Source: Nitrospirota bacterium (GTDB lineage: Bacteria > Nitrospirota > Leptospirillia > Leptospirillales > Leptospirillaceae). From it: a stretch of DNA of 64,000 nucleotides. This document shows, piece by piece, positions 1 through 64,000 of this stretch. The position numbers and the translations under genes are program-made. Position 1 is the stretch's first letter. Every line of letters begins with the position of its first letter. The notes below the pieces were generated by a model that was given only the letters and a program-made list of their open reading frames with translations, made no database searches and was not told where the DNA came from. The stretch covers positions 1-64,000 of the forward strand of contig DAHVAL010000003.1 in assembly GCA_027314645.1 (NCBI GenBank), written 5' to 3'.

Positions 1-177
1 GAAAGACGTTCTCCTGGAGCCTGAAGCCTTGGAGGAGGGGGTTTTCCGGACCGAAGGGGTCCCCCCCTCCAAGGACTCGGTTCCCTTGGTCTCCTCAGAG
101 GTGGATGCGGCGTTTGACGTGCGGGTGGTTGCGGATTCCGGAACACTCCGGAGGAGCGAAGAAGATGTTGTCCCCAT
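1..177 (-). CDS. Partial Ser/Thr-rich ORF running off the left edge; possible FliK-like hook-length control protein (N-terminus only)
   Basis: Manual reading of the minus strand: ATG at 177 with an AGGGG-like RBS, open to the window edge, directly downstream of the motE-like gene in the flagellar operon. Low-complexity S/T-rich sequence and synteny only. Confidence 0.35.
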   Translation of the reverse strand, partial: MGTTSSSLLRSVPESATTRTSNAASTSEETKGTESLEGGTPSVRKTPSSKASGSRRTSF

Positions 178-201
178 GACGATTCCCCTTTCGAATGGCG
201 T

Positions 202-654
202 TCATCGACCCCCTCCTTGTGCGGGAGACTCTCCGGCCATTTGCGCCGATATCTCCGCCGCCACATGAGGGTCCACGTACTGCATAATGCGTGATGCCTT
301 CCGTGGATTCATTCCCGAAAACAACGCCAGCCTTAATTTTTTTGGCATGACATCGATTTGGGAGGCCGCCGTCCGTGGGGCCATGGATTCATAAAGCTGG
401 ACAAGATGTTTCACATTTTTCTTCCGATACGCGTCGAACAAGGCAAGCTTCTTCGCGATCGCCTTGAGAATCTTCCTGTTTTGTGCGATCTCCCGGTCGA
501 GATCCTGTTTCATCAGGAGCAGTCTCCGCTGTTCCTCCTGAAGATCCGGCGAAGATGCGGAGCCTGCAGAAAAGGCGGGATGAATCGGCACTCCGGCGGA
601 CAATAGACACCCGCACAGGCAAAGCCAAGCAATCCCCCGGGAAGCCGGCCTCAT
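202..654 (-). CDS. MotE/MgtE-N-like flagellar motility chaperone, secreted or anchored
   Basis: Signal-like N-terminus (MRPASRGIAWLCLCGCLLSAG), coiled coil, then IDVMPKKLRLALFSGMNPRKASRIMQYVDPHVAAEISAQMAG; directly after fliJ. Confidence 0.65.
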   Translation of the reverse strand: MRPASRGIAWLCLCGCLLSAGVPIHPAFSAGSASSPDLQEEQRRLLLMKQDLDREIAQNRKILKAIAKKLALFDAYRKKNVKHLVQLYESMAPRTAASQIDVMPKKLRLALFSGMNPRKASRIMQYVDPHVAAEISAQMAGESPAQGGGR

Positions 655-1109
655 CCTTCCCCTTTCCTGGTGTTCTTTGCGCCCATATCTCGCGACTGGG
701 CCCAAAACTCAAGGAAGCGCTCCTCCTTCAGAAGGGTCTTTCGACGTTCCTGGCCTTGAAATTTTTCCTTGAGGAGAACGATCTTCTCCTTTTCCATTCG
801 CGCCTTTCTCCAGGCCTGGCGGACTCTTTCATATTCCTCCTCCAAGGATTCCTCTCGGCGCTTTTGCGCCCCAAGAAGCTCTTCCATATGCTCAAGCCAT
901 GCATAGGACGCCAGCAGAAATCCTGTTTCAGGCCCGGCGGCACCTCCCATGGACTCAAAGCCCTTCTCCTTCCGACGCTGCATCTCTTGGCTCTTTTCCT
1001 TTTCGGTCTGCCGCTCTAGAACGAGGCGGGAGAGGTCCCGTTCGATCATCTCAAGCTCCGCTTCACGAAAGGAAAGAACTGCCTCGAGAGAAAAGCCCCG
1101 TTCAGCCAT
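651..1109 (-). CDS. fliJ: Flagellar export chaperone FliJ
   Basis: Short coiled-coil protein immediately downstream of fliI; 4-nt overlap with the next gene. Confidence 0.7.
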   Translation of the reverse strand: MAERGFSLEAVLSFREAELEMIERDLSRLVLERQTEKEKSQEMQRRKEKGFESMGGAAGPETGFLLASYAWLEHMEELLGAQKRREESLEEEYERVRQAWRKARMEKEKIVLLKEKFQGQERRKTLLKEERFLEFWAQSRDMGAKNTRKGEG

Positions 1110-1136
1110 CGATTCCTACCAAAGGTTGGACGCGGT

Positions 1137-2519
1137 TCACGTTTCTTCTCCTGCCGGCTCTTCGAGAGATCCCGAAAGATCCTGGAAGGCCTGGTCGATC
1201 GACACATGATCCTCCCTGGATTGGCGGAGAAAGTCCGTCATGGCTCCATGAACCCTCACCGCCTTGTCGAGCAGGGGGTCGGTGCCTGGAACGTAGGCCC
1301 CGATCCGGATCAGGTCCTCGGAGCGTCGAAACACCCCATACAGACGACGCCATTCCCGCGCCAGGGACAGCCGGTCCTCGGGAACGATGTCGGCCATGAC
1401 GCGGGAAAGACTTTCCACAGGGTCGAATGCGGGGAAAATTCCTTCTTGCGCCAGGAGTCTCGAGAGGTGAATATGCCCGTCCAAAATGGCCGTCAGCGCT
1501 TCGGACAGCGGATCGGACGGCGCATCCTCCCCTTCCACAAGAACGGTATAGAGGCCTGTGATGGACCCCACCCCTTCCACGCTCCCTGCACGCTCGATCA
1601 GCCGGGGAAGCTGGGCGAAGACGGAAGGAGTGAAGCCGCGTGCCGACGGGGGTTCTCCCGTGGCCAATCCGATTTCCCGGAGGGCTCCCGCATACCTTGT
1701 CAAGGAATCCATGACAAACAGGACCTGCTTTCCCATATCCCGGAACATCTCGGCAATCGCCGCCGCAAGCAAGGTGGCCCGGGTCTTGAGAAGAGGAGGC
1801 TGATCTCCGGTCGCCACCACAAGAACCGTCCGGGCAAGCCCCTCCGGACCAAGATCACGTTCGAGAAAATCTCGGACCTCCCGTCCGCGCTCGCCGATCA
1901 ACGCGATGACGTTCACATCCACGGACGCTTTTCTGGCCATCATCCCGATCAGGGTGCTTTTTCCGACACCGGGCCCGGCGAAGATTCCAATTTTCTGCCC
2001 GACCCCAATCGTGGCCAGGGCATTGATGGAACGGACAGAGAGATCAAGAGGCCGATCGATCCTCTGGCGAACGAGCGGGTTGATCGGGCGGCCTCTAAGC
2101 GGCATCTCTACGGTTCCCTCGGGAAGCGGGGACCCATCGAGCGGCCGGCCCAGGGGATCCAGAACCCGTCCCAGCCATTCTGGAGAAAGAAATACCGAGG
2201 TGATCCGACTTTTTCTGATCAGGCGTGTTCCTGGACGCACCCCCTCAAGATCTCCGAGAGGCATGAGAAGGGTCCGCCCCTCCCGGAACCCCACCACCTC
2301 GGCGTCGATGGGAGGATCGGAGAGAAGGGTGCAGATTTCCCCCACCCCCAAATTCATCCCCTTCCCCTCGATCATAAGTCCGACCCCCTGAACCACCAGA
2401 CCTCCCTCCTGGTCGGGACTCCATCCCAAAAGAAGGTGCCCCATCGAATCGGCGGCCTCCGACATCCATCGGTCGGCCACGGCGTCTTCAAGCCCGATCA
2501 TCATTGTTGATATCCTCAT
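1137..2519 (-). CDS. fliI: Flagellum-specific ATPase FliI
   Basis: Walker A GPGVGKSTLIGMMAR and F1-ATPase-like blocks (ALIGERGREVRDFLERDLG, VLFVMDSLTRYAGALREIGLATGEPP). Start taken at MRISTMMIGLEDAV. Confidence 0.93.
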   Translation of the reverse strand: MRISTMMIGLEDAVADRWMSEAADSMGHLLLGWSPDQEGGLVVQGVGLMIEGKGMNLGVGEICTLLSDPPIDAEVVGFREGRTLLMPLGDLEGVRPGTRLIRKSRITSVFLSPEWLGRVLDPLGRPLDGSPLPEGTVEMPLRGRPINPLVRQRIDRPLDLSVRSINALATIGVGQKIGIFAGPGVGKSTLIGMMARKASVDVNVIALIGERGREVRDFLERDLGPEGLARTVLVVATGDQPPLLKTRATLLAAAIAEMFRDMGKQVLFVMDSLTRYAGALREIGLATGEPPSARGFTPSVFAQLPRLIERAGSVEGVGSITGLYTVLVEGEDAPSDPLSEALTAILDGHIHLSRLLAQEGIFPAFDPVESLSRVMADIVPEDRLSLAREWRRLYGVFRRSEDLIRIGAYVPGTDPLLDKAVRVHGAMTDFLRQSREDHVSIDQAFQDLSGSLEEPAGEET

Positions 2520-3210
2520 GACGGATTGGCGGCTCATCGAGCGGCGAACCCGGAGCGGTCCGAACGATTGTCTTTTGGAAGGACTCCACCGCACTCTCCG
2601 GGTCAAAGGAAACGATCCGATCCGGGAATCGAAGCTCCACTTGCCCTGGGGAAAGGTCTGGCCCCACCGTGAGCCGCACTCCTCTCGACGCAAGGTCGTC
2701 CGCGAACACTTTATCCTGCCGGATCACAAGCCGATACTCCTCTTCGGATACACGAAGCTCCGCCTCTCTTCCGGTCGCATATTCTTTCACCATCCGCTCC
2801 AAGAGTCCCTGGAACGTCTTGGGCTTTTTCCTCTCCTCCCCCAAGATTCTCCGAAGCGCCTCGGTGAGCAAACCGGCAAGTTCCGGGAGGAGCGCTTTCA
2901 GACGGTTCGCCTCGAACATCGGTATTTGTGACGCCCAGGAAAGCCATGCCTCCCGAAGTGGCTCCATATCGGCCCGCGCCCTCGCGAGGCCTTCGGCATA
3001 GCCGTCCTCGTATCCAGCCGTATGGGCCTCCGCCTCGATCTTTCTTACCTCCTCGGAAGAACGGAAAAGCAGTTCCTGTTCGTCGAGAGCCCCGCCCGCT
3101 TCCTCCGCAACAGCCTTCCGAGACCGCTCCCCCTTCTCGGCGGGCTCCTTGTGTCCCTTGGCAAGGGTTTCGGGACTCCAGTTCTTAAATGCCCCTCCGG
3201 CGCTAGACAA
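2488..3210 (-). CDS. fliH: Flagellar assembly protein FliH
   Basis: AxxxGYEDGYAEGLARAR-type motif and position between fliG and fliI. Confidence 0.8.
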   Translation of the reverse strand: MSSAGGAFKNWSPETLAKGHKEPAEKGERSRKAVAEEAGGALDEQELLFRSSEEVRKIEAEAHTAGYEDGYAEGLARARADMEPLREAWLSWASQIPMFEANRLKALLPELAGLLTEALRRILGEERKKPKTFQGLLERMVKEYATGREAELRVSEEEYRLVIRQDKVFADDLASRGVRLTVGPDLSPGQVELRFPDRIVSFDPESAVESFQKTIVRTAPGSPLDEPPIRHEDINNDDRA

Positions 3211-4207
3211 TCTGCTCCCCTCCCCGCCCGAGGATCACCAGTTTTCCTTCCCCCTCCAGTCGACGGACCGTCTTCAAGATCTCGCCCTGGGCCGATTCCA
3301 CTTCCTTCAACGGGATGCCGCCCATCGCTTCGATATCTTCCTTGAGGGCGGTCTGGGCCCTGCTCGACATGTTCAGCAGAATCTTGTCCTTGACCGCATT
3401 CCCCGCCCCCCGCATCGCTTTTGTGAGGATGTCCCTGGAGACGGATTGCAAGATGGCCTGGATTCCGCGGTTATCTACCATCACCAGGTCGTCAAAGACG
3501 AACATGAGGGCGCGAATTTGTTCGGCCACCGTTTGGTCGTTCTTGCCGATAAAATCAAGGATCGCTTCGGACGTCGAACGATCCATCTCGTTTAAAAGAT
3601 TGGCCGTCTTCTCAATACGGCTCACCCCCAGGCTGGTGAGCGACCCCCCCATCATCTGGATCTGCGTCACGATCACCTCTTCGAGATCCCGGAGCACCTG
3701 GGGACTGATGTCTTCAAGGGTCGCCATTCGGAACACGACATCGGCCTTGAGGGTCTCCGAAAGAAAGGACAGGACGATGGCGGTCTGGTTGGGGTTCAAA
3801 TAGTTCAGGATCAGGGCGATCGTTTGTGGATGCTCATTTCTGATCAAATTGGCGATCGATTTGGGATCCATCCATTTCAACGATTGAAGGTTGGCCCCCT
3901 CCTGATCGTTCATGCTTTCGAAAATCTGGTCCGCCTGCTCCTTCCCCAACGACTTTTCCAGAATTTCACGCATATATTTTTCACCCATGCGCGGAAGGCC
4001 TCGGGTCGCCTTATAGACCACCGAGAATTCTCCCATGACCTCGTCGATTTCCTCGGCGTTCACATCGCCAATTTGAGAAATCAGGCTTGAAATTATCCCA
4101 ACCTCCTTGATGTCCATCTGCTTTAAAATCTCGGCGGCGGCCTCCGGGCCGACGGCGGCTATAAAAATCGCGGCTTTCTCCAGTCCTGAAAGCTTCCTTT
4201 TGGCCAA
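3203..4207 (-). CDS. fliG: Flagellar motor switch protein FliG
   Basis: SGLEKAAIFIAAVGPEAAAEILKQM; NEHPQTIALILNYL; C-terminal DIEAMGGIPLKEVESAQGEIL. Confidence 0.95.
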   Translation of the reverse strand: MAKRKLSGLEKAAIFIAAVGPEAAAEILKQMDIKEVGIISSLISQIGDVNAEEIDEVMGEFSVVYKATRGLPRMGEKYMREILEKSLGKEQADQIFESMNDQEGANLQSLKWMDPKSIANLIRNEHPQTIALILNYLNPNQTAIVLSFLSETLKADVVFRMATLEDISPQVLRDLEEVIVTQIQMMGGSLTSLGVSRIEKTANLLNEMDRSTSEAILDFIGKNDQTVAEQIRALMFVFDDLVMVDNRGIQAILQSVSRDILTKAMRGAGNAVKDKILLNMSSRAQTALKEDIEAMGGIPLKEVESAQGEILKTVRRLEGEGKLVILGRGGEQIV

Positions 4208-4219
4208 AGTCCCTGCCTC

Positions 4220-5812
4220 CTATTTTTCCTTAAGCCAAAGCCGGAGAACCTGGGCGGCCTGGGAAGGGTCTTCCTGTGTCATCCGGGCGATTTCCTCTTT
4301 GCTCGACCTCAGGGGCTCCTCCTGACTCTCCACCGAAGCGGGAACATTGGAAGGGCCCTGCGCCGGAAGGGGGAGGGATTTTACCATCATGGTCTTTAGA
4401 ATCGGTCTCAGGACGAAGAGGGTGAAAATGAGAACCAGCAGTCCCGCAAGGAAGATCACGAACAGTGGCGTGAATGGCTTAAGCCGTTCCGCCAACAGTT
4501 CTTCTTTCGTCTTTTGAGGTTCAGGTTCCGGCTTCACAAAGGGCACCGAGTCCACGACCACCGTATCACCACGTGCGGCATCATATCCGATGGCGTTCTG
4601 GACGATCCGGGTGAACGAGGCGATCTCTTCGGGGGTGCGGGGCTCATACACCGTGGTCTCCCCTTTTTTGCCCGCCACTGTCTGCGTCCGGCCGTTCACC
4701 AGAACCGACACGGAGATTCTGGCCACGGTCCCGGTGGGTTCGACGATATGGCTCATGGTATGGCTGACGTTATAGTGCTCGATATCCTTTTTCTTCGCAT
4801 AGCGGGATTCTGCCCCGTTTTTCGGACCCAGCGGAGGGCTGGCGACCTTCCCGTTCGGTCCCGGAATGTTGCTCAACACCCCCGGGACGCCGACAGGAAT
4901 GATCCGCGAACCCGATGATTTTTCCCTCACCTTTTCCCGTTCGGAAAGAGCCCGTCCCTTCGGATCAAACAATTCCCGAGTCTCCTCGACCCGACGGAAG
5001 TTCAGCGCGGCATTGACCCGGACAACGGACTGCCCTTCCCCGAGAACCTGGTCCAACATGGTCTGGATCCGTTTGCGCAACCGGTGTTCAACTATGCTCT
5101 GGTAAGCCAACTGCGCTTTCGTCAACTCTCCTGGAACCAGGCCGGGCCGTTTTCTGTTCAAGATCGTTCCCGTATTGTCGACCAGGGTGACATTGGCCGG
5201 CGTCAGCCCTTCGACGGAATTGGCCACGAGATGGACGATCCCGTTCACCTGATCCCGATCAAGAGAGCGGCCGGGCTTCAAACGAATCAACACGGAGGCA
5301 TGAGCGCCTGTCTGGTCGCGAAGAAAAACGGAGCGGCGGGGAAGGACGATCGACACCCTCGCCAGGGCGATCGGGCTCATCTCCTCGATGGTTCGGTCAA
5401 GTTCGGACTGCAAGGCCTGGAGGTACTGGACATGCTGCACGAAATCCGTCGTCGTCAATGACGGGTGATTGAAAATGTCGAATCCCGCCCCATGATGGCG
5501 GGGGAGTCCTTCGTCCGCAAGCTCCATCCTCATTGCATAGACTTGCCTTTTCGGAACACGGATGACCGTTCCCTTGTCGGACAGTTGGTAGGGGATCCCC
5601 ATCCGGTTCAGTTTCTGCTGAATTTCAAAGGAATCGACCGGGGAAAGTCGGGAATAGAGAACCGCCATGTCCACCGACCTGCCGATGAAACCAAGAAAGA
5701 TCATCCCTCCCACAAGTGCGGCTCCAAGAAGACCGGCCACGGTCTTCTGAACACCGGTAAGCCGGGCGAACCAGAGGATCAAGCTTTCCTGAATCTTGCG
5801 AAGAATTTCCAT
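4220..5812 (-). CDS. fliF: Flagellar MS-ring protein FliF
   Basis: YSRLSPVDSFEIQQKLNRMGIPYQL...; GFDIFNHPSLTTTDFVQHVQYLQALQSELDRTIEEM; C-terminal TM segment. Confidence 0.95.
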   Translation of the reverse strand: MEILRKIQESLILWFARLTGVQKTVAGLLGAALVGGMIFLGFIGRSVDMAVLYSRLSPVDSFEIQQKLNRMGIPYQLSDKGTVIRVPKRQVYAMRMELADEGLPRHHGAGFDIFNHPSLTTTDFVQHVQYLQALQSELDRTIEEMSPIALARVSIVLPRRSVFLRDQTGAHASVLIRLKPGRSLDRDQVNGIVHLVANSVEGLTPANVTLVDNTGTILNRKRPGLVPGELTKAQLAYQSIVEHRLRKRIQTMLDQVLGEGQSVVRVNAALNFRRVEETRELFDPKGRALSEREKVREKSSGSRIIPVGVPGVLSNIPGPNGKVASPPLGPKNGAESRYAKKKDIEHYNVSHTMSHIVEPTGTVARISVSVLVNGRTQTVAGKKGETTVYEPRTPEEIASFTRIVQNAIGYDAARGDTVVVDSVPFVKPEPEPQKTKEELLAERLKPFTPLFVIFLAGLLVLIFTLFVLRPILKTMMVKSLPLPAQGPSNVPASVESQEEPLRSSKEEIARMTQEDPSQAAQVLRLWLKEK

Positions 5813-5832
5813 CGTCGCATCCCTTCCCTAGC

Positions 5833-6150
5833 TCACAAAGGCATGTTGTTCATTTCCTGGTAGGCCTTCACGATCCGGTCCCGTACCTGCATCATCAGGT
5901 GGAATGCGACATCAGCCTGGGCCATTTCGATCATCGTCTGGTGAAGGGTCACCCCCTCCTGGCCGGTGGAAAATTCCTGGATTGTTTTATCCGCTTCATT
6001 CTGAAGAGAGTTGACCCGGGCAATCGAATCCTTCAGAACATGGACGAAGGACTCCTCCCCCGATTGAGGCGCTCCGCCTTTTTCCACATGGTCGCCGTGT
6101 TCGACGGGTTTTAAGGGGAGATCGTTTCCAATCCTCGGTTCATCGATCAT
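5833..6150 (-). CDS. fliE: Flagellar hook-basal body complex protein FliE
   Basis: C-terminal MIEMAQADVAFHLMMQVRDRIVKAYQEMNNMPL, typical of FliE. Confidence 0.9.
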   Translation of the reverse strand: MIDEPRIGNDLPLKPVEHGDHVEKGGAPQSGEESFVHVLKDSIARVNSLQNEADKTIQEFSTGQEGVTLHQTMIEMAQADVAFHLMMQVRDRIVKAYQEMNNMPL

Positions 6151-6182
6151 CGCGGGCCTCCATGGGCATCCGGATCATTCTC

Positions 6183-6620
6183 CTAGACATGGATCGTCAA
6201 GTCTTTCGAGGCCATCCGTTTCGTCGTGTCCAGAGCGGTCAGGTTGGCCTCGTACGCTCGGGAGGCGTCGATCAGATTGGTCATCTCTTCAAGCTTCGAC
6301 ACATTCGGGCGAAATACAAACCCGTCCTTGCCTGCATCGGGATTCTGGGGGTCATAGGTCCTGGTCAAGGGGCGCGGGTCCCAGACCATTCCAAGGACCT
6401 TGACCGCCTTTACCGGACTTTCCCGAGGCGAATTCAGGACGTCCGAAAAAGAGCGGCCGGGGCCAACGGCGGCAAAAATCACATCCCGCCGTTCATAAAC
6501 TCCTTGAGGATTTCCCCGAGTGGCATCAGCGTTGGCAAGGTTGCCCGCAAGGACATTGAGCCGCACTCGTTCGGCCTCAAGTCCGGACCCGGAAATCCTA
6601 AGTGCGTCGGAAAATCCCAC
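6183..6620 (-). CDS. flgC: Flagellar basal-body rod protein FlgC
   Basis: NVLAGNLANADATR; VSKLEEMTNLIDASRAYEANLTAL. Confidence 0.93.
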   Translation of the reverse strand: MGFSDALRISGSGLEAERVRLNVLAGNLANADATRGNPQGVYERRDVIFAAVGPGRSFSDVLNSPRESPVKAVKVLGMVWDPRPLTRTYDPQNPDAGKDGFVFRPNVSKLEEMTNLIDASRAYEANLTALDTTKRMASKDLTIHV

Positions 6621-6622
6621 GG

Positions 6623-6997
6623 CTATCTCCCTTCCCCGGAAATGGCGTCACCCATCATCCGGTATTTCCACCCGACCATGGAGGCCAGCGCATTGTAGTT
6701 GCCGGTATTCGAGGCCAGCTTCTGCATTTCGAGCTCGATATTGACGGTATTGAGGTCGTTCCCTACGGTTTCGTCGCCATTGGTGCTCAAGGCGCCGGCC
6801 GTCTTGTCCAGGTTCTCCCGTGTGGGCGCATCCATGGCCTTGGCCAGTTCTCCTTTGAAGGAAATATCCCTCGCCATATACCCGGGGGTGTCCTGGTTTG
6901 CGATATTGCTCACAAGCAAAAGATGTCTTTTCGACCGGATATCCATTTCCACCCGGAGGAGATCGGACGTCCTGTCGAACAGATGGACCTGACTCAT
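6623..6997 (-). CDS. flgB: Flagellar basal-body rod protein FlgB
   Basis: LLVSNIANQDTPGYMARDISF; NVNIELEMQKLASNTGNYNALASMVGWKYRMM. Start placed at MSQVHLF (AAGGGGG RBS) because a sigma-54 promoter overlaps the longer ORF start. Confidence 0.93.
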   Translation of the reverse strand: MSQVHLFDRTSDLLRVEMDIRSKRHLLLVSNIANQDTPGYMARDISFKGELAKAMDAPTRENLDKTAGALSTNGDETVGNDLNTVNIELEMQKLASNTGNYNALASMVGWKYRMMGDAISGEGR

Positions 6998-7023
6998 GGA
7001 ATCCCCCTTCCAGCAGTCAAAAA

Positions 7024-7039
7024 GCAATTCTTATACCAA
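7024..7039 (-). promoter_or_regulatory. Sigma-54 (-24/-12) promoter of the flgB operon
   Basis: Minus-strand TTGGTATAAGAATTGCTTT: GG-N10-GC with TTGC at -12, about 27 bp upstream of the flgB start. Confidence 0.75.
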
Positions 7040-7131
7040 CCATGGACTCCGTTGAAATTGCAGGAAATCAAAAAGGACCCCGGCCAGAAAACAGGAACTT
7101 CCATTCCCCCCTGCGGGAATATTTTTCCCGT

Positions 7132-8535
7132 TCACTCCGCCCCCTCTCCGGATCCTTCTCCCATGGCGATTCCATACTCCGTCAGCTTGTTCCGGAGGGT
7201 TCTCACGTTGATTCCCAACAACCGGGCCGATTGCGCCTTGTTCCCTCCACAGGAATCCAGCGTTCGGAGGATCAGCTCCCTTTCGACCTCCCACACTGAC
7301 CGTCCCGGACGAATCCCCAAGGCGTTCTCGCCCGCGTCTTCCTCGGAGCGGGGGTCGAGAAGATCCTCCACATGAACGGGCCGGATGATCCGCCCTTCCG
7401 CAAGAAATGCGGCTCTGGTAATAACGTTCTCGAGTTCACGAACATTCCCGGGCCAGGGATGCCGTCGAAGGAGTTCCAGGGTTTCCGGATCGAAGCCCCC
7501 TACCGCCAGATGCTCTCTTTCGAACGATTGCCGGAAGCGCTCCGAAAGCAAAGGAATGTCCTCCGCCCTTTCCCGAAGAGGCGGCAGAGTCACGGGAAAA
7601 ACCCGGAGACGATAGTATAGGTCCTCCCGAAAATGACCGGCCCGGACTTCTTCCTTGAGATTCCTGTTCGTCGTGGCGATGATCCGGATATCCACGGGAA
7701 CGGGTCGCGTTCCTCCAACGCGGTCGATTTCCCGCTCCTGAATGACGCGGAGGAGCTTCGACTGGAGCCCGAGTTCCATCTCTCCGATTTCATCTAGCAA
7801 CAAGGTTCCGGTATGCGCCAGCTCGAACTTGCCCGTCTTTCTCGCAAGAGCGCCCGAAAAGGCCCCTTTTTCATACCCGAACAGTTCTGATTCGAGGAGG
7901 TTGTCCGGAAGGGCCGCACAATTCACAGCCACAAATGGACGGTGGGCCCGGGTGGACCGTTCATGAAGATACCGGGCCAGAAGCTCTTTTCCCGTCCCGC
8001 TCTCTCCTTCGATCAGGATCGTCGCGGGGGTCGAGGCGACTGCGTCGATCATTCCCAAAATTCTCATCATTCCAGGATTTTTTGTCATGATTGGGCGCGT
8101 CACATGCTCCCAGGGCGCCCTTCCATCGCCGGAAACGGAGGGCCCCATCCGGGTCTTGGATGAACCGAGGGTGGCGGGATCCAGAATGCGCCTCAGATCT
8201 TCCGCCTTGAAGGGCTTAGTCAGAAAATTGACGGCTCCATGTTTCATTGCTTCGACCGCTTGGGGAACCGTGCCAAAGGCCGTCATCAAAATGACACGGG
8301 TCAGGGGAGACATCTCCCGGACTCTGGACAGCAACTCCCATCCGTCGACCGAGGGCATCCTGACGTCGCTGATCACCCATCCGTAGGCTTCTTGCGCGAT
8401 CTTTTCGATCGCCTCCTGACCATTCTGAGCGAGGCTGACTCGGTAGCCATCCCGGCGAAGCGTCTCCCGGAGCGCGATCGCCATTTCAGGCTCATCATCA
8501 ACGACAAGCACACTCCCGGTTTCTTGAGGACTCAC
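7132..8535 (-). CDS. NtrC-family response regulator (flagellar FlrC/FleR-like)
   Basis: Receiver domain (VLVVDDEPEMA...WVISDVRMP...TKPF), AAA+ domain ([22 protein letters not shown] loop), Fis-type HTH. Confidence 0.92.
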   Translation of the reverse strand: MSPQETGSVLVVDDEPEMAIALRETLRRDGYRVSLAQNGQEAIEKIAQEAYGWVISDVRMPSVDGWELLSRVREMSPLTRVILMTAFGTVPQAVEAMKHGAVNFLTKPFKAEDLRRILDPATLGSSKTRMGPSVSGDGRAPWEHVTRPIMTKNPGMMRILGMIDAVASTPATILIEGESGTGKELLARYLHERSTRAHRPFVAVNCAALPDNLLESELFGYEKGAFSGALARKTGKFELAHTGTLLLDEIGEMELGLQSKLLRVIQEREIDRVGGTRPVPVDIRIIATTNRNLKEEVRAGHFREDLYYRLRVFPVTLPPLRERAEDIPLLSERFRQSFEREHLAVGGFDPETLELLRRHPWPGNVRELENVITRAAFLAEGRIIRPVHVEDLLDPRSEEDAGENALGIRPGRSVWEVERELILRTLDSCGGNKAQSARLLGINVRTLRNKLTEYGIAMGEGSGEGAE

Positions 8536-9782
8536 CTTTCGCCTCCTTGATTGCCGTTTGTCCCAATCGGATCGACGCGCTCCGGAGGAATCAAGAGCGA
8601 AAACATAGTCCAGCCCTCTTCACGGGCATAACGGATTTCTCCTCCATGGGCCGAGGCAATGTTGTGGACGATCGATAGGCCCAACCCCGTGCCCTTGGCC
8701 CGTGTCGTAAAAAAAGGATCGAAGATCCGCTCAGCAACCTCTTTTGCAATTCCCGTGCCATTGTCCTTTACGAGAAAGAGATACTCCCCGGAAGATCCCA
8801 GACGCGTTTCGATCCGGATTTCGCGAGGGCGGGTATCCCCGGGAGAAAGGCCCAGAAGCGCTTCAAGGGCATTGCTGACCAGATTGAAGAGGGAATGATA
8901 GAGAAGCTCTTCGTCGACACGAAGGACGGCCGGAACCGGGGAAGGATCGGCCGAAAGTGTCAGAGTTCTGGCAGTGCGGGAGCGCCCTGCAGAACGGACC
9001 ATTCGGTCGAAGTCTTGCGAAATCCTTCCAAGAAAAGGAACTGATTCGAGAGAACTCTCTTGGAGCTCCGGCGCGCGAGTATGATAGAGCAGGTTTCCAA
9101 TGAGACGGTCCATGGAGGCAATGGATGTCATCATGTGGCCCAGATATTCGATCGATTCCGAAGAGACGGCATTCTGCGAGAGGAGACCGCTGAACAATTC
9201 CAGGCTCCCAAGGGGGTTTCGAAGTTCGTGGGCGATTTGGGCGATCATCTCTCCCATGGCCCGAAGCCGCCTGTCCCGGGCGACCTCCTCCTCCATCTCC
9301 CGAACACGGGTCACATCCGTAAAGATGAACACATACCCTATCGGACGCCCATCGGGACCCGGGACGGGCCTTCTCACTACGCTCCAGGAGCGTCCTCCGT
9401 GGTCGAACGCCTCCTCTTCCCCGGATGAGTCGGGAGGCCAGAGGCCCCGATCGGTCAGAAGGGAAAGGACAGCTCCTTCACCGCCTTCGGAAAAGATCTC
9501 CATGGCAGGATTTCCATAAAGAGGCGCCCCACCGGGAGTCAGAACGATGACTCCTGCCGACAGGCTTGTGAGGATGGCTTCCAGGAAGCTCCCCTGGCGG
9601 TCGAAATCGAGATTCTTTCGGGTGAGCGCCTCGGAAAGATCGGCAATCCGTTTTTCCAGGGCCGCATAAGAGTGCACCAAGGATTCGGAAGCCGACTGGA
9701 AGGAAAGGAATGCCTGCTTCAGAACCTCTTCACGTTCTTCTTCTCCCGCGGCCGGGCCGGATTTTCCCTCAGGGTTCCCCAT
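8532..9782 (-). CDS. PAS-domain sensor histidine kinase (FlrB/FleS-like)
   Basis: H-box EMIAQIAHELRNPLGSLELF, N-box NLVSNALEAL, G-boxes DNGTGIAKEV and GTGLGLSIVHNIASAHGG; overlaps the regulator gene. Confidence 0.92.
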   Translation of the reverse strand: MGNPEGKSGPAAGEEEREEVLKQAFLSFQSASESLVHSYAALEKRIADLSEALTRKNLDFDRQGSFLEAILTSLSAGVIVLTPGGAPLYGNPAMEIFSEGGEGAVLSLLTDRGLWPPDSSGEEEAFDHGGRSWSVVRRPVPGPDGRPIGYVFIFTDVTRVREMEEEVARDRRLRAMGEMIAQIAHELRNPLGSLELFSGLLSQNAVSSESIEYLGHMMTSIASMDRLIGNLLYHTRAPELQESSLESVPFLGRISQDFDRMVRSAGRSRTARTLTLSADPSPVPAVLRVDEELLYHSLFNLVSNALEALLGLSPGDTRPREIRIETRLGSSGEYLFLVKDNGTGIAKEVAERIFDPFFTTRAKGTGLGLSIVHNIASAHGGEIRYAREEGWTMFSLLIPPERVDPIGTNGNQGGER

Positions 9783-11832
9783 CCTTGTTCTCCAATGCCA
9801 TGGCCTGGATCCGCTGGCGCGCCACCCGGGCCACCTCTTCGTTGGGATAAAGGTCCACGGTTTTCTGGAACCAGTTGCGCGCCTTCCCGACGTTCCCTTG
9901 CGCCAACGCCATCTGTCCCAACTGGTAGGTCACCCATCCCCCCCGGGGATCGGACGCACAGCAGTCAAGCATTTTTTCCCAATATCGGCGCGCTTCTTCC
10001 CTCTCCCCGTTGATGAAGGACTCTTTTCCAAGGTGAAACAGGACCCGGGCCTCCAGGGACTTGTCCTCCTCATGTCCTTCGATTTTTGGAAGAGCCTGAA
10101 GAAGCTCCGCGCGTCCCTTATCATGACGACCTCTTCCGAGATCGAACAGGCCCATTCGGGCAAGCGTCTCCCCCGGGTGTTCGAGGGGGACGCCGGAGGC
10201 GGCCCATTGGGAGAAAATCTGCATTTCCAGAGACCGATTTTTTATCTTTTGGGCTTCGGAGGTCGCGAGTTTAAACCACTTCCGTCTCTCGTCCCGGGAG
10301 AGCGACGAACTGGCGGAGAGATCCATCGCCATCTTGATCGCATCCTGAGTGTTCCCGTCCTCGAGAAGCCAACGGAAACGTTGATTCCGGGCTTTCGCCA
10401 AAAGGGCCGGATCCTTCGAGCTGGAAAGAATCTTTTCAAGGTCATTCCAGGCTGCTTTTTTGTCTCCCTTCTTGCGATAAGCCCTTGACAGGGTCAGGTA
10501 AAGGGACGCCGCCCCCGGGTCTTCCGGACCGGGGAGCCGGTAACAGTAGGAGTGATAAAAAGAAAGGATGTTTTCGGCTTGAAGAGGATGGGAGAGCGTC
10601 TTGATCCGGGCAAGGATCAGGTGCTCCTCAAAGTGATGAACTTTTTTTCCGATCCGGGACACAGGGTCGACCTTCCCTTCGAGCCGGAAGACTTCACGGA
10701 AGGCGCCCTTCCAGTCTCCGGCCCGGTCCAATAGTCTGGCCCGAAGAAGTTCTGCTTCTAGCGCCACCCTCTGATTTCTTTCTTCGGAAGAGATCCGACC
10801 GAGCTGTGCGATCGAACGGGCCAGCATTTCAGGAAGATCCCCCGCAGCAGGCTTTTCGTGGGACCCGAAAAAGATCTGGTTCAACAGGGCAATCCATGCC
10901 TGATGACTCGCCAGGGCTCCGGGATAGTCCTTCACAACCTCCCGAAGACGGGCGAGTTCGTGGGTAGGGAATCCGAGACGTCCTGAAATACGTGCGAGAT
11001 AATACTCTGCCTCTCCGACTTTCGGATTGTTGGGGAAGAGCCGGATGAATTGGCGGAACAGGGTTGCCGAGCGCCTGTCGTGACCAAAGGCATAGGCGGC
11101 CCGGGCCAGAAGGAAAAGGGTTTCCGGGTGGGCGTAAGGATACTCTTTTGAAGATGCGAGGACGCCATCAAACGTCGAACGGGCCTTTTCCAAATGTCCA
11201 CGATCGAGTTGAATGTGTCCCCGCAAATACATGACCAGAATCCGGTCCTGCGGAGGCGAGAGGGGTGTCAGCCGGGATTGGACCTCCCCCAAATCCTTTT
11301 CCGCCCTCTTGAGGTTCCCACGCGCTCTCCATGAATCCGCCATCTCTATCTTCGCTCGGATCGCCCAAGGGCTGTTAGGATAACGCGAAAGAACCTGCTC
11401 GAGATATCCCCGTCCCTCTGCTCCAAATCCCTGACGGATGAAGTATTGCCCCTTCCTGAAGAGAGTTTCCCCTCGGTCCCAGCCAAAGGGAGGAAGATTC
11501 TCCGCCATTCGAAAATAGGAAAGAGGATCCCGAAAATGCCTGCTCCCTTTTCCGATCGCCTCCCGGGCATGGATTCTGGCCAGAAGGAGAAGAGCGGGAC
11601 CTTGGAGGATCGAGCCTTGATGGAACCTTAACAGGTCGGAAATGGCCTTTTCGGCCAAGCGGTTATTCCATCGACGAAGGTCTTCCATCGCGACATCTAA
11701 AAGATACTGGTCGCTCCGAGCACGATGGAGTTCTCCGCTGGCTGAAGACTCGGCAAAAAACAGAGGCCCCGCCGTGGAGAATAGGACGCTCGCCACAAGA
11801 GTCAACAGGATTGTGAATGGTTTTCGATTCAT
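9769..11832 (-). CDS. Secreted tetratricopeptide-repeat protein
   Basis: Signal peptide and multiple TPR-like repeats (e.g. GGWVTYQLGQMALAQGNVGKARNWFQKTVDLYPNEE). Confidence 0.8.
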   Translation of the reverse strand: MNRKPFTILLTLVASVLFSTAGPLFFAESSASGELHRARSDQYLLDVAMEDLRRWNNRLAEKAISDLLRFHQGSILQGPALLLLARIHAREAIGKGSRHFRDPLSYFRMAENLPPFGWDRGETLFRKGQYFIRQGFGAEGRGYLEQVLSRYPNSPWAIRAKIEMADSWRARGNLKRAEKDLGEVQSRLTPLSPPQDRILVMYLRGHIQLDRGHLEKARSTFDGVLASSKEYPYAHPETLFLLARAAYAFGHDRRSATLFRQFIRLFPNNPKVGEAEYYLARISGRLGFPTHELARLREVVKDYPGALASHQAWIALLNQIFFGSHEKPAAGDLPEMLARSIAQLGRISSEERNQRVALEAELLRARLLDRAGDWKGAFREVFRLEGKVDPVSRIGKKVHHFEEHLILARIKTLSHPLQAENILSFYHSYCYRLPGPEDPGAASLYLTLSRAYRKKGDKKAAWNDLEKILSSSKDPALLAKARNQRFRWLLEDGNTQDAIKMAMDLSASSSLSRDERRKWFKLATSEAQKIKNRSLEMQIFSQWAASGVPLEHPGETLARMGLFDLGRGRHDKGRAELLQALPKIEGHEEDKSLEARVLFHLGKESFINGEREEARRYWEKMLDCCASDPRGGWVTYQLGQMALAQGNVGKARNWFQKTVDLYPNEEVARVARQRIQAMALENKDGEP

Positions 11833-12038
11833 GACTCGCCCGGGGTCTCCATCGTTACAGGTTCAAACCGGACCTGAGAACCCGTTTTCGGGCTCCCTGA
11901 ACACCACCCCCTTCCCGATACCTGGACAGGGGCTTTCGGGGGGTCCACCGACCGTCCGATCCTCCAAAATGCGGGGATTGCTTGGCCAAGGAGGCGGATT
12001 CCCTCCCCCAATCCTTTCGGCTTTGGGAAGAGCAAACT
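11829..12038 (-). CDS. Possible small ORF (TTG start) translationally coupled to the TPR gene
   Basis: TGA stop overlaps the ATG of the TPR gene (ATGA); GAGGA upstream of TTG. No recognisable family. Confidence 0.2.
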   Translation of the reverse strand, partial: SLLFPKPKGLGEGIRLLGQAIPAFWRIGRSVDPPKAPVQVSGRGWCSGSPKTGSQVRFEPVTMETPGES

Positions 12039-12274
12039 CAAGGAGCATCCTCAGAGATTTCTTGCCAAAAAACCCGGCCCGGAGAATGGAACGGGGTTCG
12101 GGCTCAGGCGTTTTCTCCCGGGGGCTCTGCCTTCACGGGCATCAAAATGCGCCGACCTTTCATACCGCGATCACCGGACCCCGGCCCCGAAATATCAAAG
12201 AATCCACAGAAAGATCCTTATCAGGGACCCCAAAAGACCCGAAAAAAAGTCCCCTTTCCCTTGTTGGAATCATT

Positions 12275-13351
12275 TCAAGTAATCCCGAATCTCCTGATCT
12301 TTTCGATCAGAGTCGTTCGGTTGATTCCAAGGATTTCGGCGGCCTTGGATCGATTCCCTCCGGACCTTTCAAGCGCCTGAAGAAGAATGGTCCGTTCCAG
12401 ATCCTCCATGAAGGAAGAAAGACTGAAATCTTTCCCCAGAAGTTTTTCGGCCACGGACAACGGGTCCCTGGAAGACCGATCGAAGAAAGATTCCGGACTG
12501 TCGGCGGACAGCAACTCCTCCGGCCCGTTCGGGTAGGACTGCGTGAGCGGCTCGGGGGGAATATTGCGGGTGATTTTTTCCGGAAGATCCTTAATCCCTA
12601 TGGTTTCCCCGGCTGAAAGGACAAGAAGACGCTCCATCACGTTTTCCAATTCCCGGACATTTCCCGGCCATTCATACATTTTAAGTGTTTTAAGGACTGA
12701 CGGAGAAAAGGAAATCGGTGCCCCTCGCCCTTCTTCCTTCCATCTGCGGATGAAGAACTCGATCAAAAGGGGAATATCCTCCGTTCTCTTCCTGAGCGGG
12801 GGAATCTCCACTGGAATCACGGACAGCCGGTAAAATAAGTCTTCCCGGAAGTTTCCGGAACCGGTCATTTCTTCGAGGTTTCTGTGAGTTGCGGCCAAAA
12901 CCCGCACATTGGCCGTTCTAGGTCTCGATCCACCAACCCGCTCATAGACTTTATCCTGAAGAACCCGCAGCAGTTTGACCTGAAGGGGAAGGGGAAGCTC
13001 GCCAACCTCGTCGAAAAAGATGGTTCCCCCTTCGGCGATCTCGAAGCGTCCTGGCCGACCCATCACCGCTCCCGTAAAGGCCCCTTTTTCATGGCCGAAA
13101 AGTTCGCTTTCCATCAACCCTTCGGGGATGGCTCCGCAATTTACAGGCACAAAAGGCGCGGATGCGCGGGAGCTCCCTTCATGAAGAATACGAGCGATCC
13201 TTTCCTTTCCCGTTCCGCTCTCCCCCATAATAAGGACCGTCGAGTCGCTTCTCGCCACCCTGGAGACGAACTCCAGAAGGTCGGCCACAGGCTTGGAACG
13301 ACCAATGAATCGATCCGAAAAGTCAGGAAAAGGGGACTCCTTTTTCTGCAT
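12275..13351 (-). CDS. Sigma-54 dependent activator lacking a recognisable sensor domain (FleQ-like AAA+ plus Fis HTH)
   Basis: [44 protein letters not shown]-terminal [22 protein letters not shown]. Confidence 0.88.
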
Positions 13352-13418
13352 GGGCTCTCCTGTCAGGACCACAGACTCGGTACATCGTCCAGGGAACTTC
13401 TCAATTTTTTTTCAATAA

Positions 13419-14399
13419 TTATATCGAATCATTCAGATATAATCCATGGTCAGAATACCCGGAAATGCGAATTTCTTCCACCCGTTCGAGAAGCTTTCTG
13501 ACAGGGACTCTGGACAGAGCGCCGTTTTCTTTCCGAAAACGACGGATCGATTCTTCCGTCGCCTCCTCCATGGGAACGAACCGCCCTGCCCCGGGATCCG
13601 CCTTCGGGCTTTGAACCCGGGCGTTATGCGGACAGACTTCTTGGCATCTATCGCACCCGAACAGCCAATTTTCCCCATGGGTCTTTCGGAGAGACGATCC
13701 CGAATCGTCCGGACGCTCGATCGTGAGATAACTGAGGCAGCGTCCTGCGTCCAGAGTGTAGGGCGCACGGAACGCCGTGGTGGGACAGTGGTCCAGGCAT
13801 CGGGTGCATTGGCTGCACGGATCTCCCATTTTGGAGCGGCCCCGCCGTTCCTTCAAGGGAGTTTTCAAAAGCAATCCGCCAATGGTCATCCAGGATCCAA
13901 GGCCGGAATGGATCAGAAGAGTGTTTTTTCCCATTCGCCCAAGCCCGGCCAACTGAGCCAGGGATTTCTCGAGGAGGGCTCCGTGATCGGGTTTCACGAG
14001 AGGGTTTTCATCCGGAGGAAGGGTTTTTTTGAGGGGGGCGAGGACCCTGGTGAAGGCTTGTTCAAAGCGGATATGATAATCCTCCCCCACCGCATAACGC
14101 GCGATCTCAGCATCTGACGGCCCGGAAGGGGGATGGAACGCCCGTGGGTCATAGGGAAGAAGACCGAGCACGAGGGTTCGATAGCCGGGATACCCTTCCG
14201 AAAGCGACCGTCTCCGTTGGGCGGTACGCTCAAGATAGTCGAGTCCGGCATGGAACCCTTGGTCAATCCAGTGCCTGAAAAACAGCCAGTCTGAAAGGGG
14301 GGGTGGATCGACAAGAACCGCCCAGTCAGGAAACTCCTGGTCCATTTTTCCGGAAAGAGTTTCCATGATGGCATCGACGGTGTTGTCTGATGAAGACAT
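13419..14399 (-). CDS. queG: Epoxyqueuosine reductase QueG
   Basis: Two 4Fe-4S motifs (CSQCTRCLDHCPTTAF; CDRCQEVCPHN), RCLSYLTIE, IHSGLGSWMTIGGLLL. Confidence 0.9.
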   Translation of the reverse strand: MSSSDNTVDAIMETLSGKMDQEFPDWAVLVDPPPLSDWLFFRHWIDQGFHAGLDYLERTAQRRRSLSEGYPGYRTLVLGLLPYDPRAFHPPSGPSDAEIARYAVGEDYHIRFEQAFTRVLAPLKKTLPPDENPLVKPDHGALLEKSLAQLAGLGRMGKNTLLIHSGLGSWMTIGGLLLKTPLKERRGRSKMGDPCSQCTRCLDHCPTTAFRAPYTLDAGRCLSYLTIERPDDSGSSLRKTHGENWLFGCDRCQEVCPHNARVQSPKADPGAGRFVPMEEATEESIRRFRKENGALSRVPVRKLLERVEEIRISGYSDHGLYLNDSI

Positions 14400-14417
14400 G
14401 TGGGGCCCCGGACTTCG

Positions 14418-15293
14418 TCAGAAGTCGGGAGCCTCGAGCTTGGGGAGGTTTTCGAGAAGAAGGAGACTGATCTCCTCCAACTGGTGGGGCTTTAAATCAA
14501 GGGAATGCATGGCATCGAACATCGTGGATTCGGGAAAGGGGGTCTCTTCGAGCCCATACCCCGCAAGTGTGGCGAGGGCGTCCGCCAAGGCAACGATGGC
14601 CGTTTCCAACTGATAAGAATGGGTCTTCGAAGGGTTGTTGTGCCATCCGATCGGAACCCGGATCGAGGAAGGAAAATGCCAAAAATAGGCGAGACGGAAT
14701 CCGACAAACGCATGGCTGGCCCCAAAGAGATCCTCTTCGAATCGCCAATCAGTGATTTTCGGATCCTTCTGCTTCAAATCCGGGATCCACGGCTCGAAAT
14801 CCAGGTAATAGATGACTTTTCCAAAATCATGAAGCAGTCCTGCCGTCGCAAGGTCTTCCGGCTGCCCGACCGAAAGATGTTCCCCCAGCATCCGGGAAAG
14901 GATCGACACCGCAAAGGAGTGCTTCCAAAGCTTGAGGACTCCTTCGTTGCTGGCCACAAGTTGAAGAACGGACATGGAGAGGATCAACCCTCGGATTCCG
15001 TGCAGTCCCAGAAGGAGCACGGCCTCGCGGATCATCCCGATCTTTCCCGACCGGGCGTAATAAGCAGAGTTGGCCACCTTCAGGATGCGCGCGGCCATCG
15101 ACTGGTCTTCCTCGATGAGGCGCGCCAAACTCGATATTGAGACCTCTGAATCTTCAAGATAGGACAAGGCGACCCGGATGATTGCCGGAAGAGTTGGAAG
15201 GTGGTCGATGCTCGAAATCCGCTCGAAAAGCTTATCCGTCGAAGGGCGCCCCTTCGACTTGGAATTCTGTGACTCCGAATCGGCTTGGCTCAC
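14418..15293 (-). CDS. HDOD-domain signalling protein
   Basis: LPTLPAIIRVALSYLEDSEVSISSLARLIEEDQSMAARILKVANSAYY; TAGLLHDFGKVIYYL. Confidence 0.9.
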   Translation of the reverse strand: MSQADSESQNSKSKGRPSTDKLFERISSIDHLPTLPAIIRVALSYLEDSEVSISSLARLIEEDQSMAARILKVANSAYYARSGKIGMIREAVLLLGLHGIRGLILSMSVLQLVASNEGVLKLWKHSFAVSILSRMLGEHLSVGQPEDLATAGLLHDFGKVIYYLDFEPWIPDLKQKDPKITDWRFEEDLFGASHAFVGFRLAYFWHFPSSIRVPIGWHNNPSKTHSYQLETAIVALADALATLAGYGLEETPFPESTMFDAMHSLDLKPHQLEEISLLLLENLPKLEAPDF

Positions 15294-15334
15294 GGATACC
15301 TCTCAGAGATGGCCAGAAACACCACCTTATCATG

Positions 15335-15709
15335 TCAGGCTTCCCAGGACTGGATCTTCTTCCGGACCGTTTCAGCGACCGCATTTTCAAGAGCCAGACG
15401 CAATCCATCAAGATCTTTCTGATGGACCCCCGTCTCTGGTGTCAGAAGCACCATCCGGCTCCGAGCCGTTTCGAGCCAACTCTCTCCCCAACGCTTCCAA
15501 TATTCCTCCGAATGGGCGATGGGTGAGGTGACGAAAATTTCCAGAATTCCAATCCTCCTCAACCGTTCCAAGAGGTTTTGTGTGACTTTTTCTCCTGCTC
15601 TCAGGACAAGGCGGCCTTGACCATCACGGATATCCACTGCCAAGGGCTCATCAGGGGGTGACAGGTCCGCCGTCAGCTCGATCCGGAGATATGGTTCCGG
15701 TAAACTCAC
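15335..15709 (-). CDS. Conserved hypothetical; resembles the N-terminal domain of HD-GYP proteins
   Basis: LAVDIRDGQGRLVLRAGEKVTQNLLERLRRIGILEIFV motif; operonic position. Confidence 0.5.
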   Translation of the reverse strand: MSLPEPYLRIELTADLSPPDEPLAVDIRDGQGRLVLRAGEKVTQNLLERLRRIGILEIFVTSPIAHSEEYWKRWGESWLETARSRMVLLTPETGVHQKDLDGLRLALENAVAETVRKKIQSWEA

Positions 15710-16379
15710 GCTTCCCCCCTTTTACTAAGAGGACCTCGTCAATTTTTTCCCTTCCCTCCGAACGATACCACTCTTCAAAGAGCCCTGACAAGACACTTGG
15801 ATCGAAACCCGGGATCTGCATGGACCCTTGGTAGAGGATTCCGCTTCGTCCGATCGAAAGGGCTCCCCCCAAGACCTTGGCGCCCCCGATCATCAAGTCT
15901 CCGCGAACCGGATCCATAAAGCAGAGAGACTCATGCCCCCTTCGGGATGCCGGGGAATTGGAACACGGGTCCCCGCAATGGGCCTGCATGATGGACTCCC
16001 GCCCGATCATCAGAAGGAAGCGGCCGAGCACGGAATGAAATGATTCGTAGAGGGTCGGCCAGTCGTGCGGTCCGGGGGAGAGAAGAGGTCGGGGAATGAA
16101 CAGAGAGAGGCAGAGGTCCTGCCCATGACGCACAGCCCCTCCTCCGGTTGGCCGCATGGCGACTTTTGTCTCGGGGACCTTCCATTCGTCCGGAATTTTT
16201 CCTTGCCACGTCCGGCCGACCGTCACTCCATCAACGATCCGGTAAAGTCGGAGCAATACGGAAGGAAGGCCGTTCAAGAGCCTTCCGATTTCGAGATCGC
16301 GATCCATTTGGGTTTTTGGCGACGCAGGACCGTTGACAAGAAGGACACCGGGCGTGGAGGGGAAGGTCGGAGATCCCAT
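15651..16379 (-). CDS. Lipoate-protein ligase A / octanoyltransferase family protein
   Basis: BPL/LPL-like RPTGGGAVRHGQDLCLSLFIP; adjacent to the glycine cleavage operon. Confidence 0.85.
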   Translation of the reverse strand: MGSPTFPSTPGVLLVNGPASPKTQMDRDLEIGRLLNGLPSVLLRLYRIVDGVTVGRTWQGKIPDEWKVPETKVAMRPTGGGAVRHGQDLCLSLFIPRPLLSPGPHDWPTLYESFHSVLGRFLLMIGRESIMQAHCGDPCSNSPASRRGHESLCFMDPVRGDLMIGGAKVLGGALSIGRSGILYQGSMQIPGFDPSVLSGLFEEWYRSEGREKIDEVLLVKGGKREFTGTISPDRADGGPVTP

Positions 16380-16394
16380 GGAGGCCCCCTCCCT

Positions 16395-17900
16395 TCAGAG
16401 GGAGGGAGGATGGGAGAGCGGGTCCGTCAGGACCGGATCCCTCGCCGCCGTCACTTCATCCGGCCGGGCAATGGGAGTCCGGAGAGGGGACTCCTTGAGC
16501 ACCGATGGCCGGGACTGGGCCACGGTCACGATCCGTTTGAAATCCTCCGCAAAGCGATCGAGAGTGTCTTTGGACTCGGTCTCGGTCGGTTCTATCATCA
16601 GAGCTTCCGGAACGATGAGCGGGAAGGATATGGTCGGAGCGTAATAACCGGCATCCAGAAGAGCCTTGGCAATGTCCTGCGCATGCAGTCCCTGGGCGAC
16701 AAGATCCTTGGCGGAGAGGACAAATTCATGGGCGCAGAGCCCCTCGCCGGCCCGGGGAAGAACCCCGGAGAGAAGCACTCTGAGGTAATTGGCATTCAAA
16801 AGGGCATAAAGGGCCACCCTTCGGACCCCTTCCTGACCGAGCAGGCGAAGATAGCCTAACGCTCTCAGGAGGACAAGGGTGGATCCGAAAAACGAACGGA
16901 TCGGCCCGATGGAGGTCTCCGGGGATTCCAAGACGTATCGGGCGCCATCCTTTCTAATCCGCGGAGAAGGAAGGAAAGGGGCCAAGTGGGCTTTGACGCC
17001 AACCGGTCCTGACCCAGGACCTCCCCCTCCGTGGGGGGTGGCCAAGGTTTTGTGCGTGTTGATGTGCACGATATCAAACCCAAGGTCGCCCGGCCGTAAC
17101 ACACCGATAAAGGCATTAAAATTGGCCCCATCCATATAAAGGAGGGCGCCCGTCGCCTTCACCATCGCCACCATCTTGGGAAGATCCTTTTCAAAATTCC
17201 CGAGGGTGCTTGGGACGGTCATCATCACCAGAGCCGTTTTTTCGGAGAGGGCCGTTTCGAGTTGGACAAGATCCACCCCTCCGTCGGTTCCCGAAGGAAG
17301 CACATGCACGGTGAATCCCCCCATCGAAGCGCTGGCAGGATTGGTCCCATGGGCCGAATCCGGAATCAAAATCTCTGTTCTGGCCCGATCTCCTTTCGAC
17401 TCGAAATATCGTCTCGCCAGGAGGATGCCTGTCAATTCCCCGTGAGCCCCCGCAGCGGGGGCAAGGGTAACGGCATCCATCCCCAGAAGGGAGCCCAATG
17501 ATTCTTCACAGATGTGGAGGGTGTCCAAAAGGCCTTGCATCCCCTCGTGATCGATGCGGGGATGAAGATCACGAAACCCTGGGATTTCCGGGATTCGATC
17601 CATGACCTTGGGATTGTATTTCATGGTGCAGGATCCCAAGGGATAGAAATGGGTATCCACCCCCCGATTCAGTTGGGAAAGGCGGGTGAAGTGCCGCACC
17701 ACGCCAAGTTCGGACAGTTCCGGCAAGGAAAGCGGAATCTCTCTGCGCAGGCCTTCCGGAATTCCTGACACAACTCTTTCCGGCGATACACCCGGAGGGT
17801 CCACCCCTTTGGCTCCCGGTCGACTTTTTCTCCAGAGGGTGGGTTCCATCTCCGGCCTCAATGAGCCAGCGGCATCTTCTTCCGGTCCGTGTGCGGACAT
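16395..17900 (-). CDS. gcvPB: Glycine dehydrogenase (decarboxylating) subunit 2
   Basis: TPHGGGGPGSGPVGVK PLP region containing VHINTHKTLATPHGGGGPG; FYPLGSCTMKYNPK. Confidence 0.95.
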   Translation of the reverse strand: MSAHGPEEDAAGSLRPEMEPTLWRKSRPGAKGVDPPGVSPERVVSGIPEGLRREIPLSLPELSELGVVRHFTRLSQLNRGVDTHFYPLGSCTMKYNPKVMDRIPEIPGFRDLHPRIDHEGMQGLLDTLHICEESLGSLLGMDAVTLAPAAGAHGELTGILLARRYFESKGDRARTEILIPDSAHGTNPASASMGGFTVHVLPSGTDGGVDLVQLETALSEKTALVMMTVPSTLGNFEKDLPKMVAMVKATGALLYMDGANFNAFIGVLRPGDLGFDIVHINTHKTLATPHGGGGPGSGPVGVKAHLAPFLPSPRIRKDGARYVLESPETSIGPIRSFFGSTLVLLRALGYLRLLGQEGVRRVALYALLNANYLRVLLSGVLPRAGEGLCAHEFVLSAKDLVAQGLHAQDIAKALLDAGYYAPTISFPLIVPEALMIEPTETESKDTLDRFAEDFKRIVTVAQSRPSVLKESPLRTPIARPDEVTAARDPVLTDPLSHPPSL

Positions 17901-17925
17901 TATCTCGATTCCTCTCCCTGAATCA

Positions 17926-19296
17926 TCACCCATGGTTCGCAAGAATTTCGCGCACTGCCTCTCGGGCCCGCAGAATTTCGTCCTCTGTCCGAACTTCCGT
18001 CGCACACCAAAGCATGCGGCGGGACCAGCCCGGACCGTACATTCCTCCCAACGGCATCCCTCCAAGAATGCCTTTCGTCAAAAGCTCCCTGCTCAAGATG
18101 TCTGCATCAACCGGAAGCTCCACGGTAAATTCGTGAAAGAACTCCGCATCCGGATGAAGGAGGGTGACCCCCGGAATCGTGAGAAGCTCGCGGCAGAGGG
18201 CATGGGCATTCTGCCAGGATCCGGCCGCCGCTTTCCTCAGGCCTTCCGGCCCCAGGAGAGAGAGGTAGCAAAGGGACTGAATCGCGAGCAGCGTCTCATT
18301 GGTGCAAATATTCGAATTCGCCTTTTCACGGCGGATATGCTGCTCCCTGGCCTGAAGGGTCAGGACAAAACAAGATCGTCCTTCCCTGTCGTTGGTAAGT
18401 CCGGCCAAGCGACCGGGGATTCTTCGGACAAACTTCCTGCGAGCCGTCAAAACTCCAAGATAAGGCCCTCCCGCCGAAAGGGGAATCCCGAGCGGCTGGC
18501 CTTCCCCAGTCGCCAGGTCGGCCCCCCATTCCCCCGGAGAACGTAACAACGCGAGGCAATGGGGATTCGCATGAATGGCAAACAGGGCACCCTTCCCATG
18601 GAGGGCCTCGGCGAACCCGTCAAATTGATCGATGGTCCCCAAAAATGTCGGCGTGGCTCCCACAAAACACGCCACATCGGAATGAAGATACGCGGAAAGG
18701 GCGTCAAGGGGGGTCCGTCCCAAAGAAAGAGGCACCACCTTCACGCGAACGGACAATCCTTCAAGATACGTTTCCACGACAGAGCGGCAGGACGGGTCGA
18801 TCCCTTCCGAAAGAAGGACGGTCATCCGCTCCGTCTCGCGAACGGCGACCAGAACAGCTTCCGCCAGCGCCGTCGCCCCGTCATAGAGAGAGGCATTGGC
18901 GAGGTCCATTCCATAAAGACGCGCAATCGCCGTTTGAAACTCAAAAATGGCCTGAAGGAGTCCCTGGGATGCCTCCGGCTGATAGGGCGTGTACGAAGTC
19001 AGGAACTCTCCCCGGCTTATCAGCGCAGAGACCGCCGCAGGAATGAAATGATCATAGGCTCCCGCCCCGCGAAAGACCACCGCGCGAGAAGCGTCGAAGT
19101 TGCGGGAAGCCTGACGTGAAAACCACGCCAAAAGATCCCGTTCGTTGACTCCCTCTGCAAGCATGGGGAGGTCCGGAACTCCCGTGTCGGGCATTGATTG
19201 GGCATAAACGGAGAGAAGATCCTCAAGCCGTTCAAGACCGAGCGTGTGAAGCATGGCGGTCGTCTCTGAAGGGGTGTGCGGAATGAAGTCGGCCAT
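17926..19296 (-). CDS. gcvPA: Glycine dehydrogenase (decarboxylating) subunit 1
   Basis: FIPHTPSETTAMLHTLG; FRGAGAYDHFIPAAVSALISRGEFLTSYTPYQPEASQGLLQAIFEFQT. Confidence 0.95.
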   Translation of the reverse strand: MADFIPHTPSETTAMLHTLGLERLEDLLSVYAQSMPDTGVPDLPMLAEGVNERDLLAWFSRQASRNFDASRAVVFRGAGAYDHFIPAAVSALISRGEFLTSYTPYQPEASQGLLQAIFEFQTAIARLYGMDLANASLYDGATALAEAVLVAVRETERMTVLLSEGIDPSCRSVVETYLEGLSVRVKVVPLSLGRTPLDALSAYLHSDVACFVGATPTFLGTIDQFDGFAEALHGKGALFAIHANPHCLALLRSPGEWGADLATGEGQPLGIPLSAGGPYLGVLTARRKFVRRIPGRLAGLTNDREGRSCFVLTLQAREQHIRREKANSNICTNETLLAIQSLCYLSLLGPEGLRKAAAGSWQNAHALCRELLTIPGVTLLHPDAEFFHEFTVELPVDADILSRELLTKGILGGMPLGGMYGPGWSRRMLWCATEVRTEDEILRAREAVREILANHG

Positions 19297-19300
19297 CGCC

Positions 19301-19693
19301 TCAGTGTCCCCCCCCTGCGGCCACCTGATGCTGGTATCCGGGCTCATCTAAAAGCTTTCCCCATTCGGACAGGTCGCTTGCCCGAACCTCGAAGAGCCAC
19401 CCGTCCCCATAGGGATCACGGTTCACCAATCCCGGGTCCGACTCGATGGCATGATTGACCTCCGTGACCTCTCCTCCCATCGGAGCATAAATCGAAAAGG
19501 CGGCTTTGACCGATTCGATGATTGCCGCCTCGGCTCCTTGGACAACCTTTTTGCCTATTTTTGGAAGTTCGACAAACACCACATCCGTAATTTCCTTTTG
19601 AGCAAAATCGGTGATTCCGACCCGCATCAGAGAAGCGTCTCCCGTGGAGCGGATCCATTCGTGGGTAGGGGTATATCGACGTTCGGCGCTCAC
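19301..19693 (-). CDS. gcvH: Glycine cleavage system H protein
   Basis: YTPTHEWIR; lipoyl-lysine region AAIESVKAAFSIYAPMGGEVTEVN; ESDPGLVNRDPYGDGWLFEV. Confidence 0.95.
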   Translation of the reverse strand: MSAERRYTPTHEWIRSTGDASLMRVGITDFAQKEITDVVFVELPKIGKKVVQGAEAAIIESVKAAFSIYAPMGGEVTEVNHAIESDPGLVNRDPYGDGWLFEVRASDLSEWGKLLDEPGYQHQVAAGGGH

Positions 19694-19734
19694 TTTCCCT
19701 CTCCTTGGGTTTTAGGATCACGAAAACTTTTGGT

Positions 19735-20829
19735 TTACTGGCCTTTTTTGATGAAGGGACGAGTGTGCACCACAACACGGTGGTTCTTTCCGTGGATGCC
19801 TACAACGCCCTCCCTTCCCTTCAAAAAATCGATGGCAAAAGAAGAATCGAGATAGGCAAGGCCGAATCCCCCTCCCACTCTGGGAGAATATCCTCCTGAG
19901 GTCACCTCCCCCACCTGACGGGAGGACAGTGGATCGAATACGGGACAATGCGTCCTGGGAATTCCACGTTCCGCCAAGACAAATCCGACCAACCTCTCAC
20001 GGGAGGGATCGGCCTTTTTCTCAAGCATCTTTTCCCGCCCGATAAACGCCTGCTTGCGAAGATTGACGGCAAAATCAAGCCCGGCATCGAAGGCGGTTCG
20101 CTCCTTCGTGAGCTCTTGCCCATAAAGGGGAAACCCCATCTCCAACCGGAGAAGATCGCGGGCTCCGAGCCCGGCCTGGACCATGCCAGACTCGGGTCCC
20201 CGATCGGAAAAAAGGCGGTAAAATTCGAAGATCACCGATTCTGGCCCGAAGAATTCCCACCCGTCCTCTCCCGTATACCCGGTCCGGCTGATCCAGAGGT
20301 GATCTTGGCCTGGGAGAGAAAACCGAACTTCGCGGCGGGCCATGGTTTCGAAGCCCAACCCGAGCATCGACACGATTTTTGAGGAGGCCGGCCCCTGCAA
20401 CGCCAGAGCGATCTGCCCCGCAGACAAATCGATAAGGTCCACGCTGTCGGGAAGGTGGGAGCGGATCCAGGCGAAATCCTCGATCCGGTTTCCGGCATTC
20501 ACAATAAGATTCACTTCATGATCGTCCACGGCGCTCAGGATAAGGTCGTCGACAGTCCCTCCCTCGTCGGTCGCAAGGAGGCCGTAAAGGCTTTTTCCAG
20601 AAGGAACCGCTTCCAAATCGGAGGTTATGAGGTGGTTGAGGGCCCTTCTGGCTCCCGGACCCTTTGCCAAAAAATGCCCCATATGCGAGATGTCGAACAA
20701 CCCTGCCGCCTCACGCACTCCCTTGGACTCCTCCAGGATCGAGGTAAAGGAGAGCGGAAGATCGAATCCATGAAAATCGGTCATACGCGCGGATTTCTGA
20801 ATATGGAAGGGGGCGAGAGGAAGTGCCAC
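19735..20829 (-). CDS. gcvT: Aminomethyltransferase (glycine cleavage T protein)
   Basis: GLFDISHMGHFLAKGPGA; RTGYTGEDGWEFF; GLGARDLLRLEMGFPLYGQEL. Confidence 0.95.
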   Translation of the reverse strand: MALPLAPFHIQKSARMTDFHGFDLPLSFTSILEESKGVREAAGLFDISHMGHFLAKGPGARRALNHLITSDLEAVPSGKSLYGLLATDEGGTVDDLILSAVDDHEVNLIVNAGNRIEDFAWIRSHLPDSVDLIDLSAGQIALALQGPASSKIVSMLGLGFETMARREVRFSLPGQDHLWISRTGYTGEDGWEFFGPESVIFEFYRLFSDRGPESGMVQAGLGARDLLRLEMGFPLYGQELTKERTAFDAGLDFAVNLRKQAFIGREKMLEKKADPSRERLVGFVLAERGIPRTHCPVFDPLSSRQVGEVTSGGYSPRVGGGFGLAYLDSSFAIDFLKGREGVVGIHGKNHRVVVHTRPFIKKGQ

Positions 20830-20862
20830 TTACGTGAACCTCACGATGAAGGGGACGGCATC

Positions 20863-21567
20863 TCAGAGAAGCTGGCGGGAAACTTCCCGAAAGACTTTCT
20901 GGTCGATATCGATATGAGACTGACTTTCAAGCTGGTTCTGAAGAGCTTCGACCGTCTCGTTCTGGAAACGCACGCGTTCGGCATTGGCATCCTTGGCGGA
21001 CGCCCCCGGGGACGCGGTGAGGGGATTTCCGATCGTTTGGGCCGCTCGCACAAAGAGTTGGGCACGCTGGACAAGAACATCCAGTCTGACCGACTCCTCA
21101 AAGCTTTCTGCGGTCTGGTGGGTTTCCTTCAAAAACGCGAGGTAGGCTTCCTTCGAAAAGACCGGAGGGGTCCCCACGTGAAAAAATGGAATCCGGGCGA
21201 TTTCCTGGACAACCGTCTGATCCGGCACCTTGATTCCCAAACGCTTGCCTTCGTCAATCCAAAGTTGCCGGTAAATCATATTTCTCAGGACCAGTCCTGG
21301 AAAATTCAGGTCCTTGAGAATCTTTGCTCCGAGATCCCCCCGAAGGAGACGCTTGTAGTTGTCCTTCATAATCAGGTAATCCCGGGAGTAATCATCGACC
21401 TTGATCGGAACTCCGTCGACCCTCGCAACCACATTCGATCTCGCGTTGCGGGTGGCTGAAAATCCCCACCATCCCATCGACAGGACAAACACCCCGCCGA
21501 TCAGGATCATGAGGGCTCCAATCACCTTCGGACGCTCGACGGCTTCCTTCCTGATCCATTCAAGCAT
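20863..21567 (-). CDS. SurA/PpiD N-terminal-like membrane-anchored chaperone lacking a parvulin domain
   Basis: N-terminal TM, NVVARVDGVPIKVDDYSRDY... LNFPGLVLRNMIYRQLWIDEGKRLGIKVPDQTV; no PPIase motif before the stop. Confidence 0.7.
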   Translation of the reverse strand: MLEWIRKEAVERPKVIGALMILIGGVFVLSMGWWGFSATRNARSNVVARVDGVPIKVDDYSRDYLIMKDNYKRLLRGDLGAKILKDLNFPGLVLRNMIYRQLWIDEGKRLGIKVPDQTVVQEIARIPFFHVGTPPVFSKEAYLAFLKETHQTAESFEESVRLDVLVQRAQLFVRAAQTIGNPLTASPGASAKDANAERVRFQNETVEALQNQLESQSHIDIDQKVFREVSRQLL

Positions 21568-21783
21568 GAAAAATACCTTTCCTTACTGTGGTCCTTGATT
21601 TGAGTGGACCAGCCACATTCAGTCTTGAGACGCCTTGAGTTGGGAGTATTCTAATCATTTCCCGACGGGATCTCAAATCGATTTATTTATACCATTATTT
21701 TTTTGGTTTCCTATCCGATAAGAACAAGGGACCCTCATTTTCCAGGACAATTTTTGGTGCGCTCATCAAACGGGAGGTTTCTC

Positions 21784-22437
21784 ATGAGATCAGACCGGTC
21801 CATTTTTCGGGCGAGCCTTGTTCGGCCAGTTTTTGTCTCCATCTTTATCGCGATTGTTTTTCTTGGCGCTCCCGGTCTTTCCCAGGCGGGGGACCAGGGC
21901 GGCACAGTGGACGTTCTTTGGTTCGGCAACTACAACCTCGACTCAGTCGACACGGGCAACATGACCTCCATCGCCTCGGACGGATCGTGGGCTCACAACT
22001 TCCAGAATGGCAGCGGCGGTGGGTTGGGCATCGGCTATTGGCTGAACAACGTCGTCGATGTCCGCGTCATGGCCCAGGCCAACATTTTTCCCAGCGCCTC
22101 CCAGTCGACCTTGGGTCTTCTGACGACGGGATCCTTTCCTCTGACCGCCGGGGCGGAGGTGAAGCTCTTCGGGAGCAACAAGGTGTATTTGTATGGTGTC
22201 GCCGATGCCGGAGCGGCCTATGAAATCGGACTTTCGGCCCCTTCTTCCTCGGGCTCTCCGTCCTTTACGGGGACAACGGCTTGGTCGGCCTATGCGGATG
22301 CCGGGATCGGGGTCAATTTTTATTTTCTCTTTGCCGAGGTCAAGGTGGCTTATCTTGCCCAGCTTCTTCCCGGAAATCTCGTCCCCGGACAAACCGGCTT
22401 CTACTACGTTCCGGTCACTGCGGGATTCAATTTCTGA
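21784..22437 (+). CDS. Outer-membrane beta-barrel protein
   Basis: Signal peptide ending ...SQAGDQ, alternating aromatic/hydrophobic strands, terminal aromatic (VTAGFNF). Confidence 0.65.
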   Translation: MRSDRSIFRASLVRPVFVSIFIAIVFLGAPGLSQAGDQGGTVDVLWFGNYNLDSVDTGNMTSIASDGSWAHNFQNGSGGGLGIGYWLNNVVDVRVMAQANIFPSASQSTLGLLTTGSFPLTAGAEVKLFGSNKVYLYGVADAGAAYEIGLSAPSSSGSPSFTGTTAWSAYADAGIGVNFYFLFAEVKVAYLAQLLPGNLVPGQTGFYYVPVTAGFNF

Positions 22438-22691
22438 GGCGTTTGTCATTCTCGGCACCACCGAAGGGCAACTTCTGCGGGAAATGGGCTTTTATTTCGA
22501 TTTTCGAGGCCCCTTTGACCCTCCTCCGTTGCGAGAGAAGCCTCGGCAAAAATCCCCGATTGAATTTCTGCGGTTTATCTCTGCCGGATCGCCGGATTGG
22601 GACATATAAGAGAAAAACCGAAGAACGGTCCGGGAAATTCCGCGTCCGAAAACCGCGTGAAACGAAGTCTTGATCGCGCTATTCTTCTTTC

Positions 22692-24131
22692 ATGAAGAAC
22701 GACGACGATATTTTCTATGCCGCACTCCTTTCCCGGGACCCCCGATTCGACGGGCGAATGTTCGCCGGGATCAAGACGACGGGCATCTATTGCCGTCCCG
22801 TCTGTCCCGCCAAAAGGCCCAGACGGGAAAACTGCCTTTTCTTTCCGACCGCAGCCGCCGCGGAGGCCGAAGGATTCCGGCCCTGCCTTCGATGCCGTCC
22901 CGAGGAGGCTCCGGGAAACGCGACCGTCGATCGCGTCACCCGCCTCGCCGCCATCACCGCACGACGGATCGAGGAAGGAGCCCTGACCGATCGGTCCATC
23001 GATCAATTGGCTTCGGAACTCGGAGTCACCGCGCGCCATCTTAGGAGGGCGTTCTCCGAGACCTACGGCGTTTCTCCCGTCCGATACGCCCAGACGCAAA
23101 AGCTTCTCCTGGCCAGAAGGCTCCTCCTGGGAAGTTCCCTCTCCGTCATCGACGTGGCCATGTCGGCCGGATTCGGGAGCGTGCGGAGATGCAACGAGCT
23201 TTTCAAGAAACGTTACCGGACGACTCCGGCCGCGCTAAGGAACATGTCCGGCGAAGTCCCTCCGAACGATCTCGTCTTCGATCTCGCCTTTCGGCCTCCG
23301 TATGCGTGGGAGACAATCCTGGGCTTTCTCGAAAAGCGGTCGCTCAAGAATGTCGAATTCGTTTCTGAAGGCGTTTATCGAAGATCGGTCCGGATCGAGG
23401 AAGGGACAAAGGTCCATGCGGGGTGGCTCTGTGTGGAACGATCGCCGTCGGGGAACGCTCTTCGTCTCACGCTCTCGGGAACGCTCCCCCAGGTCGTCCC
23501 GCTTATCCTGGGCCGCATCCGCCACCTCTTCGACCTCGAAAGCCATCCGGAAGACATCCAAAAAGCCCTGGGTCCTTTGGAAAACACCCTCCCTGGACTT
23601 CGGGTCCCGGGCGTGTTCGATGGATTCGAGATGGCGGTCCGGGCTGTCTTGGGACAGCAGATCACGGTCCAGGCGGCACGGACGCTTGCGGGCCGCTTGT
23701 CCGAAGCCTTCGGACACCCCGTCTCCACCCCCTATCCGGAGCTCTCCCGGACCTTTCCTTCCCCTGAGCGGTTTTTACGTCTCTCTCCATCGGATCTGGG
23801 AGGAATCGGCATCATCGGGTCCCGCGCCAAGGCGATCCTGGCTCTTGCCAGGGCCAGGGCATCGGGCGGGATCTCCCTCTCCCCCGTTCCCGACGTCCAA
23901 CGAGAGATCGAATCTCTCCGAGCCCTTCCGGGGATCGGGGAGTGGACCGCCCAGTATATCGCCATGCGGGCACTGGCGTGGCCCGACGCCTTCCCCCACA
24001 CCGACTACGGCCTCAAGAAAGCTCTGAACGAACGCTCGCCCCGGCGAGTTCTCGAGATCGCAAATTCCTGGCGCCCCTGGCGGTCCTATGCCGCAATGGC
24101 CTTGTGGCACTCTCTTTCGGAGTCCCCATGA
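22692..24131 (+). CDS. Ada/AlkA fusion: Ada metal-binding domain + AraC HTH + 3-methyladenine DNA glycosylase
   Basis: RFDGRMFAGIKTTGIYCRPVCPAKRPRRENCLFF...CLRCRPE; AraC HTH; ALPGIGEWTAQYIAMRAL. Confidence 0.93.
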   Translation: MKNDDDIFYAALLSRDPRFDGRMFAGIKTTGIYCRPVCPAKRPRRENCLFFPTAAAAEAEGFRPCLRCRPEEAPGNATVDRVTRLAAITARRIEEGALTDRSIDQLASELGVTARHLRRAFSETYGVSPVRYAQTQKLLLARRLLLGSSLSVIDVAMSAGFGSVRRCNELFKKRYRTTPAALRNMSGEVPPNDLVFDLAFRPPYAWETILGFLEKRSLKNVEFVSEGVYRRSVRIEEGTKVHAGWLCVERSPSGNALRLTLSGTLPQVVPLILGRIRHLFDLESHPEDIQKALGPLENTLPGLRVPGVFDGFEMAVRAVLGQQITVQAARTLAGRLSEAFGHPVSTPYPELSRTFPSPERFLRLSPSDLGGIGIIGSRAKAILALARARASGGISLSPVPDVQREIESLRALPGIGEWTAQYIAMRALAWPDAFPHTDYGLKKALNERSPRRVLEIANSWRPWRSYAAMALWHSLSESP

Positions 24132-24634
24132 ACGCTTTGTTTGCCCGATACGACACATTTCTTGGAGCGATCCGCATTGTCGCCGAAAACGGCCGCGTCA
24201 CCGATATTTCCTTTGAAGGCCAGATCCATCGTTCCTCTGTCGACCCCGGCTGGATGAACGCGCCGGACGATCCTCTCCTCTCAAAAGCCAAACGACAGAT
24301 CGAGGAATACCTGGCGGGGAAGCGCCGGACATTCACTTTTCCGGCCAAAAGCGAAGGAACGCCGTTTCAGAAAAAGGTCTGGGAGGGCTTGACGGGGATC
24401 CCCTACGGAAAGACGGTCTCCTATCGAGACCTGACGCTCGCCCTGGGAAAAACCGAAAAACACACCCGGGCCGTCGCGGCCGCCATCGCCCGAAATCCCC
24501 TCACGCTCTATATTCCCTGCCATCGGGTCATCGGGTCGGACGGATCCCTCACAGGCTACGCAGGAGGGCTCGACCGAAAGAAGGTTTTACTTTCGATCGA
24601 AAATCCGGACCGGAAGGTAAAACGGCGGTCCTGA
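24128..24634 (+). CDS. ogt: Methylated-DNA-protein cysteine methyltransferase
   Basis: Active site IPCHRVIGSDGSLTGYAGGLDRK; ATGA overlap with the upstream gene. Confidence 0.95.
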   Translation: MNALFARYDTFLGAIRIVAENGRVTDISFEGQIHRSSVDPGWMNAPDDPLLSKAKRQIEEYLAGKRRTFTFPAKSEGTPFQKKVWEGLTGIPYGKTVSYRDLTLALGKTEKHTRAVAAAIARNPLTLYIPCHRVIGSDGSLTGYAGGLDRKKVLLSIENPDRKVKRRS

Positions 24635-24944
24635 GCGTCCTAAATCCCGATCGATCCGGACAAGTGGTCTCCGATCATCATGAACTTCCAGATATTCTAC
24701 GGGCTCAGGCCTCGACAGATCCATGGCTCCCGCCTGAGCGAGATTCCTGAAAGCGCGTACCGAAGCCCGGATGTTGATCGAGCCCGGCTGGCATGAGCGG
24801 ACGCCTCGCCGGAAGGACACACAAAGTCATCTTCGAATATTCCCGCTAGATGTAGTAATTCAAAATTCTTATCACTCATCACGGGACGGGCGGATCGATC
24901 ATTTCATAAGATGGGTGTTGAAAAAGGCCCGAAAGGACGAGGCG

Positions 24945-24979
24945 AAGGCGGCTTCCGGAATAGGGTCCGAAGCCGCCTC
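24945..24979 (-). terminator. Strong hairpin downstream of the globin gene
   Basis: GGCGGCTTCCGGA-N6-TCCGAAGCCGCC stem just past the globin stop; T-run further downstream on the minus strand. Confidence 0.45.
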
Positions 24980-24993
24980 ACGCAAGAGGAAGA

Positions 24994-25455
24994 TTAGACG
25001 CCGGCGGGAATTCCATTCACAAAAAGAGGGGTGAAGCGGGCGGGATCCATGGCCCGGGACGAGGCTTCGATCATCACCTTGGCGGCGAGATTGTAGGCTT
25101 CGGACCAGCTCGCGGACACGTCGGGGGTCCAGGCTGGTCCGAGAAAATGCTCAAGGGTTTTCATCAGGCTCACGCCGACCACTTCGTAGTGTTCTGGACG
25201 GGTATTGTACTTGAGGTGACCTTCCCCGAGGCGTTCAAGATAGGGCACCAGGGCGGAAGGGTTGTCGATGTTGGACGTAATGAAGACCAGAGAGTTAAAC
25301 AGCCGCTCCTGCTGGGTGGTCATCGTGTCGGGAAACATTTTTCTGACCTCGGGGAAATGGCTGAACATGTACTCGTAAAAATAGACTGTGATCTGGGTTC
25401 CCAACCCTTTGATCGCCGCCCCGTGGGCCTTGATGAGATCGGTGTCGATGGCCAT
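24994..25455 (-). CDS. Single-domain globin (flavohemoglobin-type globin domain)
   Basis: LERLGEGHLKYNTRPEHYEVVGVSLMKTLEHFLGPAWTPDVSASWSEAYNLAAKVMI; no reductase domain. Confidence 0.88.
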   Translation of the reverse strand: MAIDTDLIKAHGAAIKGLGTQITVYFYEYMFSHFPEVRKMFPDTMTTQQERLFNSLVFITSNIDNPSALVPYLERLGEGHLKYNTRPEHYEVVGVSLMKTLEHFLGPAWTPDVSASWSEAYNLAAKVMIEASSRAMDPARFTPLFVNGIPAGV

Positions 25456-25645
25456 GATGGGTGCTCCTTCCTGCAAGAATTGTTCAAGGACCAATCCGGC
25501 GTCTCCAGGGGGCTTCTTCTCCCTGATTTCCGCCTCTAGGTGAAGATAACCCGACAATATCAGGAAGAACATGATCCAGGTCATAAACGATGACACCAGA
25601 TTAAAGATTACGGTTTTTCAGTCTTCTCGGGGGGAGGGATGTGCC

Positions 25646-25909
25646 ATGATTCCTCTCATCGATCCCTCGCATGAAAAAGAAAATGGCGATGAGAGACATG
25701 GGGCTGGACCAAAATTTCTGGGAATCACATTCCTCCGGAGTGTTGAATCGGTCACGAGGGATTCGGGGGGTATCCGGCCCTCGCCCAGAGACACGAGTTC
25801 ATGGGACGAGTCTGTGATCTCCGAGCGGGAAGCACTGAGGAGGGAGAGGTTCTCCCACTTCTTCCGGGCCGCCCTTACGCGTTGGGGCCTCCGAAAAGAT
25901 CGTCTTTGA
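25646..25909 (+). CDS. Possible small hypothetical protein
   Basis: ATG with GGGAGGGA upstream; basic C-terminus RRERFSHFFRAALTRWGLRKDRL. No family recognised. Confidence 0.25.
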   Translation: MIPLIDPSHEKENGDERHGAGPKFLGITFLRSVESVTRDSGGIRPSPRDTSSWDESVISEREALRRERFSHFFRAALTRWGLRKDRL

Positions 25910-26153
25910 TCGCTTTCACATCATGGACAGGTCGGGATGGCCGTGGACACCGCTCGAATGAGGAAATTCCGGGAGGGACGTGCTCCGGATCTGAAGAATC
26001 CAATTATCTGGGGCTGACATCGAAGGAGGGCCTGCCACACTCCCAGAGAGGCCGTTTTGAGGCCCTTCGGACCTTGAACTTTACGGTGGGACGAGCCTTT
26101 TACTCCTGGAAATATCACACTCCGGGCGTCCCCCTCAAGGAACCCAGGGAAAA

Positions 26154-27092
26154 TTATTTCCTTAAGATGGCTCCTTGCTCGCAGGAATGCTTCCAGCGAT
26201 TGTGCATCCAAATCCATTGTTCAGGGTATTCCCTGATTTTCTCTTCGATTATGCCGGTGCACCGATCGGTCATCCACTGGACCTGTGAGGGACCAGACAA
26301 GCTCACATCGGGACAGTCGGAAAAGCAGATGGGAGGGCCAAACCTCACAGTATGGTCCGTACGGGACACCCGGGCAATGAAGGCGGGGAGGAGGGGGATT
26401 CCGCGCATCAGGGCAATCCGGGCGACGTTTGGATTGGTTCCAGCCAATCGTCCGAAAAAAGGAGAAGGGATTCCTTCGGGAGGAGCCGCGCTTTGGTCGA
26501 GGGCCATGACGACGATCTCGTTCTTTCTCAGAGATTTGAGGATAGGCCTGATTCCATCATCTTCGGACGAGATGGAGAGGGCTCCCCCGTGACGGGCCCG
26601 AAAATCCCGAATGAATGCATCGACCTTGGGATCCCGGATCTTTCTGGTAACGACATGGATCGGGGTAGCGAAATCGAGAGAGAGACGTTTACTGATCAAT
26701 TCCCAATTCCCAAAATGGGCGATAAAGGAAAGAATTCCGTTTCCCTGCATCAAAAGAGTCCTGACGTACTCCACCCCTTCGAGGGCGACATGGTCTCTGA
26801 GCCATTTTTCCGAGAGAACGGGAAATCGAAGAAACTCAGCCCCCAACTTTCCATAATGCCGAAAGACATCCCGCCCCACACGGCGAAGCTCCAGGGTTCC
26901 CTTGAGTTCGGGGAAGGCCATTTCAAGATTTTTTTCCATTCGGGCCACCTTTGATTTCAGGACCACCCGGAAAAGATCCCCAAATTTTTCTCCCAAAAAG
27001 ATCGCCTGGCGGTGGCTGATTTTTTGAAAGAACCTCGACAGGGCATTCATGACGCAATAGGGGATCATGGTTTTGGTACGGGACAGGTTCAT
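26154..27092 (-). CDS. Lysophospholipid / lipid A acyltransferase (LpxL/HtrB family)
   Basis: FIAHFGNWELISKRL (HX4-type motif), ALDQSAAPPEGIPSPFFGRLAGT, QWIWMHNRWK. Confidence 0.85.
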   Translation of the reverse strand: MNLSRTKTMIPYCVMNALSRFFQKISHRQAIFLGEKFGDLFRVVLKSKVARMEKNLEMAFPELKGTLELRRVGRDVFRHYGKLGAEFLRFPVLSEKWLRDHVALEGVEYVRTLLMQGNGILSFIAHFGNWELISKRLSLDFATPIHVVTRKIRDPKVDAFIRDFRARHGGALSISSEDDGIRPILKSLRKNEIVVMALDQSAAPPEGIPSPFFGRLAGTNPNVARIALMRGIPLLPAFIARVSRTDHTVRFGPPICFSDCPDVSLSGPSQVQWMTDRCTGIIEEKIREYPEQWIWMHNRWKHSCEQGAILRK

Positions 27093-27423
27093 CAGGAATA
27101 CTCCTTCGAATTTTTCGGAGCCTGTATGTCGAAAATGGATCGGAGAAAATACGCCGGATACCTGTCGAGATGCTCCGAATCCAAAAATTATTTTCCCTCC
27201 TATTTTCGCACAAAAGGGTCGTGCAATTCTCTATAATTTATCATAAATTTTTTTTATTTTTTTATGAAAGAAGCCTTTCGCTCTCTGGGGCATGCCTCTT
27301 CCATTGAGGAGGCTAAATCGTTTTGGAAACGCGGGTTCTGTTAGGCGACCCCCACCCGATGATCCAGTTCAATCCAGTTGGCATCTATTTCGCCCCCTGC
27401 GATTTCCGGTAGAACCAGGATCA

Positions 27424-27978
27424 TTAAAAAAAATTGACTCCCAGTCCGGCAGTGATGAACTGCCATGGCTTGACCATGGTTCCGACGCCGTCTTCACGGA
27501 ACCGGACATCCAAGAAAAACTGATGACTGTTGGACATGAGGGTGTTGTATTGGAGCCCCCCATCGAAATAGGTGTTATCCACTCCATTGTTCAGGACCTG
27601 CCCAAAATCCCCCACAAGATCGAGCGATCCCTTGGCGCCACTCAGGAGATTGATCATCAGCCCGGAGTAAAAGGGGAGAATGGTTTGGGGAAGAGGACCC
27701 AACGACTTTGAGTTATTGAAATAATCCGCTCCGAGCCGAATCCCGACCCCTGGATTGATCCAATACTGGAGGCTCACGCCCCCGCCATAAAACATTGTTC
27801 CCGTCGCTCCGGGTGTGTTGATATTGTCCATCCCCTCGACTTCTGCGGAAAATCCGATCCGGTTGTTTCCTCCAGGACTTGCGAGCGCTTTTGGTGAATT
27901 CCCCATCAGGGCTCCTGCGCAAAGCATCAGGGACAGACAAAGGACCATAATTGACCGCTTCGATTTCCCCCAGACCAT
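27424..27978 (-). CDS. Outer-membrane beta-barrel protein
   Basis: Signal peptide, beta-barrel-like strands, C-terminal FITAGLGVNFF; similar architecture to the ORF at 21784. Confidence 0.6.
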   Translation of the reverse strand: MVWGKSKRSIMVLCLSLMLCAGALMGNSPKALASPGGNNRIGFSAEVEGMDNINTPGATGTMFYGGGVSLQYWINPGVGIRLGADYFNNSKSLGPLPQTILPFYSGLMINLLSGAKGSLDLVGDFGQVLNNGVDNTYFDGGLQYNTLMSNSHQFFLDVRFREDGVGTMVKPWQFITAGLGVNFF

Positions 27979-28147
27979 TTTGTTCTCCTTGAGTGTTGAT
28001 TCGTAGAGGCGGTTTCGCGCCCTTTATTTGGAAACCTTTTTTGACGTATAAGAAACAATGTCTTTATCGGAGGATTGGGAAGATTAGAATAGACATACCG
28101 AAAGAAGTCTGATGCATGGTCTGATGACAATCCACAAGGAGATTTTT

Positions 28148-29125
28148 ATGGCTAACCCATTGAATCCTGCAGTCTTCGGAAGAAAAATGGCGATCATTCT
28201 CGCCTGGGTGATCCTCTCGATGTGGGGGGGAGGGTCGATCGCGGGGGCATCGGAAGGCGACTTCTCCTATCACGCCCCATGGCACAAATCCAAGGTGACC
28301 GGAGTGGAATTCACCGTTTACGGAGTCAACAACATTCCCGATCTCCATGGAGATCCTATTCATGCGGACCTCAACCTTTTCGTCGCGGGCAACCAGTTCA
28401 TGGTCATGCCGGCCCTGATCGCCGCCTTCAAGAGGGCGCATCCCACCATTCGCCACATCTTTTACGAGACCCTCCCCCCTGGAATTCTCGCGCGCCAGAT
28501 CATCACAGGAGAACTGACGATCGGGAATCTCCACCTCCGGATCCAGCCGGATATTTATGAAAGCGGAAAAATGCGGATGGCCGACATGGTGAAACGTCAT
28601 CTCGTCCTGGGAGAGACCGTCACTCCCTATGCAAAGAACAAGCTCGGGATCATGGTATTAGCCGGAAATCCACAAAAAATTCTCTCACTCAAGGATTTGG
28701 GTCGCCCGGAGGTTCGTCTCTCCCTTCCCAACCCAAAATGGGAAGGCATCGGAAAACAGATTCGCGGCTCCCTGGAAAAATCGGGCGGAAGAGGCCTTGT
28801 CCGAACGATTTTCATTACGAAGAGAAGGGCGGGAACCACGTATCTGACCCATATCCATCATCGTGAAACGGCGGTTCGAATTCTCAACCACCAATCGGAT
28901 GCGGGGATCACCTGGATCTCGGAGATCCTTTTCCAGCGCTCTCTCCATCGTCCGATCGAGTGGATCCGAATCCCTGACAATCTCAATACGGAAGCCACCT
29001 ATGTGGCGGGGGAAGTGGTCAACGCCCCCCACAAATCCGCGGCCCATGCCTGGATGGTGTTCCTTCGATCAAAAGAAGCGTCCAAGATTTATCGCCGATA
29101 CGGGTTTAGCCTCCCCGCGGCCTGA
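28148..29125 (+). CDS. Periplasmic solute-binding protein (ModA-like/extracellular SBP)
   Basis: Signal peptide; LNLFVAGNQFMVMPALIAAFKRAHP; LGIMVLAGNPQKILSLKDLGRPEVRLSLPNPKWEGIGKQI; SKEASKIYRRYGF. Confidence 0.75.
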   Translation: MANPLNPAVFGRKMAIILAWVILSMWGGGSIAGASEGDFSYHAPWHKSKVTGVEFTVYGVNNIPDLHGDPIHADLNLFVAGNQFMVMPALIAAFKRAHPTIRHIFYETLPPGILARQIITGELTIGNLHLRIQPDIYESGKMRMADMVKRHLVLGETVTPYAKNKLGIMVLAGNPQKILSLKDLGRPEVRLSLPNPKWEGIGKQIRGSLEKSGGRGLVRTIFITKRRAGTTYLTHIHHRETAVRILNHQSDAGITWISEILFQRSLHRPIEWIRIPDNLNTEATYVAGEVVNAPHKSAAHAWMVFLRSKEASKIYRRYGFSLPAA

Positions 29126-29166
29126 TTATCGGCGGAGTTTCCCCCTAACCGAACAGGAGTGACATC

Positions 29167-30585
29167 ATGACCCGTTTACCCTTCGCCCGCCTTAAGGCAG
29201 GTTTTTATTCAACGTTCCCCCCCGCCCTCTCTCCGACCCTGCTCTCCCTGATCCTCCTGGGGGTCACCCCCTCCTTCGCACAGGGAGCCGCCCCCGTTCT
29301 TCCCCCCTTTCCTCCAGGGCTCTTCTTTCCTGTTGATCAAGGTAAAGCGCCAACCATTCCTGGTGCCACTCTCCAGCCGTCCGCCCCCATCTTCGACTTC
29401 GCCGGCGTTCCGGGATGGGTTCAAGGGACAAAAGTGACAAACTCCATGAAGGTGTCCATTCCAAAGTATGAAATGCTCGTCATTCGCGGATCGCATCTCC
29501 GTCATCACACCATCGTCATTCCTCCGGGAGGCCTCTATTACGACTCTTCCCCTGCCCGCGGAGAAATCCCGATGACAGGTTCGAGCGATTTCATTTTGGG
29601 AAAACGCTATTATTTCGTCGACTATGACGCCCGGATTCATGTGCGAAACAATGTCGCGATCCGTCAAGGCCGATCTACAATTGTCGGGAACCATCTTTAT
29701 ACCCTTCTTCTTCCTCCCATCCCGAAGGTCGTCTTGAATCCGGTGGTCCACTGGCAAACATTCGATGGGGTTTCCATCCGTCCATGGGCATTCACCGAAA
29801 GATGGGAGCATCCTTCCCCCAGCCAGCCGGATCAACGGGCCATGACCTATCTTCAGGGGGTGATTCACACCGTTGACAAAAAGGGGGTCACCTTCGCCTC
29901 GCTGACCGGAACCGCCATCCATCGGGAGTGGTGGGCCAAAAACCTCCTCTTCGAAGGCGTTGCCAAGGCCGGACAACAATGGGTCAGCCATGGCCAAGGG
30001 GTCAGGATTGATCGGATCGACCCGGGCGCAAAGAGGGTCACGGTCTCCTATCTTCAAAACGGGAAAAAAGTATTTTCCAAAACGCTCGTGGCCAAGGAGG
30101 ATCCAACCCTTCCGGAAAACCCCGACCTAAGACAAAAGATGATCGCGATTCACGGGACCGAGGCGGTGGTCCTCTGGCCCCACGGAGCCATCGAGAACGG
30201 GTCTGTCCGACTGTGGATCTTTGGCGGAGTTGAGGAATGGAAAACCAACCATCCCCTCCCCGGCCTCACCCACTACGCTTACTTCCCGATCGCCTGTCCG
30301 ATCGCCCACCATATCGGAGGAATGCTCTATAACCAACGCTCTCTTCACCTTGTTCCTGGACAAGCTGTCTCCATTTTGGGAGGGTATGCCAAGATCAAGG
30401 TTGAGTCCATTCAGGGCGCCAAGGTAAAATTTCTTGTAGAGACCAAAACGGGAAAAACCCCGGAATTCTCGAAATCGGGAAACATCGATGGTGTGATCGG
30501 GGAAGGTCGAGCCGCTCATGGCATTCTCGGCTCACTCGATACCACGGATCTTGCTCTTTCACAGGACCTTGCAGTCAAGGAATAA
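29167..30585 (+). CDS. Secreted protein of unknown function
   Basis: Signal peptide (..LILLGVTPSFAQGA), no family recognised, same strand and 41 bp after the solute-binding protein. Confidence 0.65.
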   Translation: MTRLPFARLKAGFYSTFPPALSPTLLSLILLGVTPSFAQGAAPVLPPFPPGLFFPVDQGKAPTIPGATLQPSAPIFDFAGVPGWVQGTKVTNSMKVSIPKYEMLVIRGSHLRHHTIVIPPGGLYYDSSPARGEIPMTGSSDFILGKRYYFVDYDARIHVRNNVAIRQGRSTIVGNHLYTLLLPPIPKVVLNPVVHWQTFDGVSIRPWAFTERWEHPSPSQPDQRAMTYLQGVIHTVDKKGVTFASLTGTAIHREWWAKNLLFEGVAKAGQQWVSHGQGVRIDRIDPGAKRVTVSYLQNGKKVFSKTLVAKEDPTLPENPDLRQKMIAIHGTEAVVLWPHGAIENGSVRLWIFGGVEEWKTNHPLPGLTHYAYFPIACPIAHHIGGMLYNQRSLHLVPGQAVSILGGYAKIKVESIQGAKVKFLVETKTGKTPEFSKSGNIDGVIGEGRAAHGILGSLDTTDLALSQDLAVKE

Positions 30586-30652
30586 AGAATATGCCCGGAT
30601 TCGGAGGGGTCGCTTCCTCCGCTTCCGGGCCATTCAGGAGGTGCACCCCACT

Positions 30653-30997
30653 ATGTTCGGTTTCCTTTCAGGTAAAAACGATCTTCAACTCCATCCGGCG
30701 GATCTGAAGGAACGGATCGACTCCGGGGACGATCTTGTCATTCTCGACGTTCGAGAAAACTGGGAGCATTCCCGGGTTCGTATCCCGAACGCGATTCATA
30801 TCCCCCTTGGGCAACTTTCCCAAAAACTCTCCGAAATCGACCCCGCGAAGGAAGTGGTCGTTTATTGTCACCATGGAATGAGAAGTCTTCAGGCGTGCCA
30901 TTTTTTGAAGAAAATGGGCTTCGAGAAGGTCAAAAACCTTCATGGAGGGATCGATGCCTACGCCCTTCATGTTGATCGCTCCCTCCCGCGTTATTAG
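30653..30997 (+). CDS. Rhodanese-like domain protein
   Basis: ILDVRENWEHSRVRIPNAIHIPLGQL; active-site loop VVYCHHGMRS. Confidence 0.92.
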   Translation: MFGFLSGKNDLQLHPADLKERIDSGDDLVILDVRENWEHSRVRIPNAIHIPLGQLSQKLSEIDPAKEVVVYCHHGMRSLQACHFLKKMGFEKVKNLHGGIDAYALHVDRSLPRY

Positions 30998-31293
30998 GGC
31001 CCCGAAGGAACGATGGTTTCTATCATGATTTTCTGGGTCCCTATGTTTTTGTGGCTCCTTGGCTGAAACAACGATGGCTCCGAAAGTCCTCCATTGGGGA
31101 ACCACTCCAGGGGTCTTTTGGTGCGGAAAAAGGTTGCAGGCCCTTCACGGTGACCTAGGGGGGCCGAAGGCCCGAACGATCCCCAATCCTCCAATTTGCC
31201 ACCAATGTCGTGAAGGCTCTTCCCCCGGATTGCAAGAAGGCCTCTTAGGATTGACCGGAGTGTTTTACTTGACGGGGGCCGGGAGAATCGAAA

Positions 31294-31330
31294 CACACAA
31301 GGGCCCCCCGGTGGAGGGGCCCTTTGTGTC
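31294..31330. terminator. Bidirectional-looking GC-rich hairpin
   Basis: ACACAAGGGCCCC...GGGGCCCTTTGTGT inverted repeat between the + rhodanese gene and the converging - gene. Confidence 0.5.
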
Positions 31331-31353
31331 ATGGAGTGCGGATAAAGGAAAAG

Positions 31354-31656
31354 TTAATGGCTGCGGGGGAGGGATTTTCCCGAGCTTCCAGCCTCACCTG
31401 GAACATTCAAAAATTTGGGAGGGGCTTCGAGCCCTGCCATGGTCGGGAGTCGTGTCAGGATATATTCGCTGGGGACATGGGACAGATTTTCCTCCCGAAC
31501 CCGCATCCGGGCGTTTTCCGGAGGAATAATGACGTCATACTCATTGGCCTTCCAGTATCCGCGCGTCCGGCTTTCCACGAGGCCGATCTGGTTTGTGATC
31601 GTCACCAGAACCGTTTCACCGATTTCGAATGCAAATGCAATTGGGCGATGCTCCAT
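31354..31656 (-). CDS. Conserved hypothetical small protein
   Basis: GGAGGAG RBS before MEHRPIAFAFEIGETVLVTI; no recognised family. Confidence 0.45.
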   Translation of the reverse strand: MEHRPIAFAFEIGETVLVTITNQIGLVESRTRGYWKANEYDVIIPPENARMRVREENLSHVPSEYILTRLPTMAGLEAPPKFLNVPGEAGSSGKSLPRSH

Positions 31657-31697
31657 GAATGACTCCTCCAAATCAAAAAGGCGGACAAAACACTGGA

Positions 31698-32366
31698 TTA
31701 GTCCGGGTTTCCGGACCAGCGATATACGGCGATACGGTAATGATCAAGGGGTCCCGGACTTTCCGTATCAGACACCACCAAGGAAAAGTCCTTTCCCAAG
31801 AGCATCGGAAGATCCTTCTCCCGAAAGAACACGTCATGGTGACCCCGATGGGTCACAAAATTCCTTCGACGGCGCTCTCCCTCGAAGTGTCGAAAAAACT
31901 CGGAAAACACACCAAGGCCGACAATACCGCCCGGTCTGAGAATTCGTGACAGCCAACCGGAATAAGCGCGCCGTTCTGGAAGGCGAAGGTGATGAAACAC
32001 CCCGAAATCAAAAATCACATCAAAAATTCCCGCCCTGAAAGGGAGGGAAAAAACGTCCCCCTGGAGAAGGGAGGGCTTGGAACCCGCTCGCTCCTTCGTT
32101 CTGCGGCGAACCTCCAGAAGCGGGGTCCGAACCAAATCCATCGCAACGACAGACCAGCCCCGATCGAGAAACGGCTCCAGATTCCGCCCTTCCCCCGACC
32201 CTACTTCCAGAACCCTTCCCCCCTCGGGAAGGTCCGCGGCATCAAGAAGGAGCGGGACAAGTCGAGAGGCCCCAAACCGCGGCCAACCGATCCGTTGGGT
32301 GTTGTAGGCCTCAAGAAAAAACTGTTTCTGGCGATCATACATCTTTCGATCGGTTTCCATCAACAT
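31698..32366 (-). CDS. Class I SAM-dependent methyltransferase
   Basis: VLEVGSGEGRNLEPFLDRGWSVVAMDL; LLQGDVFSLPFRAGIFDVIFDFGVFHHL. Confidence 0.9.
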   Translation of the reverse strand: MLMETDRKMYDRQKQFFLEAYNTQRIGWPRFGASRLVPLLLDAADLPEGGRVLEVGSGEGRNLEPFLDRGWSVVAMDLVRTPLLEVRRRTKERAGSKPSLLQGDVFSLPFRAGIFDVIFDFGVFHHLRLPERRAYSGWLSRILRPGGIVGLGVFSEFFRHFEGERRRRNFVTHRGHHDVFFREKDLPMLLGKDFSLVVSDTESPGPLDHYRIAVYRWSGNPD

Positions 32367-32463
32367 AGTCCCTCATGATAAATTTATAGGGGCCTCTTTG
32401 ACCCACAGATCGAAAGGGAGAGGCATTACCAACCCATGATGGCCGGGAGCCGCCCTCACAACG

Positions 32464-33777
32464 ATGGATCTCTTGATAAGACCCTCTCTATTTAGCTCCG
32501 AGACCAGCCTCCTTGAAATACAGTCCCTCGTATCGGGGCCGGACCTGTCCTTCGGGCTTTTTCTGTCCCGGGATCATCTTGTCCTGGCCAACGCATCATT
32601 TTTCAAGCGATTCGGATTGGCTGGAACATCTTTTCCCCGTTTTAGCCTTGCAGACTTCGCCAACAAAAATGCGGGCGAACTCAAGGGGGAAATCCGGGGA
32701 CGGTTCTTGGATTGGTTCTCCAACCCCTCCCCCGAACCGTCTATGATCGAACTCCCTCACCCCGTCTCCGGAAAAAGCCGCTTTCTTCTGAGGGTCCCGA
32801 CAGAGGTCGACACGGGAAATAATCCGATCTTTCTCGAAAAGGTTCAGTCAAGCCTGACGGTCAGCCAGAAAGAAGGTCTATTCCTGTTGGGCCGGCAACT
32901 CCGAAAACCGGCTCGCACGGTCCTCCGAAATGTCAGCGATGAAATCCTCATCACGCAATTTTTCGAGGATGAACTGGCCAAGGATCCGGACGGTCCCCAT
33001 GCACAGATCTTTCTCGCCAAAGCTTCCGCCTGGAGCCCCCCGGAAGAATTCTGGTGGGTTCACTTCTCCACGGACGGGAAAACCCTGATCGCTGAAAGCC
33101 TTCCAGAGGCAGAAACACGCTCCCTGACCCCGTTTAGGCGCATTGTCTTTTCAAAGAACAGCCACGAAGGATATTGGGCTGATTTTCCCCTCCTGTATAA
33201 TCGGGGGTTCTTTGGAAAGATCCGGCTTTTCCGGCCGGCGTCAAAGAAGGAGGACCTTCCCAGACTCAGCTCCTTCCAGCCAAAAGCCCAGCGTCTTTCC
33301 CGGGCGCTCTTCGAAATCAGGGAACACCTGGAATTTTTGCATCCTGAGGCCAGGGAACCCGAATCGGGTTTTTTGGACCGGAGGGAAGCCTTGCTCCTTC
33401 TGGAGTCCCTGATAGAGGAGCACCGAATCACTGGCCAGGGGTTCGGCCTCATCGGGATCAGGGTCAATATCCCAAATCCGCATTCCCTCATGCTGAAGGT
33501 GAGGAACATTCTTCGATTTTACGACGAAATCGCCCATGTTTCTTCCCGGGAATATGTTCTCATTCTCCCATCCAAGGATTCGCAGCATTCGGACCAGATC
33601 ATCATAGAGAGAGTTCGCGACCTGATCCTCGGCAAGGACCACTACCAGGCCACCCTTGTCACTTTTGGCAACCTCTCCTATCCTGAGTCGGGAAAAGGTC
33701 CGATGAGCCTCATCCGGGGCGTCTTCGCCAAGGAAGACTCTCAACCGATCCAGAAAAAAAACGACCCGATTGAATGA
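32464..33777 (+). CDS. Hypothetical protein with a degenerate GGDEF-like C-terminal domain
   Basis: FGLIGIRVNIPNPHSLMLKVRNILRFYDEIAHVSSREYVLILPSKD: GGDEF-like fold pattern without a GG(D/E)EF motif. Confidence 0.5.
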   Translation: MDLLIRPSLFSSETSLLEIQSLVSGPDLSFGLFLSRDHLVLANASFFKRFGLAGTSFPRFSLADFANKNAGELKGEIRGRFLDWFSNPSPEPSMIELPHPVSGKSRFLLRVPTEVDTGNNPIFLEKVQSSLTVSQKEGLFLLGRQLRKPARTVLRNVSDEILITQFFEDELAKDPDGPHAQIFLAKASAWSPPEEFWWVHFSTDGKTLIAESLPEAETRSLTPFRRIVFSKNSHEGYWADFPLLYNRGFFGKIRLFRPASKKEDLPRLSSFQPKAQRLSRALFEIREHLEFLHPEAREPESGFLDRREALLLLESLIEEHRITGQGFGLIGIRVNIPNPHSLMLKVRNILRFYDEIAHVSSREYVLILPSKDSQHSDQIIIERVRDLILGKDHYQATLVTFGNLSYPESGKGPMSLIRGVFAKEDSQPIQKKNDPIE

Positions 33778-33795
33778 GCCTTTAAAGGAGTTTCG

Positions 33796-33948
33796 ATGCC
33801 CGAGCTTGACCCTGAGGACCCCACACGAAAAAATGACGACATCGGCGTCCCCCTTCCTTGGATCCTCATCCCTGTCGCTCTCGTCTTCCTCGGGATCATC
33901 GGATTTACGCTCTACCACCTCCTGCACATGGACTTTCTAAGGCCCTAA
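33796..33948 (+). CDS. 50-aa single-TM microprotein
   Basis: AAAGGAG RBS; MPELDPEDPTRKNDDIGVPLPWILIPVALVFLGIIGFTLYHLLHMDFLRP. Too short for the supplied ORF track. Confidence 0.5.
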   Translation: MPELDPEDPTRKNDDIGVPLPWILIPVALVFLGIIGFTLYHLLHMDFLRP

Positions 33949-33956
33949 CTCTTCCA

Positions 33957-34829
33957 TTAGAGGGACGGCCTTTCTAATTTCTTCCAAAGGTCTCTGGAAA
34001 GCCGGCCCGTCATCACCTCTTCGACAGGGCCCTCCATTCGCAGTTCCCTGTCTTCTCCAACCTCAATCAAAAGGGATCCCCCCGGCATTCGAACTGTCAC
34101 GGGACTTTTCACCTTTCCAAGAGAGACCGCGCATGAGGCTGCGGCACAAGAACTGCTTCCGGACGCCTGAGTATAGCCAGCCCCCCGTTCCCAGATACGA
34201 ATTTCGATCTCCTGAGGACCGGTCACCTTGACCATCTGGGTATTGATCCTCTTTGGAAAGAGTGGATGATGCTCGATCTTGGTCCCATGTTCCCGGATAA
34301 AGTCTTCGTCGATCGCGTCCACAAAAAAGACAAAATGTGGATTCCCCACCGAAAGGGCCGACCCTTTAACCTTCACATCCCCCCCAAGGGAGAGGATCTC
34401 CTCAATCAAGGGAGCCTGCCGATTCTTGACCCCGACAAGGACGGGATCAAAGGTGTAGGCCCCCATCTCGACGAGAACGGAGGTTACCCGTCCTTCGGCG
34501 TCCGTCCGGACCCTCGTCTGCACCCGCCCTCCCATGGTATCGATGGGAAAATCCTTCGTTTTGGCGTACCCGTACTCATAAAGAAATTTCGAAAAAATTC
34601 TGAGGCCATTTCCGCTTTTTTCAGCCTCCGACCCATCGGGATTATAGATGCGCAATCCGAATGGAGGGGTGTCCCTTTCAAGCAAAAGGATGCCGTCGGA
34701 GCCGATTCCGTAATTCCTGTCGCAAAGGAGCCGAATATTATTCTCAGTGAGGAGGGGAGCCCCATCGGTTTTGACCATGACGATATAATCATTTCCCAAC
34801 CCGTGGCTTTTGACGAAATCCTGCTCCAT
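33957..34829 (-). CDS. DapF-family (diaminopimelate epimerase-like) protein without the two catalytic cysteines
   Basis: VKSHGLGNDYIV, DGSEAEKSGNGLRIFSKFL, GNPHFVFFV, WERGAGYTQASGSSSCAAA. Confidence 0.85.
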   Translation of the reverse strand: MEQDFVKSHGLGNDYIVMVKTDGAPLLTENNIRLLCDRNYGIGSDGILLLERDTPPFGLRIYNPDGSEAEKSGNGLRIFSKFLYEYGYAKTKDFPIDTMGGRVQTRVRTDAEGRVTSVLVEMGAYTFDPVLVGVKNRQAPLIEEILSLGGDVKVKGSALSVGNPHFVFFVDAIDEDFIREHGTKIEHHPLFPKRINTQMVKVTGPQEIEIRIWERGAGYTQASGSSSCAAASCAVSLGKVKSPVTVRMPGGSLLIEVGEDRELRMEGPVEEVMTGRLSRDLWKKLERPSL

Positions 34830-34842
34830 GAACCAATCCTTT

Positions 34843-35703
34843 TTATTTTAAAGTTGCCTGATCTCCGGACGATCCCCCTCCGGGGGTTTCCGAAAGTATC
34901 TGCCAATCTTTCCTGGCCTGACTGTCCTGGGGGTCGATTTGCATCGCTTTTTCAAGATTGACCTTTGCTTCAGGATACCGGTGACCCCGATACTCCGCCT
35001 CCGCCCGGCCAACGAGCTTCCTGACCATTCCGGAGACTCGATCGCGTATTCGGGCGGCGAGATCGTTCGTATTTTGGTAGAGCAATGCCTTGCGGGAATG
35101 GTCAAGCGCCAATCCGAAGCGGCCTGACACGTACTCGCTCTCTGCAAGCTTCCCATAGGCCCAGCCAATGGTGGGATCGATCGTCGTCCCGGAGGGATTC
35201 CTGGACTTGAGGGCCAGAAGTTTCTGGAGAAGTTCTCCCCAATCTTCTCCCTCCTGCCCAGAAACGATCATCTGGGCCTCTGTCCTTTCAATGTCCTTCC
35301 GGAGCGTAGGATCCTGAGGGGTGAAGGACCTGGCCCTCTTCAAGGCCTCCAGAGCCCCACGGAATCTCCCCGCCTTTCGACGTTCCTTCGCGATCCCCAT
35401 GTAATAGGCGGAGCCTATCATGCAGATGGTATTTTTATCCTTTCGGAGCAATTGTTTATTAGCATCCGACAGACCGGGATATTTTTCCCAGCCCGTGACC
35501 CACTCCAGAGCCTTTTGAAAGTGATTGTCCCGAAGGAGGGCCTTGAGTTCCGGATACTCTTTCCGGAACTGTTGATCGTCCGGCGATTCTTCATGAAAGG
35601 AGGAGAAGGAATGCATGAAGGAGTCGGTAGAACACCCGGAAAAACACAAAAGCACTACCCCTGAGGTGACCACGAGGAATCCATTTTTAAGGGTCCGACT
35701 CAT
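34843..35703 (-). CDS. TPR-containing lipoprotein
   Basis: Lipobox-like LLCFSGCSTDS; TPR pattern AKVNLEKAMQIDPQDSQARKDWQIL. Confidence 0.7.
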   Translation of the reverse strand: MSRTLKNGFLVVTSGVVLLCFSGCSTDSFMHSFSSFHEESPDDQQFRKEYPELKALLRDNHFQKALEWVTGWEKYPGLSDANKQLLRKDKNTICMIGSAYYMGIAKERRKAGRFRGALEALKRARSFTPQDPTLRKDIERTEAQMIVSGQEGEDWGELLQKLLALKSRNPSGTTIDPTIGWAYGKLAESEYVSGRFGLALDHSRKALLYQNTNDLAARIRDRVSGMVRKLVGRAEAEYRGHRYPEAKVNLEKAMQIDPQDSQARKDWQILSETPGGGSSGDQATLK

Positions 35704-35724
35704 TCGTCCTCCTTCTGCGTCCTG

Positions 35725-36771
35725 CTACCCCCACACAAACCCCAATTTCCCGACGAAATCTCTTTCGAGCATTCGCCGGTAAGCCCCCTTGAGAATGTCG
35801 ATCGAGGTCAGCACTCCCATATTGTTGATAATCGGTCGGAGGCTTCCCCGGGAAACCCATTCAAGCATCGCCAAAATATCGGAGCGGTGGGCGAGATACA
35901 CTCCATGAAGGGAAATCTGTCGTCCAAAAAGCTCCCGCGTCGGAAATTGAGTCAGCGACCCGGTGGTTTCCCCCACGACCACCGCCCGCCCCCCCTTCCT
36001 GAGCATCGGGAGAACCCGCGGGATCGTGGCCCCACCGACCGTGTCCAGAACACCGTCAAAGAGCTTCCCTGACAATTTCATGACCTGTTCGGGCCAGTCG
36101 GGATCATTATGAGAAACGAGCGGGATGTCCATCGAGCGGGAAAGAATCGTCCGTTTCTTTTCCGGGCCATACGTCCCATAAACATCCAATCGCAGAACCT
36201 TGCCCAAAAGGCTGGCCAGATGGCCCACACCTCCGCTTGCGCCTACGACCAGCCATCGCTCTCCAGGCCGTGCCTCCCCCCGAACAACCAACCCCTGATG
36301 GGCCGTTGCTCCCGCAAGAGTCACGGATGAGGCAAGGAGCGGATCGACGTTGGGCGGAACGAGAAGGAGGCGTGAAGGGGGCAAACAGACATATTCCGAA
36401 AACACGCCGGAGAGATGTCCGCCAAGAACTCGATAGGATGGGCAAAGCGATTCGAAGCCGCTTCTGCACAATTCGCAGACAAGACACCCTTGACCCGGAG
36501 AAAGGACCACCCGGTCCCCCGGCTTAAAGGAAAAGGCCGGATCCAGCCCTTCTCCCAGCAGGTCCACCTCACCGGCTCCCTCGGAGCCCATGACATGCGG
36601 CAGAGGCACGGAGTACGCCGGCGATCCGGTAAGCACCCACAAATCGATATGATTCAGGGTGTGCGCTTTCAATCGGACGCGAACCTCTCCTTTTTCCGGA
36701 ACGGGAACCGGATGCTCCCCAATGTGAAGAGAATCGATCTTTTTCCCCTCGGCCAGAATGACAGACTTCAT
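35725..36771 (-). CDS. Zinc-type alcohol dehydrogenase / quinone oxidoreductase (MDR family)
   Basis: HVMGSEGAGEVDLLGEG; structural Zn cysteines CLVCELCRSGFESLC; Rossmann VVGASGGVGHLASLLGKVL. Confidence 0.9.
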   Translation of the reverse strand: MKSVILAEGKKIDSLHIGEHPVPVPEKGEVRVRLKAHTLNHIDLWVLTGSPAYSVPLPHVMGSEGAGEVDLLGEGLDPAFSFKPGDRVVLSPGQGCLVCELCRSGFESLCPSYRVLGGHLSGVFSEYVCLPPSRLLLVPPNVDPLLASSVTLAGATAHQGLVVRGEARPGERWLVVGASGGVGHLASLLGKVLRLDVYGTYGPEKKRTILSRSMDIPLVSHNDPDWPEQVMKLSGKLFDGVLDTVGGATIPRVLPMLRKGGRAVVVGETTGSLTQFPTRELFGRQISLHGVYLAHRSDILAMLEWVSRGSLRPIINNMGVLTSIDILKGAYRRMLERDFVGKLGFVWG

Positions 36772-37490
36772 GGAAGGTCCCCTATTTGAAGTCTTTTCCC
36801 ATTGACTCGTCTCCCGCCGTCCCGAATAAGAGAAAGGCAGAAACGTCCGATCTTTTCTCCTGTCGCGTCAGCAGTCGGGAGGGTGGTGGGATCTTCCTCC
36901 GGGTAGGCAAGACGCCTCATGTCTGTCGCCATCCCTCCGGGATTGAGCGTGAGGCTGTAAAGCGGGGGAGGAAGATCGAGGGCTAATTGGGCTGACAAGG
37001 CTTCCAGTGCTCCTTTGGCTATTCCGTACCCTCCCCAGTGAGGACGGGGTGTTGGGGCCACTCCAGAGGAGATGAATACATGCCCCCCTTTTCCACGTTC
37101 CACAAAATGGCGAGAAAGAAGCCATGACCAGTAAAGGGGAGCGCGGAAATTGATCTCGATTTCCCGATCGATGTCGGAGATCTTTTCATCAAGGAAATTC
37201 AAGCGCCCGGAAAGGAATCCGGCTGTGTAGACGACCAATACCGGAAAGCCCGCCGAGTTGGTTCCTGCTGCGAGGGAATCGATCATTGACTGGGTACATT
37301 CCCGGTCGGCGAGATCAAACGCTTCCGACTTCAACCCATGCTGAGACTTGGAAAATTCCCGCCGGATGCTGGTCAGGCTGTCGTTGGTGCGGGTGACACA
37401 GGAAACAGGGACCTGCTGTCCCAGAAAGAACCGAAGAAGGGACCTTCCCAAGCCCCGACCTGCCCCCAGAAGAAGGACCATTCCATTCAA
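36768..37490 (-). CDS. Short-chain dehydrogenase/reductase
   Basis: LLGAGRGLGRSLLRFFLGQ; YGIAKGALEALSAQLALDL (YxxxK). Confidence 0.85.
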   Translation of the reverse strand: MNGMVLLLGAGRGLGRSLLRFFLGQQVPVSCVTRTNDSLTSIRREFSKSQHGLKSEAFDLADRECTQSMIDSLAAGTNSAGFPVLVVYTAGFLSGRLNFLDEKISDIDREIEINFRAPLYWSWLLSRHFVERGKGGHVFISSGVAPTPRPHWGGYGIAKGALEALSAQLALDLPPPLYSLTLNPGGMATDMRRLAYPEEDPTTLPTADATGEKIGRFCLSLIRDGGRRVNGKRLQIGDLP

Positions 37491-37852
37491 CGTCTGATTT
37501 TCTCTGCCTTTTCTTCTTCTTCAAGCAGTGTCTTGCAGGAAATACAAAAGGTTGTCACCGGTCTGGCGAGCATCCTCTTTTCTTCAATCGCTTCCCCACA
37601 ACGCTCGCAAATCCCAAAGGAGCCCGACTTAAGACGTTCCAGCGCCTCGTCGATTTTTCGAAGGAGCTTCTTTTCCCGTTCCTTCAAACGAAAAGAAAAC
37701 CCTTGGGCCTCCTCGACGGAGGCGAGATCGGATGGGTCCGGAAACAGCTGGACCCCTTTTTCAAATGTCGACTGCAATGTCTTTTCTGCTCCCGAAATGA
37801 TTTCTTTCCGATGCCTCTCGAGAATTTCCCTTGCTTTCTCGTAGTATTCCAT
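37487..37852 (-). CDS. DksA/TraR-family zinc-finger protein
   Basis: IDEALERLKSGSFGICERCGEAIEEKRMLARPVTTFCISC. Confidence 0.92.
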   Translation of the reverse strand: MEYYEKAREILERHRKEIISGAEKTLQSTFEKGVQLFPDPSDLASVEEAQGFSFRLKEREKKLLRKIDEALERLKSGSFGICERCGEAIEEKRMLARPVTTFCISCKTLLEEEEKAEKIRR

Positions 37853-38157
37853 AGGATCCTTTCGCCTTAGACGAACTGCCCAGTCTGGGATCTGTTGGGC
37901 ATGGGGCGCTCTCAGGTTCCATGACCTTTCCCATTTCGGTTCATCGGTAAGATGCAGTCCTTTTTGATTTTAGCAAACTAGACTCGGGTTTGCACCACCA
38001 CACCTCCCGGGGAATGGTTGAGGAAGGGCCATGCCCCCTGAACATCTCGCCCATCCTTGGTCTTAAAGAATGTGTCAGTCACTATTTAGGCCAGTCCAAT
38101 CTTGTCTTCCCTCTCTTTTTCTGTTAAATTTATTCCTATCTCATATCGTTAATGCGT

Positions 38158-38247
38158 GGAGAGATGGCCGAGAGGCTGAAGGCGGTTGACTCGAAATCAA
38201 CTCTGGGGGGAACTCCAGCGGGGGTTCAAATCCCTCTCTCTCCGCCA
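38158..38247 (+). tRNA. tRNA-Ser (anticodon CGA), CCA encoded
   Basis: GGAGAGA acceptor pairing with TCTCTCC; anticodon loop TTGACTCGAAATCAA; long variable arm; GGTTCAAATCC T-loop. Confidence 0.95.
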
Positions 38248-38292
38248 TGGTTCACCAGGGTCACCCCTGGCGATCTGCCTGCGGAGTCGACA

Positions 38293-39660
38293 TTGTCCAA
38301 CAAAGAGGACGCCCTCTACCGGCTTCTTTCAAACCACATCGCTGATTCGACCAATTCAGCCTTCCTTTTGATCGGGACCGACTACCGGATCCAGTGGGTT
38401 TCCGAAACCGCTCGCAAGCTTCTGTTCAAGGATTCACCGGACATGACTGGCGGGACCTGCGCCCACGCCCTGCAGGGTCGCGTTTGCACGGCTCAATGTC
38501 TCGAAGCTCGCGAGAACTTTTCGGGAAACGGTCCCTTCGGGCCCCCTTGCATGGAAAAGGAGTTTGGCGACTATTCCATCCGGAACAGCATCCTGGAGGA
38601 AAACGGCGATCCTGTGGGGTTGCTGAAACAGATCTTTCCATCGGAGGAGACCGATCCGGCAACCGGGTTTCCCCGCTTCGAGTCCAGAGGCTCGTGGCAT
38701 GCGACCCTCGCTCCGACCCTCTCGAGGATCGCGGAAACGACCATCCCCATTCTCTTGGTCGGGGAAACGGGAACGGGAAAAGAGGTTCTTGCACAGCGCA
38801 TCCATGAGTTGAGTCCCCGAAAAAACAACCCCTTTGTCGTCCTCGACCTCTCCGTCGTTCCTGAAACCCTCATCGACGACGCGCTTTTCGGACATGCCCG
38901 AGGAGCGTTCACGGGAGCGACTTCCGACTACACGGGGAAACTTCTGGAAGCAGATGGGGGGACCCTTCTATTGGATGAACTTGAAAACATTCCCCTCTCC
39001 ATCCAGGCCAAGCTCCTTCGATTTCTGGAAACCGGGGTCGTCGAACGGATCGGGCAGACCAAAAAGCATTCGATCGATGTGCGGGTCATCGCCGCCACCA
39101 ACATAAGCCCTGATAAGCTCCTTGCCTCGGGACGGCTCAGAGAAGATCTGTTCTACCGTTTGCGGGGAATGACCATCACCCTCCCCCCCCTCAGGGACCG
39201 GCGGGAAGAGATTCCGCTTCTGATCCAGACATTCCGGGGAAACTGGTCTGCACGGCATGGACGGAAGGCCCCCGCCTTTTCGAACAACCTCATCAATGCC
39301 TTCTGCCAATACCATTATCCCGGGAACATTCGCGAGCTCAGGCATCTTGTGGACCTTTGCCTGAGCCTTTCCACCGACCCGGTCGTGACAGAAAGCACCA
39401 TGCCGGATCCGGTACGGGAGATTTTGACCTCCCAAGGGGGGCGTCATCAACTGGCGAGTCTCCCTCTTCAATTTTCTCAACCACCCGGGAATGTGGACGA
39501 AGCCGTAGCTGCCGTTGAGAAAGACATGATTCAAAGAGTGCTTGCGCAGCACCGAGGGCGTGTTTCAGAGGCTGCGCGAACCCTTTCCATGAGCCGGATT
39601 ACGCTATGGAGAAAAATGAAGAAATATGATCTTGATCGGCGAAAATCGTTTCCTTCCTGA
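38293..39660 (+). CDS. Sigma-54 dependent transcriptional activator with PAS-like, cysteine-containing N-terminal sensor
   Basis: GETGTGKEVLAQRIHE, GHARGAFTGATSDYTG, Fis HTH VSEAARTLSMSRITLWRKMKKY. The listed ORF start (38152) runs through a tRNA; the TTG at 38293 is the first plausible in-frame start after it. Confidence 0.88.
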   Translation: MSNKEDALYRLLSNHIADSTNSAFLLIGTDYRIQWVSETARKLLFKDSPDMTGGTCAHALQGRVCTAQCLEARENFSGNGPFGPPCMEKEFGDYSIRNSILEENGDPVGLLKQIFPSEETDPATGFPRFESRGSWHATLAPTLSRIAETTIPILLVGETGTGKEVLAQRIHELSPRKNNPFVVLDLSVVPETLIDDALFGHARGAFTGATSDYTGKLLEADGGTLLLDELENIPLSIQAKLLRFLETGVVERIGQTKKHSIDVRVIAATNISPDKLLASGRLREDLFYRLRGMTITLPPLRDRREEIPLLIQTFRGNWSARHGRKAPAFSNNLINAFCQYHYPGNIRELRHLVDLCLSLSTDPVVTESTMPDPVREILTSQGGRHQLASLPLQFSQPPGNVDEAVAAVEKDMIQRVLAQHRGRVSEAARTLSMSRITLWRKMKKYDLDRRKSFPS

Positions 39661-39689
39661 AACGTTGCTTCATTCTTTAAACATTTTCC

Positions 39690-39707
39690 TGTTTCCCTTC
39701 TGAAACA
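39690..39707. promoter_or_regulatory. Candidate upstream activating sequence (inverted repeat)
   Basis: TGTTTC-N6-GAAACA, about 80 bp upstream of the -24 element. Confidence 0.4.
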
Positions 39708-39787
39708 TTTCGCGACATCCCCTTTTCCAAAATAAGATAAGTCTTTTTGGTTTAAAAATATCTTAATTCTGGACGTCGTAAATTCTT

Positions 39788-39804
39788 TTGGCACGAATCT
39801 TGTT
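39788..39804 (+). promoter_or_regulatory. Sigma-54 promoter
   Basis: TTGGCACGAATCTTGTT: TGGCACG-N4-TTG with the -24 block identical to consensus; GG-N10-GT (one mismatch at -12). Confidence 0.7.
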
Positions 39805-39886
39805 AATTCAAGGACGAGGATCGCCGGCTTGATCCCGGCCCCTTTGGAATGAGAACTACGTCCGAACCTTACAAGAGGAGTCGAAA

Positions 39887-40000
39887 ATGAGTGGAACAAA
39901 AAATCTGGTTTTCGTGATTATGGCCGCTTTTCCGTTCATTCTTATGGCTGTCTTTGAAAAAATCGACCATACCCTGAAGGGTGGGCTCGGCGGATTCTAA
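39887..40000 (+). CDS. 37-aa membrane microprotein
   Basis: AGAGGAG RBS, ATG; MSGTKNLVFVIMAAFPFILMAVFEKIDHTLKGGLGGF; downstream of the sigma-54 promoter; below the ORF-track length cutoff. Confidence 0.6.
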   Translation: MSGTKNLVFVIMAAFPFILMAVFEKIDHTLKGGLGGF

Positions 40001-40011
40001 GTTTTTTCCTT

Positions 40012-40028
40012 CCTTCCCTTGGGGAAGG
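40012..40028 (+). terminator. Hairpin after the 37-aa ORF
   Basis: CCTTCCC-TTG-GGGAAGG; no following T-run. Confidence 0.3.
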
Positions 40029-40047
40029 AGAACAAAGGACTTCCACC

Positions 40048-40527
40048 CTACAAGGCGGATTCCTTCTGTTCTTCTTCCCTTTTTTTTTCGAAAAAATCGG
40101 TCAGAAGAATTCGGGATTCCTCCTCGAGGACTCCGTGGACAACCTCAATGCGATGATGCAGGCGAGGGTCATTTTGGAGATCGTAAAGCGAAGCGACGAC
40201 ACCCCGGCGCGGCTCCCGCACCGCATACACGAGGCGTGAGATTCTCCCTTCGAGCAAGGCGCCGAAACACATGAGACAGGGCTCTAAGGTCACATACAGG
40301 GTGGAATCGCCCATACGGTAGTTTCCGATCTTCGATGCGGCCTCCCTAATGGCCACCATCTCGGCATGTGCGGTCGGATCATACGTCCGGCGGCCACGGT
40401 TCCACCCACAGCCGATGATCGTTTTGTCCAAGACAAGGACCGCTCCGACTGGAACCTCTTTTTCGTCCATCGCCTTCCGGGCCATCGCAAGCGCCTGTGT
40501 CATGAAATATTCATCCTGATCCTTCAT
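40048..40527 (-). CDS. tadA: tRNA-specific adenosine deaminase
   Basis: HAEMVAIREAA and PCLMCFGALLEGRISRLVYAVREPRRG. Confidence 0.92.
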   Translation of the reverse strand: MKDQDEYFMTQALAMARKAMDEKEVPVGAVLVLDKTIIGCGWNRGRRTYDPTAHAEMVAIREAASKIGNYRMGDSTLYVTLEPCLMCFGALLEGRISRLVYAVREPRRGVVASLYDLQNDPRLHHRIEVVHGVLEEESRILLTDFFEKKREEEQKESAL

Positions 40528-41279
40528 CGTTCGGAAGCCCTTCGGAATACTCGGTCCACACGCGCCTGGTCGAGGGGGCGAAGAAGAATGGCGTCCACAT
40601 TGACATGGGGTGGGCGTGTGACCGCCCACAGCACCGATTCTGCCACATCCGCTCCGGTGAGGGGAGTCATCCCTTCGTACACTTTTTTCGCCCTTTCGAC
40701 ATCTCCGCCGAACCTCACGATCGAAAATTCCGTTTCGACCATCCCGGGATCGATTTCCGTGATCCGGACTGGCTGGCCGAGCCACTCCAGGCGGAGGGTT
40801 TCCGTGACGGCCCGCAACGCATGTTTGGCCGCACAATATCCGGCTCCCCCGGCGTAAGTTTCGAACCCCGCCACCGAGCCGATATTGACCAGATGTCCCA
40901 GGCCGCTTCCGGCAAGCTTCGGAAACAGGGCTCTGGACATCCTGGCCGTTCCCAGGACATTGCTCTGGTACATGTCAAGCCATCCCGACTCATCCATGTC
41001 CATGACATGATCCAACCCCACGGCTCCGCCGGCGTTGTTCACGAGAAGATGGACTTCAGAGGGAAGGGCTTCTGCACACCTCATCACAGACTCGGGACTG
41101 CGGACATCGAGGAGGATGGGCGTCATCCCCGTCTCGCGGGCCAGAGCCTCGAGACGGGCCTTCCGTCTGGCGCCCCCGTAGACATGGAATCCGTTTTGGG
41201 AGAGAAGGCGGACAATGGCCTCTCCGATCCCGGAAGACGCTCCAGTCACCACCGCCACTTTTCTTCGTTTTTCCTCCAT
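40524..41279 (-). CDS. Short-chain dehydrogenase (YdfG-like SDR)
   Basis: VTGASSGIGEAIVRLL; NNAGGAVGLD; YCAAKHALRAVTETLRLE. Confidence 0.9.
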   Translation of the reverse strand: MEEKRRKVAVVTGASSGIGEAIVRLLSQNGFHVYGGARRKARLEALARETGMTPILLDVRSPESVMRCAEALPSEVHLLVNNAGGAVGLDHVMDMDESGWLDMYQSNVLGTARMSRALFPKLAGSGLGHLVNIGSVAGFETYAGGAGYCAAKHALRAVTETLRLEWLGQPVRITEIDPGMVETEFSIVRFGGDVERAKKVYEGMTPLTGADVAESVLWAVTRPPHVNVDAILLRPLDQARVDRVFRRASER

Positions 41280-41348
41280 CGATCACTCCTGCCGGCATTT
41301 CGAGAAGAAGGTCTTGCCGTTTTGAACAACTCTTTTCATAATGGATCC

Positions 41349-42197
41349 ATGAAATGTTTACAGCGCCCCCTCCGGATCAATATGACGGGGGGGATCATCC
41401 CCCTGGGAATCCCTCTCATCTTTCTTATTCTCCTGCAGTGGACTCATTGCGTTCCACTCTTGGCCCGGCCTCTCGACGACCCTTCCTACCCCCCTCCTCT
41501 GCGACAAGGGGTCCAGGAAGCGGCCCGCCAGATCCTTACCGACCACCCCAAGAAGGCTCTCTTAATCCTCACCCCCCTCTTCAAGCAGTACCCCGATTAC
41601 ACCATTGTCTTCACTCTCGCCGGAATGGCTTACGGAAAAACCGGAATGAACGCCGATGCGATCACCATGGAGCGCCGGGCGCTGGTTCTCGATCCCAAGA
41701 ACCTCACCGCCCGCACCAGCCTGGGAATCGCCGAGGGAAACACGGGCCACTTTCATCGGGAGATCAGGGAAGAAGCCGCGGTCCTGCGTCGAGATCCGAA
41801 ACGGGAAGCCGCCTGGAGCGCGTTGGGTTGGGCCTATGGATCCTTGGGAAAATGGAAGGAGGCCAGAAACGCAGAAATAAAGGCCATCCGTCTTCGGTCG
41901 TCGGATCCCGAGGCCCGTATGATTCTTGGGCTCGCCCTGGCCCATGAAGGATTCCTTCAGGAGGCCCTCACCATGGAGGAGTCGGCGCAGAAACTGGATC
42001 CGGCGGATGAAGGAATCCAACGGTCCCTGACATTCATCAAGCACACGATGAATCCGATGCCGGTCGCGGAGCCAAAGAACCCGGGATTCAATCCGCTTCT
42101 GGCGCCTCAGCCTGGCCTTCCTTCCGATTCGGCGACCCCCGGAAACCCTCTTCAGTTGGCCCCTTCACAGCTTCGCGCCCCTGCAGTTGCCCACTGA
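41349..42197 (+). CDS. Secreted tetratricopeptide-repeat protein
   Basis: Signal-like N-terminus; TPR repeats (AAWSALGWAYGSLGKWKEARNAEIKAIRL). Confidence 0.8.
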   Translation: MKCLQRPLRINMTGGIIPLGIPLIFLILLQWTHCVPLLARPLDDPSYPPPLRQGVQEAARQILTDHPKKALLILTPLFKQYPDYTIVFTLAGMAYGKTGMNADAITMERRALVLDPKNLTARTSLGIAEGNTGHFHREIREEAAVLRRDPKREAAWSALGWAYGSLGKWKEARNAEIKAIRLRSSDPEARMILGLALAHEGFLQEALTMEESAQKLDPADEGIQRSLTFIKHTMNPMPVAEPKNPGFNPLLAPQPGLPSDSATPGNPLQLAPSQLRAPAVAH

Positions 42198-42243
42198 TAT
42201 CGTTTGTCTTTTTGACGGGATTGTCCTAAAATTCATGACAAAC

Positions 42244-42329
42244 GGAGGGGTGGCCGAGTGGCCGAAGGCGGCGGTCTTGAAAACCGTAGAGCGAAAGCTC
42301 CGTGGGTTCGAATCCTACCCCCTCCGCCA
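42244..42329 (+). tRNA. tRNA-Ser (anticodon TGA)
   Basis: GGAGGGG/CCCCTCC acceptor, GTCTTGAAAACC anticodon loop, variable arm, GGGTTCGAATCC, CCA. Confidence 0.95.
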
Positions 42330-42455
42330 TCCTCCCTTCCAAGGAGAGGGAGGAAGGCTTTCTCCGCCAGGGAAGGAATTGAATCCAATGCCCCAATTGC
42401 GGTATTCTTCCTCCTCATGTTCGACCCGCGTTGCATTCACCGATTGAAATCCCAT

Positions 42456-42548
42456 GGAGAGGTGGCCGAGTGGTCGAAGGCGTCCGCCTGCTAAGCGGAT
42501 GTAGGGTCAAAAGCCCTACCCAGGGTTCAAATCCCTGCCTCTCCGCCA
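42456..42548 (+). tRNA. tRNA-Ser (anticodon GCT)
   Basis: GGAGAGG/CCTCTCC acceptor, CCTGCTAAGCGG anticodon region, long variable arm, CCA. Confidence 0.95.
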
Positions 42549-42606
42549 TATGTCAACGAACCGCCTCACGCGACTGGTCCCGGAAAACCGGATTCCCCGA
42601 TCCCGG

Positions 42607-43650
42607 TCACTCCCGAAACACCGTGGTTCGATTGCGCCCTTCCTTCTTTGATACATAGAGGGCTTTGTCCGCTTTTTCCATCATCTGTTCCCATCGGGCA
42701 TCGAAGGGTCCCGAATCAATTCCGATCGAAATGGTCATCACCCCAATCTTCTGATGCTTCGTAACATTCATGATCTCGGCCTTCTCGACCGCCTTTCTGA
42801 TTTTTTCTGCGGTCTGGAATCCCTCGTCGGCGAAAAGGCCTGGCAGGAGCAAGGCAAATTCTTCCCCACCAACGCGGGCAGCCATATCCATTCTCCTCAC
42901 GTTCATCTTGAGGATCTTGGAGACAGCCATGATCGCCTTGTCTCCGACCATATGACCATGGGTATCATTGATCCCCTTGAAGTGGTCGATATCCAGCATC
43001 AGAATCGTCATTTCCTCGCCTGAATGCCTTCCTTGAACCAGAAGCTCATCGATCTTGGCCTTCAGCCCCCGACGATTTAAAAGCTCCGTCAAAGGATCAA
43101 TCAAGGCCTCTGCCCGGGTGGTCCGCAATTCCTTCTGCAGGACATCGATCTTTTTCTGGCTTTCTGTCAAGTCATTGCTGAGGGAGGCGGAGCTGTCCCG
43201 GAGAGATACGGTGTCCCGGAGGATCCTGTCCACGATCGCCTTGAGCTCCTGATCATCCAGGTGATTTTTCCGGAGTGTGGCTCCATACGACTCCATTCCC
43301 GTCTTGACCCGTTCGACCTCATGCTTGGTCAACTTTGTCGACCTGGAAAGCGATTCGAGAACATTCTGGATTTCCTTGGTCAGGGAATCACTGTGGTCGT
43401 TCAGGGGAAGGACATATTCCGGGGCGATGAAGCTCAGGAAAAGCTTTTCTATTTCGGAGTCCTTGAGAGGGTGCCCGGATTTCGTGAGATCATCGAGAGA
43501 TTCCGACAAACCGGGATTGACCCCCGAGACGTCCTCATAGATGACAGCGTAATGTATCGGAGTGAAGGAACACCCAAGATCCGTCATGCGCTGAAGGGCC
43601 AGTCGGAATATTTCGGCACTGGCCATCTTGCCTTCGGTATAGCGAAGCAT
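42607..43650 (-). CDS. Diguanylate cyclase (GGDEF domain)
   Basis: DPLTELLNRRGLKAKI; MLDIDHFKGINDTHGHMVGDKAI; RVGGEEFALLLPG. Confidence 0.95.
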   Translation of the reverse strand: MLRYTEGKMASAEIFRLALQRMTDLGCSFTPIHYAVIYEDVSGVNPGLSESLDDLTKSGHPLKDSEIEKLFLSFIAPEYVLPLNDHSDSLTKEIQNVLESLSRSTKLTKHEVERVKTGMESYGATLRKNHLDDQELKAIVDRILRDTVSLRDSSASLSNDLTESQKKIDVLQKELRTTRAEALIDPLTELLNRRGLKAKIDELLVQGRHSGEEMTILMLDIDHFKGINDTHGHMVGDKAIMAVSKILKMNVRRMDMAARVGGEEFALLLPGLFADEGFQTAEKIRKAVEKAEIMNVTKHQKIGVMTISIGIDSGPFDARWEQMMEKADKALYVSKKEGRNRTTVFRE

Positions 43651-43849
43651 GAAAGCTCCAATCCTCGTCTTTTAATAATGTCATAAAATTTGTTTGTAAA
43701 ATTTTTTTCAGGGCGCATTTTATCACAATTCAATCCTTATCCCACAAACCTAAGCTTCATAAGAAAGAGTGGATCTTCCAATCTCTGATCGGACATAATC
43801 GAGTTGGCCCGGGTCCTCCCGGTTTAATAATAATGAGGAGGTCGACATC

Positions 43850-44824
43850 GTGTCTTTCGGCGTAATTCCCCAACTGGTCAAACATTCCGAAGGGACACAC
43901 CGGTCCAATTGGGATGTCGTCCTCTTTCATCTCGGGAAAACACCGGTGACCCTTGCCGGGATGATCGACTTCCTGTTTTTCATCCTTCTTGGCTTGATCC
44001 TCCGACATTTCCTTGGCAAGGCCCTTCACGCGAAGGCCCAGAACCAGTCCTCCCCCCAGACACGCCATTTGATGGGCCTTCTGGCGACCCTGGCTTCCAA
44101 TCTCACTCTTGGACTGGCCTTCGTCATCGGTCTCGACAACCTCGGAGTCCGCCTCTCATTTCTTGGCGGAGCTCTGGGCGTGTTGGGGATCGGCATCGGA
44201 ATCGGGCTCCAAAATGTGGCGGCCAACATGATCGGCCTGGTCGTCATTCTTCTTGAAAAGTCCATTCAGATCGGGGACCTGATCGAAATCGAGGGCATTC
44301 TGGGAACGGTGGTCGAAATCAAAGCCCGCGCGACCACCGTCATGAGCCGGGACAATATCGCCATCATCATTCCCAACTCCCACTTGATCTCGAACAAGGT
44401 GATCAACTGGAGCCACCGGGACCCCAACACCCGCATGCACCTCAAGGTCGGAGTCGGAATGGATCCCGATCGGCTCGAACGAGCGGTGTCCATCCTTGAA
44501 AAAATTGGGATCGAACACCCGGACGTCCTGAAGGATCCCGCCCCCGTGGTCTGGTTCTCTGAGTTCGGAGACTCCTCCTTCAACCTCGAGCTGATTTATT
44601 GGATCGGAGACGTCACCATGCGGCACAACATCCTCTCCGACCTCAACTTTCGAATCGCCCGGGAATTCAGGAAGGAGGGAATTGAGCTGCCGTATCCCCA
44701 TAATGTCATCCTGTTTTCCGATGAAACGATGCGCCCCAAAATCGCCTCGCCCCTTGCAGAGCCGCCGAAGGGAGAGGATAATAGAACCCATGAAAATAGG
44801 AATTCTTCTCTCGACCCATCCTGA
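43850..44824 (+). CDS. Small-conductance mechanosensitive channel (MscS family), GTG start
   Basis: LGGALGVLGIGIGIGLQNVAANMIGLVVILLEKSIQIGDLIEIEGILGTVVEIKARATTV. Confidence 0.93.
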   Translation: MSFGVIPQLVKHSEGTHRSNWDVVLFHLGKTPVTLAGMIDFLFFILLGLILRHFLGKALHAKAQNQSSPQTRHLMGLLATLASNLTLGLAFVIGLDNLGVRLSFLGGALGVLGIGIGIGLQNVAANMIGLVVILLEKSIQIGDLIEIEGILGTVVEIKARATTVMSRDNIAIIIPNSHLISNKVINWSHRDPNTRMHLKVGVGMDPDRLERAVSILEKIGIEHPDVLKDPAPVVWFSEFGDSSFNLELIYWIGDVTMRHNILSDLNFRIAREFRKEGIELPYPHNVILFSDETMRPKIASPLAEPPKGEDNRTHENRNSSLDPS

Positions 44825-45092
44825 AAATCATGACGGGGAAAGGGTGCGTTCGATCGTAGAACCCGCCCTCGCCTCCGGCGACGAGATCTATCTCTACCTT
44901 CTCGACGAAGGAGCCCGCTTCTTAACTCAGGATTGGGTCCACTCCCTTGTCGACCGGGGCGCCACCGTTTATACCTGCGCCTACGCAGCCCAAAACCGCC
45001 GAATCTCGGATCCCGGAAAAACCACTTTCTGCGGATTGGTGGTTCTGACTCAGATCATCGAGGGGTGCGACCGTTTCCTTGCCTTCGCCTGA
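44790..45092 (+). CDS. DsrE/TusD-like protein
   Basis: MKIGILLSTHPENHDGERVRSIVEPALASGDEIYLYLLDEGARF...GATVYTCAYAAQNR; conserved-position Cys. Confidence 0.65.
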   Translation: MKIGILLSTHPENHDGERVRSIVEPALASGDEIYLYLLDEGARFLTQDWVHSLVDRGATVYTCAYAAQNRRISDPGKTTFCGLVVLTQIIEGCDRFLAFA

Positions 45093-45102
45093 AAGGAGTT
45101 CC

Positions 45103-45456
45103 GTGTCCTCCTCGAGCCACAAGACTCTTCTGCTGATCAAAGCGGACCCGTCGACCGACCCGAGACCTGCCGAAGCCGTGCGCTCGGCCCTCGGCCTGAT
45201 TGCCGGGGAAATCCCTGTCAGCGTCTATTTATTCAAGGAAGCCCACGCTCTCCTCACCTCCACCTCCGAGGATCTTCTCGACCTTGAGGACGGAGAGGTT
45301 CTTCACCGGTTCCTCGGAACATTTTTCGACATGGCCTCCGGAATCTACTATGAACCGTTCGACACCCCTCCTTCGGAGAAAACACGGGGAACCCCCCTCT
45401 CCCCCAAGGATCTGGGCCGAATGATCGGGAGCTTCGACCACACTCTTTTCTTTTAG
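45103..45456 (+). CDS. DsrF/TusC-like protein (GTG start, no Cys)
   Basis: AAAGGAG RBS; LLLIKADPSTDPRPAEAVRSALGLIAGEIPVSVYLFKEAHALL. Confidence 0.5.
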   Translation: MSSSSHKTLLLIKADPSTDPRPAEAVRSALGLIAGEIPVSVYLFKEAHALLTSTSEDLLDLEDGEVLHRFLGTFFDMASGIYYEPFDTPPSEKTRGTPLSPKDLGRMIGSFDHTLFF

Positions 45457-45464
45457 GACGCGCC

Positions 45465-45719
45465 ATGCTGATCCTTCTCCGCCATCCTCCCGACGACCGG
45501 GTCCGGGATCTGATCCTTGCGGCATGCGAGGAATCCGGGTCCGCCTCCCTCGTCTACCTTGAGCGGGCCCTTCATGACCCCTTGGGGCACCCTCCACTGG
45601 TCCTCGCAGGCCAGACCTACACCATGGACCCCCCCGCAATACCGGGCATCAAACAGATCGACGGACAGCTCCTGCTCACCCTGATTCGAGGCGACTCCCG
45701 AATTCTGGTCCTTCCCTGA
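45465..45719 (+). CDS. DsrH/TusB-like small protein
   Basis: Third gene of the DsrEF-like set; short protein with alpha/beta pattern LILLRHPPDDRVRDLI...ILVLP. Assignment mainly positional. Confidence 0.45.
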   Translation: MLILLRHPPDDRVRDLILAACEESGSASLVYLERALHDPLGHPPLVLAGQTYTMDPPAIPGIKQIDGQLLLTLIRGDSRILVLP

Positions 45720-45827
45720 TCGTCGGCGTTGACACCGGACAAGGCTCCGTCATCCCTCCCGGGAACCTCTTGTATTCGACCAGTCCAGAAGGTATGATTG
45801 GATGTTCCGCGCTTAAACACCTGACGT

Positions 45828-45920
45828 GGAGAGATGTCCGAGCGGCCGAAGGAGCACGACTGGAAATCGTGTAGGTGCCTAAGAAGTGCCTCGGGGGTTC
45901 GAATCCCCCTCTCTCCGCCA
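45828..45920 (+). tRNA. tRNA-Ser (anticodon GGA)
   Basis: GGAGAGA/TCTCTCC acceptor, GACTGGAAATCGT, long variable arm, CCA. Confidence 0.95.
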
Positions 45921-45949
45921 TTTCACGGCGACACCCGAGAGCGGACCGA

Positions 45950-46055
45950 TGGGGCCCCAGGCTCCGGGCAACGAGATCCCGCAAACCCCGCCAGGTCCGG
46001 AAGGAAGCAACGGTAGCGGAGTGTCACGGGTGCCCCGGATCCCCCTGGGGTCCCT
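45950..46055 (+). ncRNA. ffs: Signal recognition particle RNA (4.5S type)
   Basis: CCAGGTCCGGAAGGAAGCAACGGTAGCGG...TGTCACGGGTGCCC core; GGGGCCCCAGG pairs with CCTGGGGTCCC. Confidence 0.92.
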
Positions 46056-46119
46056 TCGTTCCTCTTTCTTGCCGCCCCCCGCACCCGTCACAGACGCACG
46101 TCTTCTTCATGGAGATCCC

Positions 46120-47793
46120 ATGGCCCAGTTCAAATCCCTGTACCGAACATACCGGCCCCAGACTTTTTCCGACCTCGTTGGTCAGGAGGCGGTGGTCCGG
46201 GCTCTTTCCCGGGGCTTCGAATCCGGAAGTCTGACACAGGCCTATCTTTTTTCCGGTGAACGCGGTGTCGGAAAAACGTCCGTCGCAAGGATCCTCGCCA
46301 AAGCCATCAATTGTTCCTCGGGCCCCACCGCCACCCCCTGCCTTCAATGCACGTCTTGCCAGGAGATCGCGGAGGGGCGTTCTCCCGACGTACTCGAAAT
46401 GGACGGGGCCTCTCACACAAGCGTGGAAGACGTCCGGGAAATCCGGGAAGGACTCCGGTACACACCTCTCTCCGGCCGAGCGCGAATCGTGATCATCGAC
46501 GAAGTCCACATGCTGTCGACCTCCGCCTTCAACGCCTTGCTTAAAACCCTTGAAGAACCGCCGGCACATGTGGTCTTCATTCTGGCCACCACCGAAGCCC
46601 ACAAGATTCCGGATACGGTCCTTTCCCGCTGCCAGCATTTCCGATTCCGTCTTCTGACGGTTCCTGAAATCTCGGGCCAAATCGGAAAAGTGACCCAAAC
46701 GGAGGGAATACCCCTCGACCCATCGGTCGTCTCCCTCATCGCCCGCGCGGCGGAAGGGAGCATGCGCGACGCCCTCTCCCTTCTCGACCAGATCCTCCGG
46801 ATCGGGGGGGCCGGGGTCACCCCGGCCGAAGTGGCCGAGCTCCTGGGCGTCACCGACCAGGCGCTCGAGGAATCCCTTCTGCGCGCTCTCCTCACCGGAG
46901 ATCTCGCCTCCACATTCCGGACCGCGCGGACCGTCCTTGATGCGGGGATCGACCCGCGCGCCCAGATCCGGGCCATCGCGCGACTTTTTCGGGATATTCT
47001 TCACAGTCTCCTCGAAGGGGTCTCCCTCGAAAACCCGCGTTATGGGTGGCCCCGGGAAAGCGCAGCCCGCTTCGCCTCCCTTCCGCCGCCCAATCTCTTC
47101 TTCCTGGAACAGGCTCTGTCCGTCCTGGTGCGCGGTGAAGACGATCTCCGGCGATCGCCCCAACCTCCCATTACCTTCGAACTGCTTCTGGCCAGGATCT
47201 GCCACCTTGAGGCGGTGCTTCCCCTTCCCGACCTGCTTCTTGGCCTGACTGCACATTCTGAGCGGTCCTCCGACCCCGGATCTCCCCGTTTCCCACCCCG
47301 GCCGTCCGCGCCCAATGATCCGCCGTCGACCCATTCCGTCTTCCCCGACCCCGTTCCGGATCTTCCGGAGCCGCCTCCCCCGCAGAATTCCCTCGCGTCC
47401 ACCCAGGAAGGCCCCCTCGACCTCAGATTGCCTTCCGACTGGCCGAAAGCCCTGGGGCGTCTTTCCCATGAGATGCGCGCCCTTCTCGAATCCGCCCGCA
47501 TCGTCCGCTTTGAACAAGATTGCCTCCTCCTCGACACAGGCAACTCCTTTTTCAACAACCGGATCACCACCAATCGGGAGACACTAGGCCGCGCCCTCTC
47601 AGAAGCGGTACAATCCCCTTCAACGATCAAAGTCGACACCCCTTCCCAAGGATCCGGACCCCCGGGAAAGGGCGGAAAAACCCTTCCCCCACCCCCTCTC
47701 GTTTCCGAGGCGGCGACTCTCTTCGGATCGGAGATCATCGGAGTTCGGACGAAAAAACATTCCCCGGAAGATCAATCAGGAGACACACAATAA
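46120..47793 (+). CDS. dnaX: DNA polymerase III subunit gamma/tau
   Basis: YRTYRPQTFSDLVGQEAVV, GERGVGKTSVARILAKAINC, zinc motif, EVHMLSTSAFNALLKTLEEPP. Start corrected from 45886, which would run through the tRNA and SRP RNA. Confidence 0.95.
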   Translation: MAQFKSLYRTYRPQTFSDLVGQEAVVRALSRGFESGSLTQAYLFSGERGVGKTSVARILAKAINCSSGPTATPCLQCTSCQEIAEGRSPDVLEMDGASHTSVEDVREIREGLRYTPLSGRARIVIIDEVHMLSTSAFNALLKTLEEPPAHVVFILATTEAHKIPDTVLSRCQHFRFRLLTVPEISGQIGKVTQTEGIPLDPSVVSLIARAAEGSMRDALSLLDQILRIGGAGVTPAEVAELLGVTDQALEESLLRALLTGDLASTFRTARTVLDAGIDPRAQIRAIARLFRDILHSLLEGVSLENPRYGWPRESAARFASLPPPNLFFLEQALSVLVRGEDDLRRSPQPPITFELLLARICHLEAVLPLPDLLLGLTAHSERSSDPGSPRFPPRPSAPNDPPSTHSVFPDPVPDLPEPPPPQNSLASTQEGPLDLRLPSDWPKALGRLSHEMRALLESARIVRFEQDCLLLDTGNSFFNNRITTNRETLGRALSEAVQSPSTIKVDTPSQGSGPPGKGGKTLPPPPLVSEAATLFGSEIIGVRTKKHSPEDQSGDTQ

Positions 47794-48122
47794 TGTTTGG
47801 ACAGGACTTCTTGAAAAAAGCCCAGGAAATGCAGGAAAAGATGGGGCGCATTCAGCAGGAGATTTCCGGGACGGTGGTCAATGGAACCTCCGGGGGAGGC
47901 CTTGTGACCGTCACGATGAACGGGAGGAACGAGGTCCTCGCCGTTCGGATCGCTCCGCAACTTTTCAAGGACGAGGACCCGACAGTCGTCGAAGACCTGA
48001 TTGCCGCCGCAGTCAATGACGCGGTTCGGAAAATTCAGGAGGCGGTCTCCCGGGCGATGCAGGACCTCACGGGCCTCCCCGGTGGAAACCCCCTGGGACC
48101 CTTGGGAATCCCCGGCCTTTGA
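47793..48122 (+). CDS. YbaB/EbfC nucleoid-associated protein
   Basis: FLKKAQEMQEKMGRIQQEI...GLVTVTMNGRNEVLAVRI; dnaX-recR synteny. Confidence 0.93.
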   Translation: MFGQDFLKKAQEMQEKMGRIQQEISGTVVNGTSGGGLVTVTMNGRNEVLAVRIAPQLFKDEDPTVVEDLIAAAVNDAVRKIQEAVSRAMQDLTGLPGGNPLGPLGIPGL

Positions 48123-48769
48123 TGGACCGGCGCCCCAGGCCGCAAAAGCCGGCCTTCCCCGAACCCTTTGCCCGTCTTGTGGACGCGTTTCGTCGCCTCC
48201 CCGGAATCGGCTCGAAGACCGCCACGCGTCTCGCCTTTCATCTTCTCCTCTCCACGGAAGAAGAACGCTCCTCCCTGACAGGCGCCCTCGAAACGCTCGC
48301 CAGTCAGCTCGTCGCCTGCAAGGACTGCCGGAACATCGTCGAACGGGACGCGGGCGATCCGGAGGCTCCCTTGCGGTGCGCAATCTGCCTCGATCCTTCC
48401 CGTGACCGGACCATCCTGATCGTCGTAGAAGACATTCAGACCCTCTATTCTCTTGAGAAGTCAGGAGAGTTCCGGGGACTTTATCATGTGCTTGAAGGAA
48501 GACTCTCCCCGCTGGAGGGCGTCAATCCCGAGAAGCTCCGCATCAAGGAACTTCTGGACCGCCTGAACGATCCGGTTGTCCGGGAGGTCATTCTTGCGAC
48601 CTCTCCGACTACCGACGGGGAAGCGACCGCGCTTTACCTGTCGAGGCTCATCAAGCCGATGGGCATCCGCGTGAGCCGGATCGCCTTCGGGATCCCTGTG
48701 GGCCTTGAAATCGAATATGTCGACGAAGTGACTCTGATCCGCGCCGTCGAAGGACGCCATCCATTTTGA
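48119..48769 (+). CDS. recR: Recombination protein RecR
   Basis: LVDAFRRLPGIGSKTATRLAFHLL; CKDCRNIV...CAIC; Toprim ILIVVEDIQTLYSLE. Confidence 0.95.
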   Translation: MMDRRPRPQKPAFPEPFARLVDAFRRLPGIGSKTATRLAFHLLLSTEEERSSLTGALETLASQLVACKDCRNIVERDAGDPEAPLRCAICLDPSRDRTILIVVEDIQTLYSLEKSGEFRGLYHVLEGRLSPLEGVNPEKLRIKELLDRLNDPVVREVILATSPTTDGEATALYLSRLIKPMGIRVSRIAFGIPVGLEIEYVDEVTLIRAVEGRHPF

Positions 48770-48821
48770 CAAGAACATTCTAGAGGGCCGGAGTCCACGC
48801 ACCCGGTGAGGTTGTATCCCC

Positions 48822-50456
48822 ATGACATCTGTTCCGACCAACGAGGAATCCTCTCTTTCGCAGGAAATTGAAAGACGACGGACCTTCGCCATCATCAGCC
48901 ATCCCGATGCCGGAAAAACGACCCTGACCGAAAAGCTTCTTCTCTATGGGGGGGCCATTCACCTGGCGGGGTCGATCAAGGCAAGAAAGGCGGCCCGTTA
49001 TGCCACCAGCGACTGGATGGAAATCGAGCGCCAGCGGGGCATCAGCGTCACCAGCAGCGCCCTCGCGTTCGAATTTGAGAACCACACCCTGAACATTCTC
49101 GATACGCCAGGGCACAAGGATTTCAGCGAAGACACCTTCCGGACTCTCGAAGCGGTCGATTCGGTGGTGATGCTCCTTGACGGCGCGAAGGGGATCGAGC
49201 CCCAAACACTTAAGCTCTTCGAAGTCGCCCGCATGCGATCCCTCCCGATTCTCACCTTCATCAACAAGGTGGACCGTGAAGGCGTCGACCCGTTCAATCT
49301 TCTTTCCGACATCGAGCGTACGCTCGATATTTCCGCGCTCCCCTTCGACTGGCCGATCGGATCGGGCAACCGGTTCCGGGGACTTTGGGACCTGGGCCGC
49401 CAGGAGGTCCACCTTTACGAGTCGGTGGACCATGGAGGAGCGAAGGCTGTTGATCGGAGGCTTCTGGCGAACGACCCGGCCGTCGAGCCAATCCTCGCGG
49501 AACTTCCCGACCGGGAGGGCTTCATGGACGAGATCGCGCTCCTCTCCCACGAGGAAAGTTCCTTCGACCGGAAGAAATTTCTGTCCGGGCGCATGACCCC
49601 TGTTTTTTTTGGGAGTGCCCTCAACAATTTCGGGGTCGAACTCTTCCTCCGGGCCTTTCTTGACATGGCGCCTCCTCCACGGGCGTACCACTCGGACAAA
49701 GGGCCGATCGCTCCCGACCATCCGGCCTTTTCGGGATTTGTTTTCAAGATCCAGGCCAACATGGACCCCCAGCATCGGGACCGTTTTGCCTTTATTCGCG
49801 TCTGTTCCGGCCGTTTCCAAAGGGAAATGTGCGTCACCAACGCCACGACCGGAAAAACCCTCCGCCTGTCGAAAACCATTCAATTTCTGGGACAGAAGCG
49901 GGAACGGGTGGAGGAAGCCTGGCCCGGAGACATCATTGGGCTCCACGACCCGGGGGTGTTCCGGATCGGGGATACCCTCTGCGAAAAAGGGGTGTTCCAC
50001 TTCGAGGGGATACCCTCGTTCTCCCCCGAGCTTTTCGGGCGGGTCGTCCTGGAAGATCCCTTAAAACGGAAACACCTCAAGAAAGGGTTGGACCAGCTGT
50101 CGGAAGAAGGGGCGATCCAGGTGTTCCAGCTCGATCCCCATGGGGAACGGGACATGATCGTCGGGGCGGTGGGAGCTCTTCAGCTGGAAGTGTTGAAATT
50201 CAGGCTCGAGCATGAATACAACGTCAAGGCCCGACTCGAACCCGTCGGCTATGACCGGGCACGATGGATGACCGGAAACGCGGAACAAATCCAGGCGATC
50301 TCCGGAACGCTCGACACCCTCCTGGTCTATGACCGGGAGCTTAAGCCGGTCGCCCTTTTCAGAAACGAATGGGCTCTCCGCTACGTCGTCGAGAAGTATC
50401 CGAAGGTCGCGTTCCATGGGACCTCCCCCAGGGCCTTTCATGAAGAGAAGGAGTGA
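48822..50456 (+). CDS. prfC: Peptide chain release factor 3
   Basis: RRRTFAIISHPDAGKTTLTEKLLLYGGAIHLAGSIKARKAARYATSDWMEIERQRGISVTSS. Confidence 0.96.
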   Translation: MTSVPTNEESSLSQEIERRRTFAIISHPDAGKTTLTEKLLLYGGAIHLAGSIKARKAARYATSDWMEIERQRGISVTSSALAFEFENHTLNILDTPGHKDFSEDTFRTLEAVDSVVMLLDGAKGIEPQTLKLFEVARMRSLPILTFINKVDREGVDPFNLLSDIERTLDISALPFDWPIGSGNRFRGLWDLGRQEVHLYESVDHGGAKAVDRRLLANDPAVEPILAELPDREGFMDEIALLSHEESSFDRKKFLSGRMTPVFFGSALNNFGVELFLRAFLDMAPPPRAYHSDKGPIAPDHPAFSGFVFKIQANMDPQHRDRFAFIRVCSGRFQREMCVTNATTGKTLRLSKTIQFLGQKRERVEEAWPGDIIGLHDPGVFRIGDTLCEKGVFHFEGIPSFSPELFGRVVLEDPLKRKHLKKGLDQLSEEGAIQVFQLDPHGERDMIVGAVGALQLEVLKFRLEHEYNVKARLEPVGYDRARWMTGNAEQIQAISGTLDTLLVYDRELKPVALFRNEWALRYVVEKYPKVAFHGTSPRAFHEEKE

Positions 50457-50475
50457 AGCCCCGGGGGCCGGATTC

Positions 50476-53400
50476 CTATTGGAAGGAACTGGAGCGGGCT
50501 CTGGCCCGTCGAATTTCCGAGGGCTCTCCTTCGGGGTTGATCAAAGGAAGCTGTCCCGTCATGGAGTAGACGACGGGAAGGACAAGCAGGGTGAAGACGA
50601 TCGTGGTCAGAACGCCTCCCACAATCACGATGGCGAGCGGTTTTTGGGCCTGATTTCCGATCCCTGCCGACAACGCGGCCGGTAGGAGGCCAAGGCCCGC
50701 AAGGAGGGCGGTCATCAACACCGGTCTGACGCGAAGATTCCCCCCCTGGATCAGGGCCTCCCGCATCGAGAGCCCTTCCCGTCTGAGGTTTGTCACGAAA
50801 TTGATCAAAATCATTCCATCCTGGATGGCGATCCCGAAGAGCGAGAGAAACCCTAACGCCGCCGAAATGCTCAGGTGGTGTCCCGTCATGAGAAGAGCCC
50901 ATACCCCACCGGTGATCGCAACCGGGACGCTCAGGATCTGGACGAGGGCGTATTTGATCGACCGATAGGCCCAATAGAGAAGGAGGAAGATCAGGCCGAC
51001 CGCGAGCGGGACCAGAAGGGCCAGCCTGTGCTGGGCCTCTTTCATTTCCTTATATTCTCCGTACCATCGGATTCTGTATCCGGGGGGGAGATGAAGCCGG
51101 TTTGCGATTTCTCGCTTCGCCGCATCGACTGAGGACCCGATATCCCGCCCCCGTATGGAGAACTTGACCGGGATGTACCGGGAGTTGGACTCCCGGAAGA
51201 TATAGGAGTTTCCGATCTTGAGAGAGATGTGGGCAAGCTGCGATAAGGGAATGTGCGACCCGTCCGGGCTGTCCACCGGAATCCCCTTGATCGCCTCGAT
51301 ATCCTTCCTGTAGGGACGGGCAAGCCGGACCGTCACATCAAACCGTTTTTCGTTCTTCAGAACCTGGGTGACCGCCACCCCGCCAACCGCCGCCTGAATG
51401 ACCCCTTCGACATCGGCCACATGGATCCCGTACCGGGCGCAGGCGAGGGCATCCACTTGGATATCGAGTTCGGGACCTCCCCGAATTCTGAAGAGTCCCA
51501 AATCATGGAATCCTGGGATTCCTCCCAGAAGTCCGATCGCCCGGTGTGCAAGACCCTCGAGGACAACGGGATCGGGACCATAGATCTTCAGGCTGTTCTG
51601 CCCTTTGACCCCCGATACCGCCTCTTCCACGTTATCCTCGATGTACTGGGAAATGTTGAAGGTCACCCCCGGAATCGTCTTAAGGCGCCCCATCACCTCC
51701 GTCTCGATCCGGGTTTTTGATATTCCTTTTCTCCATTGGTTATGGGGTTTGAAGAAAACTGCAAATTCCGCATTCCAGAATCCGCCGACGTCATAGGCGT
51801 CATCGGGGCGTCCTTCCTCCGAGACCACGGTTTTCACCTCGGGAACCGCCAGAATCTCTCTCCGGATTCCATCGGTGACCCGTGCACCATAGTCAAGACT
51901 GATCGCCGCGGGATAGGTCGCCCGGATATAAAGATTGTTTTCTTCAAGCTTCGGAAGAAACTCCGACCCCAATCGGGGCAGGGCGAACCCCACCGTCAGG
52001 ACAAGAAAGATGAATGCGGCCGACAACACAAGACGCGGACGGTCGAGAACAAAGAGGAGGACGGCGTCGTATCCTTTTTTGACCACCCTCATCAGGGGTG
52101 TGTCGGGGTGGAACCCCACATTTTTGAGAAGGACCGAAGAAAATGCCGGAGAGAGAGTCATGGAGAGGATGACCGCGGCTAAAAGACCTCCCCCCATGGT
52201 GTAGGCCATGGGCACGAAGATTTTCCCTTCGATGCCGCTCATGAACAGAAGAGGAACATAGGCGCCGAACACGATCAAGGTGGAAAACACCGTGGCCGAC
52301 TGGACCTCGGTGACGGCATTGTAGACCACCACGAAGATGGACGGTCGGTCGGATCCTACAGTCCCTCCGGTCAGATGGCGGTAAATATTTTCCACCACGA
52401 TCACGGACGCGTCGACCAAAATGCCGAAGTCGATGGCTCCCAGCGACAGGAGATTGGCCGACACGCCATGAACCTTCATGATGGAGAAGGCAGTTAACAG
52501 CGCCACGGGAATCGTGACGGCGACGATGATGGCTGACCGGAGGTTTCCAAGGAAGAGGTAAAGGGTGAGAAAGACCAGGCCGATCCCCATCGAGAGATTT
52601 TCAAGAACGGTGTGAAGGGTCCAGCTCATCAGCTGGGTCCGGTCGTAAAACGGCAGGAGATGGACCCCGGGAGGAAGGTCATGCGCCCGGATCTCGGCGA
52701 CTTTCTCATGAATCCTCTTCATGACGTGGCGGGTGTTCGCTCCGCGAAGAAGGAGGACCACCCCTTCCACCGTATCGTTTTCAAGATTTCTCCCCACCCT
52801 TCCCAGGCGGGGCTGGGGGCCGATCTGGATTGACGCGATATAGCGAAGAAGGATGGGGGTCCCCTTGACCTCTCCGACCATGATATTGCCGATATCTTCC
52901 CGATTCTTGAGGAGCCCCAGACCCCGGACGACCGCGGCCGTTTCGCCGAAGGTCATCACGTAGGCGCCGACATTGTTGTTGGCCGCCGAAACCGATGAAA
53001 GCACCTGGGAGAGCGGAATATTGAAATTTCTTAACTTGGCCAAGTCGACCAGAATCTGGTATTGGCGGATCCACCCGCCCATCCCGGACTCGTCGGCCAC
53101 CCCCGGTATCTCCTTGAAACGGCGTTCGAGGACCCAGTCGTCCAGGGTTTTGAGCTGATCGAGCGGGGCTCCGGTGAGGGTGTAGCGGAACACCTCCCCT
53201 GTGGCGGGGGTGTTGATATCGAGAACGGGGGTGACTCCCGCCGGGAGATTGGCCTGGGAAATGCGGTTGAAGATCCTGTGGCGGGCCTCGAAATCATCGA
53301 CTCCATCTTTAAAAACGGCGATCACGACCGAGAGCCCGTACATCGAGATGGACCTCTGGGTCTTCATCCCGGGAGTCCCATTGATCGCGATTTCAACCGG

Positions 53401-53598
53401 AAGCGTGATCTGCCGCTCGACCTCTTCGGCCCCCCGCCCGGCCCATTGGGTCAGGACGCGCACCTCGAGCGGAGAGACGTCGGGATAGGGTTCTATCTGA
53501 AGATTTTCATAGGAAAAGATGCCGACCACGGAAAGGGACAGGGCGACCAAAAAGACGATCACCCGCTCCCGGATCGCGAAAGCCACGAGGTGTTTCAC
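50476..53598 (-). CDS. Heavy-metal RND efflux pump, CzcA/CusA family
   Basis: YPDVSPLEVRVLTQWAGRGAEEVERQITLPVEIAINGTPGM; TM4 GAIDFGILVDASVIVVEN. Confidence 0.93.
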   Translation of the reverse strand: MKHLVAFAIRERVIVFLVALSLSVVGIFSYENLQIEPYPDVSPLEVRVLTQWAGRGAEEVERQITLPVEIAINGTPGMKTQRSISMYGLSVVIAVFKDGVDDFEARHRIFNRISQANLPAGVTPVLDINTPATGEVFRYTLTGAPLDQLKTLDDWVLERRFKEIPGVADESGMGGWIRQYQILVDLAKLRNFNIPLSQVLSSVSAANNNVGAYVMTFGETAAVVRGLGLLKNREDIGNIMVGEVKGTPILLRYIASIQIGPQPRLGRVGRNLENDTVEGVVLLLRGANTRHVMKRIHEKVAEIRAHDLPPGVHLLPFYDRTQLMSWTLHTVLENLSMGIGLVFLTLYLFLGNLRSAIIVAVTIPVALLTAFSIMKVHGVSANLLSLGAIDFGILVDASVIVVENIYRHLTGGTVGSDRPSIFVVVYNAVTEVQSATVFSTLIVFGAYVPLLFMSGIEGKIFVPMAYTMGGGLLAAVILSMTLSPAFSSVLLKNVGFHPDTPLMRVVKKGYDAVLLFVLDRPRLVLSAAFIFLVLTVGFALPRLGSEFLPKLEENNLYIRATYPAAISLDYGARVTDGIRREILAVPEVKTVVSEEGRPDDAYDVGGFWNAEFAVFFKPHNQWRKGISKTRIETEVMGRLKTIPGVTFNISQYIEDNVEEAVSGVKGQNSLKIYGPDPVVLEGLAHRAIGLLGGIPGFHDLGLFRIRGGPELDIQVDALACARYGIHVADVEGVIQAAVGGVAVTQVLKNEKRFDVTVRLARPYRKDIEAIKGIPVDSPDGSHIPLSQLAHISLKIGNSYIFRESNSRYIPVKFSIRGRDIGSSVDAAKREIANRLHLPPGYRIRWYGEYKEMKEAQHRLALLVPLAVGLIFLLLYWAYRSIKYALVQILSVPVAITGGVWALLMTGHHLSISAALGFLSLFGIAIQDGMILINFVTNLRREGLSMREALIQGGNLRVRPVLMTALLAGLGLLPAALSAGIGNQAQKPLAIVIVGGVLTTIVFTLLVLPVVYSMTGQLPLINPEGEPSEIRRARARSSSFQ

Positions 53599-54725
53599 GG
53601 ATGAGGCCTCCCGATCCGGCCGAAGGGGGAGGGAGTTCCCGTGGCTTGACTCAGATTGGTCTCCCGGATGCCTTCAAGAAGGAGGGCGCCCTTCACGGCC
53701 ACTTTCTCTCCCGGAACAAGGCCCGATTCGATGCGGACCCATCCCTGCTCTTCCCGCCCCGGCTCAACCTCCCGCGGCACGAAGACACCGGAGGACTGCT
53801 CGACGAACACATGGTACCCATGTTCGTCCCTTAAGAGGGCCCCTTCCGAAACGGCCACCACCGGCCGGGGTATCGAAAGCCTGATGCGGACCGTCGCAAA
53901 CATTCCCGGTTTCAGCAGCCGGTCCGGATTGGGGATTTCGGCTCTCACATGGAAGGTGCGGGTATTGGGGTCCACCATGCCCCCCAAATAGACGATTTTT
54001 CCCGAAAAGACTTTGCCGGGATAGGCGACGGCTTCAACGGAGACCATCTGTCCGGTCCGAACAAGGGGAAAGTCCCTTTCATAGATGTCCATATAGACGA
54101 GAAGACTTGAGATGTCGGCGATGGTCATAAGCTGGTCGCCAGGATTCATGAACAGTCCGGCCCGAAGGGAGGAGGTCAGGATCACCCCGGCCCTGGGGGC
54201 ATGAAGGGTCAGATACCGGGACACGTGCTTCGTGTTGGAAATTGCGTCGATATCGGCCTGGGATGCCCCCATGAGGCGAAGCTTCCTATCGGCGGCCATG
54301 ATGTAGCCTCCGCTTTCGGCCCGGTTCGAGAGGGTGCTGGCCACCTTGTACGCGTTCAACAGCTCCACCTCGGCGGTGGTGTAGTCGGGGCTATAGACAT
54401 AGGCCAGGGGGGCGTCCTTATGGACCTTTTGGCCTTCGAAGGCCAGGACTCTGACCTCCCGTCCCGCCACCCGGGCAGACACGATCGAGACCTTTTCCTC
54501 GTCGAAGTTGAGCGTTCCGGTGCGATGGAGTTCGATCTCCATCTCCTTCTTTTCGACAGGAACGGCCTCGACCCATCCGGACCTCTGCTGCTCTGGGGTC
54601 AGTCGGACGCTGAGATCGGCCGGTTCGGCCGACACGGCATCGCGGCTCCCATGCCACGAGGGTCCCCAGATAAGACCTCCCGCCAGGAGAGCGATCCCCG
54701 CACCCGCCATTACAACCTTCCGCAT
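53595..54725 (-). CDS. Efflux RND periplasmic adaptor subunit (CusB/CzcB family)
   Basis: RTGTLNFDEEKVSIVSARVAGREVRVLAFEGQKVHKDAPLAYVYSPD; APRAGVIL; overlaps the RND gene. Confidence 0.9.
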   Translation of the reverse strand: MRKVVMAGAGIALLAGGLIWGPSWHGSRDAVSAEPADLSVRLTPEQQRSGWVEAVPVEKKEMEIELHRTGTLNFDEEKVSIVSARVAGREVRVLAFEGQKVHKDAPLAYVYSPDYTTAEVELLNAYKVASTLSNRAESGGYIMAADRKLRLMGASQADIDAISNTKHVSRYLTLHAPRAGVILTSSLRAGLFMNPGDQLMTIADISSLLVYMDIYERDFPLVRTGQMVSVEAVAYPGKVFSGKIVYLGGMVDPNTRTFHVRAEIPNPDRLLKPGMFATVRIRLSIPRPVVAVSEGALLRDEHGYHVFVEQSSGVFVPREVEPGREEQGWVRIESGLVPGEKVAVKGALLLEGIRETNLSQATGTPSPFGRIGRPHP

Positions 54726-54816
54726 TCAAACCTTCCTTTCTCTCCCATCGATCGGGGTGCAGGTTGACCTGTTTCCCTATCCTGGGATCACGTCCAAACC
54801 GAGCCCGGCTGTGTCC

Positions 54817-56277
54817 CTAGGGAAGCGGAGATCCAACGGCGGCCTCGAGATTGCTCAGGGCCTGATAGTAAGCGATCAGGCTCTGATACCGGTTGTACTG
54901 GGCCTGGCGATAGGCCTGAACGGCATTGATCAGGTAGAGAAAATCATTTTTCTGATTCTCATACCCCGTAAGGGCGAGTTCGAAGGCCAGCCGGGACTGG
55001 GGGAGAATGTTGTCGACATTCATCCGAAATTGCTGGTAGGCGAGCTCAACCTGAGCATAAAGCGTATCCACTGCCAAACGGACCTGGGCCGACTGCCACT
55101 GGTACTGCCAGTCGGCGGCCCGGAGCATTTCCTTCTGGGAGCGATACTGAAGGTTCTGTTTGATCGGGGCAAATATCGGGACATTGATCTGGACGCCCAC
55201 GTACCAGCAGTTGATCCCGGAAAATCCGTAGCAGGACTCCCCGCCTTCCGATCCGGTCAATTGGTAGTCCGGAAAGAAGCCGAGCTTCGCGAGCGTCAGC
55301 TGGTGACGGTTTAAATCCACCGTCGCGCGGGCCGACAGGAGGTCGGGGCGATTTTCAATGGCCCGGCCTTCGAGATCCGCCATGGAATAATGGAGCAGAG
55401 TCGGATCCGGAAGCCGTTCGACCGTGGTCGACCGTTTCATGGAAAATCCGAGCAGCATGTTGAGCTGTTTTCTGGCCACCGCGATCTGGTATTTCACATT
55501 GAGGCGATCGAGCTGCGCCTGGGACAGGGCCACCCGTGCATTCACCACATCGAGGATCTGAACCGATCCGACGGACAATTTGGCCTTGGTGATCTCCAGC
55601 ACCCGCAGGAGCCAGGTCCGAAGCTGGTCGTTTAAGCGGAGATTCTCTCCCGACAGGAGAAGCTGGTAGCAGGCCAGCTCGGTCTGATTGCGAAGCTGTA
55701 CACGCTGAACCCGATACCCCTCGAAGGCGATCCGGGTGTTGTCTTTGTTGATTCTGAACCCGGCCTGCGCTTTCCCGGGGAAGAGAAAGGACTGGACGAT
55801 CGCCCAGTTGTTCCCGCTCTCATAAGGAAGGCCGATGTTTTGCAGCCCCTGGAAGCTGCTTCCATTGGCCAGGACGCTCTGGGCGGTCCCCTGTTCGCCG
55901 CCGCCGTACTCCCATTGGAGCAGGGGATCGGCCGGAGCGAAGGCCGTCGGCTCAAGCTCCTTCGTTCCACTCCAGATTTTTTGATAGGAGAGAATATTGG
56001 GGTTCTTTTCGAGGGCGATCCGGACGGCCTGCGCGACCGTCAACGGCGGCTCCCCGATCTCCTCAGGGGATTTCGTGGAACCTCCGGCCTCCTTGGGGCT
56101 TGAAAGCCCCGTCTTTCCCTGGGGATCCGGCGCCGCCCCCACCCATGAATCGGTCCAGACAAAAAAACCCACTCCCACCATGGCCCAGAGTATCCCGCGG
56201 ACCATCCGCCTTCTGGTCCCTCCATCGTTCACCACAGTCGGCTCCAATATATGAGACATTGTATCAAATTGAGACAT
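54817..56277 (-). CDS. TolC-family outer-membrane efflux protein (CzcC/CusC type)
   Basis: LTVAQAVRIALEKNPNI; NRPDLLSARATVDLNRHQLTLAKLGFFPDYQL. Confidence 0.9.
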   Translation of the reverse strand: MSQFDTMSHILEPTVVNDGGTRRRMVRGILWAMVGVGFFVWTDSWVGAAPDPQGKTGLSSPKEAGGSTKSPEEIGEPPLTVAQAVRIALEKNPNILSYQKIWSGTKELEPTAFAPADPLLQWEYGGGEQGTAQSVLANGSSFQGLQNIGLPYESGNNWAIVQSFLFPGKAQAGFRINKDNTRIAFEGYRVQRVQLRNQTELACYQLLLSGENLRLNDQLRTWLLRVLEITKAKLSVGSVQILDVVNARVALSQAQLDRLNVKYQIAVARKQLNMLLGFSMKRSTTVERLPDPTLLHYSMADLEGRAIENRPDLLSARATVDLNRHQLTLAKLGFFPDYQLTGSEGGESCYGFSGINCWYVGVQINVPIFAPIKQNLQYRSQKEMLRAADWQYQWQSAQVRLAVDTLYAQVELAYQQFRMNVDNILPQSRLAFELALTGYENQKNDFLYLINAVQAYRQAQYNRYQSLIAYYQALSNLEAAVGSPLP

Positions 56278-56316
56278 CCAACGGTCCTTTCCCCAGGCGC
56301 CCTCATCTGAGCCTGT

Positions 56317-56949
56317 TCAGATCACATTTCCCATCCGCTTCGAATAGTACGCCACGGCAATCCCCAGGACCCCGAGATCGTCAAGAAATCCGAAGAAGGG
56401 AATGTGGTCAGGAATGAAATCGAGGGGAGTCAACAGGTAAAATAATGCACCGTAGGCCACGACCTTATCGGGGGAGGCCAGCTTTTTCGATCGGATGACC
56501 TTCCACAGGAAAGAGATCCGGTCGGACCATTCCTCTCCCAGGTTTTTGAACCAAAGAACCCGGTCTGAATGCCCTTCGACCTCGGCCTGCTTTTCCGTTT
56601 GCTGCCCGATCTGGGCAAGCCCCGTCAGAATCTGATCCTCCGAACCTGAAGGGGCTAGGGCGAACCCCTGACGAAGCCCGAGATTTTTGAGTGCGACGTG
56701 GTACTCCCCCGGCGGCGCCTCGGAAAGGAGCATGCGAACGACCGGACCTTCGGGGTCCAGACGTCCTTCTGCGGCCATCTCGAGGCAGGCATCCCGGATC
56801 GCCGGCACATAGACCTTCGGGACTTTCGTCCCGCCGGGCTTCTTCAGCCATCTCCGCAAGGTCATACCCGAGACGCCGATCCGCTTTCCCAATTCTTCCG
56901 GAGAGCAAGAAGACTCTTCCAGAATTGTTAACATTTGTGAATTATCCAT
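56317..56949 (-). CDS. HTH-domain protein with C-terminal DUF1232 (YkvA-like)
   Basis: SPEELGKRIGVSGMTLRRWLKKPGG HTH; VVAYGALFYLLTPLDFIPDHIPFFGFLDDLGVLGIAVAYY DUF1232. Confidence 0.85.
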   Translation of the reverse strand: MDNSQMLTILEESSCSPEELGKRIGVSGMTLRRWLKKPGGTKVPKVYVPAIRDACLEMAAEGRLDPEGPVVRMLLSEAPPGEYHVALKNLGLRQGFALAPSGSEDQILTGLAQIGQQTEKQAEVEGHSDRVLWFKNLGEEWSDRISFLWKVIRSKKLASPDKVVAYGALFYLLTPLDFIPDHIPFFGFLDDLGVLGIAVAYYSKRMGNVI

Positions 56950-56963
56950 TCACAAATGTTAAC
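56927..56963. repeat. Perfect inverted repeat 16+5+16 (putative operator)
   Basis: GTTAACATTTGTGAAT-TATCC-ATTCACAAATGTTAAC; overlaps the start codon of the HTH-DUF1232 gene. Confidence 0.95.
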
Positions 56964-57129
56964 ATCAATGTCACCAGGGTTCAACCGATTCATTTTACCT
57001 CAATATGCGAACGGCATCCACAGGATTCATGGGACTCCCGAAAGGTGAAGAAAAGATCAGGACCGGCAGAACGCCAACGGAAGGCTTTAAAAGAGATCGG
57101 ACTTTTCCAAAACACCCAATCCTCGTATA

Positions 57130-58092
57130 ATGGAAATGAATATCCCTATCGTCACATGCTTTTCTTTCACCTCCGTCACTCACATGCCATGGGAGGCTTC
57201 ATTGGCCGAGGACTTCGAACCCGAACGCTACCTCGATTCCATTTCCGAATCTCCCGACAGCCGGGCCCACCCCTTGACGGAATCCCCCGAGGACCTTCGG
57301 GGGCTGCGTCGCCTTTCACGGATTGTGGACCATCTGAGAGGGGAAAACGGGTGTCCCTTCGATCGAAAGCAAACATTGGCCGCCCTCGTTTCCGATCTCA
57401 AGGACGAAATCTATGAACTCGAAGAGTCGGTCGAAAAGGAGGACCATGTCAACATTGCCCGAGAAATGGGCGACCTTTTCGTCATTCTTTTCATGGCACG
57501 GCGGATTCTCTGGGAGCACTCGGGGGAATCGCTTGGGGCCATCATGAGTCGCGCGTCGCTCAAGATGGTCTCTCGCCATCCTCATGTGTTCGAAGCCCCC
57601 ACCCCCGGCAAATCGCTGGCCGCCATTTGGGAAACCTGGGAGGAGAAGAAAAGGAAGGAGCCGGGACACAGGGATCGGGAGTCGGTGCTGGACGGGATTC
57701 CACAGACGATGCCTTCCTTGGCCGCTGCATCGAAGCTTGGGCAAAAAGCCGGGAGGGTGGGATTCGACTGGACGACCGCCGACGCGGTGGTGGAAAAAAT
57801 CTTCGAGGAGTGGGACGAAGTCCAGAGAGCCCGCAAGGAAGGCATCGACCGTCTCTCGGAAGAGATCGGAGATCTTCTCTTTGTCTTGGCTCAATTTGCA
57901 CGGCTCTCGGGCATCAGACCGGAAGAGGCCCTTCATCGCGCCAATCGGAAATTCCGGGATCGATTTCATGTGATGGAGCAGGAAGCGGAGTCCCAAGGCC
58001 TTCCCCTCGCTTCCCTCACCCCCGACCAATGGGAGGGGCTTTGGCAGGAATCGAAGAAGCGGCTCTCGAACATTAAGGATCAGCGTGCATGA
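57130..58092 (+). CDS. mazG: Nucleoside triphosphate pyrophosphohydrolase MazG
   Basis: ENGCPFDRKQTLAALVSDLKDEIYELEESVEKED...EMGDLFVILFMARRI; second MazG repeat EEWDEVQ..EEIGDLLFVLAQFARL. Start uncertain. Confidence 0.93.
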   Translation: MEMNIPIVTCFSFTSVTHMPWEASLAEDFEPERYLDSISESPDSRAHPLTESPEDLRGLRRLSRIVDHLRGENGCPFDRKQTLAALVSDLKDEIYELEESVEKEDHVNIAREMGDLFVILFMARRILWEHSGESLGAIMSRASLKMVSRHPHVFEAPTPGKSLAAIWETWEEKKRKEPGHRDRESVLDGIPQTMPSLAAASKLGQKAGRVGFDWTTADAVVEKIFEEWDEVQRARKEGIDRLSEEIGDLLFVLAQFARLSGIRPEEALHRANRKFRDRFHVMEQEAESQGLPLASLTPDQWEGLWQESKKRLSNIKDQRA

Positions 58093-58805
58093 AGACTTTT
58101 CCCGCCTCGATCAAAGCCCTTGTCACGGGGGCCACATCAGGAATCGGTCTGGCGATCGCCAGAGGGCTTCTTGCGCGGGGCCACACCGTCTTCATCACCG
58201 GGCGGAACAAGTCCAAGTTCGAGGCTCTGATGGAAGAATTTCGCCCCTATGGGGACAGGGTCACGGGAATGGCGGCCGATCTCACCCGGAGTTCGGATGT
58301 GGATCACCTGATCGAAACGGCATTGATGGCCCTCTCTCACCGGGTTGATCTTCTCGTCAACAACGCCGGCATCGCCCCTTTCGTCGAGATCGAAGAATCC
58401 ACGCCCGCTCTGTTCGACGAGATTATGTCCGTCAACCTCCGGGCTCCCTACCTTCTCTCCCGTGCGATTCTTCCGCTCATGAAGCGGCAAGGATGCGGAC
58501 TGATCGCAAATATATCCTCCGTCGCCGGGCTTGAAGCCTGGTCAGGATCATCCCTGTATTCCATGAGTAAATTTGCCCTCCGCGCGCTCACAGGCTCTCT
58601 CCTTTCCGAAGGGGCTTTGCATGGGGTCAAATCCGTGGCGATCTGTCCCGGCTATGTCGCGACGCCCCTCGTGGCGGATGCTCCGGTGCCCCCTGAGGAG
58701 ATGGTCCAGCCGGAGGACATTCTAAAGACCCTCCTCTATCTCATGGAGTTGTCCCCTTCCGCGGTGACCGGAGACATCGTCTTAAAACGCCTCGGAGGAC
58801 TTTAG
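58089..58805 (+). CDS. Short-chain dehydrogenase/reductase
   Basis: VTGATSGIGLAIARGLL; NNAGIAPFVE; YSMSKFALRALTGSL. Confidence 0.92.
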   Translation: MKTFPASIKALVTGATSGIGLAIARGLLARGHTVFITGRNKSKFEALMEEFRPYGDRVTGMAADLTRSSDVDHLIETALMALSHRVDLLVNNAGIAPFVEIEESTPALFDEIMSVNLRAPYLLSRAILPLMKRQGCGLIANISSVAGLEAWSGSSLYSMSKFALRALTGSLLSEGALHGVKSVAICPGYVATPLVADAPVPPEEMVQPEDILKTLLYLMELSPSAVTGDIVLKRLGGL

Positions 58806-58860
58806 CCCACGCGCCCCGTATGCCGAAGGAGCGAAAACAGTAAGGGGGAGTGTTCATTAC

Positions 58861-59880
58861 ATGATCAAGGAATACATCAAAAAGATCGGCACCGGCCCTC
58901 ATGGAGCCCGGGATCTCACAAGAACGGAAGCCTGCGACGCGGCCCGCATTCTCCTCTCGGGCAGGGCTACTCCAGCCCAGGTCGGCGCCCTTCTCCTGGG
59001 ACTTCGTCTGAAAGGGGAGACGGCCGAGGAAACGGGAGGATTTCTCGATGCGCTCCGGGAGGCCCTTCCTCCGCTCTCCGTCCCGCCGGTCGATCTTGAT
59101 ATCGGGGACCCCTACGACGGAAAAAAACGAACCTTGAGTCTTGTGGTTCCGGCTGCGATCGCCGCCTCGGAGCTCGGTGTCAAAATCGCCTTGCATGGCC
59201 TGTCCGGCGTACCCGTCAAGCAAGGGCCTGGAGTGCTGGAGGTCTGGAGAAGCCTTGGAAGACCCCTGGCCTCTTTTTCGGAGCTTTCGCCCTCGATCTC
59301 TTCCGAAAAAGTGGTGTGCCTGTCCCAGGATTCTTTTCTGCCTGGGCTTGCCCGTCTGCTCCCCATTCGGCAGGAATTGGGACTCCGGACACTTTGGAAC
59401 ACGGTGGAAAAGGCGGTGAATCCATTCTCCGGGCGGGCCCAGGCAATCGGAATCTTTCATGAACCGGTCATCGACAAGTTGCGTCACGCGCTGAACAACG
59501 GGAGAACCCTTTCAGCCGAGCGCATTCTTTTTGTCCTGGGTTCGGAGGGAGGCGTGGACCTCTATCTCCACCGCGCCACGCAATGCTATCTCCTCGACCC
59601 GGCCTTGGGACCGGAGCTCAAGTCCGTGATCGTCCCTCCCCCTCCTGAACACGCCGGGACATTGCCGCCTCCGGAGGACCCGGCTTCCATCGGGCATTTT
59701 CTCCGGGACATTTTGGATGATCCGAACCACCCTAAAGCGATCCACCTCAAACGCCAAACCGCTCTTTTTCTTTTCGCTGCAGGGAAATATAATGCCTTTA
59801 ATGAGGCTGAAAATGCGTTGAGCGCTTTTTATTCGGAAAAAAACTCCAACACGATCCCATCCCTTTGGAGCCGTCCATGA
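58861..59880 (+). CDS. Glycosyltransferase family 3 / TrpD2 (YbiB)-like protein
   Basis: ATPAQVGALLLGLRLKGETAEETGGFLDALRE; GDPYDGKKRTLSLVVPAAIAASELGVKIALHG. Confidence 0.75.
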   Translation: MIKEYIKKIGTGPHGARDLTRTEACDAARILLSGRATPAQVGALLLGLRLKGETAEETGGFLDALREALPPLSVPPVDLDIGDPYDGKKRTLSLVVPAAIAASELGVKIALHGLSGVPVKQGPGVLEVWRSLGRPLASFSELSPSISSEKVVCLSQDSFLPGLARLLPIRQELGLRTLWNTVEKAVNPFSGRAQAIGIFHEPVIDKLRHALNNGRTLSAERILFVLGSEGGVDLYLHRATQCYLLDPALGPELKSVIVPPPPEHAGTLPPPEDPASIGHFLRDILDDPNHPKAIHLKRQTALFLFAAGKYNAFNEAENALSAFYSEKNSNTIPSLWSRP

Positions 59881-61124
59881 ACAAAATCATCTCCATCGAC
59901 AAGCTTGAAATCGGGATGGAGGTTGTGGCGCTTGACAAGAGCTGGCTTGAAACCAATATCCTGTTTCATCGATTTCGCATCCAGTCTCTCGATGAAATCC
60001 AGAAGCTCAGGGATAACGGGATTCGGAGGGTCACCATCCGGCTTCCAGACCCCCAACCGGTCCCTCCTCCCGCAGAATATCTTCTCCGTTCCCCCATAAG
60101 AGAGGACGCCCCGTCGGAAGAAACCTCGACGGTCCGTGAAATGGTGACTCTCACCGTTCCTTCGCTCGAAGAATGGACCATCCTTCACGAGAAGACCATC
60201 GCCGTGGTGACCAAGAGCTTCAACGACATCCGAATGGGGAACCCCTTATTGGTCGACCCGCTCCGCCAACAAGTGCTGGCAACCCTGGAAATGCTTCTAC
60301 GGGACCCCAGGAAAAACTCCTTTTTGGTGACTCTTTCCGAGGTGGATGACGAATCCTACCTCCACTCCACCAATACCATGATTCTGGCCATGGGAATGGG
60401 CTTGCAAGATGGCGTGCCCCGGGACGAGCTCCCCAAATGGGGGCTCGCCGCACTCCTTCACGACATTGGTAAGGCGCTCATTCCCATCGAAATTCTGAAA
60501 AAACCCGGAAAGCTCAATCCCAGCGAGTGGGAAGCGATGAAGCGTCATCCTCAGCTGGGGTATGCCATCCTGTCGAAATCCTTGGTTGATCCGATCCGAG
60601 GCGTGTGCATGAGTGCCGCCATTGAGCATCATGAAAGGAACGGGGGGGTCGGCTACCCCTTTGGACTTGATCTTCCGGATCTCAATCCGGTAAGCCGATC
60701 ACTGATGGTCCTGGACATTTATGAAGCTCTGACCGCCGGCCGTGTCTATCGGTCTGCTCTTTCCCCGGCAAAGACGCTGTCCTATCTTCTCGAGAAGGAA
60801 ATCCAACGTCTCGATCCCCGCGCGGTCGTGAGTCTTGTTCAAATGGTCGGGATTTATCCGGTGGGATCATTGGTGCAGCTGATGGACGAACAAATCGCCA
60901 TGGTCACAGGATACAAAGATCCTTCTAACACCGCAGGCCAAGTCGATTTGATGGTCATTTTTAAAAAACCAGAACAACCCTTACCCGAACCCATCCCCCT
61001 CACCCTTCAATCGATCGACCGGTCTCACGTCAAACAGACCTATCATCCAAGGGACCTTGGCCTTTCCCCCGCTGACGTGGCCAGATATCTCGACCTTTCC
61101 AACCGCCACGGGCAAGAGCATTAA
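59877..61124 (+). CDS. HD-GYP domain cyclic-di-GMP phosphodiesterase family protein
   Basis: LLHDIGKALIPIEILKKPGKL; AIEHHERNGGVGYPFGL; LDIYEALTAGRVYR. Confidence 0.93.
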   Translation: MNKIISIDKLEIGMEVVALDKSWLETNILFHRFRIQSLDEIQKLRDNGIRRVTIRLPDPQPVPPPAEYLLRSPIREDAPSEETSTVREMVTLTVPSLEEWTILHEKTIAVVTKSFNDIRMGNPLLVDPLRQQVLATLEMLLRDPRKNSFLVTLSEVDDESYLHSTNTMILAMGMGLQDGVPRDELPKWGLAALLHDIGKALIPIEILKKPGKLNPSEWEAMKRHPQLGYAILSKSLVDPIRGVCMSAAIEHHERNGGVGYPFGLDLPDLNPVSRSLMVLDIYEALTAGRVYRSALSPAKTLSYLLEKEIQRLDPRAVVSLVQMVGIYPVGSLVQLMDEQIAMVTGYKDPSNTAGQVDLMVIFKKPEQPLPEPIPLTLQSIDRSHVKQTYHPRDLGLSPADVARYLDLSNRHGQEH

Positions 61125-61155
61125 ACGGGCGCGGGCAAAAAATCATTTTTTAAGG

Positions 61156-61404
61156 TTATTTGATTTTTTTGACAATCACTTCCCAGTATCCATCCTTTTT
61201 TTCCGTCTTCAGATACTCCTGGCCTACCTTCTGGATCCATGCGGGAATATCCTTGGCCGACCCTTCGTCGGTGGAAAGAACGGCCAGCACCGTCCCGACC
61301 GGTTTGAGCTGAATCGTCTTGATCAATTCCATCAACGGACCTGGACAAAAAAGGCCTCGTCCGTCCACCACCTCGTCAATCTTCATGCCTGCTTCTTCAA
61401 CCAT
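61156..61404 (-). CDS. TusA-family sulfurtransferase
   Basis: VDGRGLFCPGPLMELIKTI (CPxP motif). Confidence 0.88.
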   Translation of the reverse strand: MVEEAGMKIDEVVDGRGLFCPGPLMELIKTIQLKPVGTVLAVLSTDEGSAKDIPAWIQKVGQEYLKTEKKDGYWEVIVKKIK

Positions 61405-61433
61405 TGTTTCTCTCCTGTCACCCTCATGAGTGA

Positions 61434-61826
61434 TTAAACAAACAGAACCTGGCCGCCGGCCACCTTCCCGAGAAAGCCGGCCACTCCCAAGACTTCATCA
61501 AATACCGGAAAATATTGGTCGAGATCTTCCCCCAATAGATCGAGGGCCATGCCGCAGGCATAGACCTTGAGGGATCCCATCATCTTCCCCTGAAGGAGAA
61601 GATCGTAAAACATTTGTTGGCTCTTCTCCAGAAGATGCCGTCCAACCTCGCCCTCGACCCGAAAGCTCTTCTTTTCGATCGCCGATTTTCGAAAGGCCGT
61701 GATGGCGTTCATCGTGACGAAGACATTGACCTCCATCTGACTCACCGCGGCCACCGACGCCATCAGGGCAACCGCATGCAGCTTTTCAAGAGTATCAGAA
61801 GCCAATACAAAGGAAATCCGTTCCAT
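61434..61826 (-). CDS. DsrE2-like protein
   Basis: ISFVLASDTLEKLHAVALMASVAAVSQMEVNVFVTMNAI...LKVYACGMALDLLG; adjacent to tusA-like gene. Confidence 0.8.
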   Translation of the reverse strand: MERISFVLASDTLEKLHAVALMASVAAVSQMEVNVFVTMNAITAFRKSAIEKKSFRVEGEVGRHLLEKSQQMFYDLLLQGKMMGSLKVYACGMALDLLGEDLDQYFPVFDEVLGVAGFLGKVAGGQVLFV

Positions 61827-61947
61827 GGGTTCTTCCTTTCCCTGAAAATGTCCCAAAACTCATTCCACGATGTCATCTTAGACCACGTTCCCGGGGGGAT
61901 CAAGACGGATATTCTTCACTAACAATATGGAGAGATCGAAAAGAAAA

Positions 61948-62946
61948 TTACCGGCCGCGCCCGGAGGTTTTGCCCATCGCCTGAAAGCAGCTCATCCCTT
62001 CCTTGGGAAGAGGAACCCGTTCTCCCGGAGGGGTCAGAGACGGCAGCCCAAAATTGCGGGTCACCGTTTCGAGGAGTGAATAATGGTTGCCAAAACAATT
62101 CGATTGCCACTTTCGGGGATTACGGGAATCAAGCCAGAGAATCGGAATATGCCCCCCCGCATGCATTCTCTGTGGGTTCGACCCCGGGGGAGAAAGGACG
62201 CTCTTCCCCCCGTGTCCTCCCTTTCCGCTGGATTCATCCCATACGACAAATATCCATACGTGGTGCGTTTTATAGAAATCCGATCGAAGAATCCGGGGAA
62301 TCCAAGAAGCCAAAAACTGGTCGCCCTCCCGAATCAGTTCATGGGAATTATGGAAATGGCATCCAAAAGCCCCGTGCATGTCGTGGCAAAGATCGGGAAC
62401 GATGAGGGAGAAATTTGGCAGACGATGTTCCTTAAGGTCTGCAGGCAGTTTGGCGAGTGGAACCACGGTGTTCCTGAGCGGACTTTCCCGAATCCGGGAG
62501 AAAAGGAGGAAAGGATCATGCTTCAGAACATAACGCCCGAATATCCTCGGATAACTTCTCCCCCCATAGCCCACCCGGGGAAGGCCCTGCATGTAGGATC
62601 CCGCCGACAGATGGTGCAGACTCAATTCTTCCGGGAGGCTATCCCCCTGAATCCGAATCCGGGGATCGTCCGAATTTGGAAGTGGGGGCCAAGCGCCTAT
62701 CATGCCAACATAATTCGGAAGACTTGGATGGGCCAGCCCCCAGTAGTTTGTCAGCCGCCCTCCTCTGAGTCCGTTGAAATAGGGCGCATCGGACCCTTTG
62801 ACGATCTCCCCGATATTCTTGTTTTCCATGACAATGACCAGGATATGGTCGGCGCTCGACGATGCACCCCCGGAAAAGGCCGCGAAAGACGCCGGAGCCC
62901 AGCAAACGAGCCCGAAGAGAAAAAAGAGCAAAGAACGTCCCCTCAT
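61948..62946 (-). CDS. Secreted phosphoesterase family protein (acid phosphatase/phospholipase C type)
   Basis: VIVMENKNIGEIVKGSDAPYFNGL; HPSLPNYVGMIGA; FSLIVPDLCHDMH. Confidence 0.8.
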   Translation of the reverse strand: MRGRSLLFFLFGLVCWAPASFAAFSGGASSSADHILVIVMENKNIGEIVKGSDAPYFNGLRGGRLTNYWGLAHPSLPNYVGMIGAWPPLPNSDDPRIRIQGDSLPEELSLHHLSAGSYMQGLPRVGYGGRSYPRIFGRYVLKHDPFLLFSRIRESPLRNTVVPLAKLPADLKEHRLPNFSLIVPDLCHDMHGAFGCHFHNSHELIREGDQFLASWIPRILRSDFYKTHHVWIFVVWDESSGKGGHGGKSVLSPPGSNPQRMHAGGHIPILWLDSRNPRKWQSNCFGNHYSLLETVTRNFGLPSLTPPGERVPLPKEGMSCFQAMGKTSGRGR

Positions 62947-62959
62947 GCGTTTGCATCCT

Positions 62960-63985
62960 TTATTCCCAATCCTTAAGCAAAATAAATCGCTTGAGCCATT
63001 CATCAAATCTTTTCTCCGATCCGGAATCACCAGCTTTCGGCTCGATCTGGATCTTCGGCCGTTGGCACAAGGCCTCGATCAATTCCGTCGGGGACCATGC
63101 GGTGGAAGGAAACCAATAGACAGAAATGGCGATTTTGCGTGAGGGGGAGTCCGCCACCCACTGTTCCAGGATCTCCCGATACCGATCCTCAAATCCCTTG
63201 GCCCTTGAAATGTCCTGGTCGGGCAAAAGGATCACGAGATCCTCCCCCACCTCTGCCAGGACATCGGACGGGCGCTTGGACTGATCGAGCACCTCTTGTA
63301 ACGACTGGCGAACCTTCATGTCGCACTCCAACAGAATAACGACAAAAGGGCGGGGCGGGTGGTGAAGCATCATGCCTTCGATCATTAGCAGGAAGCTCTT
63401 CTCCTCCACGAGACCACGATGAACATTATATTTTGGAAGGAGCCCCAGCGCAGCGCGCTCCTCTCCAAGGTCATCCCCCAAGTTTCGGACGATCTCTTCG
63501 TAGTTGTAGCGCACCTGCTTCGCCCAAAGTTCCAGCTGGGGAAAGGGAATTCCGATCCATCCCATGATATGGACATGCCAGGTAAGAGGCAGCATGATTT
63601 CATAGCGGTACTTTTTCTCGGTATGCTCGATCAGAGCCGGCCTCGCCCCGAATTCAGAAATCCTCTTAAAAAAATGAATATCGGATCCGGAAACGGGTTC
63701 CTGGCTCATCTGGAGTGCATCTTCCGAGCCATCGAATTGCAAATACACCGGCCTCTGGCTTTCGTCAAGGGTCACCCCATCGACGAGCAGAACCCGATTC
63801 GTCTTGAATCCTTCCGCTTCCCATTCCATTAATTCTTCGACCTTTTCGTGAAGCACCCGATGATCGGATTCTTCAAGAAGATGGTGCGCCACAGCGGTCT
63901 CGATCTTGTTTTTCATGTGGAGAATTTCTGGATAATCGATGGTCTCGATCTGCTTTTCCGACGCTTTTTCGAGGAAGAGCTTCAA
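62960..63985 (-). CDS. Hypothetical protein, possible degenerate GGDEF-like C-terminus; may extend past the right edge
   Basis: Acidic N-terminal region; DVLAEVGEDLVILLPDQDISRAKGFEDRYREILE resembles a GGDEF fold without the motif. Confidence 0.5.
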   Translation of the reverse strand: MKLFLEKASEKQIETIDYPEILHMKNKIETAVAHHLLEESDHRVLHEKVEELMEWEAEGFKTNRVLLVDGVTLDESQRPVYLQFDGSEDALQMSQEPVSGSDIHFFKRISEFGARPALIEHTEKKYRYEIMLPLTWHVHIMGWIGIPFPQLELWAKQVRYNYEEIVRNLGDDLGEERAALGLLPKYNVHRGLVEEKSFLLMIEGMMLHHPPRPFVVILLECDMKVRQSLQEVLDQSKRPSDVLAEVGEDLVILLPDQDISRAKGFEDRYREILEQWVADSPSRKIAISVYWFPSTAWSPTELIEALCQRPKIQIEPKAGDSGSEKRFDEWLKRFILLKDWE

Positions 63986-64000
63986 AAAATAAATCCCCCC

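Follow-up and report, generated by a model that had tools for sequence, protein, structure and literature searches.

Serine at both catalytic cysteine positions in a multiphylum clade of DapF homologues

The window analyzed here (64,000 nucleotides, positions 1 to 64,000 of contig DAHVAL010000003.1 from a Nitrospirota bacterium of the Leptospirillaceae) encodes a homologue of the diaminopimelate (DAP) epimerase DapF, with a TPR lipoprotein-like gene directly upstream (Table 1). The protein scores 227.9 bits against the DapF profile TIGR00652 (curated cut-off, 114.65) and 183.8 bits against PF01678. Because this equivalog model scores the protein well above its cut-off, automatic annotation hides the variant described here, in which the residues aligned with the two catalytic cysteines of DapF are both serines (Ser/Ser, as opposed to Cys/Cys, type).

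Table 1. Features of the dapF region, in window coordinates
Feature	Coordinates	Strand	Remarks
Ser/Ser-type DapF homologue	33957..34829	(-)	290 aa; 290 codons + stop
Ser72 (AGC)	34614..34616	(-)	aligns with catalytic Cys73 (H. influenzae) / Cys75 (Anabaena)
Lys71, adjoining Ser72	34617..34619	(-)	invariant in the Ser/Ser clade only
Ser223 (TCC)	34161..34163	(-)	aligns with catalytic Cys217 (H. influenzae) / Cys224 (Anabaena)
Ile78	34596..34598	(-)	in place of a non-catalytic Cys (last residue of GNGARC)
Asn63, predicted DAP-binding, kept	34641..34643	(-)	equals Anabaena Asn66; role from PMC12039745
Glu214-Arg215, predicted distal amine/carboxylate binding, kept	34185..34190	(-)	equals Anabaena Glu215/Arg216; PMC12039745
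TPR lipoprotein-like gene, directly upstream of dapF	34843..35703	(-)	dapF-linked in the window's family

The catalytic sites were placed by aligning the window protein with DapF of Anabaena (9mro); catalysis there depends on Cys75 and Cys224 (PMC12039745), which fall on Ser72 and Ser223, respectively. The first-pass annotation had held that both catalytic cysteines are replaced, and this is borne out. Chance is a very poor account of it, as the same serine pair does not vary among 104 aligned homologues. It had chosen the wrong residue at the first site, where it described a change of Cys to Ile; the catalytic cysteine precedes GNG, and the real change is Cys to Ser72. Its change of Cys to Ser at the second site is correct: in the crystallized C217S mutant of the H. 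influenzae enzyme (2q9j) the stretch TQASGSGACAA lines up with TQASGSSSCAA in the window protein, serine on serine. A replacement of Glu by Tyr at position 219, to which it had also drawn attention, does not define the group, since that position varies among Y, W, F, E, and Q in its members. The DAP-binding set of Anabaena (N13, N66, N164, N197, E215, and R216) is retained in full (N13, N63, N163, N196, E214, and R215) and is invariant in the 104 Ser/Ser sequences.

An AF2 model of the window protein (mean pLDDT, 96.4) has the two-domain DapF fold, and Foldseek ranks DapF structures first among its PDB matches (E values as low as 1.6e-34 and TM scores as high as 0.92), among them the H. influenzae C73S and C217S mutants; residues 73 and 224 stand at predicted helix starts, as in DapF. 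PhzF and trans-3-hydroxyproline dehydratase are far behind (TM about 0.6–0.7, 12–15% identity). In sequence model, fold, substrate-site residues, and pathway context the protein is a DapF; what it lacks is the two cysteines, and it is classed here with a Ser/Ser variant clade rather than with canonical DapF. Nor does it show the combination of two cysteines and a non-DAP site that marks histidine and O-ureidoserine racemases.

Relatives were gathered by scanning genome contigs with patterns drawn from the first-motif region only; 80 loci were kept, and every one has Ser at site 2, though that site was not selected for. By deposited titles, mostly of MAGs, they belong to Nitrospirota, Dadabacteria, Bacteroidota, Rokuibacteriota, Methylomirabilota, Aquificota, Chloroflexota, Gemmatimonadota, Latescibacterota, Planctomycetota, Dictyoglomota, Bacillota, and FCPU426; the Ser/Ser clade spans about a dozen phyla. 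The motifs EKSGNGLRI and ASG recur in each of the 19 Ser/Ser loci (L006–L024) that represent family f1 and two further families of the phylum. An alignment of 163 sequences comprises 104 Ser/Ser, 56 Cys/Cys, and three Cys/Ser proteins, and a quick tree of 116 of them, with both catalytic columns kept in, places the Ser/Ser sequences in a single clade with an SH-aLRT value of 100 and a long stem (0.98). Two sequences nested inside this clade, L215 and L216, have Cys at site 72, which is most simply read as a return to Cys.

Twelve positions separate the clade from the Cys/Cys enzymes: Pro64, Lys71, Ser72, Leu76, Ile78, Gly100, Val103, Gln198, Ile212, Ser223, Ser226, and Val269. Ser72 and Ser223 are each invariant (104/104), and the first of these is Cys in all 56 Cys/Cys sequences; position 78 is Ile in 103 of the 104 and Cys in 55 of the 56. 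One Bacteroidota DapF outside the clade (L204) has Cys at site 1 and Ser at site 2 (ASGTGAC) and, judged by its sequence, is a separate single change of Cys to Ser; a pattern search of 396 genomes for further Cys/Ser intermediates in Bacteroidota gave three chance matches, none of them a DapF.

The Ser/Ser gene is under purifying selection (dN/dS about 0.05). For pairs within the genus whose silent sites have diverged, the ratio is about 0.04–0.08, a rough figure with dS near saturation, and for the closest pair it is 0.12–0.15. A pseudogene was rejected on this ratio, the full-length reading frame, and the retention of the gene across many species. Errors of sequencing or assembly were likewise rejected, as the same serines occur in independent genomes and site 72 is encoded by Ser codons of both classes, AGY and TCN. 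Such switching of codon class could reflect a passage through Cys; Ser67, another conserved serine, also mixes codon classes.

Copy number and pathway context were surveyed in 34 genomes with a Ser/Ser gene, including complete or single-contig ones (G015 and the Nitrospira moscoviensis chromosome). Only Ser/Ser copies of DapF are present in 29 of them, the single-contig G015 and N. moscoviensis included; the other five have an additional Cys/Cys copy. The DNPR motif in MurE denotes use of DAP, and LysA decarboxylates meso-DAP. All 34 genomes have a LysA match (27 above cut-off) and a MurE match, with the DAP-type DNPR motif in each of the 30 MurE proteins inspected. A bypass through DAP dehydrogenase was rejected, as nothing scored above the curated cut-off for that enzyme in the 34 genomes. 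Three Nitrospira-type genomes (G029, G062, and G082; loci L145, L146, and L147) encode a DAP-dehydrogenase-like protein well below that cut-off (E 1e-32 to 1e-37).

The assembly that contains the window (2.04 Mb, 69 contigs) carries argG-argH-lysA-dapA-dapB-FAH hydrolase-dapL as one operon on contig C11, and its DapL is above the TIGR03540 cut-off; the genome therefore makes LL-DAP and decarboxylates meso-DAP. The Ser/Ser protein is its only DapF-family candidate for the intervening conversion of LL-DAP to meso-DAP, a step that lies between DapL/DapE and LysA/MurE and has no known alternative here. The search that the first-pass annotation had proposed, for a canonical DapF or another DAP route, turned up no Cys/Cys DapF and no DAP dehydrogenase above cut-off, so that the gene stands as the organism's only type of DapF, a circumstance which that annotation had itself set against its reading; with the DAP pathway present and DAP dehydrogenase absent, its warning that a dapF label could be wrong is unsupported. 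A second canonical DapF was rejected, as the only other copy in the assembly, on the 10-kb contig C30 (L246), is also Ser/Ser and has the same neighbors as in the window. Over 3.3 kb the C30 DNA is about 90% identical to sibling-species genomes (G005 and G013) and only 68% identical to the window copy; this contig is probably co-binned from a sibling species, to judge by these identities, and not a paralogue. The FAH hydrolase gene between dapB and dapL (L245:9308-10132) belongs to the fumarylacetoacetate hydrolase family (PF01557).

In the window's family, members that carry dapF have a homologue of the TPR gene alongside it, and MAGs without dapF are also without the TPR gene. This joint absence makes the gaps look like faults of assembly or binning, and a true loss of dapF in half of the genus was rejected. 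In Bacteroidota, where neighborhoods were read by eye, the Ser/Ser gene adjoins lysA and/or dapL at 14 of 20 loci, and in the same order a Cys/Cys dapF is followed directly by dapL at most of the loci L190–L209; the Ser/Ser form thus holds the functional position of ordinary DapF in that phylum. The nested lineage in which Cys is back at site 72 also has a dapL-linked locus (L215), which suggests that the two residues serve the same function in that lineage. In the order to which G065 (Bacteroidota) belongs, ten of 119 genomes gave no TIGR00652 match (G085, G097, G114, G125, G136, G142, G162, G181, G192, and G195).

The strongest reason for caution over an epimerase role comes from the two-copy genomes: in G026 and G035 the Cys/Cys copy adjoins lysA and the Ser/Ser copy lies elsewhere, so the latter need not be the epimerase everywhere. 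These genomes, like the clostridial Ser/Ser genes, which are without lysine-gene neighbors, would suit a racemase neofunctionalized for another amino acid, at least where a Cys/Cys DapF is also encoded; we regard this as very improbable, as every member keeps the residues of the distal site that are specific for DAP, and the sole-copy genomes would go unexplained.

We consider it likely that the window protein is the organism's own LL-DAP/meso-DAP epimerase, with Ser72 and Ser223 as its acid-base pair. Because it is the sole copy in many bacteria and is placed among lysine genes, Ser/Ser DapF has probably changed its chemistry without ceasing to be a functional enzyme. The first-pass annotation had proposed altered chemistry or a non-epimerase; the former is consistent with the clade-wide exchange of the thiol pair for hydroxyls, and the latter, including a pseudoenzyme, found no support. 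From conservation and genomic context we infer that the protein epimerizes DAP, with the following parts for Ser72, Ser223, and Lys71. DAP would be bound as in DapF, by Asn13, Asn63, Asn163, Asn196, Glu214, and Arg215, and two serine hydroxyls would stand in for the thiol/thiolate pair, each at the N-terminus of the same helix as its cysteine counterpart. The alpha proton would be taken by one of them, probably by Ser72 with activation from neighboring Lys71, and Ser223 or a bound water would return it on the opposite face.

Activation of Ser72 by Lys71 is plausible because this lysine is specific to the clade (104/104 Ser/Ser sequences and 0/56 Cys/Cys, which have M, L, or F) and is gone where Cys72 returns, position 71 being Asn in both nested sequences, although these represent one lineage only. 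The same pattern could mean that the protein is an epimerase whose bases are not the serines but Lys71 and/or Cys36, which is invariant in the Ser/Ser sequences. We think this improbable: Cys36 is not clade-specific, since 29 of the 56 Cys/Cys enzymes also have it; the loop position equivalent to Lys71 (Met74 in Anabaena) makes no direct hydrogen bond to the ligand (PMC12039745); and the change between Lys and Asn is seen in one lineage only.

In accepted mechanistic thinking, thiol-free proton transfer of the kind proposed for Ser72 and Ser223 is very unfavorable, and the pKa of Ser lies much above that of Cys. Cys is favored over Ser or Thr as a base, and where a single Cys has naturally become Thr, the outcome can be a unidirectional racemase or, as in the related trans-3-hydroxyproline enzyme, the conversion of an epimerase to a dehydratase (PMC8142540); engineered replacement of single Cys by Ser greatly impairs the histidine racemase HisR (PMC11602996). 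The chemistry argues against an easy swap of Cys for Ser, and it is this conflict that gives the finding its interest. Together with the loss of both thiols, the dehydratase and the weak engineered variants would also fit a DAP-binding protein without epimerase activity, either a pseudoenzyme or a catalyst of another reaction such as dehydration or exchange, with meso-DAP supplied by an unrecognized, non-homologous epimerase. That explanation is unlikely, as some epimerase would have to lie hidden across about a dozen phyla without Cys/Cys DapF, and it sits poorly with the presence of the gene in lysA/dapL clusters and with the conservation of the entire DAP site, distal-center recognition included.

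If the epimerase reading is right, a natural two-serine DapF kept as the sole copy in many bacteria would test the need for thiols in this chemistry. We judge as evenly balanced the proposition that the clade as a whole, with a natural, Lys-assisted Ser/Ser pair and no thiols, carries out cofactor-independent 1,1-proton transfer at the unactivated alpha carbon of an amino acid, and that Nitrospira- and Leptospirillum-type bacteria rely on it as their essential DAP epimerase, in a form insensitive to thiol reagents and oxidation. DapF, the standard example of a two-thiol epimerase, is an antibiotic target, and its best-known inhibitors, aziridino-DAP, alkylate the catalytic cysteines. The C. 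glutamicum enzyme is inactivated oxidatively through a disulfide between both catalytic cysteines (PMC5296763). A Ser/Ser enzyme would be predicted to be naturally insensitive to thiol-reactive inhibitors and to oxidative inactivation of this kind.

The clade shares with the DapF enzymes of H. influenzae, E. coli, Anabaena, and P. aeruginosa the fold, length, DAP-binding residues, and catalytic positions at helix N-termini, and with DapF in Bacteroidota the gene neighborhood; it differs in having Ser for both catalytic Cys, Lys71 before site 1, and Ile78 and Ser226 for a conserved Cys and Gly. The H. influenzae variants C73S (2q9h) and C217S (2q9j), which match it in sequence and fold and have Ser at one catalytic position, are single mutants made in the laboratory for crystallography, whereas the clade is naturally double Ser with further changes of its own. 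Among enzymes of the cofactor-independent type, the aspartate/glutamate racemases EcL-DER and MMP0739 and the human trans-3-hydroxyproline enzyme have a hydroxyl residue for one catalytic Cys and are unidirectional or dehydratases (PMC8142540); in the window's clade both are replaced. The histidine racemases HisR and CntK and O-ureidoserine racemase have a DapF-like fold with two catalytic Cys and other substrates, whereas the clade keeps the DAP site without thiols. A search of open-access literature brought up no account of a Ser/Ser DapF, and this large branch is apparently undescribed so far.

Four tRNA genes were identified by ARAGORN in the whole window, all of them tRNA-Ser (CGA, TGA, GCT, and GGA) and all within 8 kb (38158-45920). 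The listed start of a sigma-54 activator ORF (38152) overlaps one of these genes (38158-38247; region 38152-38247), and the true start of the activator is therefore probably further downstream.

Follow-up and report, generated by a model that had tools for sequence, protein, structure and literature searches.

The locus and its inverted repeat

The window, meaning the whole 64,000-nucleotide stretch of Leptospirillaceae DNA that was analysed, carries on its minus strand a gene (56317..56949) for a 210-aa protein of HTH-X-DUF1232 architecture, a predicted autorepressor. The next gene downstream on the same strand, across a gap of 39 bp, encodes an outer-membrane efflux protein of the OEP/TolC-like type (54817..56277; PF02321, 148 bits, cutoff 22), followed by a CusB/CzcB-like RND periplasmic adaptor (53595..54725; TIGR01730, 143 bits, cutoff 94.9) and a heavy-metal efflux RND transporter of the CusA/CzcA family (50476..53598). 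The transporter scores 864.6 bits against a TIGR00914 cutoff of 701.45, which, together with the adaptor and the OEP, confirms an HME-RND operon behind the regulator. A separate palindromic element, GAKAC-NNN-GTMTC (56253..56275, strandless), lies at the OEP start and also precedes OEP genes at L077-L086; it marks the beginning of the Leptospirillaceae OEP gene with or without the TTMACA box described below, and is probably the site of another regulator.

The start of the regulator gene is embedded in a long inverted repeat (56926..56964, strandless). An inverted-repeat search of the window gave two arms of 17 nt (56926-56942 and 56948-56964) that are 100% complementary and separated by a 5-nt spacer. 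The preliminary description had reported a flawless dyad with 16-bp arms, so that the repeat itself stands and its arm length is corrected to 17 bp; its placement of the ATG at the junction of spacer and arm is borne out by the start codon at 56949..56947. Perfect inverted repeats with 17-bp arms and a loop no longer than 30 occur nowhere else in the 64 kb, and first-order shuffles yielded only 0.2 repeats with arms of even 12 bp.

Each arm is in itself a complete 14-bp quasi-palindrome, TTMACA-NN-TGTKAA, a feature absent from the earlier account, as were the efflux operon behind the gene and the boxes found in trans. The upstream box, TTAACATTTGTGAA (56949..56962, minus strand), spans gene positions -13 to +1 and contains the predicted -10 hexamer, and its register is kept in other phyla. 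The downstream box, TTCACAAATGTTAA (56928..56941, minus strand), covers +9 to +22, that is, codons 3-8, and shows a synonymous freeze. The two centres are 21 bp apart, equal to two helical turns. Placement of the box is nearly exclusive: a pattern search of the 2.04-Mb source genome, the whole-genome scan that had been proposed as a check, found three exact sites, namely the two boxes here and one at the start codon of a paralogous gene, while the reversed pattern used as control gave 0 matches. The two regulator copies of this genome differ in type. The window copy is operon-linked and closest to that of another genus (69%), and the second, G000:C67 (L019), is a solo paralog of the genus type, 55% identical to the window copy.

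The regulator protein

The C-terminal part of the protein is a DUF1232 domain (PF06803, residues 162-195; 47.6 bits, Pfam cutoff 23), which is matched by 16/16 members of alignment A1. The N-terminal HTH named in the preliminary description holds as a predicted helical domain of the XRE/lambda-repressor-like kind, but not as an above-cutoff Pfam match. For the window protein alone, no XRE/Cro-CI HTH profile exceeded its Pfam gathering score, the best sub-cutoff matches being CENP-B_N (17.3 bits, cutoff 21.2) and Xre-like-HTH (16.3 bits, cutoff 25.8); the latter is found at E below 0.1 in 14 of 16 relatives. AlphaFold2 predicts helices at residues 3-13, 17-24, 28-36 and 45-60 with pLDDT of about 80-90, forming a helical HTH domain (residues 3-60) whose Foldseek shape matches include P22 c2, the 434 repressor and Aca1, the last bound to a 14-bp palindrome. 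These matches are weak, none having E below 0.001. Structure searches returned no significant whole-protein relative and no related solved structure, and no family in the NCBIfam search matched the regulator.

The DUF1232 part has four invariant aspartates in the alignment (D177, D181, D190 and D191) and two moderately hydrophobic stretches, with a maximum 19-residue Kyte-Doolittle value of 1.56. Such features would suit a membrane-associated sensor, and the hydropathy of DUF1232, taken by itself, suggests that the regulator may be membrane-tethered. The domain shares the P-x-D-x-IPD...P..G..DD signature of YkvA/DUF1232 proteins, those on plasmids and in other genomes resembling the regulator only in this C-terminal part. 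In the searched literature, DUF1232 appears only in plant RING-finger surveys, with no function assigned.

Two other identities for the protein were considered and rejected. A phage or plasmid repressor is contradicted by viral contigs and plasmids, which hold no full-length relative; PHROGs matches are limited to DUF1232 or, weakly, to the HTH. The Xre antitoxin of a toxin-antitoxin module is likewise set aside, as no small toxin gene is adjacent and the neighbours are OEP/HlyD/RND or unrelated genes.

Conservation of the boxes and codon freeze

A survey of 20 other genomes of Leptospirillaceae found an ortholog in 14/20, and all orthologs of the family, the window gene included, have a box at the gene start (15/15). 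The one at L007, although shortened by a contig end, still has the downstream box, and at L002 the exact box is the upstream one. Most genus orthologs have a degenerate upstream box, with 3-5 mismatches, which means that two strong boxes are not obligatory. Among genomes of the same phylum outside Leptospirillaceae, the box was found in 1/8.

The downstream box has left a clear mark on codon usage. Where two orthologs share a residue, they use the same codon in 99% of cases in codons 3-7 versus 48% elsewhere; 0/157 windows were as high, and no other stretch of the gene exceeded 69%. Codon 7 is TTA in 14/15 genes, and TTA otherwise accounts for only 4/340 Leu codons. An operator lying within codons 3-8 would be a clear example from nature of codon choice imposed by a regulatory site.

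Whether orthologs keep the dyad close to their start codons had been named as a deciding point in the preliminary description, and the outcome is positive: a box lies at the start in 15/15 genes of the family and at one of the same two registers in 12/27 members from other phyla, in addition to the codon freeze. A chance repeat or mobile-element remnant could draw on nothing beyond the perfection of the repeat in this single copy, and has a vanishingly small probability. The dyad is conserved, in register, codon-frozen and not dispersed; this reading was rejected on the size of the repeat, far beyond the shuffled expectation, and on the conservation that already contradicts it.

Promoter and predicted leaderless start

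A sigma-70 promoter fits the sequence immediately upstream of the gene, with the layout TTGAAC-17-TAACAT-6-ATG. The predicted -35 (TTGAAC, 56979..56984, minus strand) stands 17 nt before the predicted -10 (TAACAT, 56956..56961, minus strand), which ends 6 nt before the ATG, so that the predicted +1 is the A of the ATG. The window -35 is weaker than those of its orthologs, which are mostly TTGACA or similar. The arrangement TTGAnn-17/18-TAnnnT-6-ATG recurs in 15/15 Leptospirillaceae promoters, and all of them have a box at +8 or -13. TAnnnT at exactly -12 was found in all 15 of these (mean 0.04 per other offset) and in 15/27 members outside the family (mean 0.5 at other offsets). A simple promoter scanner favours TTGATG-16-GATAAT in the window, with a start at codon 6; that promoter is not conserved. 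On the conserved geometry, the regulator mRNA is predicted to be leaderless and to start at the A of the ATG.

This prediction bears directly on the alternative raised in the preliminary description, namely that the dyad acts in the mRNA as a hairpin that hides the site of translation initiation. Such a hairpin would have 17 bp and span the start codon, and an RNA covering both arms does fold into it strongly when modelled (-40.7 kcal/mol, z = -6.9). With +1 predicted at the ATG by a promoter geometry conserved across phyla, however, the upstream box would remain untranscribed and the hairpin reading loses its basis; the structure of the predicted leaderless RNA is ordinary (z = 0.36). In most genus orthologs, moreover, the upstream arm has degenerated and no longer complements the other, individual boxes being retained; further boxes precede pump operons at places with no start codon close by. 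The hairpin was rejected on the predicted leaderless start and the loss of complementarity, and is very unlikely. Control of the divergent mazG gene was also rejected: a separate TATAAT-type promoter serves this gene near 57104-57131, some 140 bp away from the dyad.

Spread beyond Leptospirillaceae

Scanning 84,980 species genomes recovered 29 loci with the full-length HTH-DUF1232 protein, in Leptospirillum-type Nitrospirota, Rhodanobacteraceae and other Pseudomonadota, the candidate division FCPU426, Bdellovibrionota, Elusimicrobiota and Omnitrophota. Its presence is sporadic, with about a dozen full-length copies among 340 Bdellovibrionota genomes, 3/295 genomes in the Elusimicrobiota search and 2/249 in the family of the SZAS-104 proteobacterium. 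Among 27 members outside Leptospirillaceae, the box lies at offset -13 in 9 and at +8 in 7, which together make 12 genes; the other 15/27 lack a box at these fixed registers, some having one nearby. Examples of the box include TTAACATTTGTGAATG in L049 and L067 and TTCACATTTGTTAA in L070 and L073.

One divergent Bdellovibrionota clade (30-34% identity) has the box shifted to intergenic positions, including one before a PLD-like gene, and 7 nearby sites were counted there versus 0.38 expected. At three Bdellovibrionota loci (L128, L129 and L134), the box stands between the regulator and a divergent gene for a small secreted protein with an HGHGS motif; for the L128 protein, Pfam gives no match.

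Pump-linked members are clustered in the tree without forming one clade, and Pseudomonadota members stand beside Leptospirillum ones, a pattern consistent with horizontal transfer. Another possibility is that a different regulator binds the box and that the HTH-DUF1232 gene is only one of its targets. Some targets, such as a LuxR-type gene in G005, are unlinked to the HTH-DUF1232 gene, as such a regulator would have it. Against this, the box travels with the HTH-DUF1232 gene into several phyla, it is almost absent elsewhere in the genome, and its rarity in the rest of the phylum (the 1/8 given above) points the same way. A different regulator is therefore quite unlikely.

Efflux operons and boxes in trans

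Linkage of the regulator to efflux genes extends well beyond the window. OEP and/or HlyD plus RND genes lie directly downstream in the window and at L003, L047, L048, L049, L058, L059, L064, L065, L066, L067 and L068, and an OEP gene follows the regulator in L063 and L125. This association was found in other Leptospirillaceae genera, Rhodanobacteraceae, other Pseudomonadota, FCPU426, Bdellovibrionota and Elusimicrobiota; among the RND proteins tested, that of L064 is under the TIGR00914 cutoff (616.7) and that of L067 is interrupted by a contig end.

Boxes also occur in trans, in the intergenic region between mazG and OEP, where they are exact in G002, G008 and G011 and have one mismatch in G009. 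In each of these four genomes, the box follows a TTGACA-17/18-TAnnnT promoter by a few bases before the OEP gene, and either the regulator is a solo gene or none was recovered. An Rfam search behind the trans boxes gave no known RNA element. At L067, a pair of boxes, TTAACATTTGTGAA-7-TTACCAAATGTTAA, precedes the OEP gene with the 21-bp spacing seen in the window. At L089 (genome G019), the regulator gene is apparently decayed, and the OEP gene is still preceded by both boxes, their centres 21 bp apart. One exact box, at position 1501 of L043 (G005), closely precedes the gene of a LuxR-type regulator that has no connection with the pump.

A narrower interpretation holds that the dyad is an autoregulatory operator only, the link to the pump being mere gene order or horizontal co-transfer. 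Many genus genomes have the regulator as a solo gene, followed by one for a TPR lipoprotein, and in five (G001, G003, G005, G010 and G013) the pump operon has no box, whether exact or with one mismatch, for which reason pump control is not universal. The trans boxes before the pump operon in four genomes, and the box pair of identical spacing before the L067 pump, argue for a functional connection and leave autoregulation without pump control unlikely, though with an appreciable share of the probability.

Proposed model and comparison with known systems

The dyad is best read as the operator of an HTH-DUF1232 autorepressor that would control both itself and a heavy-metal-type efflux operon, a reading to which a probability of roughly 0.78 is given. 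The autoregulatory operator already proposed in the preliminary description gains support at the level of sequence from a conserved palindrome that lies over the gene's own promoter, in register and with synonymous freeze. We infer that the HTH domain, probably as two dimers, would bind both boxes on the same helix face, one box covering the -10 element and +1 and the other +9 to +22 in codons 3-8. Bound boxes would block RNA polymerase and repress the regulator's own leaderless transcript. The OEP-HlyD-CusA/CzcA operon, presumably co-transcribed with the regulator, would be repressed in cis in the window, in other genera and in other phyla, and elsewhere, as in several Leptospirillum-type genomes, repression would act via the box before the pump operon. 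The C-terminal DUF1232 part is presumed to be the signal input, perhaps at the membrane, with repression lasting until a putative inducing signal releases the regulator.

On the sequence evidence, the repeat most likely represents the conserved operator of a hitherto undescribed family of HTH-DUF1232 regulators linked to efflux operons of the CusA/CzcA type. A broader proposal is more tentative and falls somewhat short of even odds: HTH-X-DUF1232 proteins may be undescribed, horizontally spread, one-component envelope-associated regulators, in which DUF1232 would provide a membrane or metal-sensing input and a conserved, leaderless double-operator switch would control CusA/CzcA-type efflux in several phyla.

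Metal efflux is known to be controlled by CusRS, CzcRS and CueR, which are two-component or MerR-type regulators, CusRS and CzcRS governing CusA/CzcA-type tripartite pumps. Unlike these, the window regulator has no profile match to two-component or MerR types. Its predicted helical HTH domain, with weak structural matches, is like those of lambda CI, P22 c2 and XRE-type repressors, and paired operators on one helix face have a known parallel among lambda CI-type repressors. DUF1232, however, replaces the dimerisation and cleavage domain of CI, the gene is not in a phage, and the regulator has no solved or Pfam-scored relative. A leaderless cI message is also known (cited in PMC3017554).

Among described systems, AcuR of Rhodobacter sphaeroides comes closest, a TetR-family acrylate sensor that represses the leaderless acuR-acuI-dddL operon it heads (PMC3017554). 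The transcript of that operon starts at the AUG, and the inverted-repeat operator, TAATAGAC-n6-GTCTATTA, overlaps the promoter, with conservation in diverse taxa (PMC3017554). A self-repressing first gene, a leaderless operon and an operator over the promoter would be common to both systems, these being predicted here. AcuR belongs to the TetR family, so that any likeness would lie in mechanism and not in family. The window system differs in its XRE-like HTH with DUF1232, in its operator, in the second box within the coding region and in the metal-type efflux operon.

DUF1232 is widespread, and one branch of it gains a concrete role that can be tested: it would regulate by binding DNA, its 14-bp operator and its targets are defined, and its conserved promoter architecture predicts leaderless expression. 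In Leptospirillum-type bacteria of acid mines, and in several phyla that have been little studied, the protein is a candidate regulator of heavy-metal-type efflux. The RND pump of the window (50476-53598) carries the motif DFGILVDASVIVVEN, versus DFG...DGA in the L065 and L066 pumps, and its substrate may differ from theirs.
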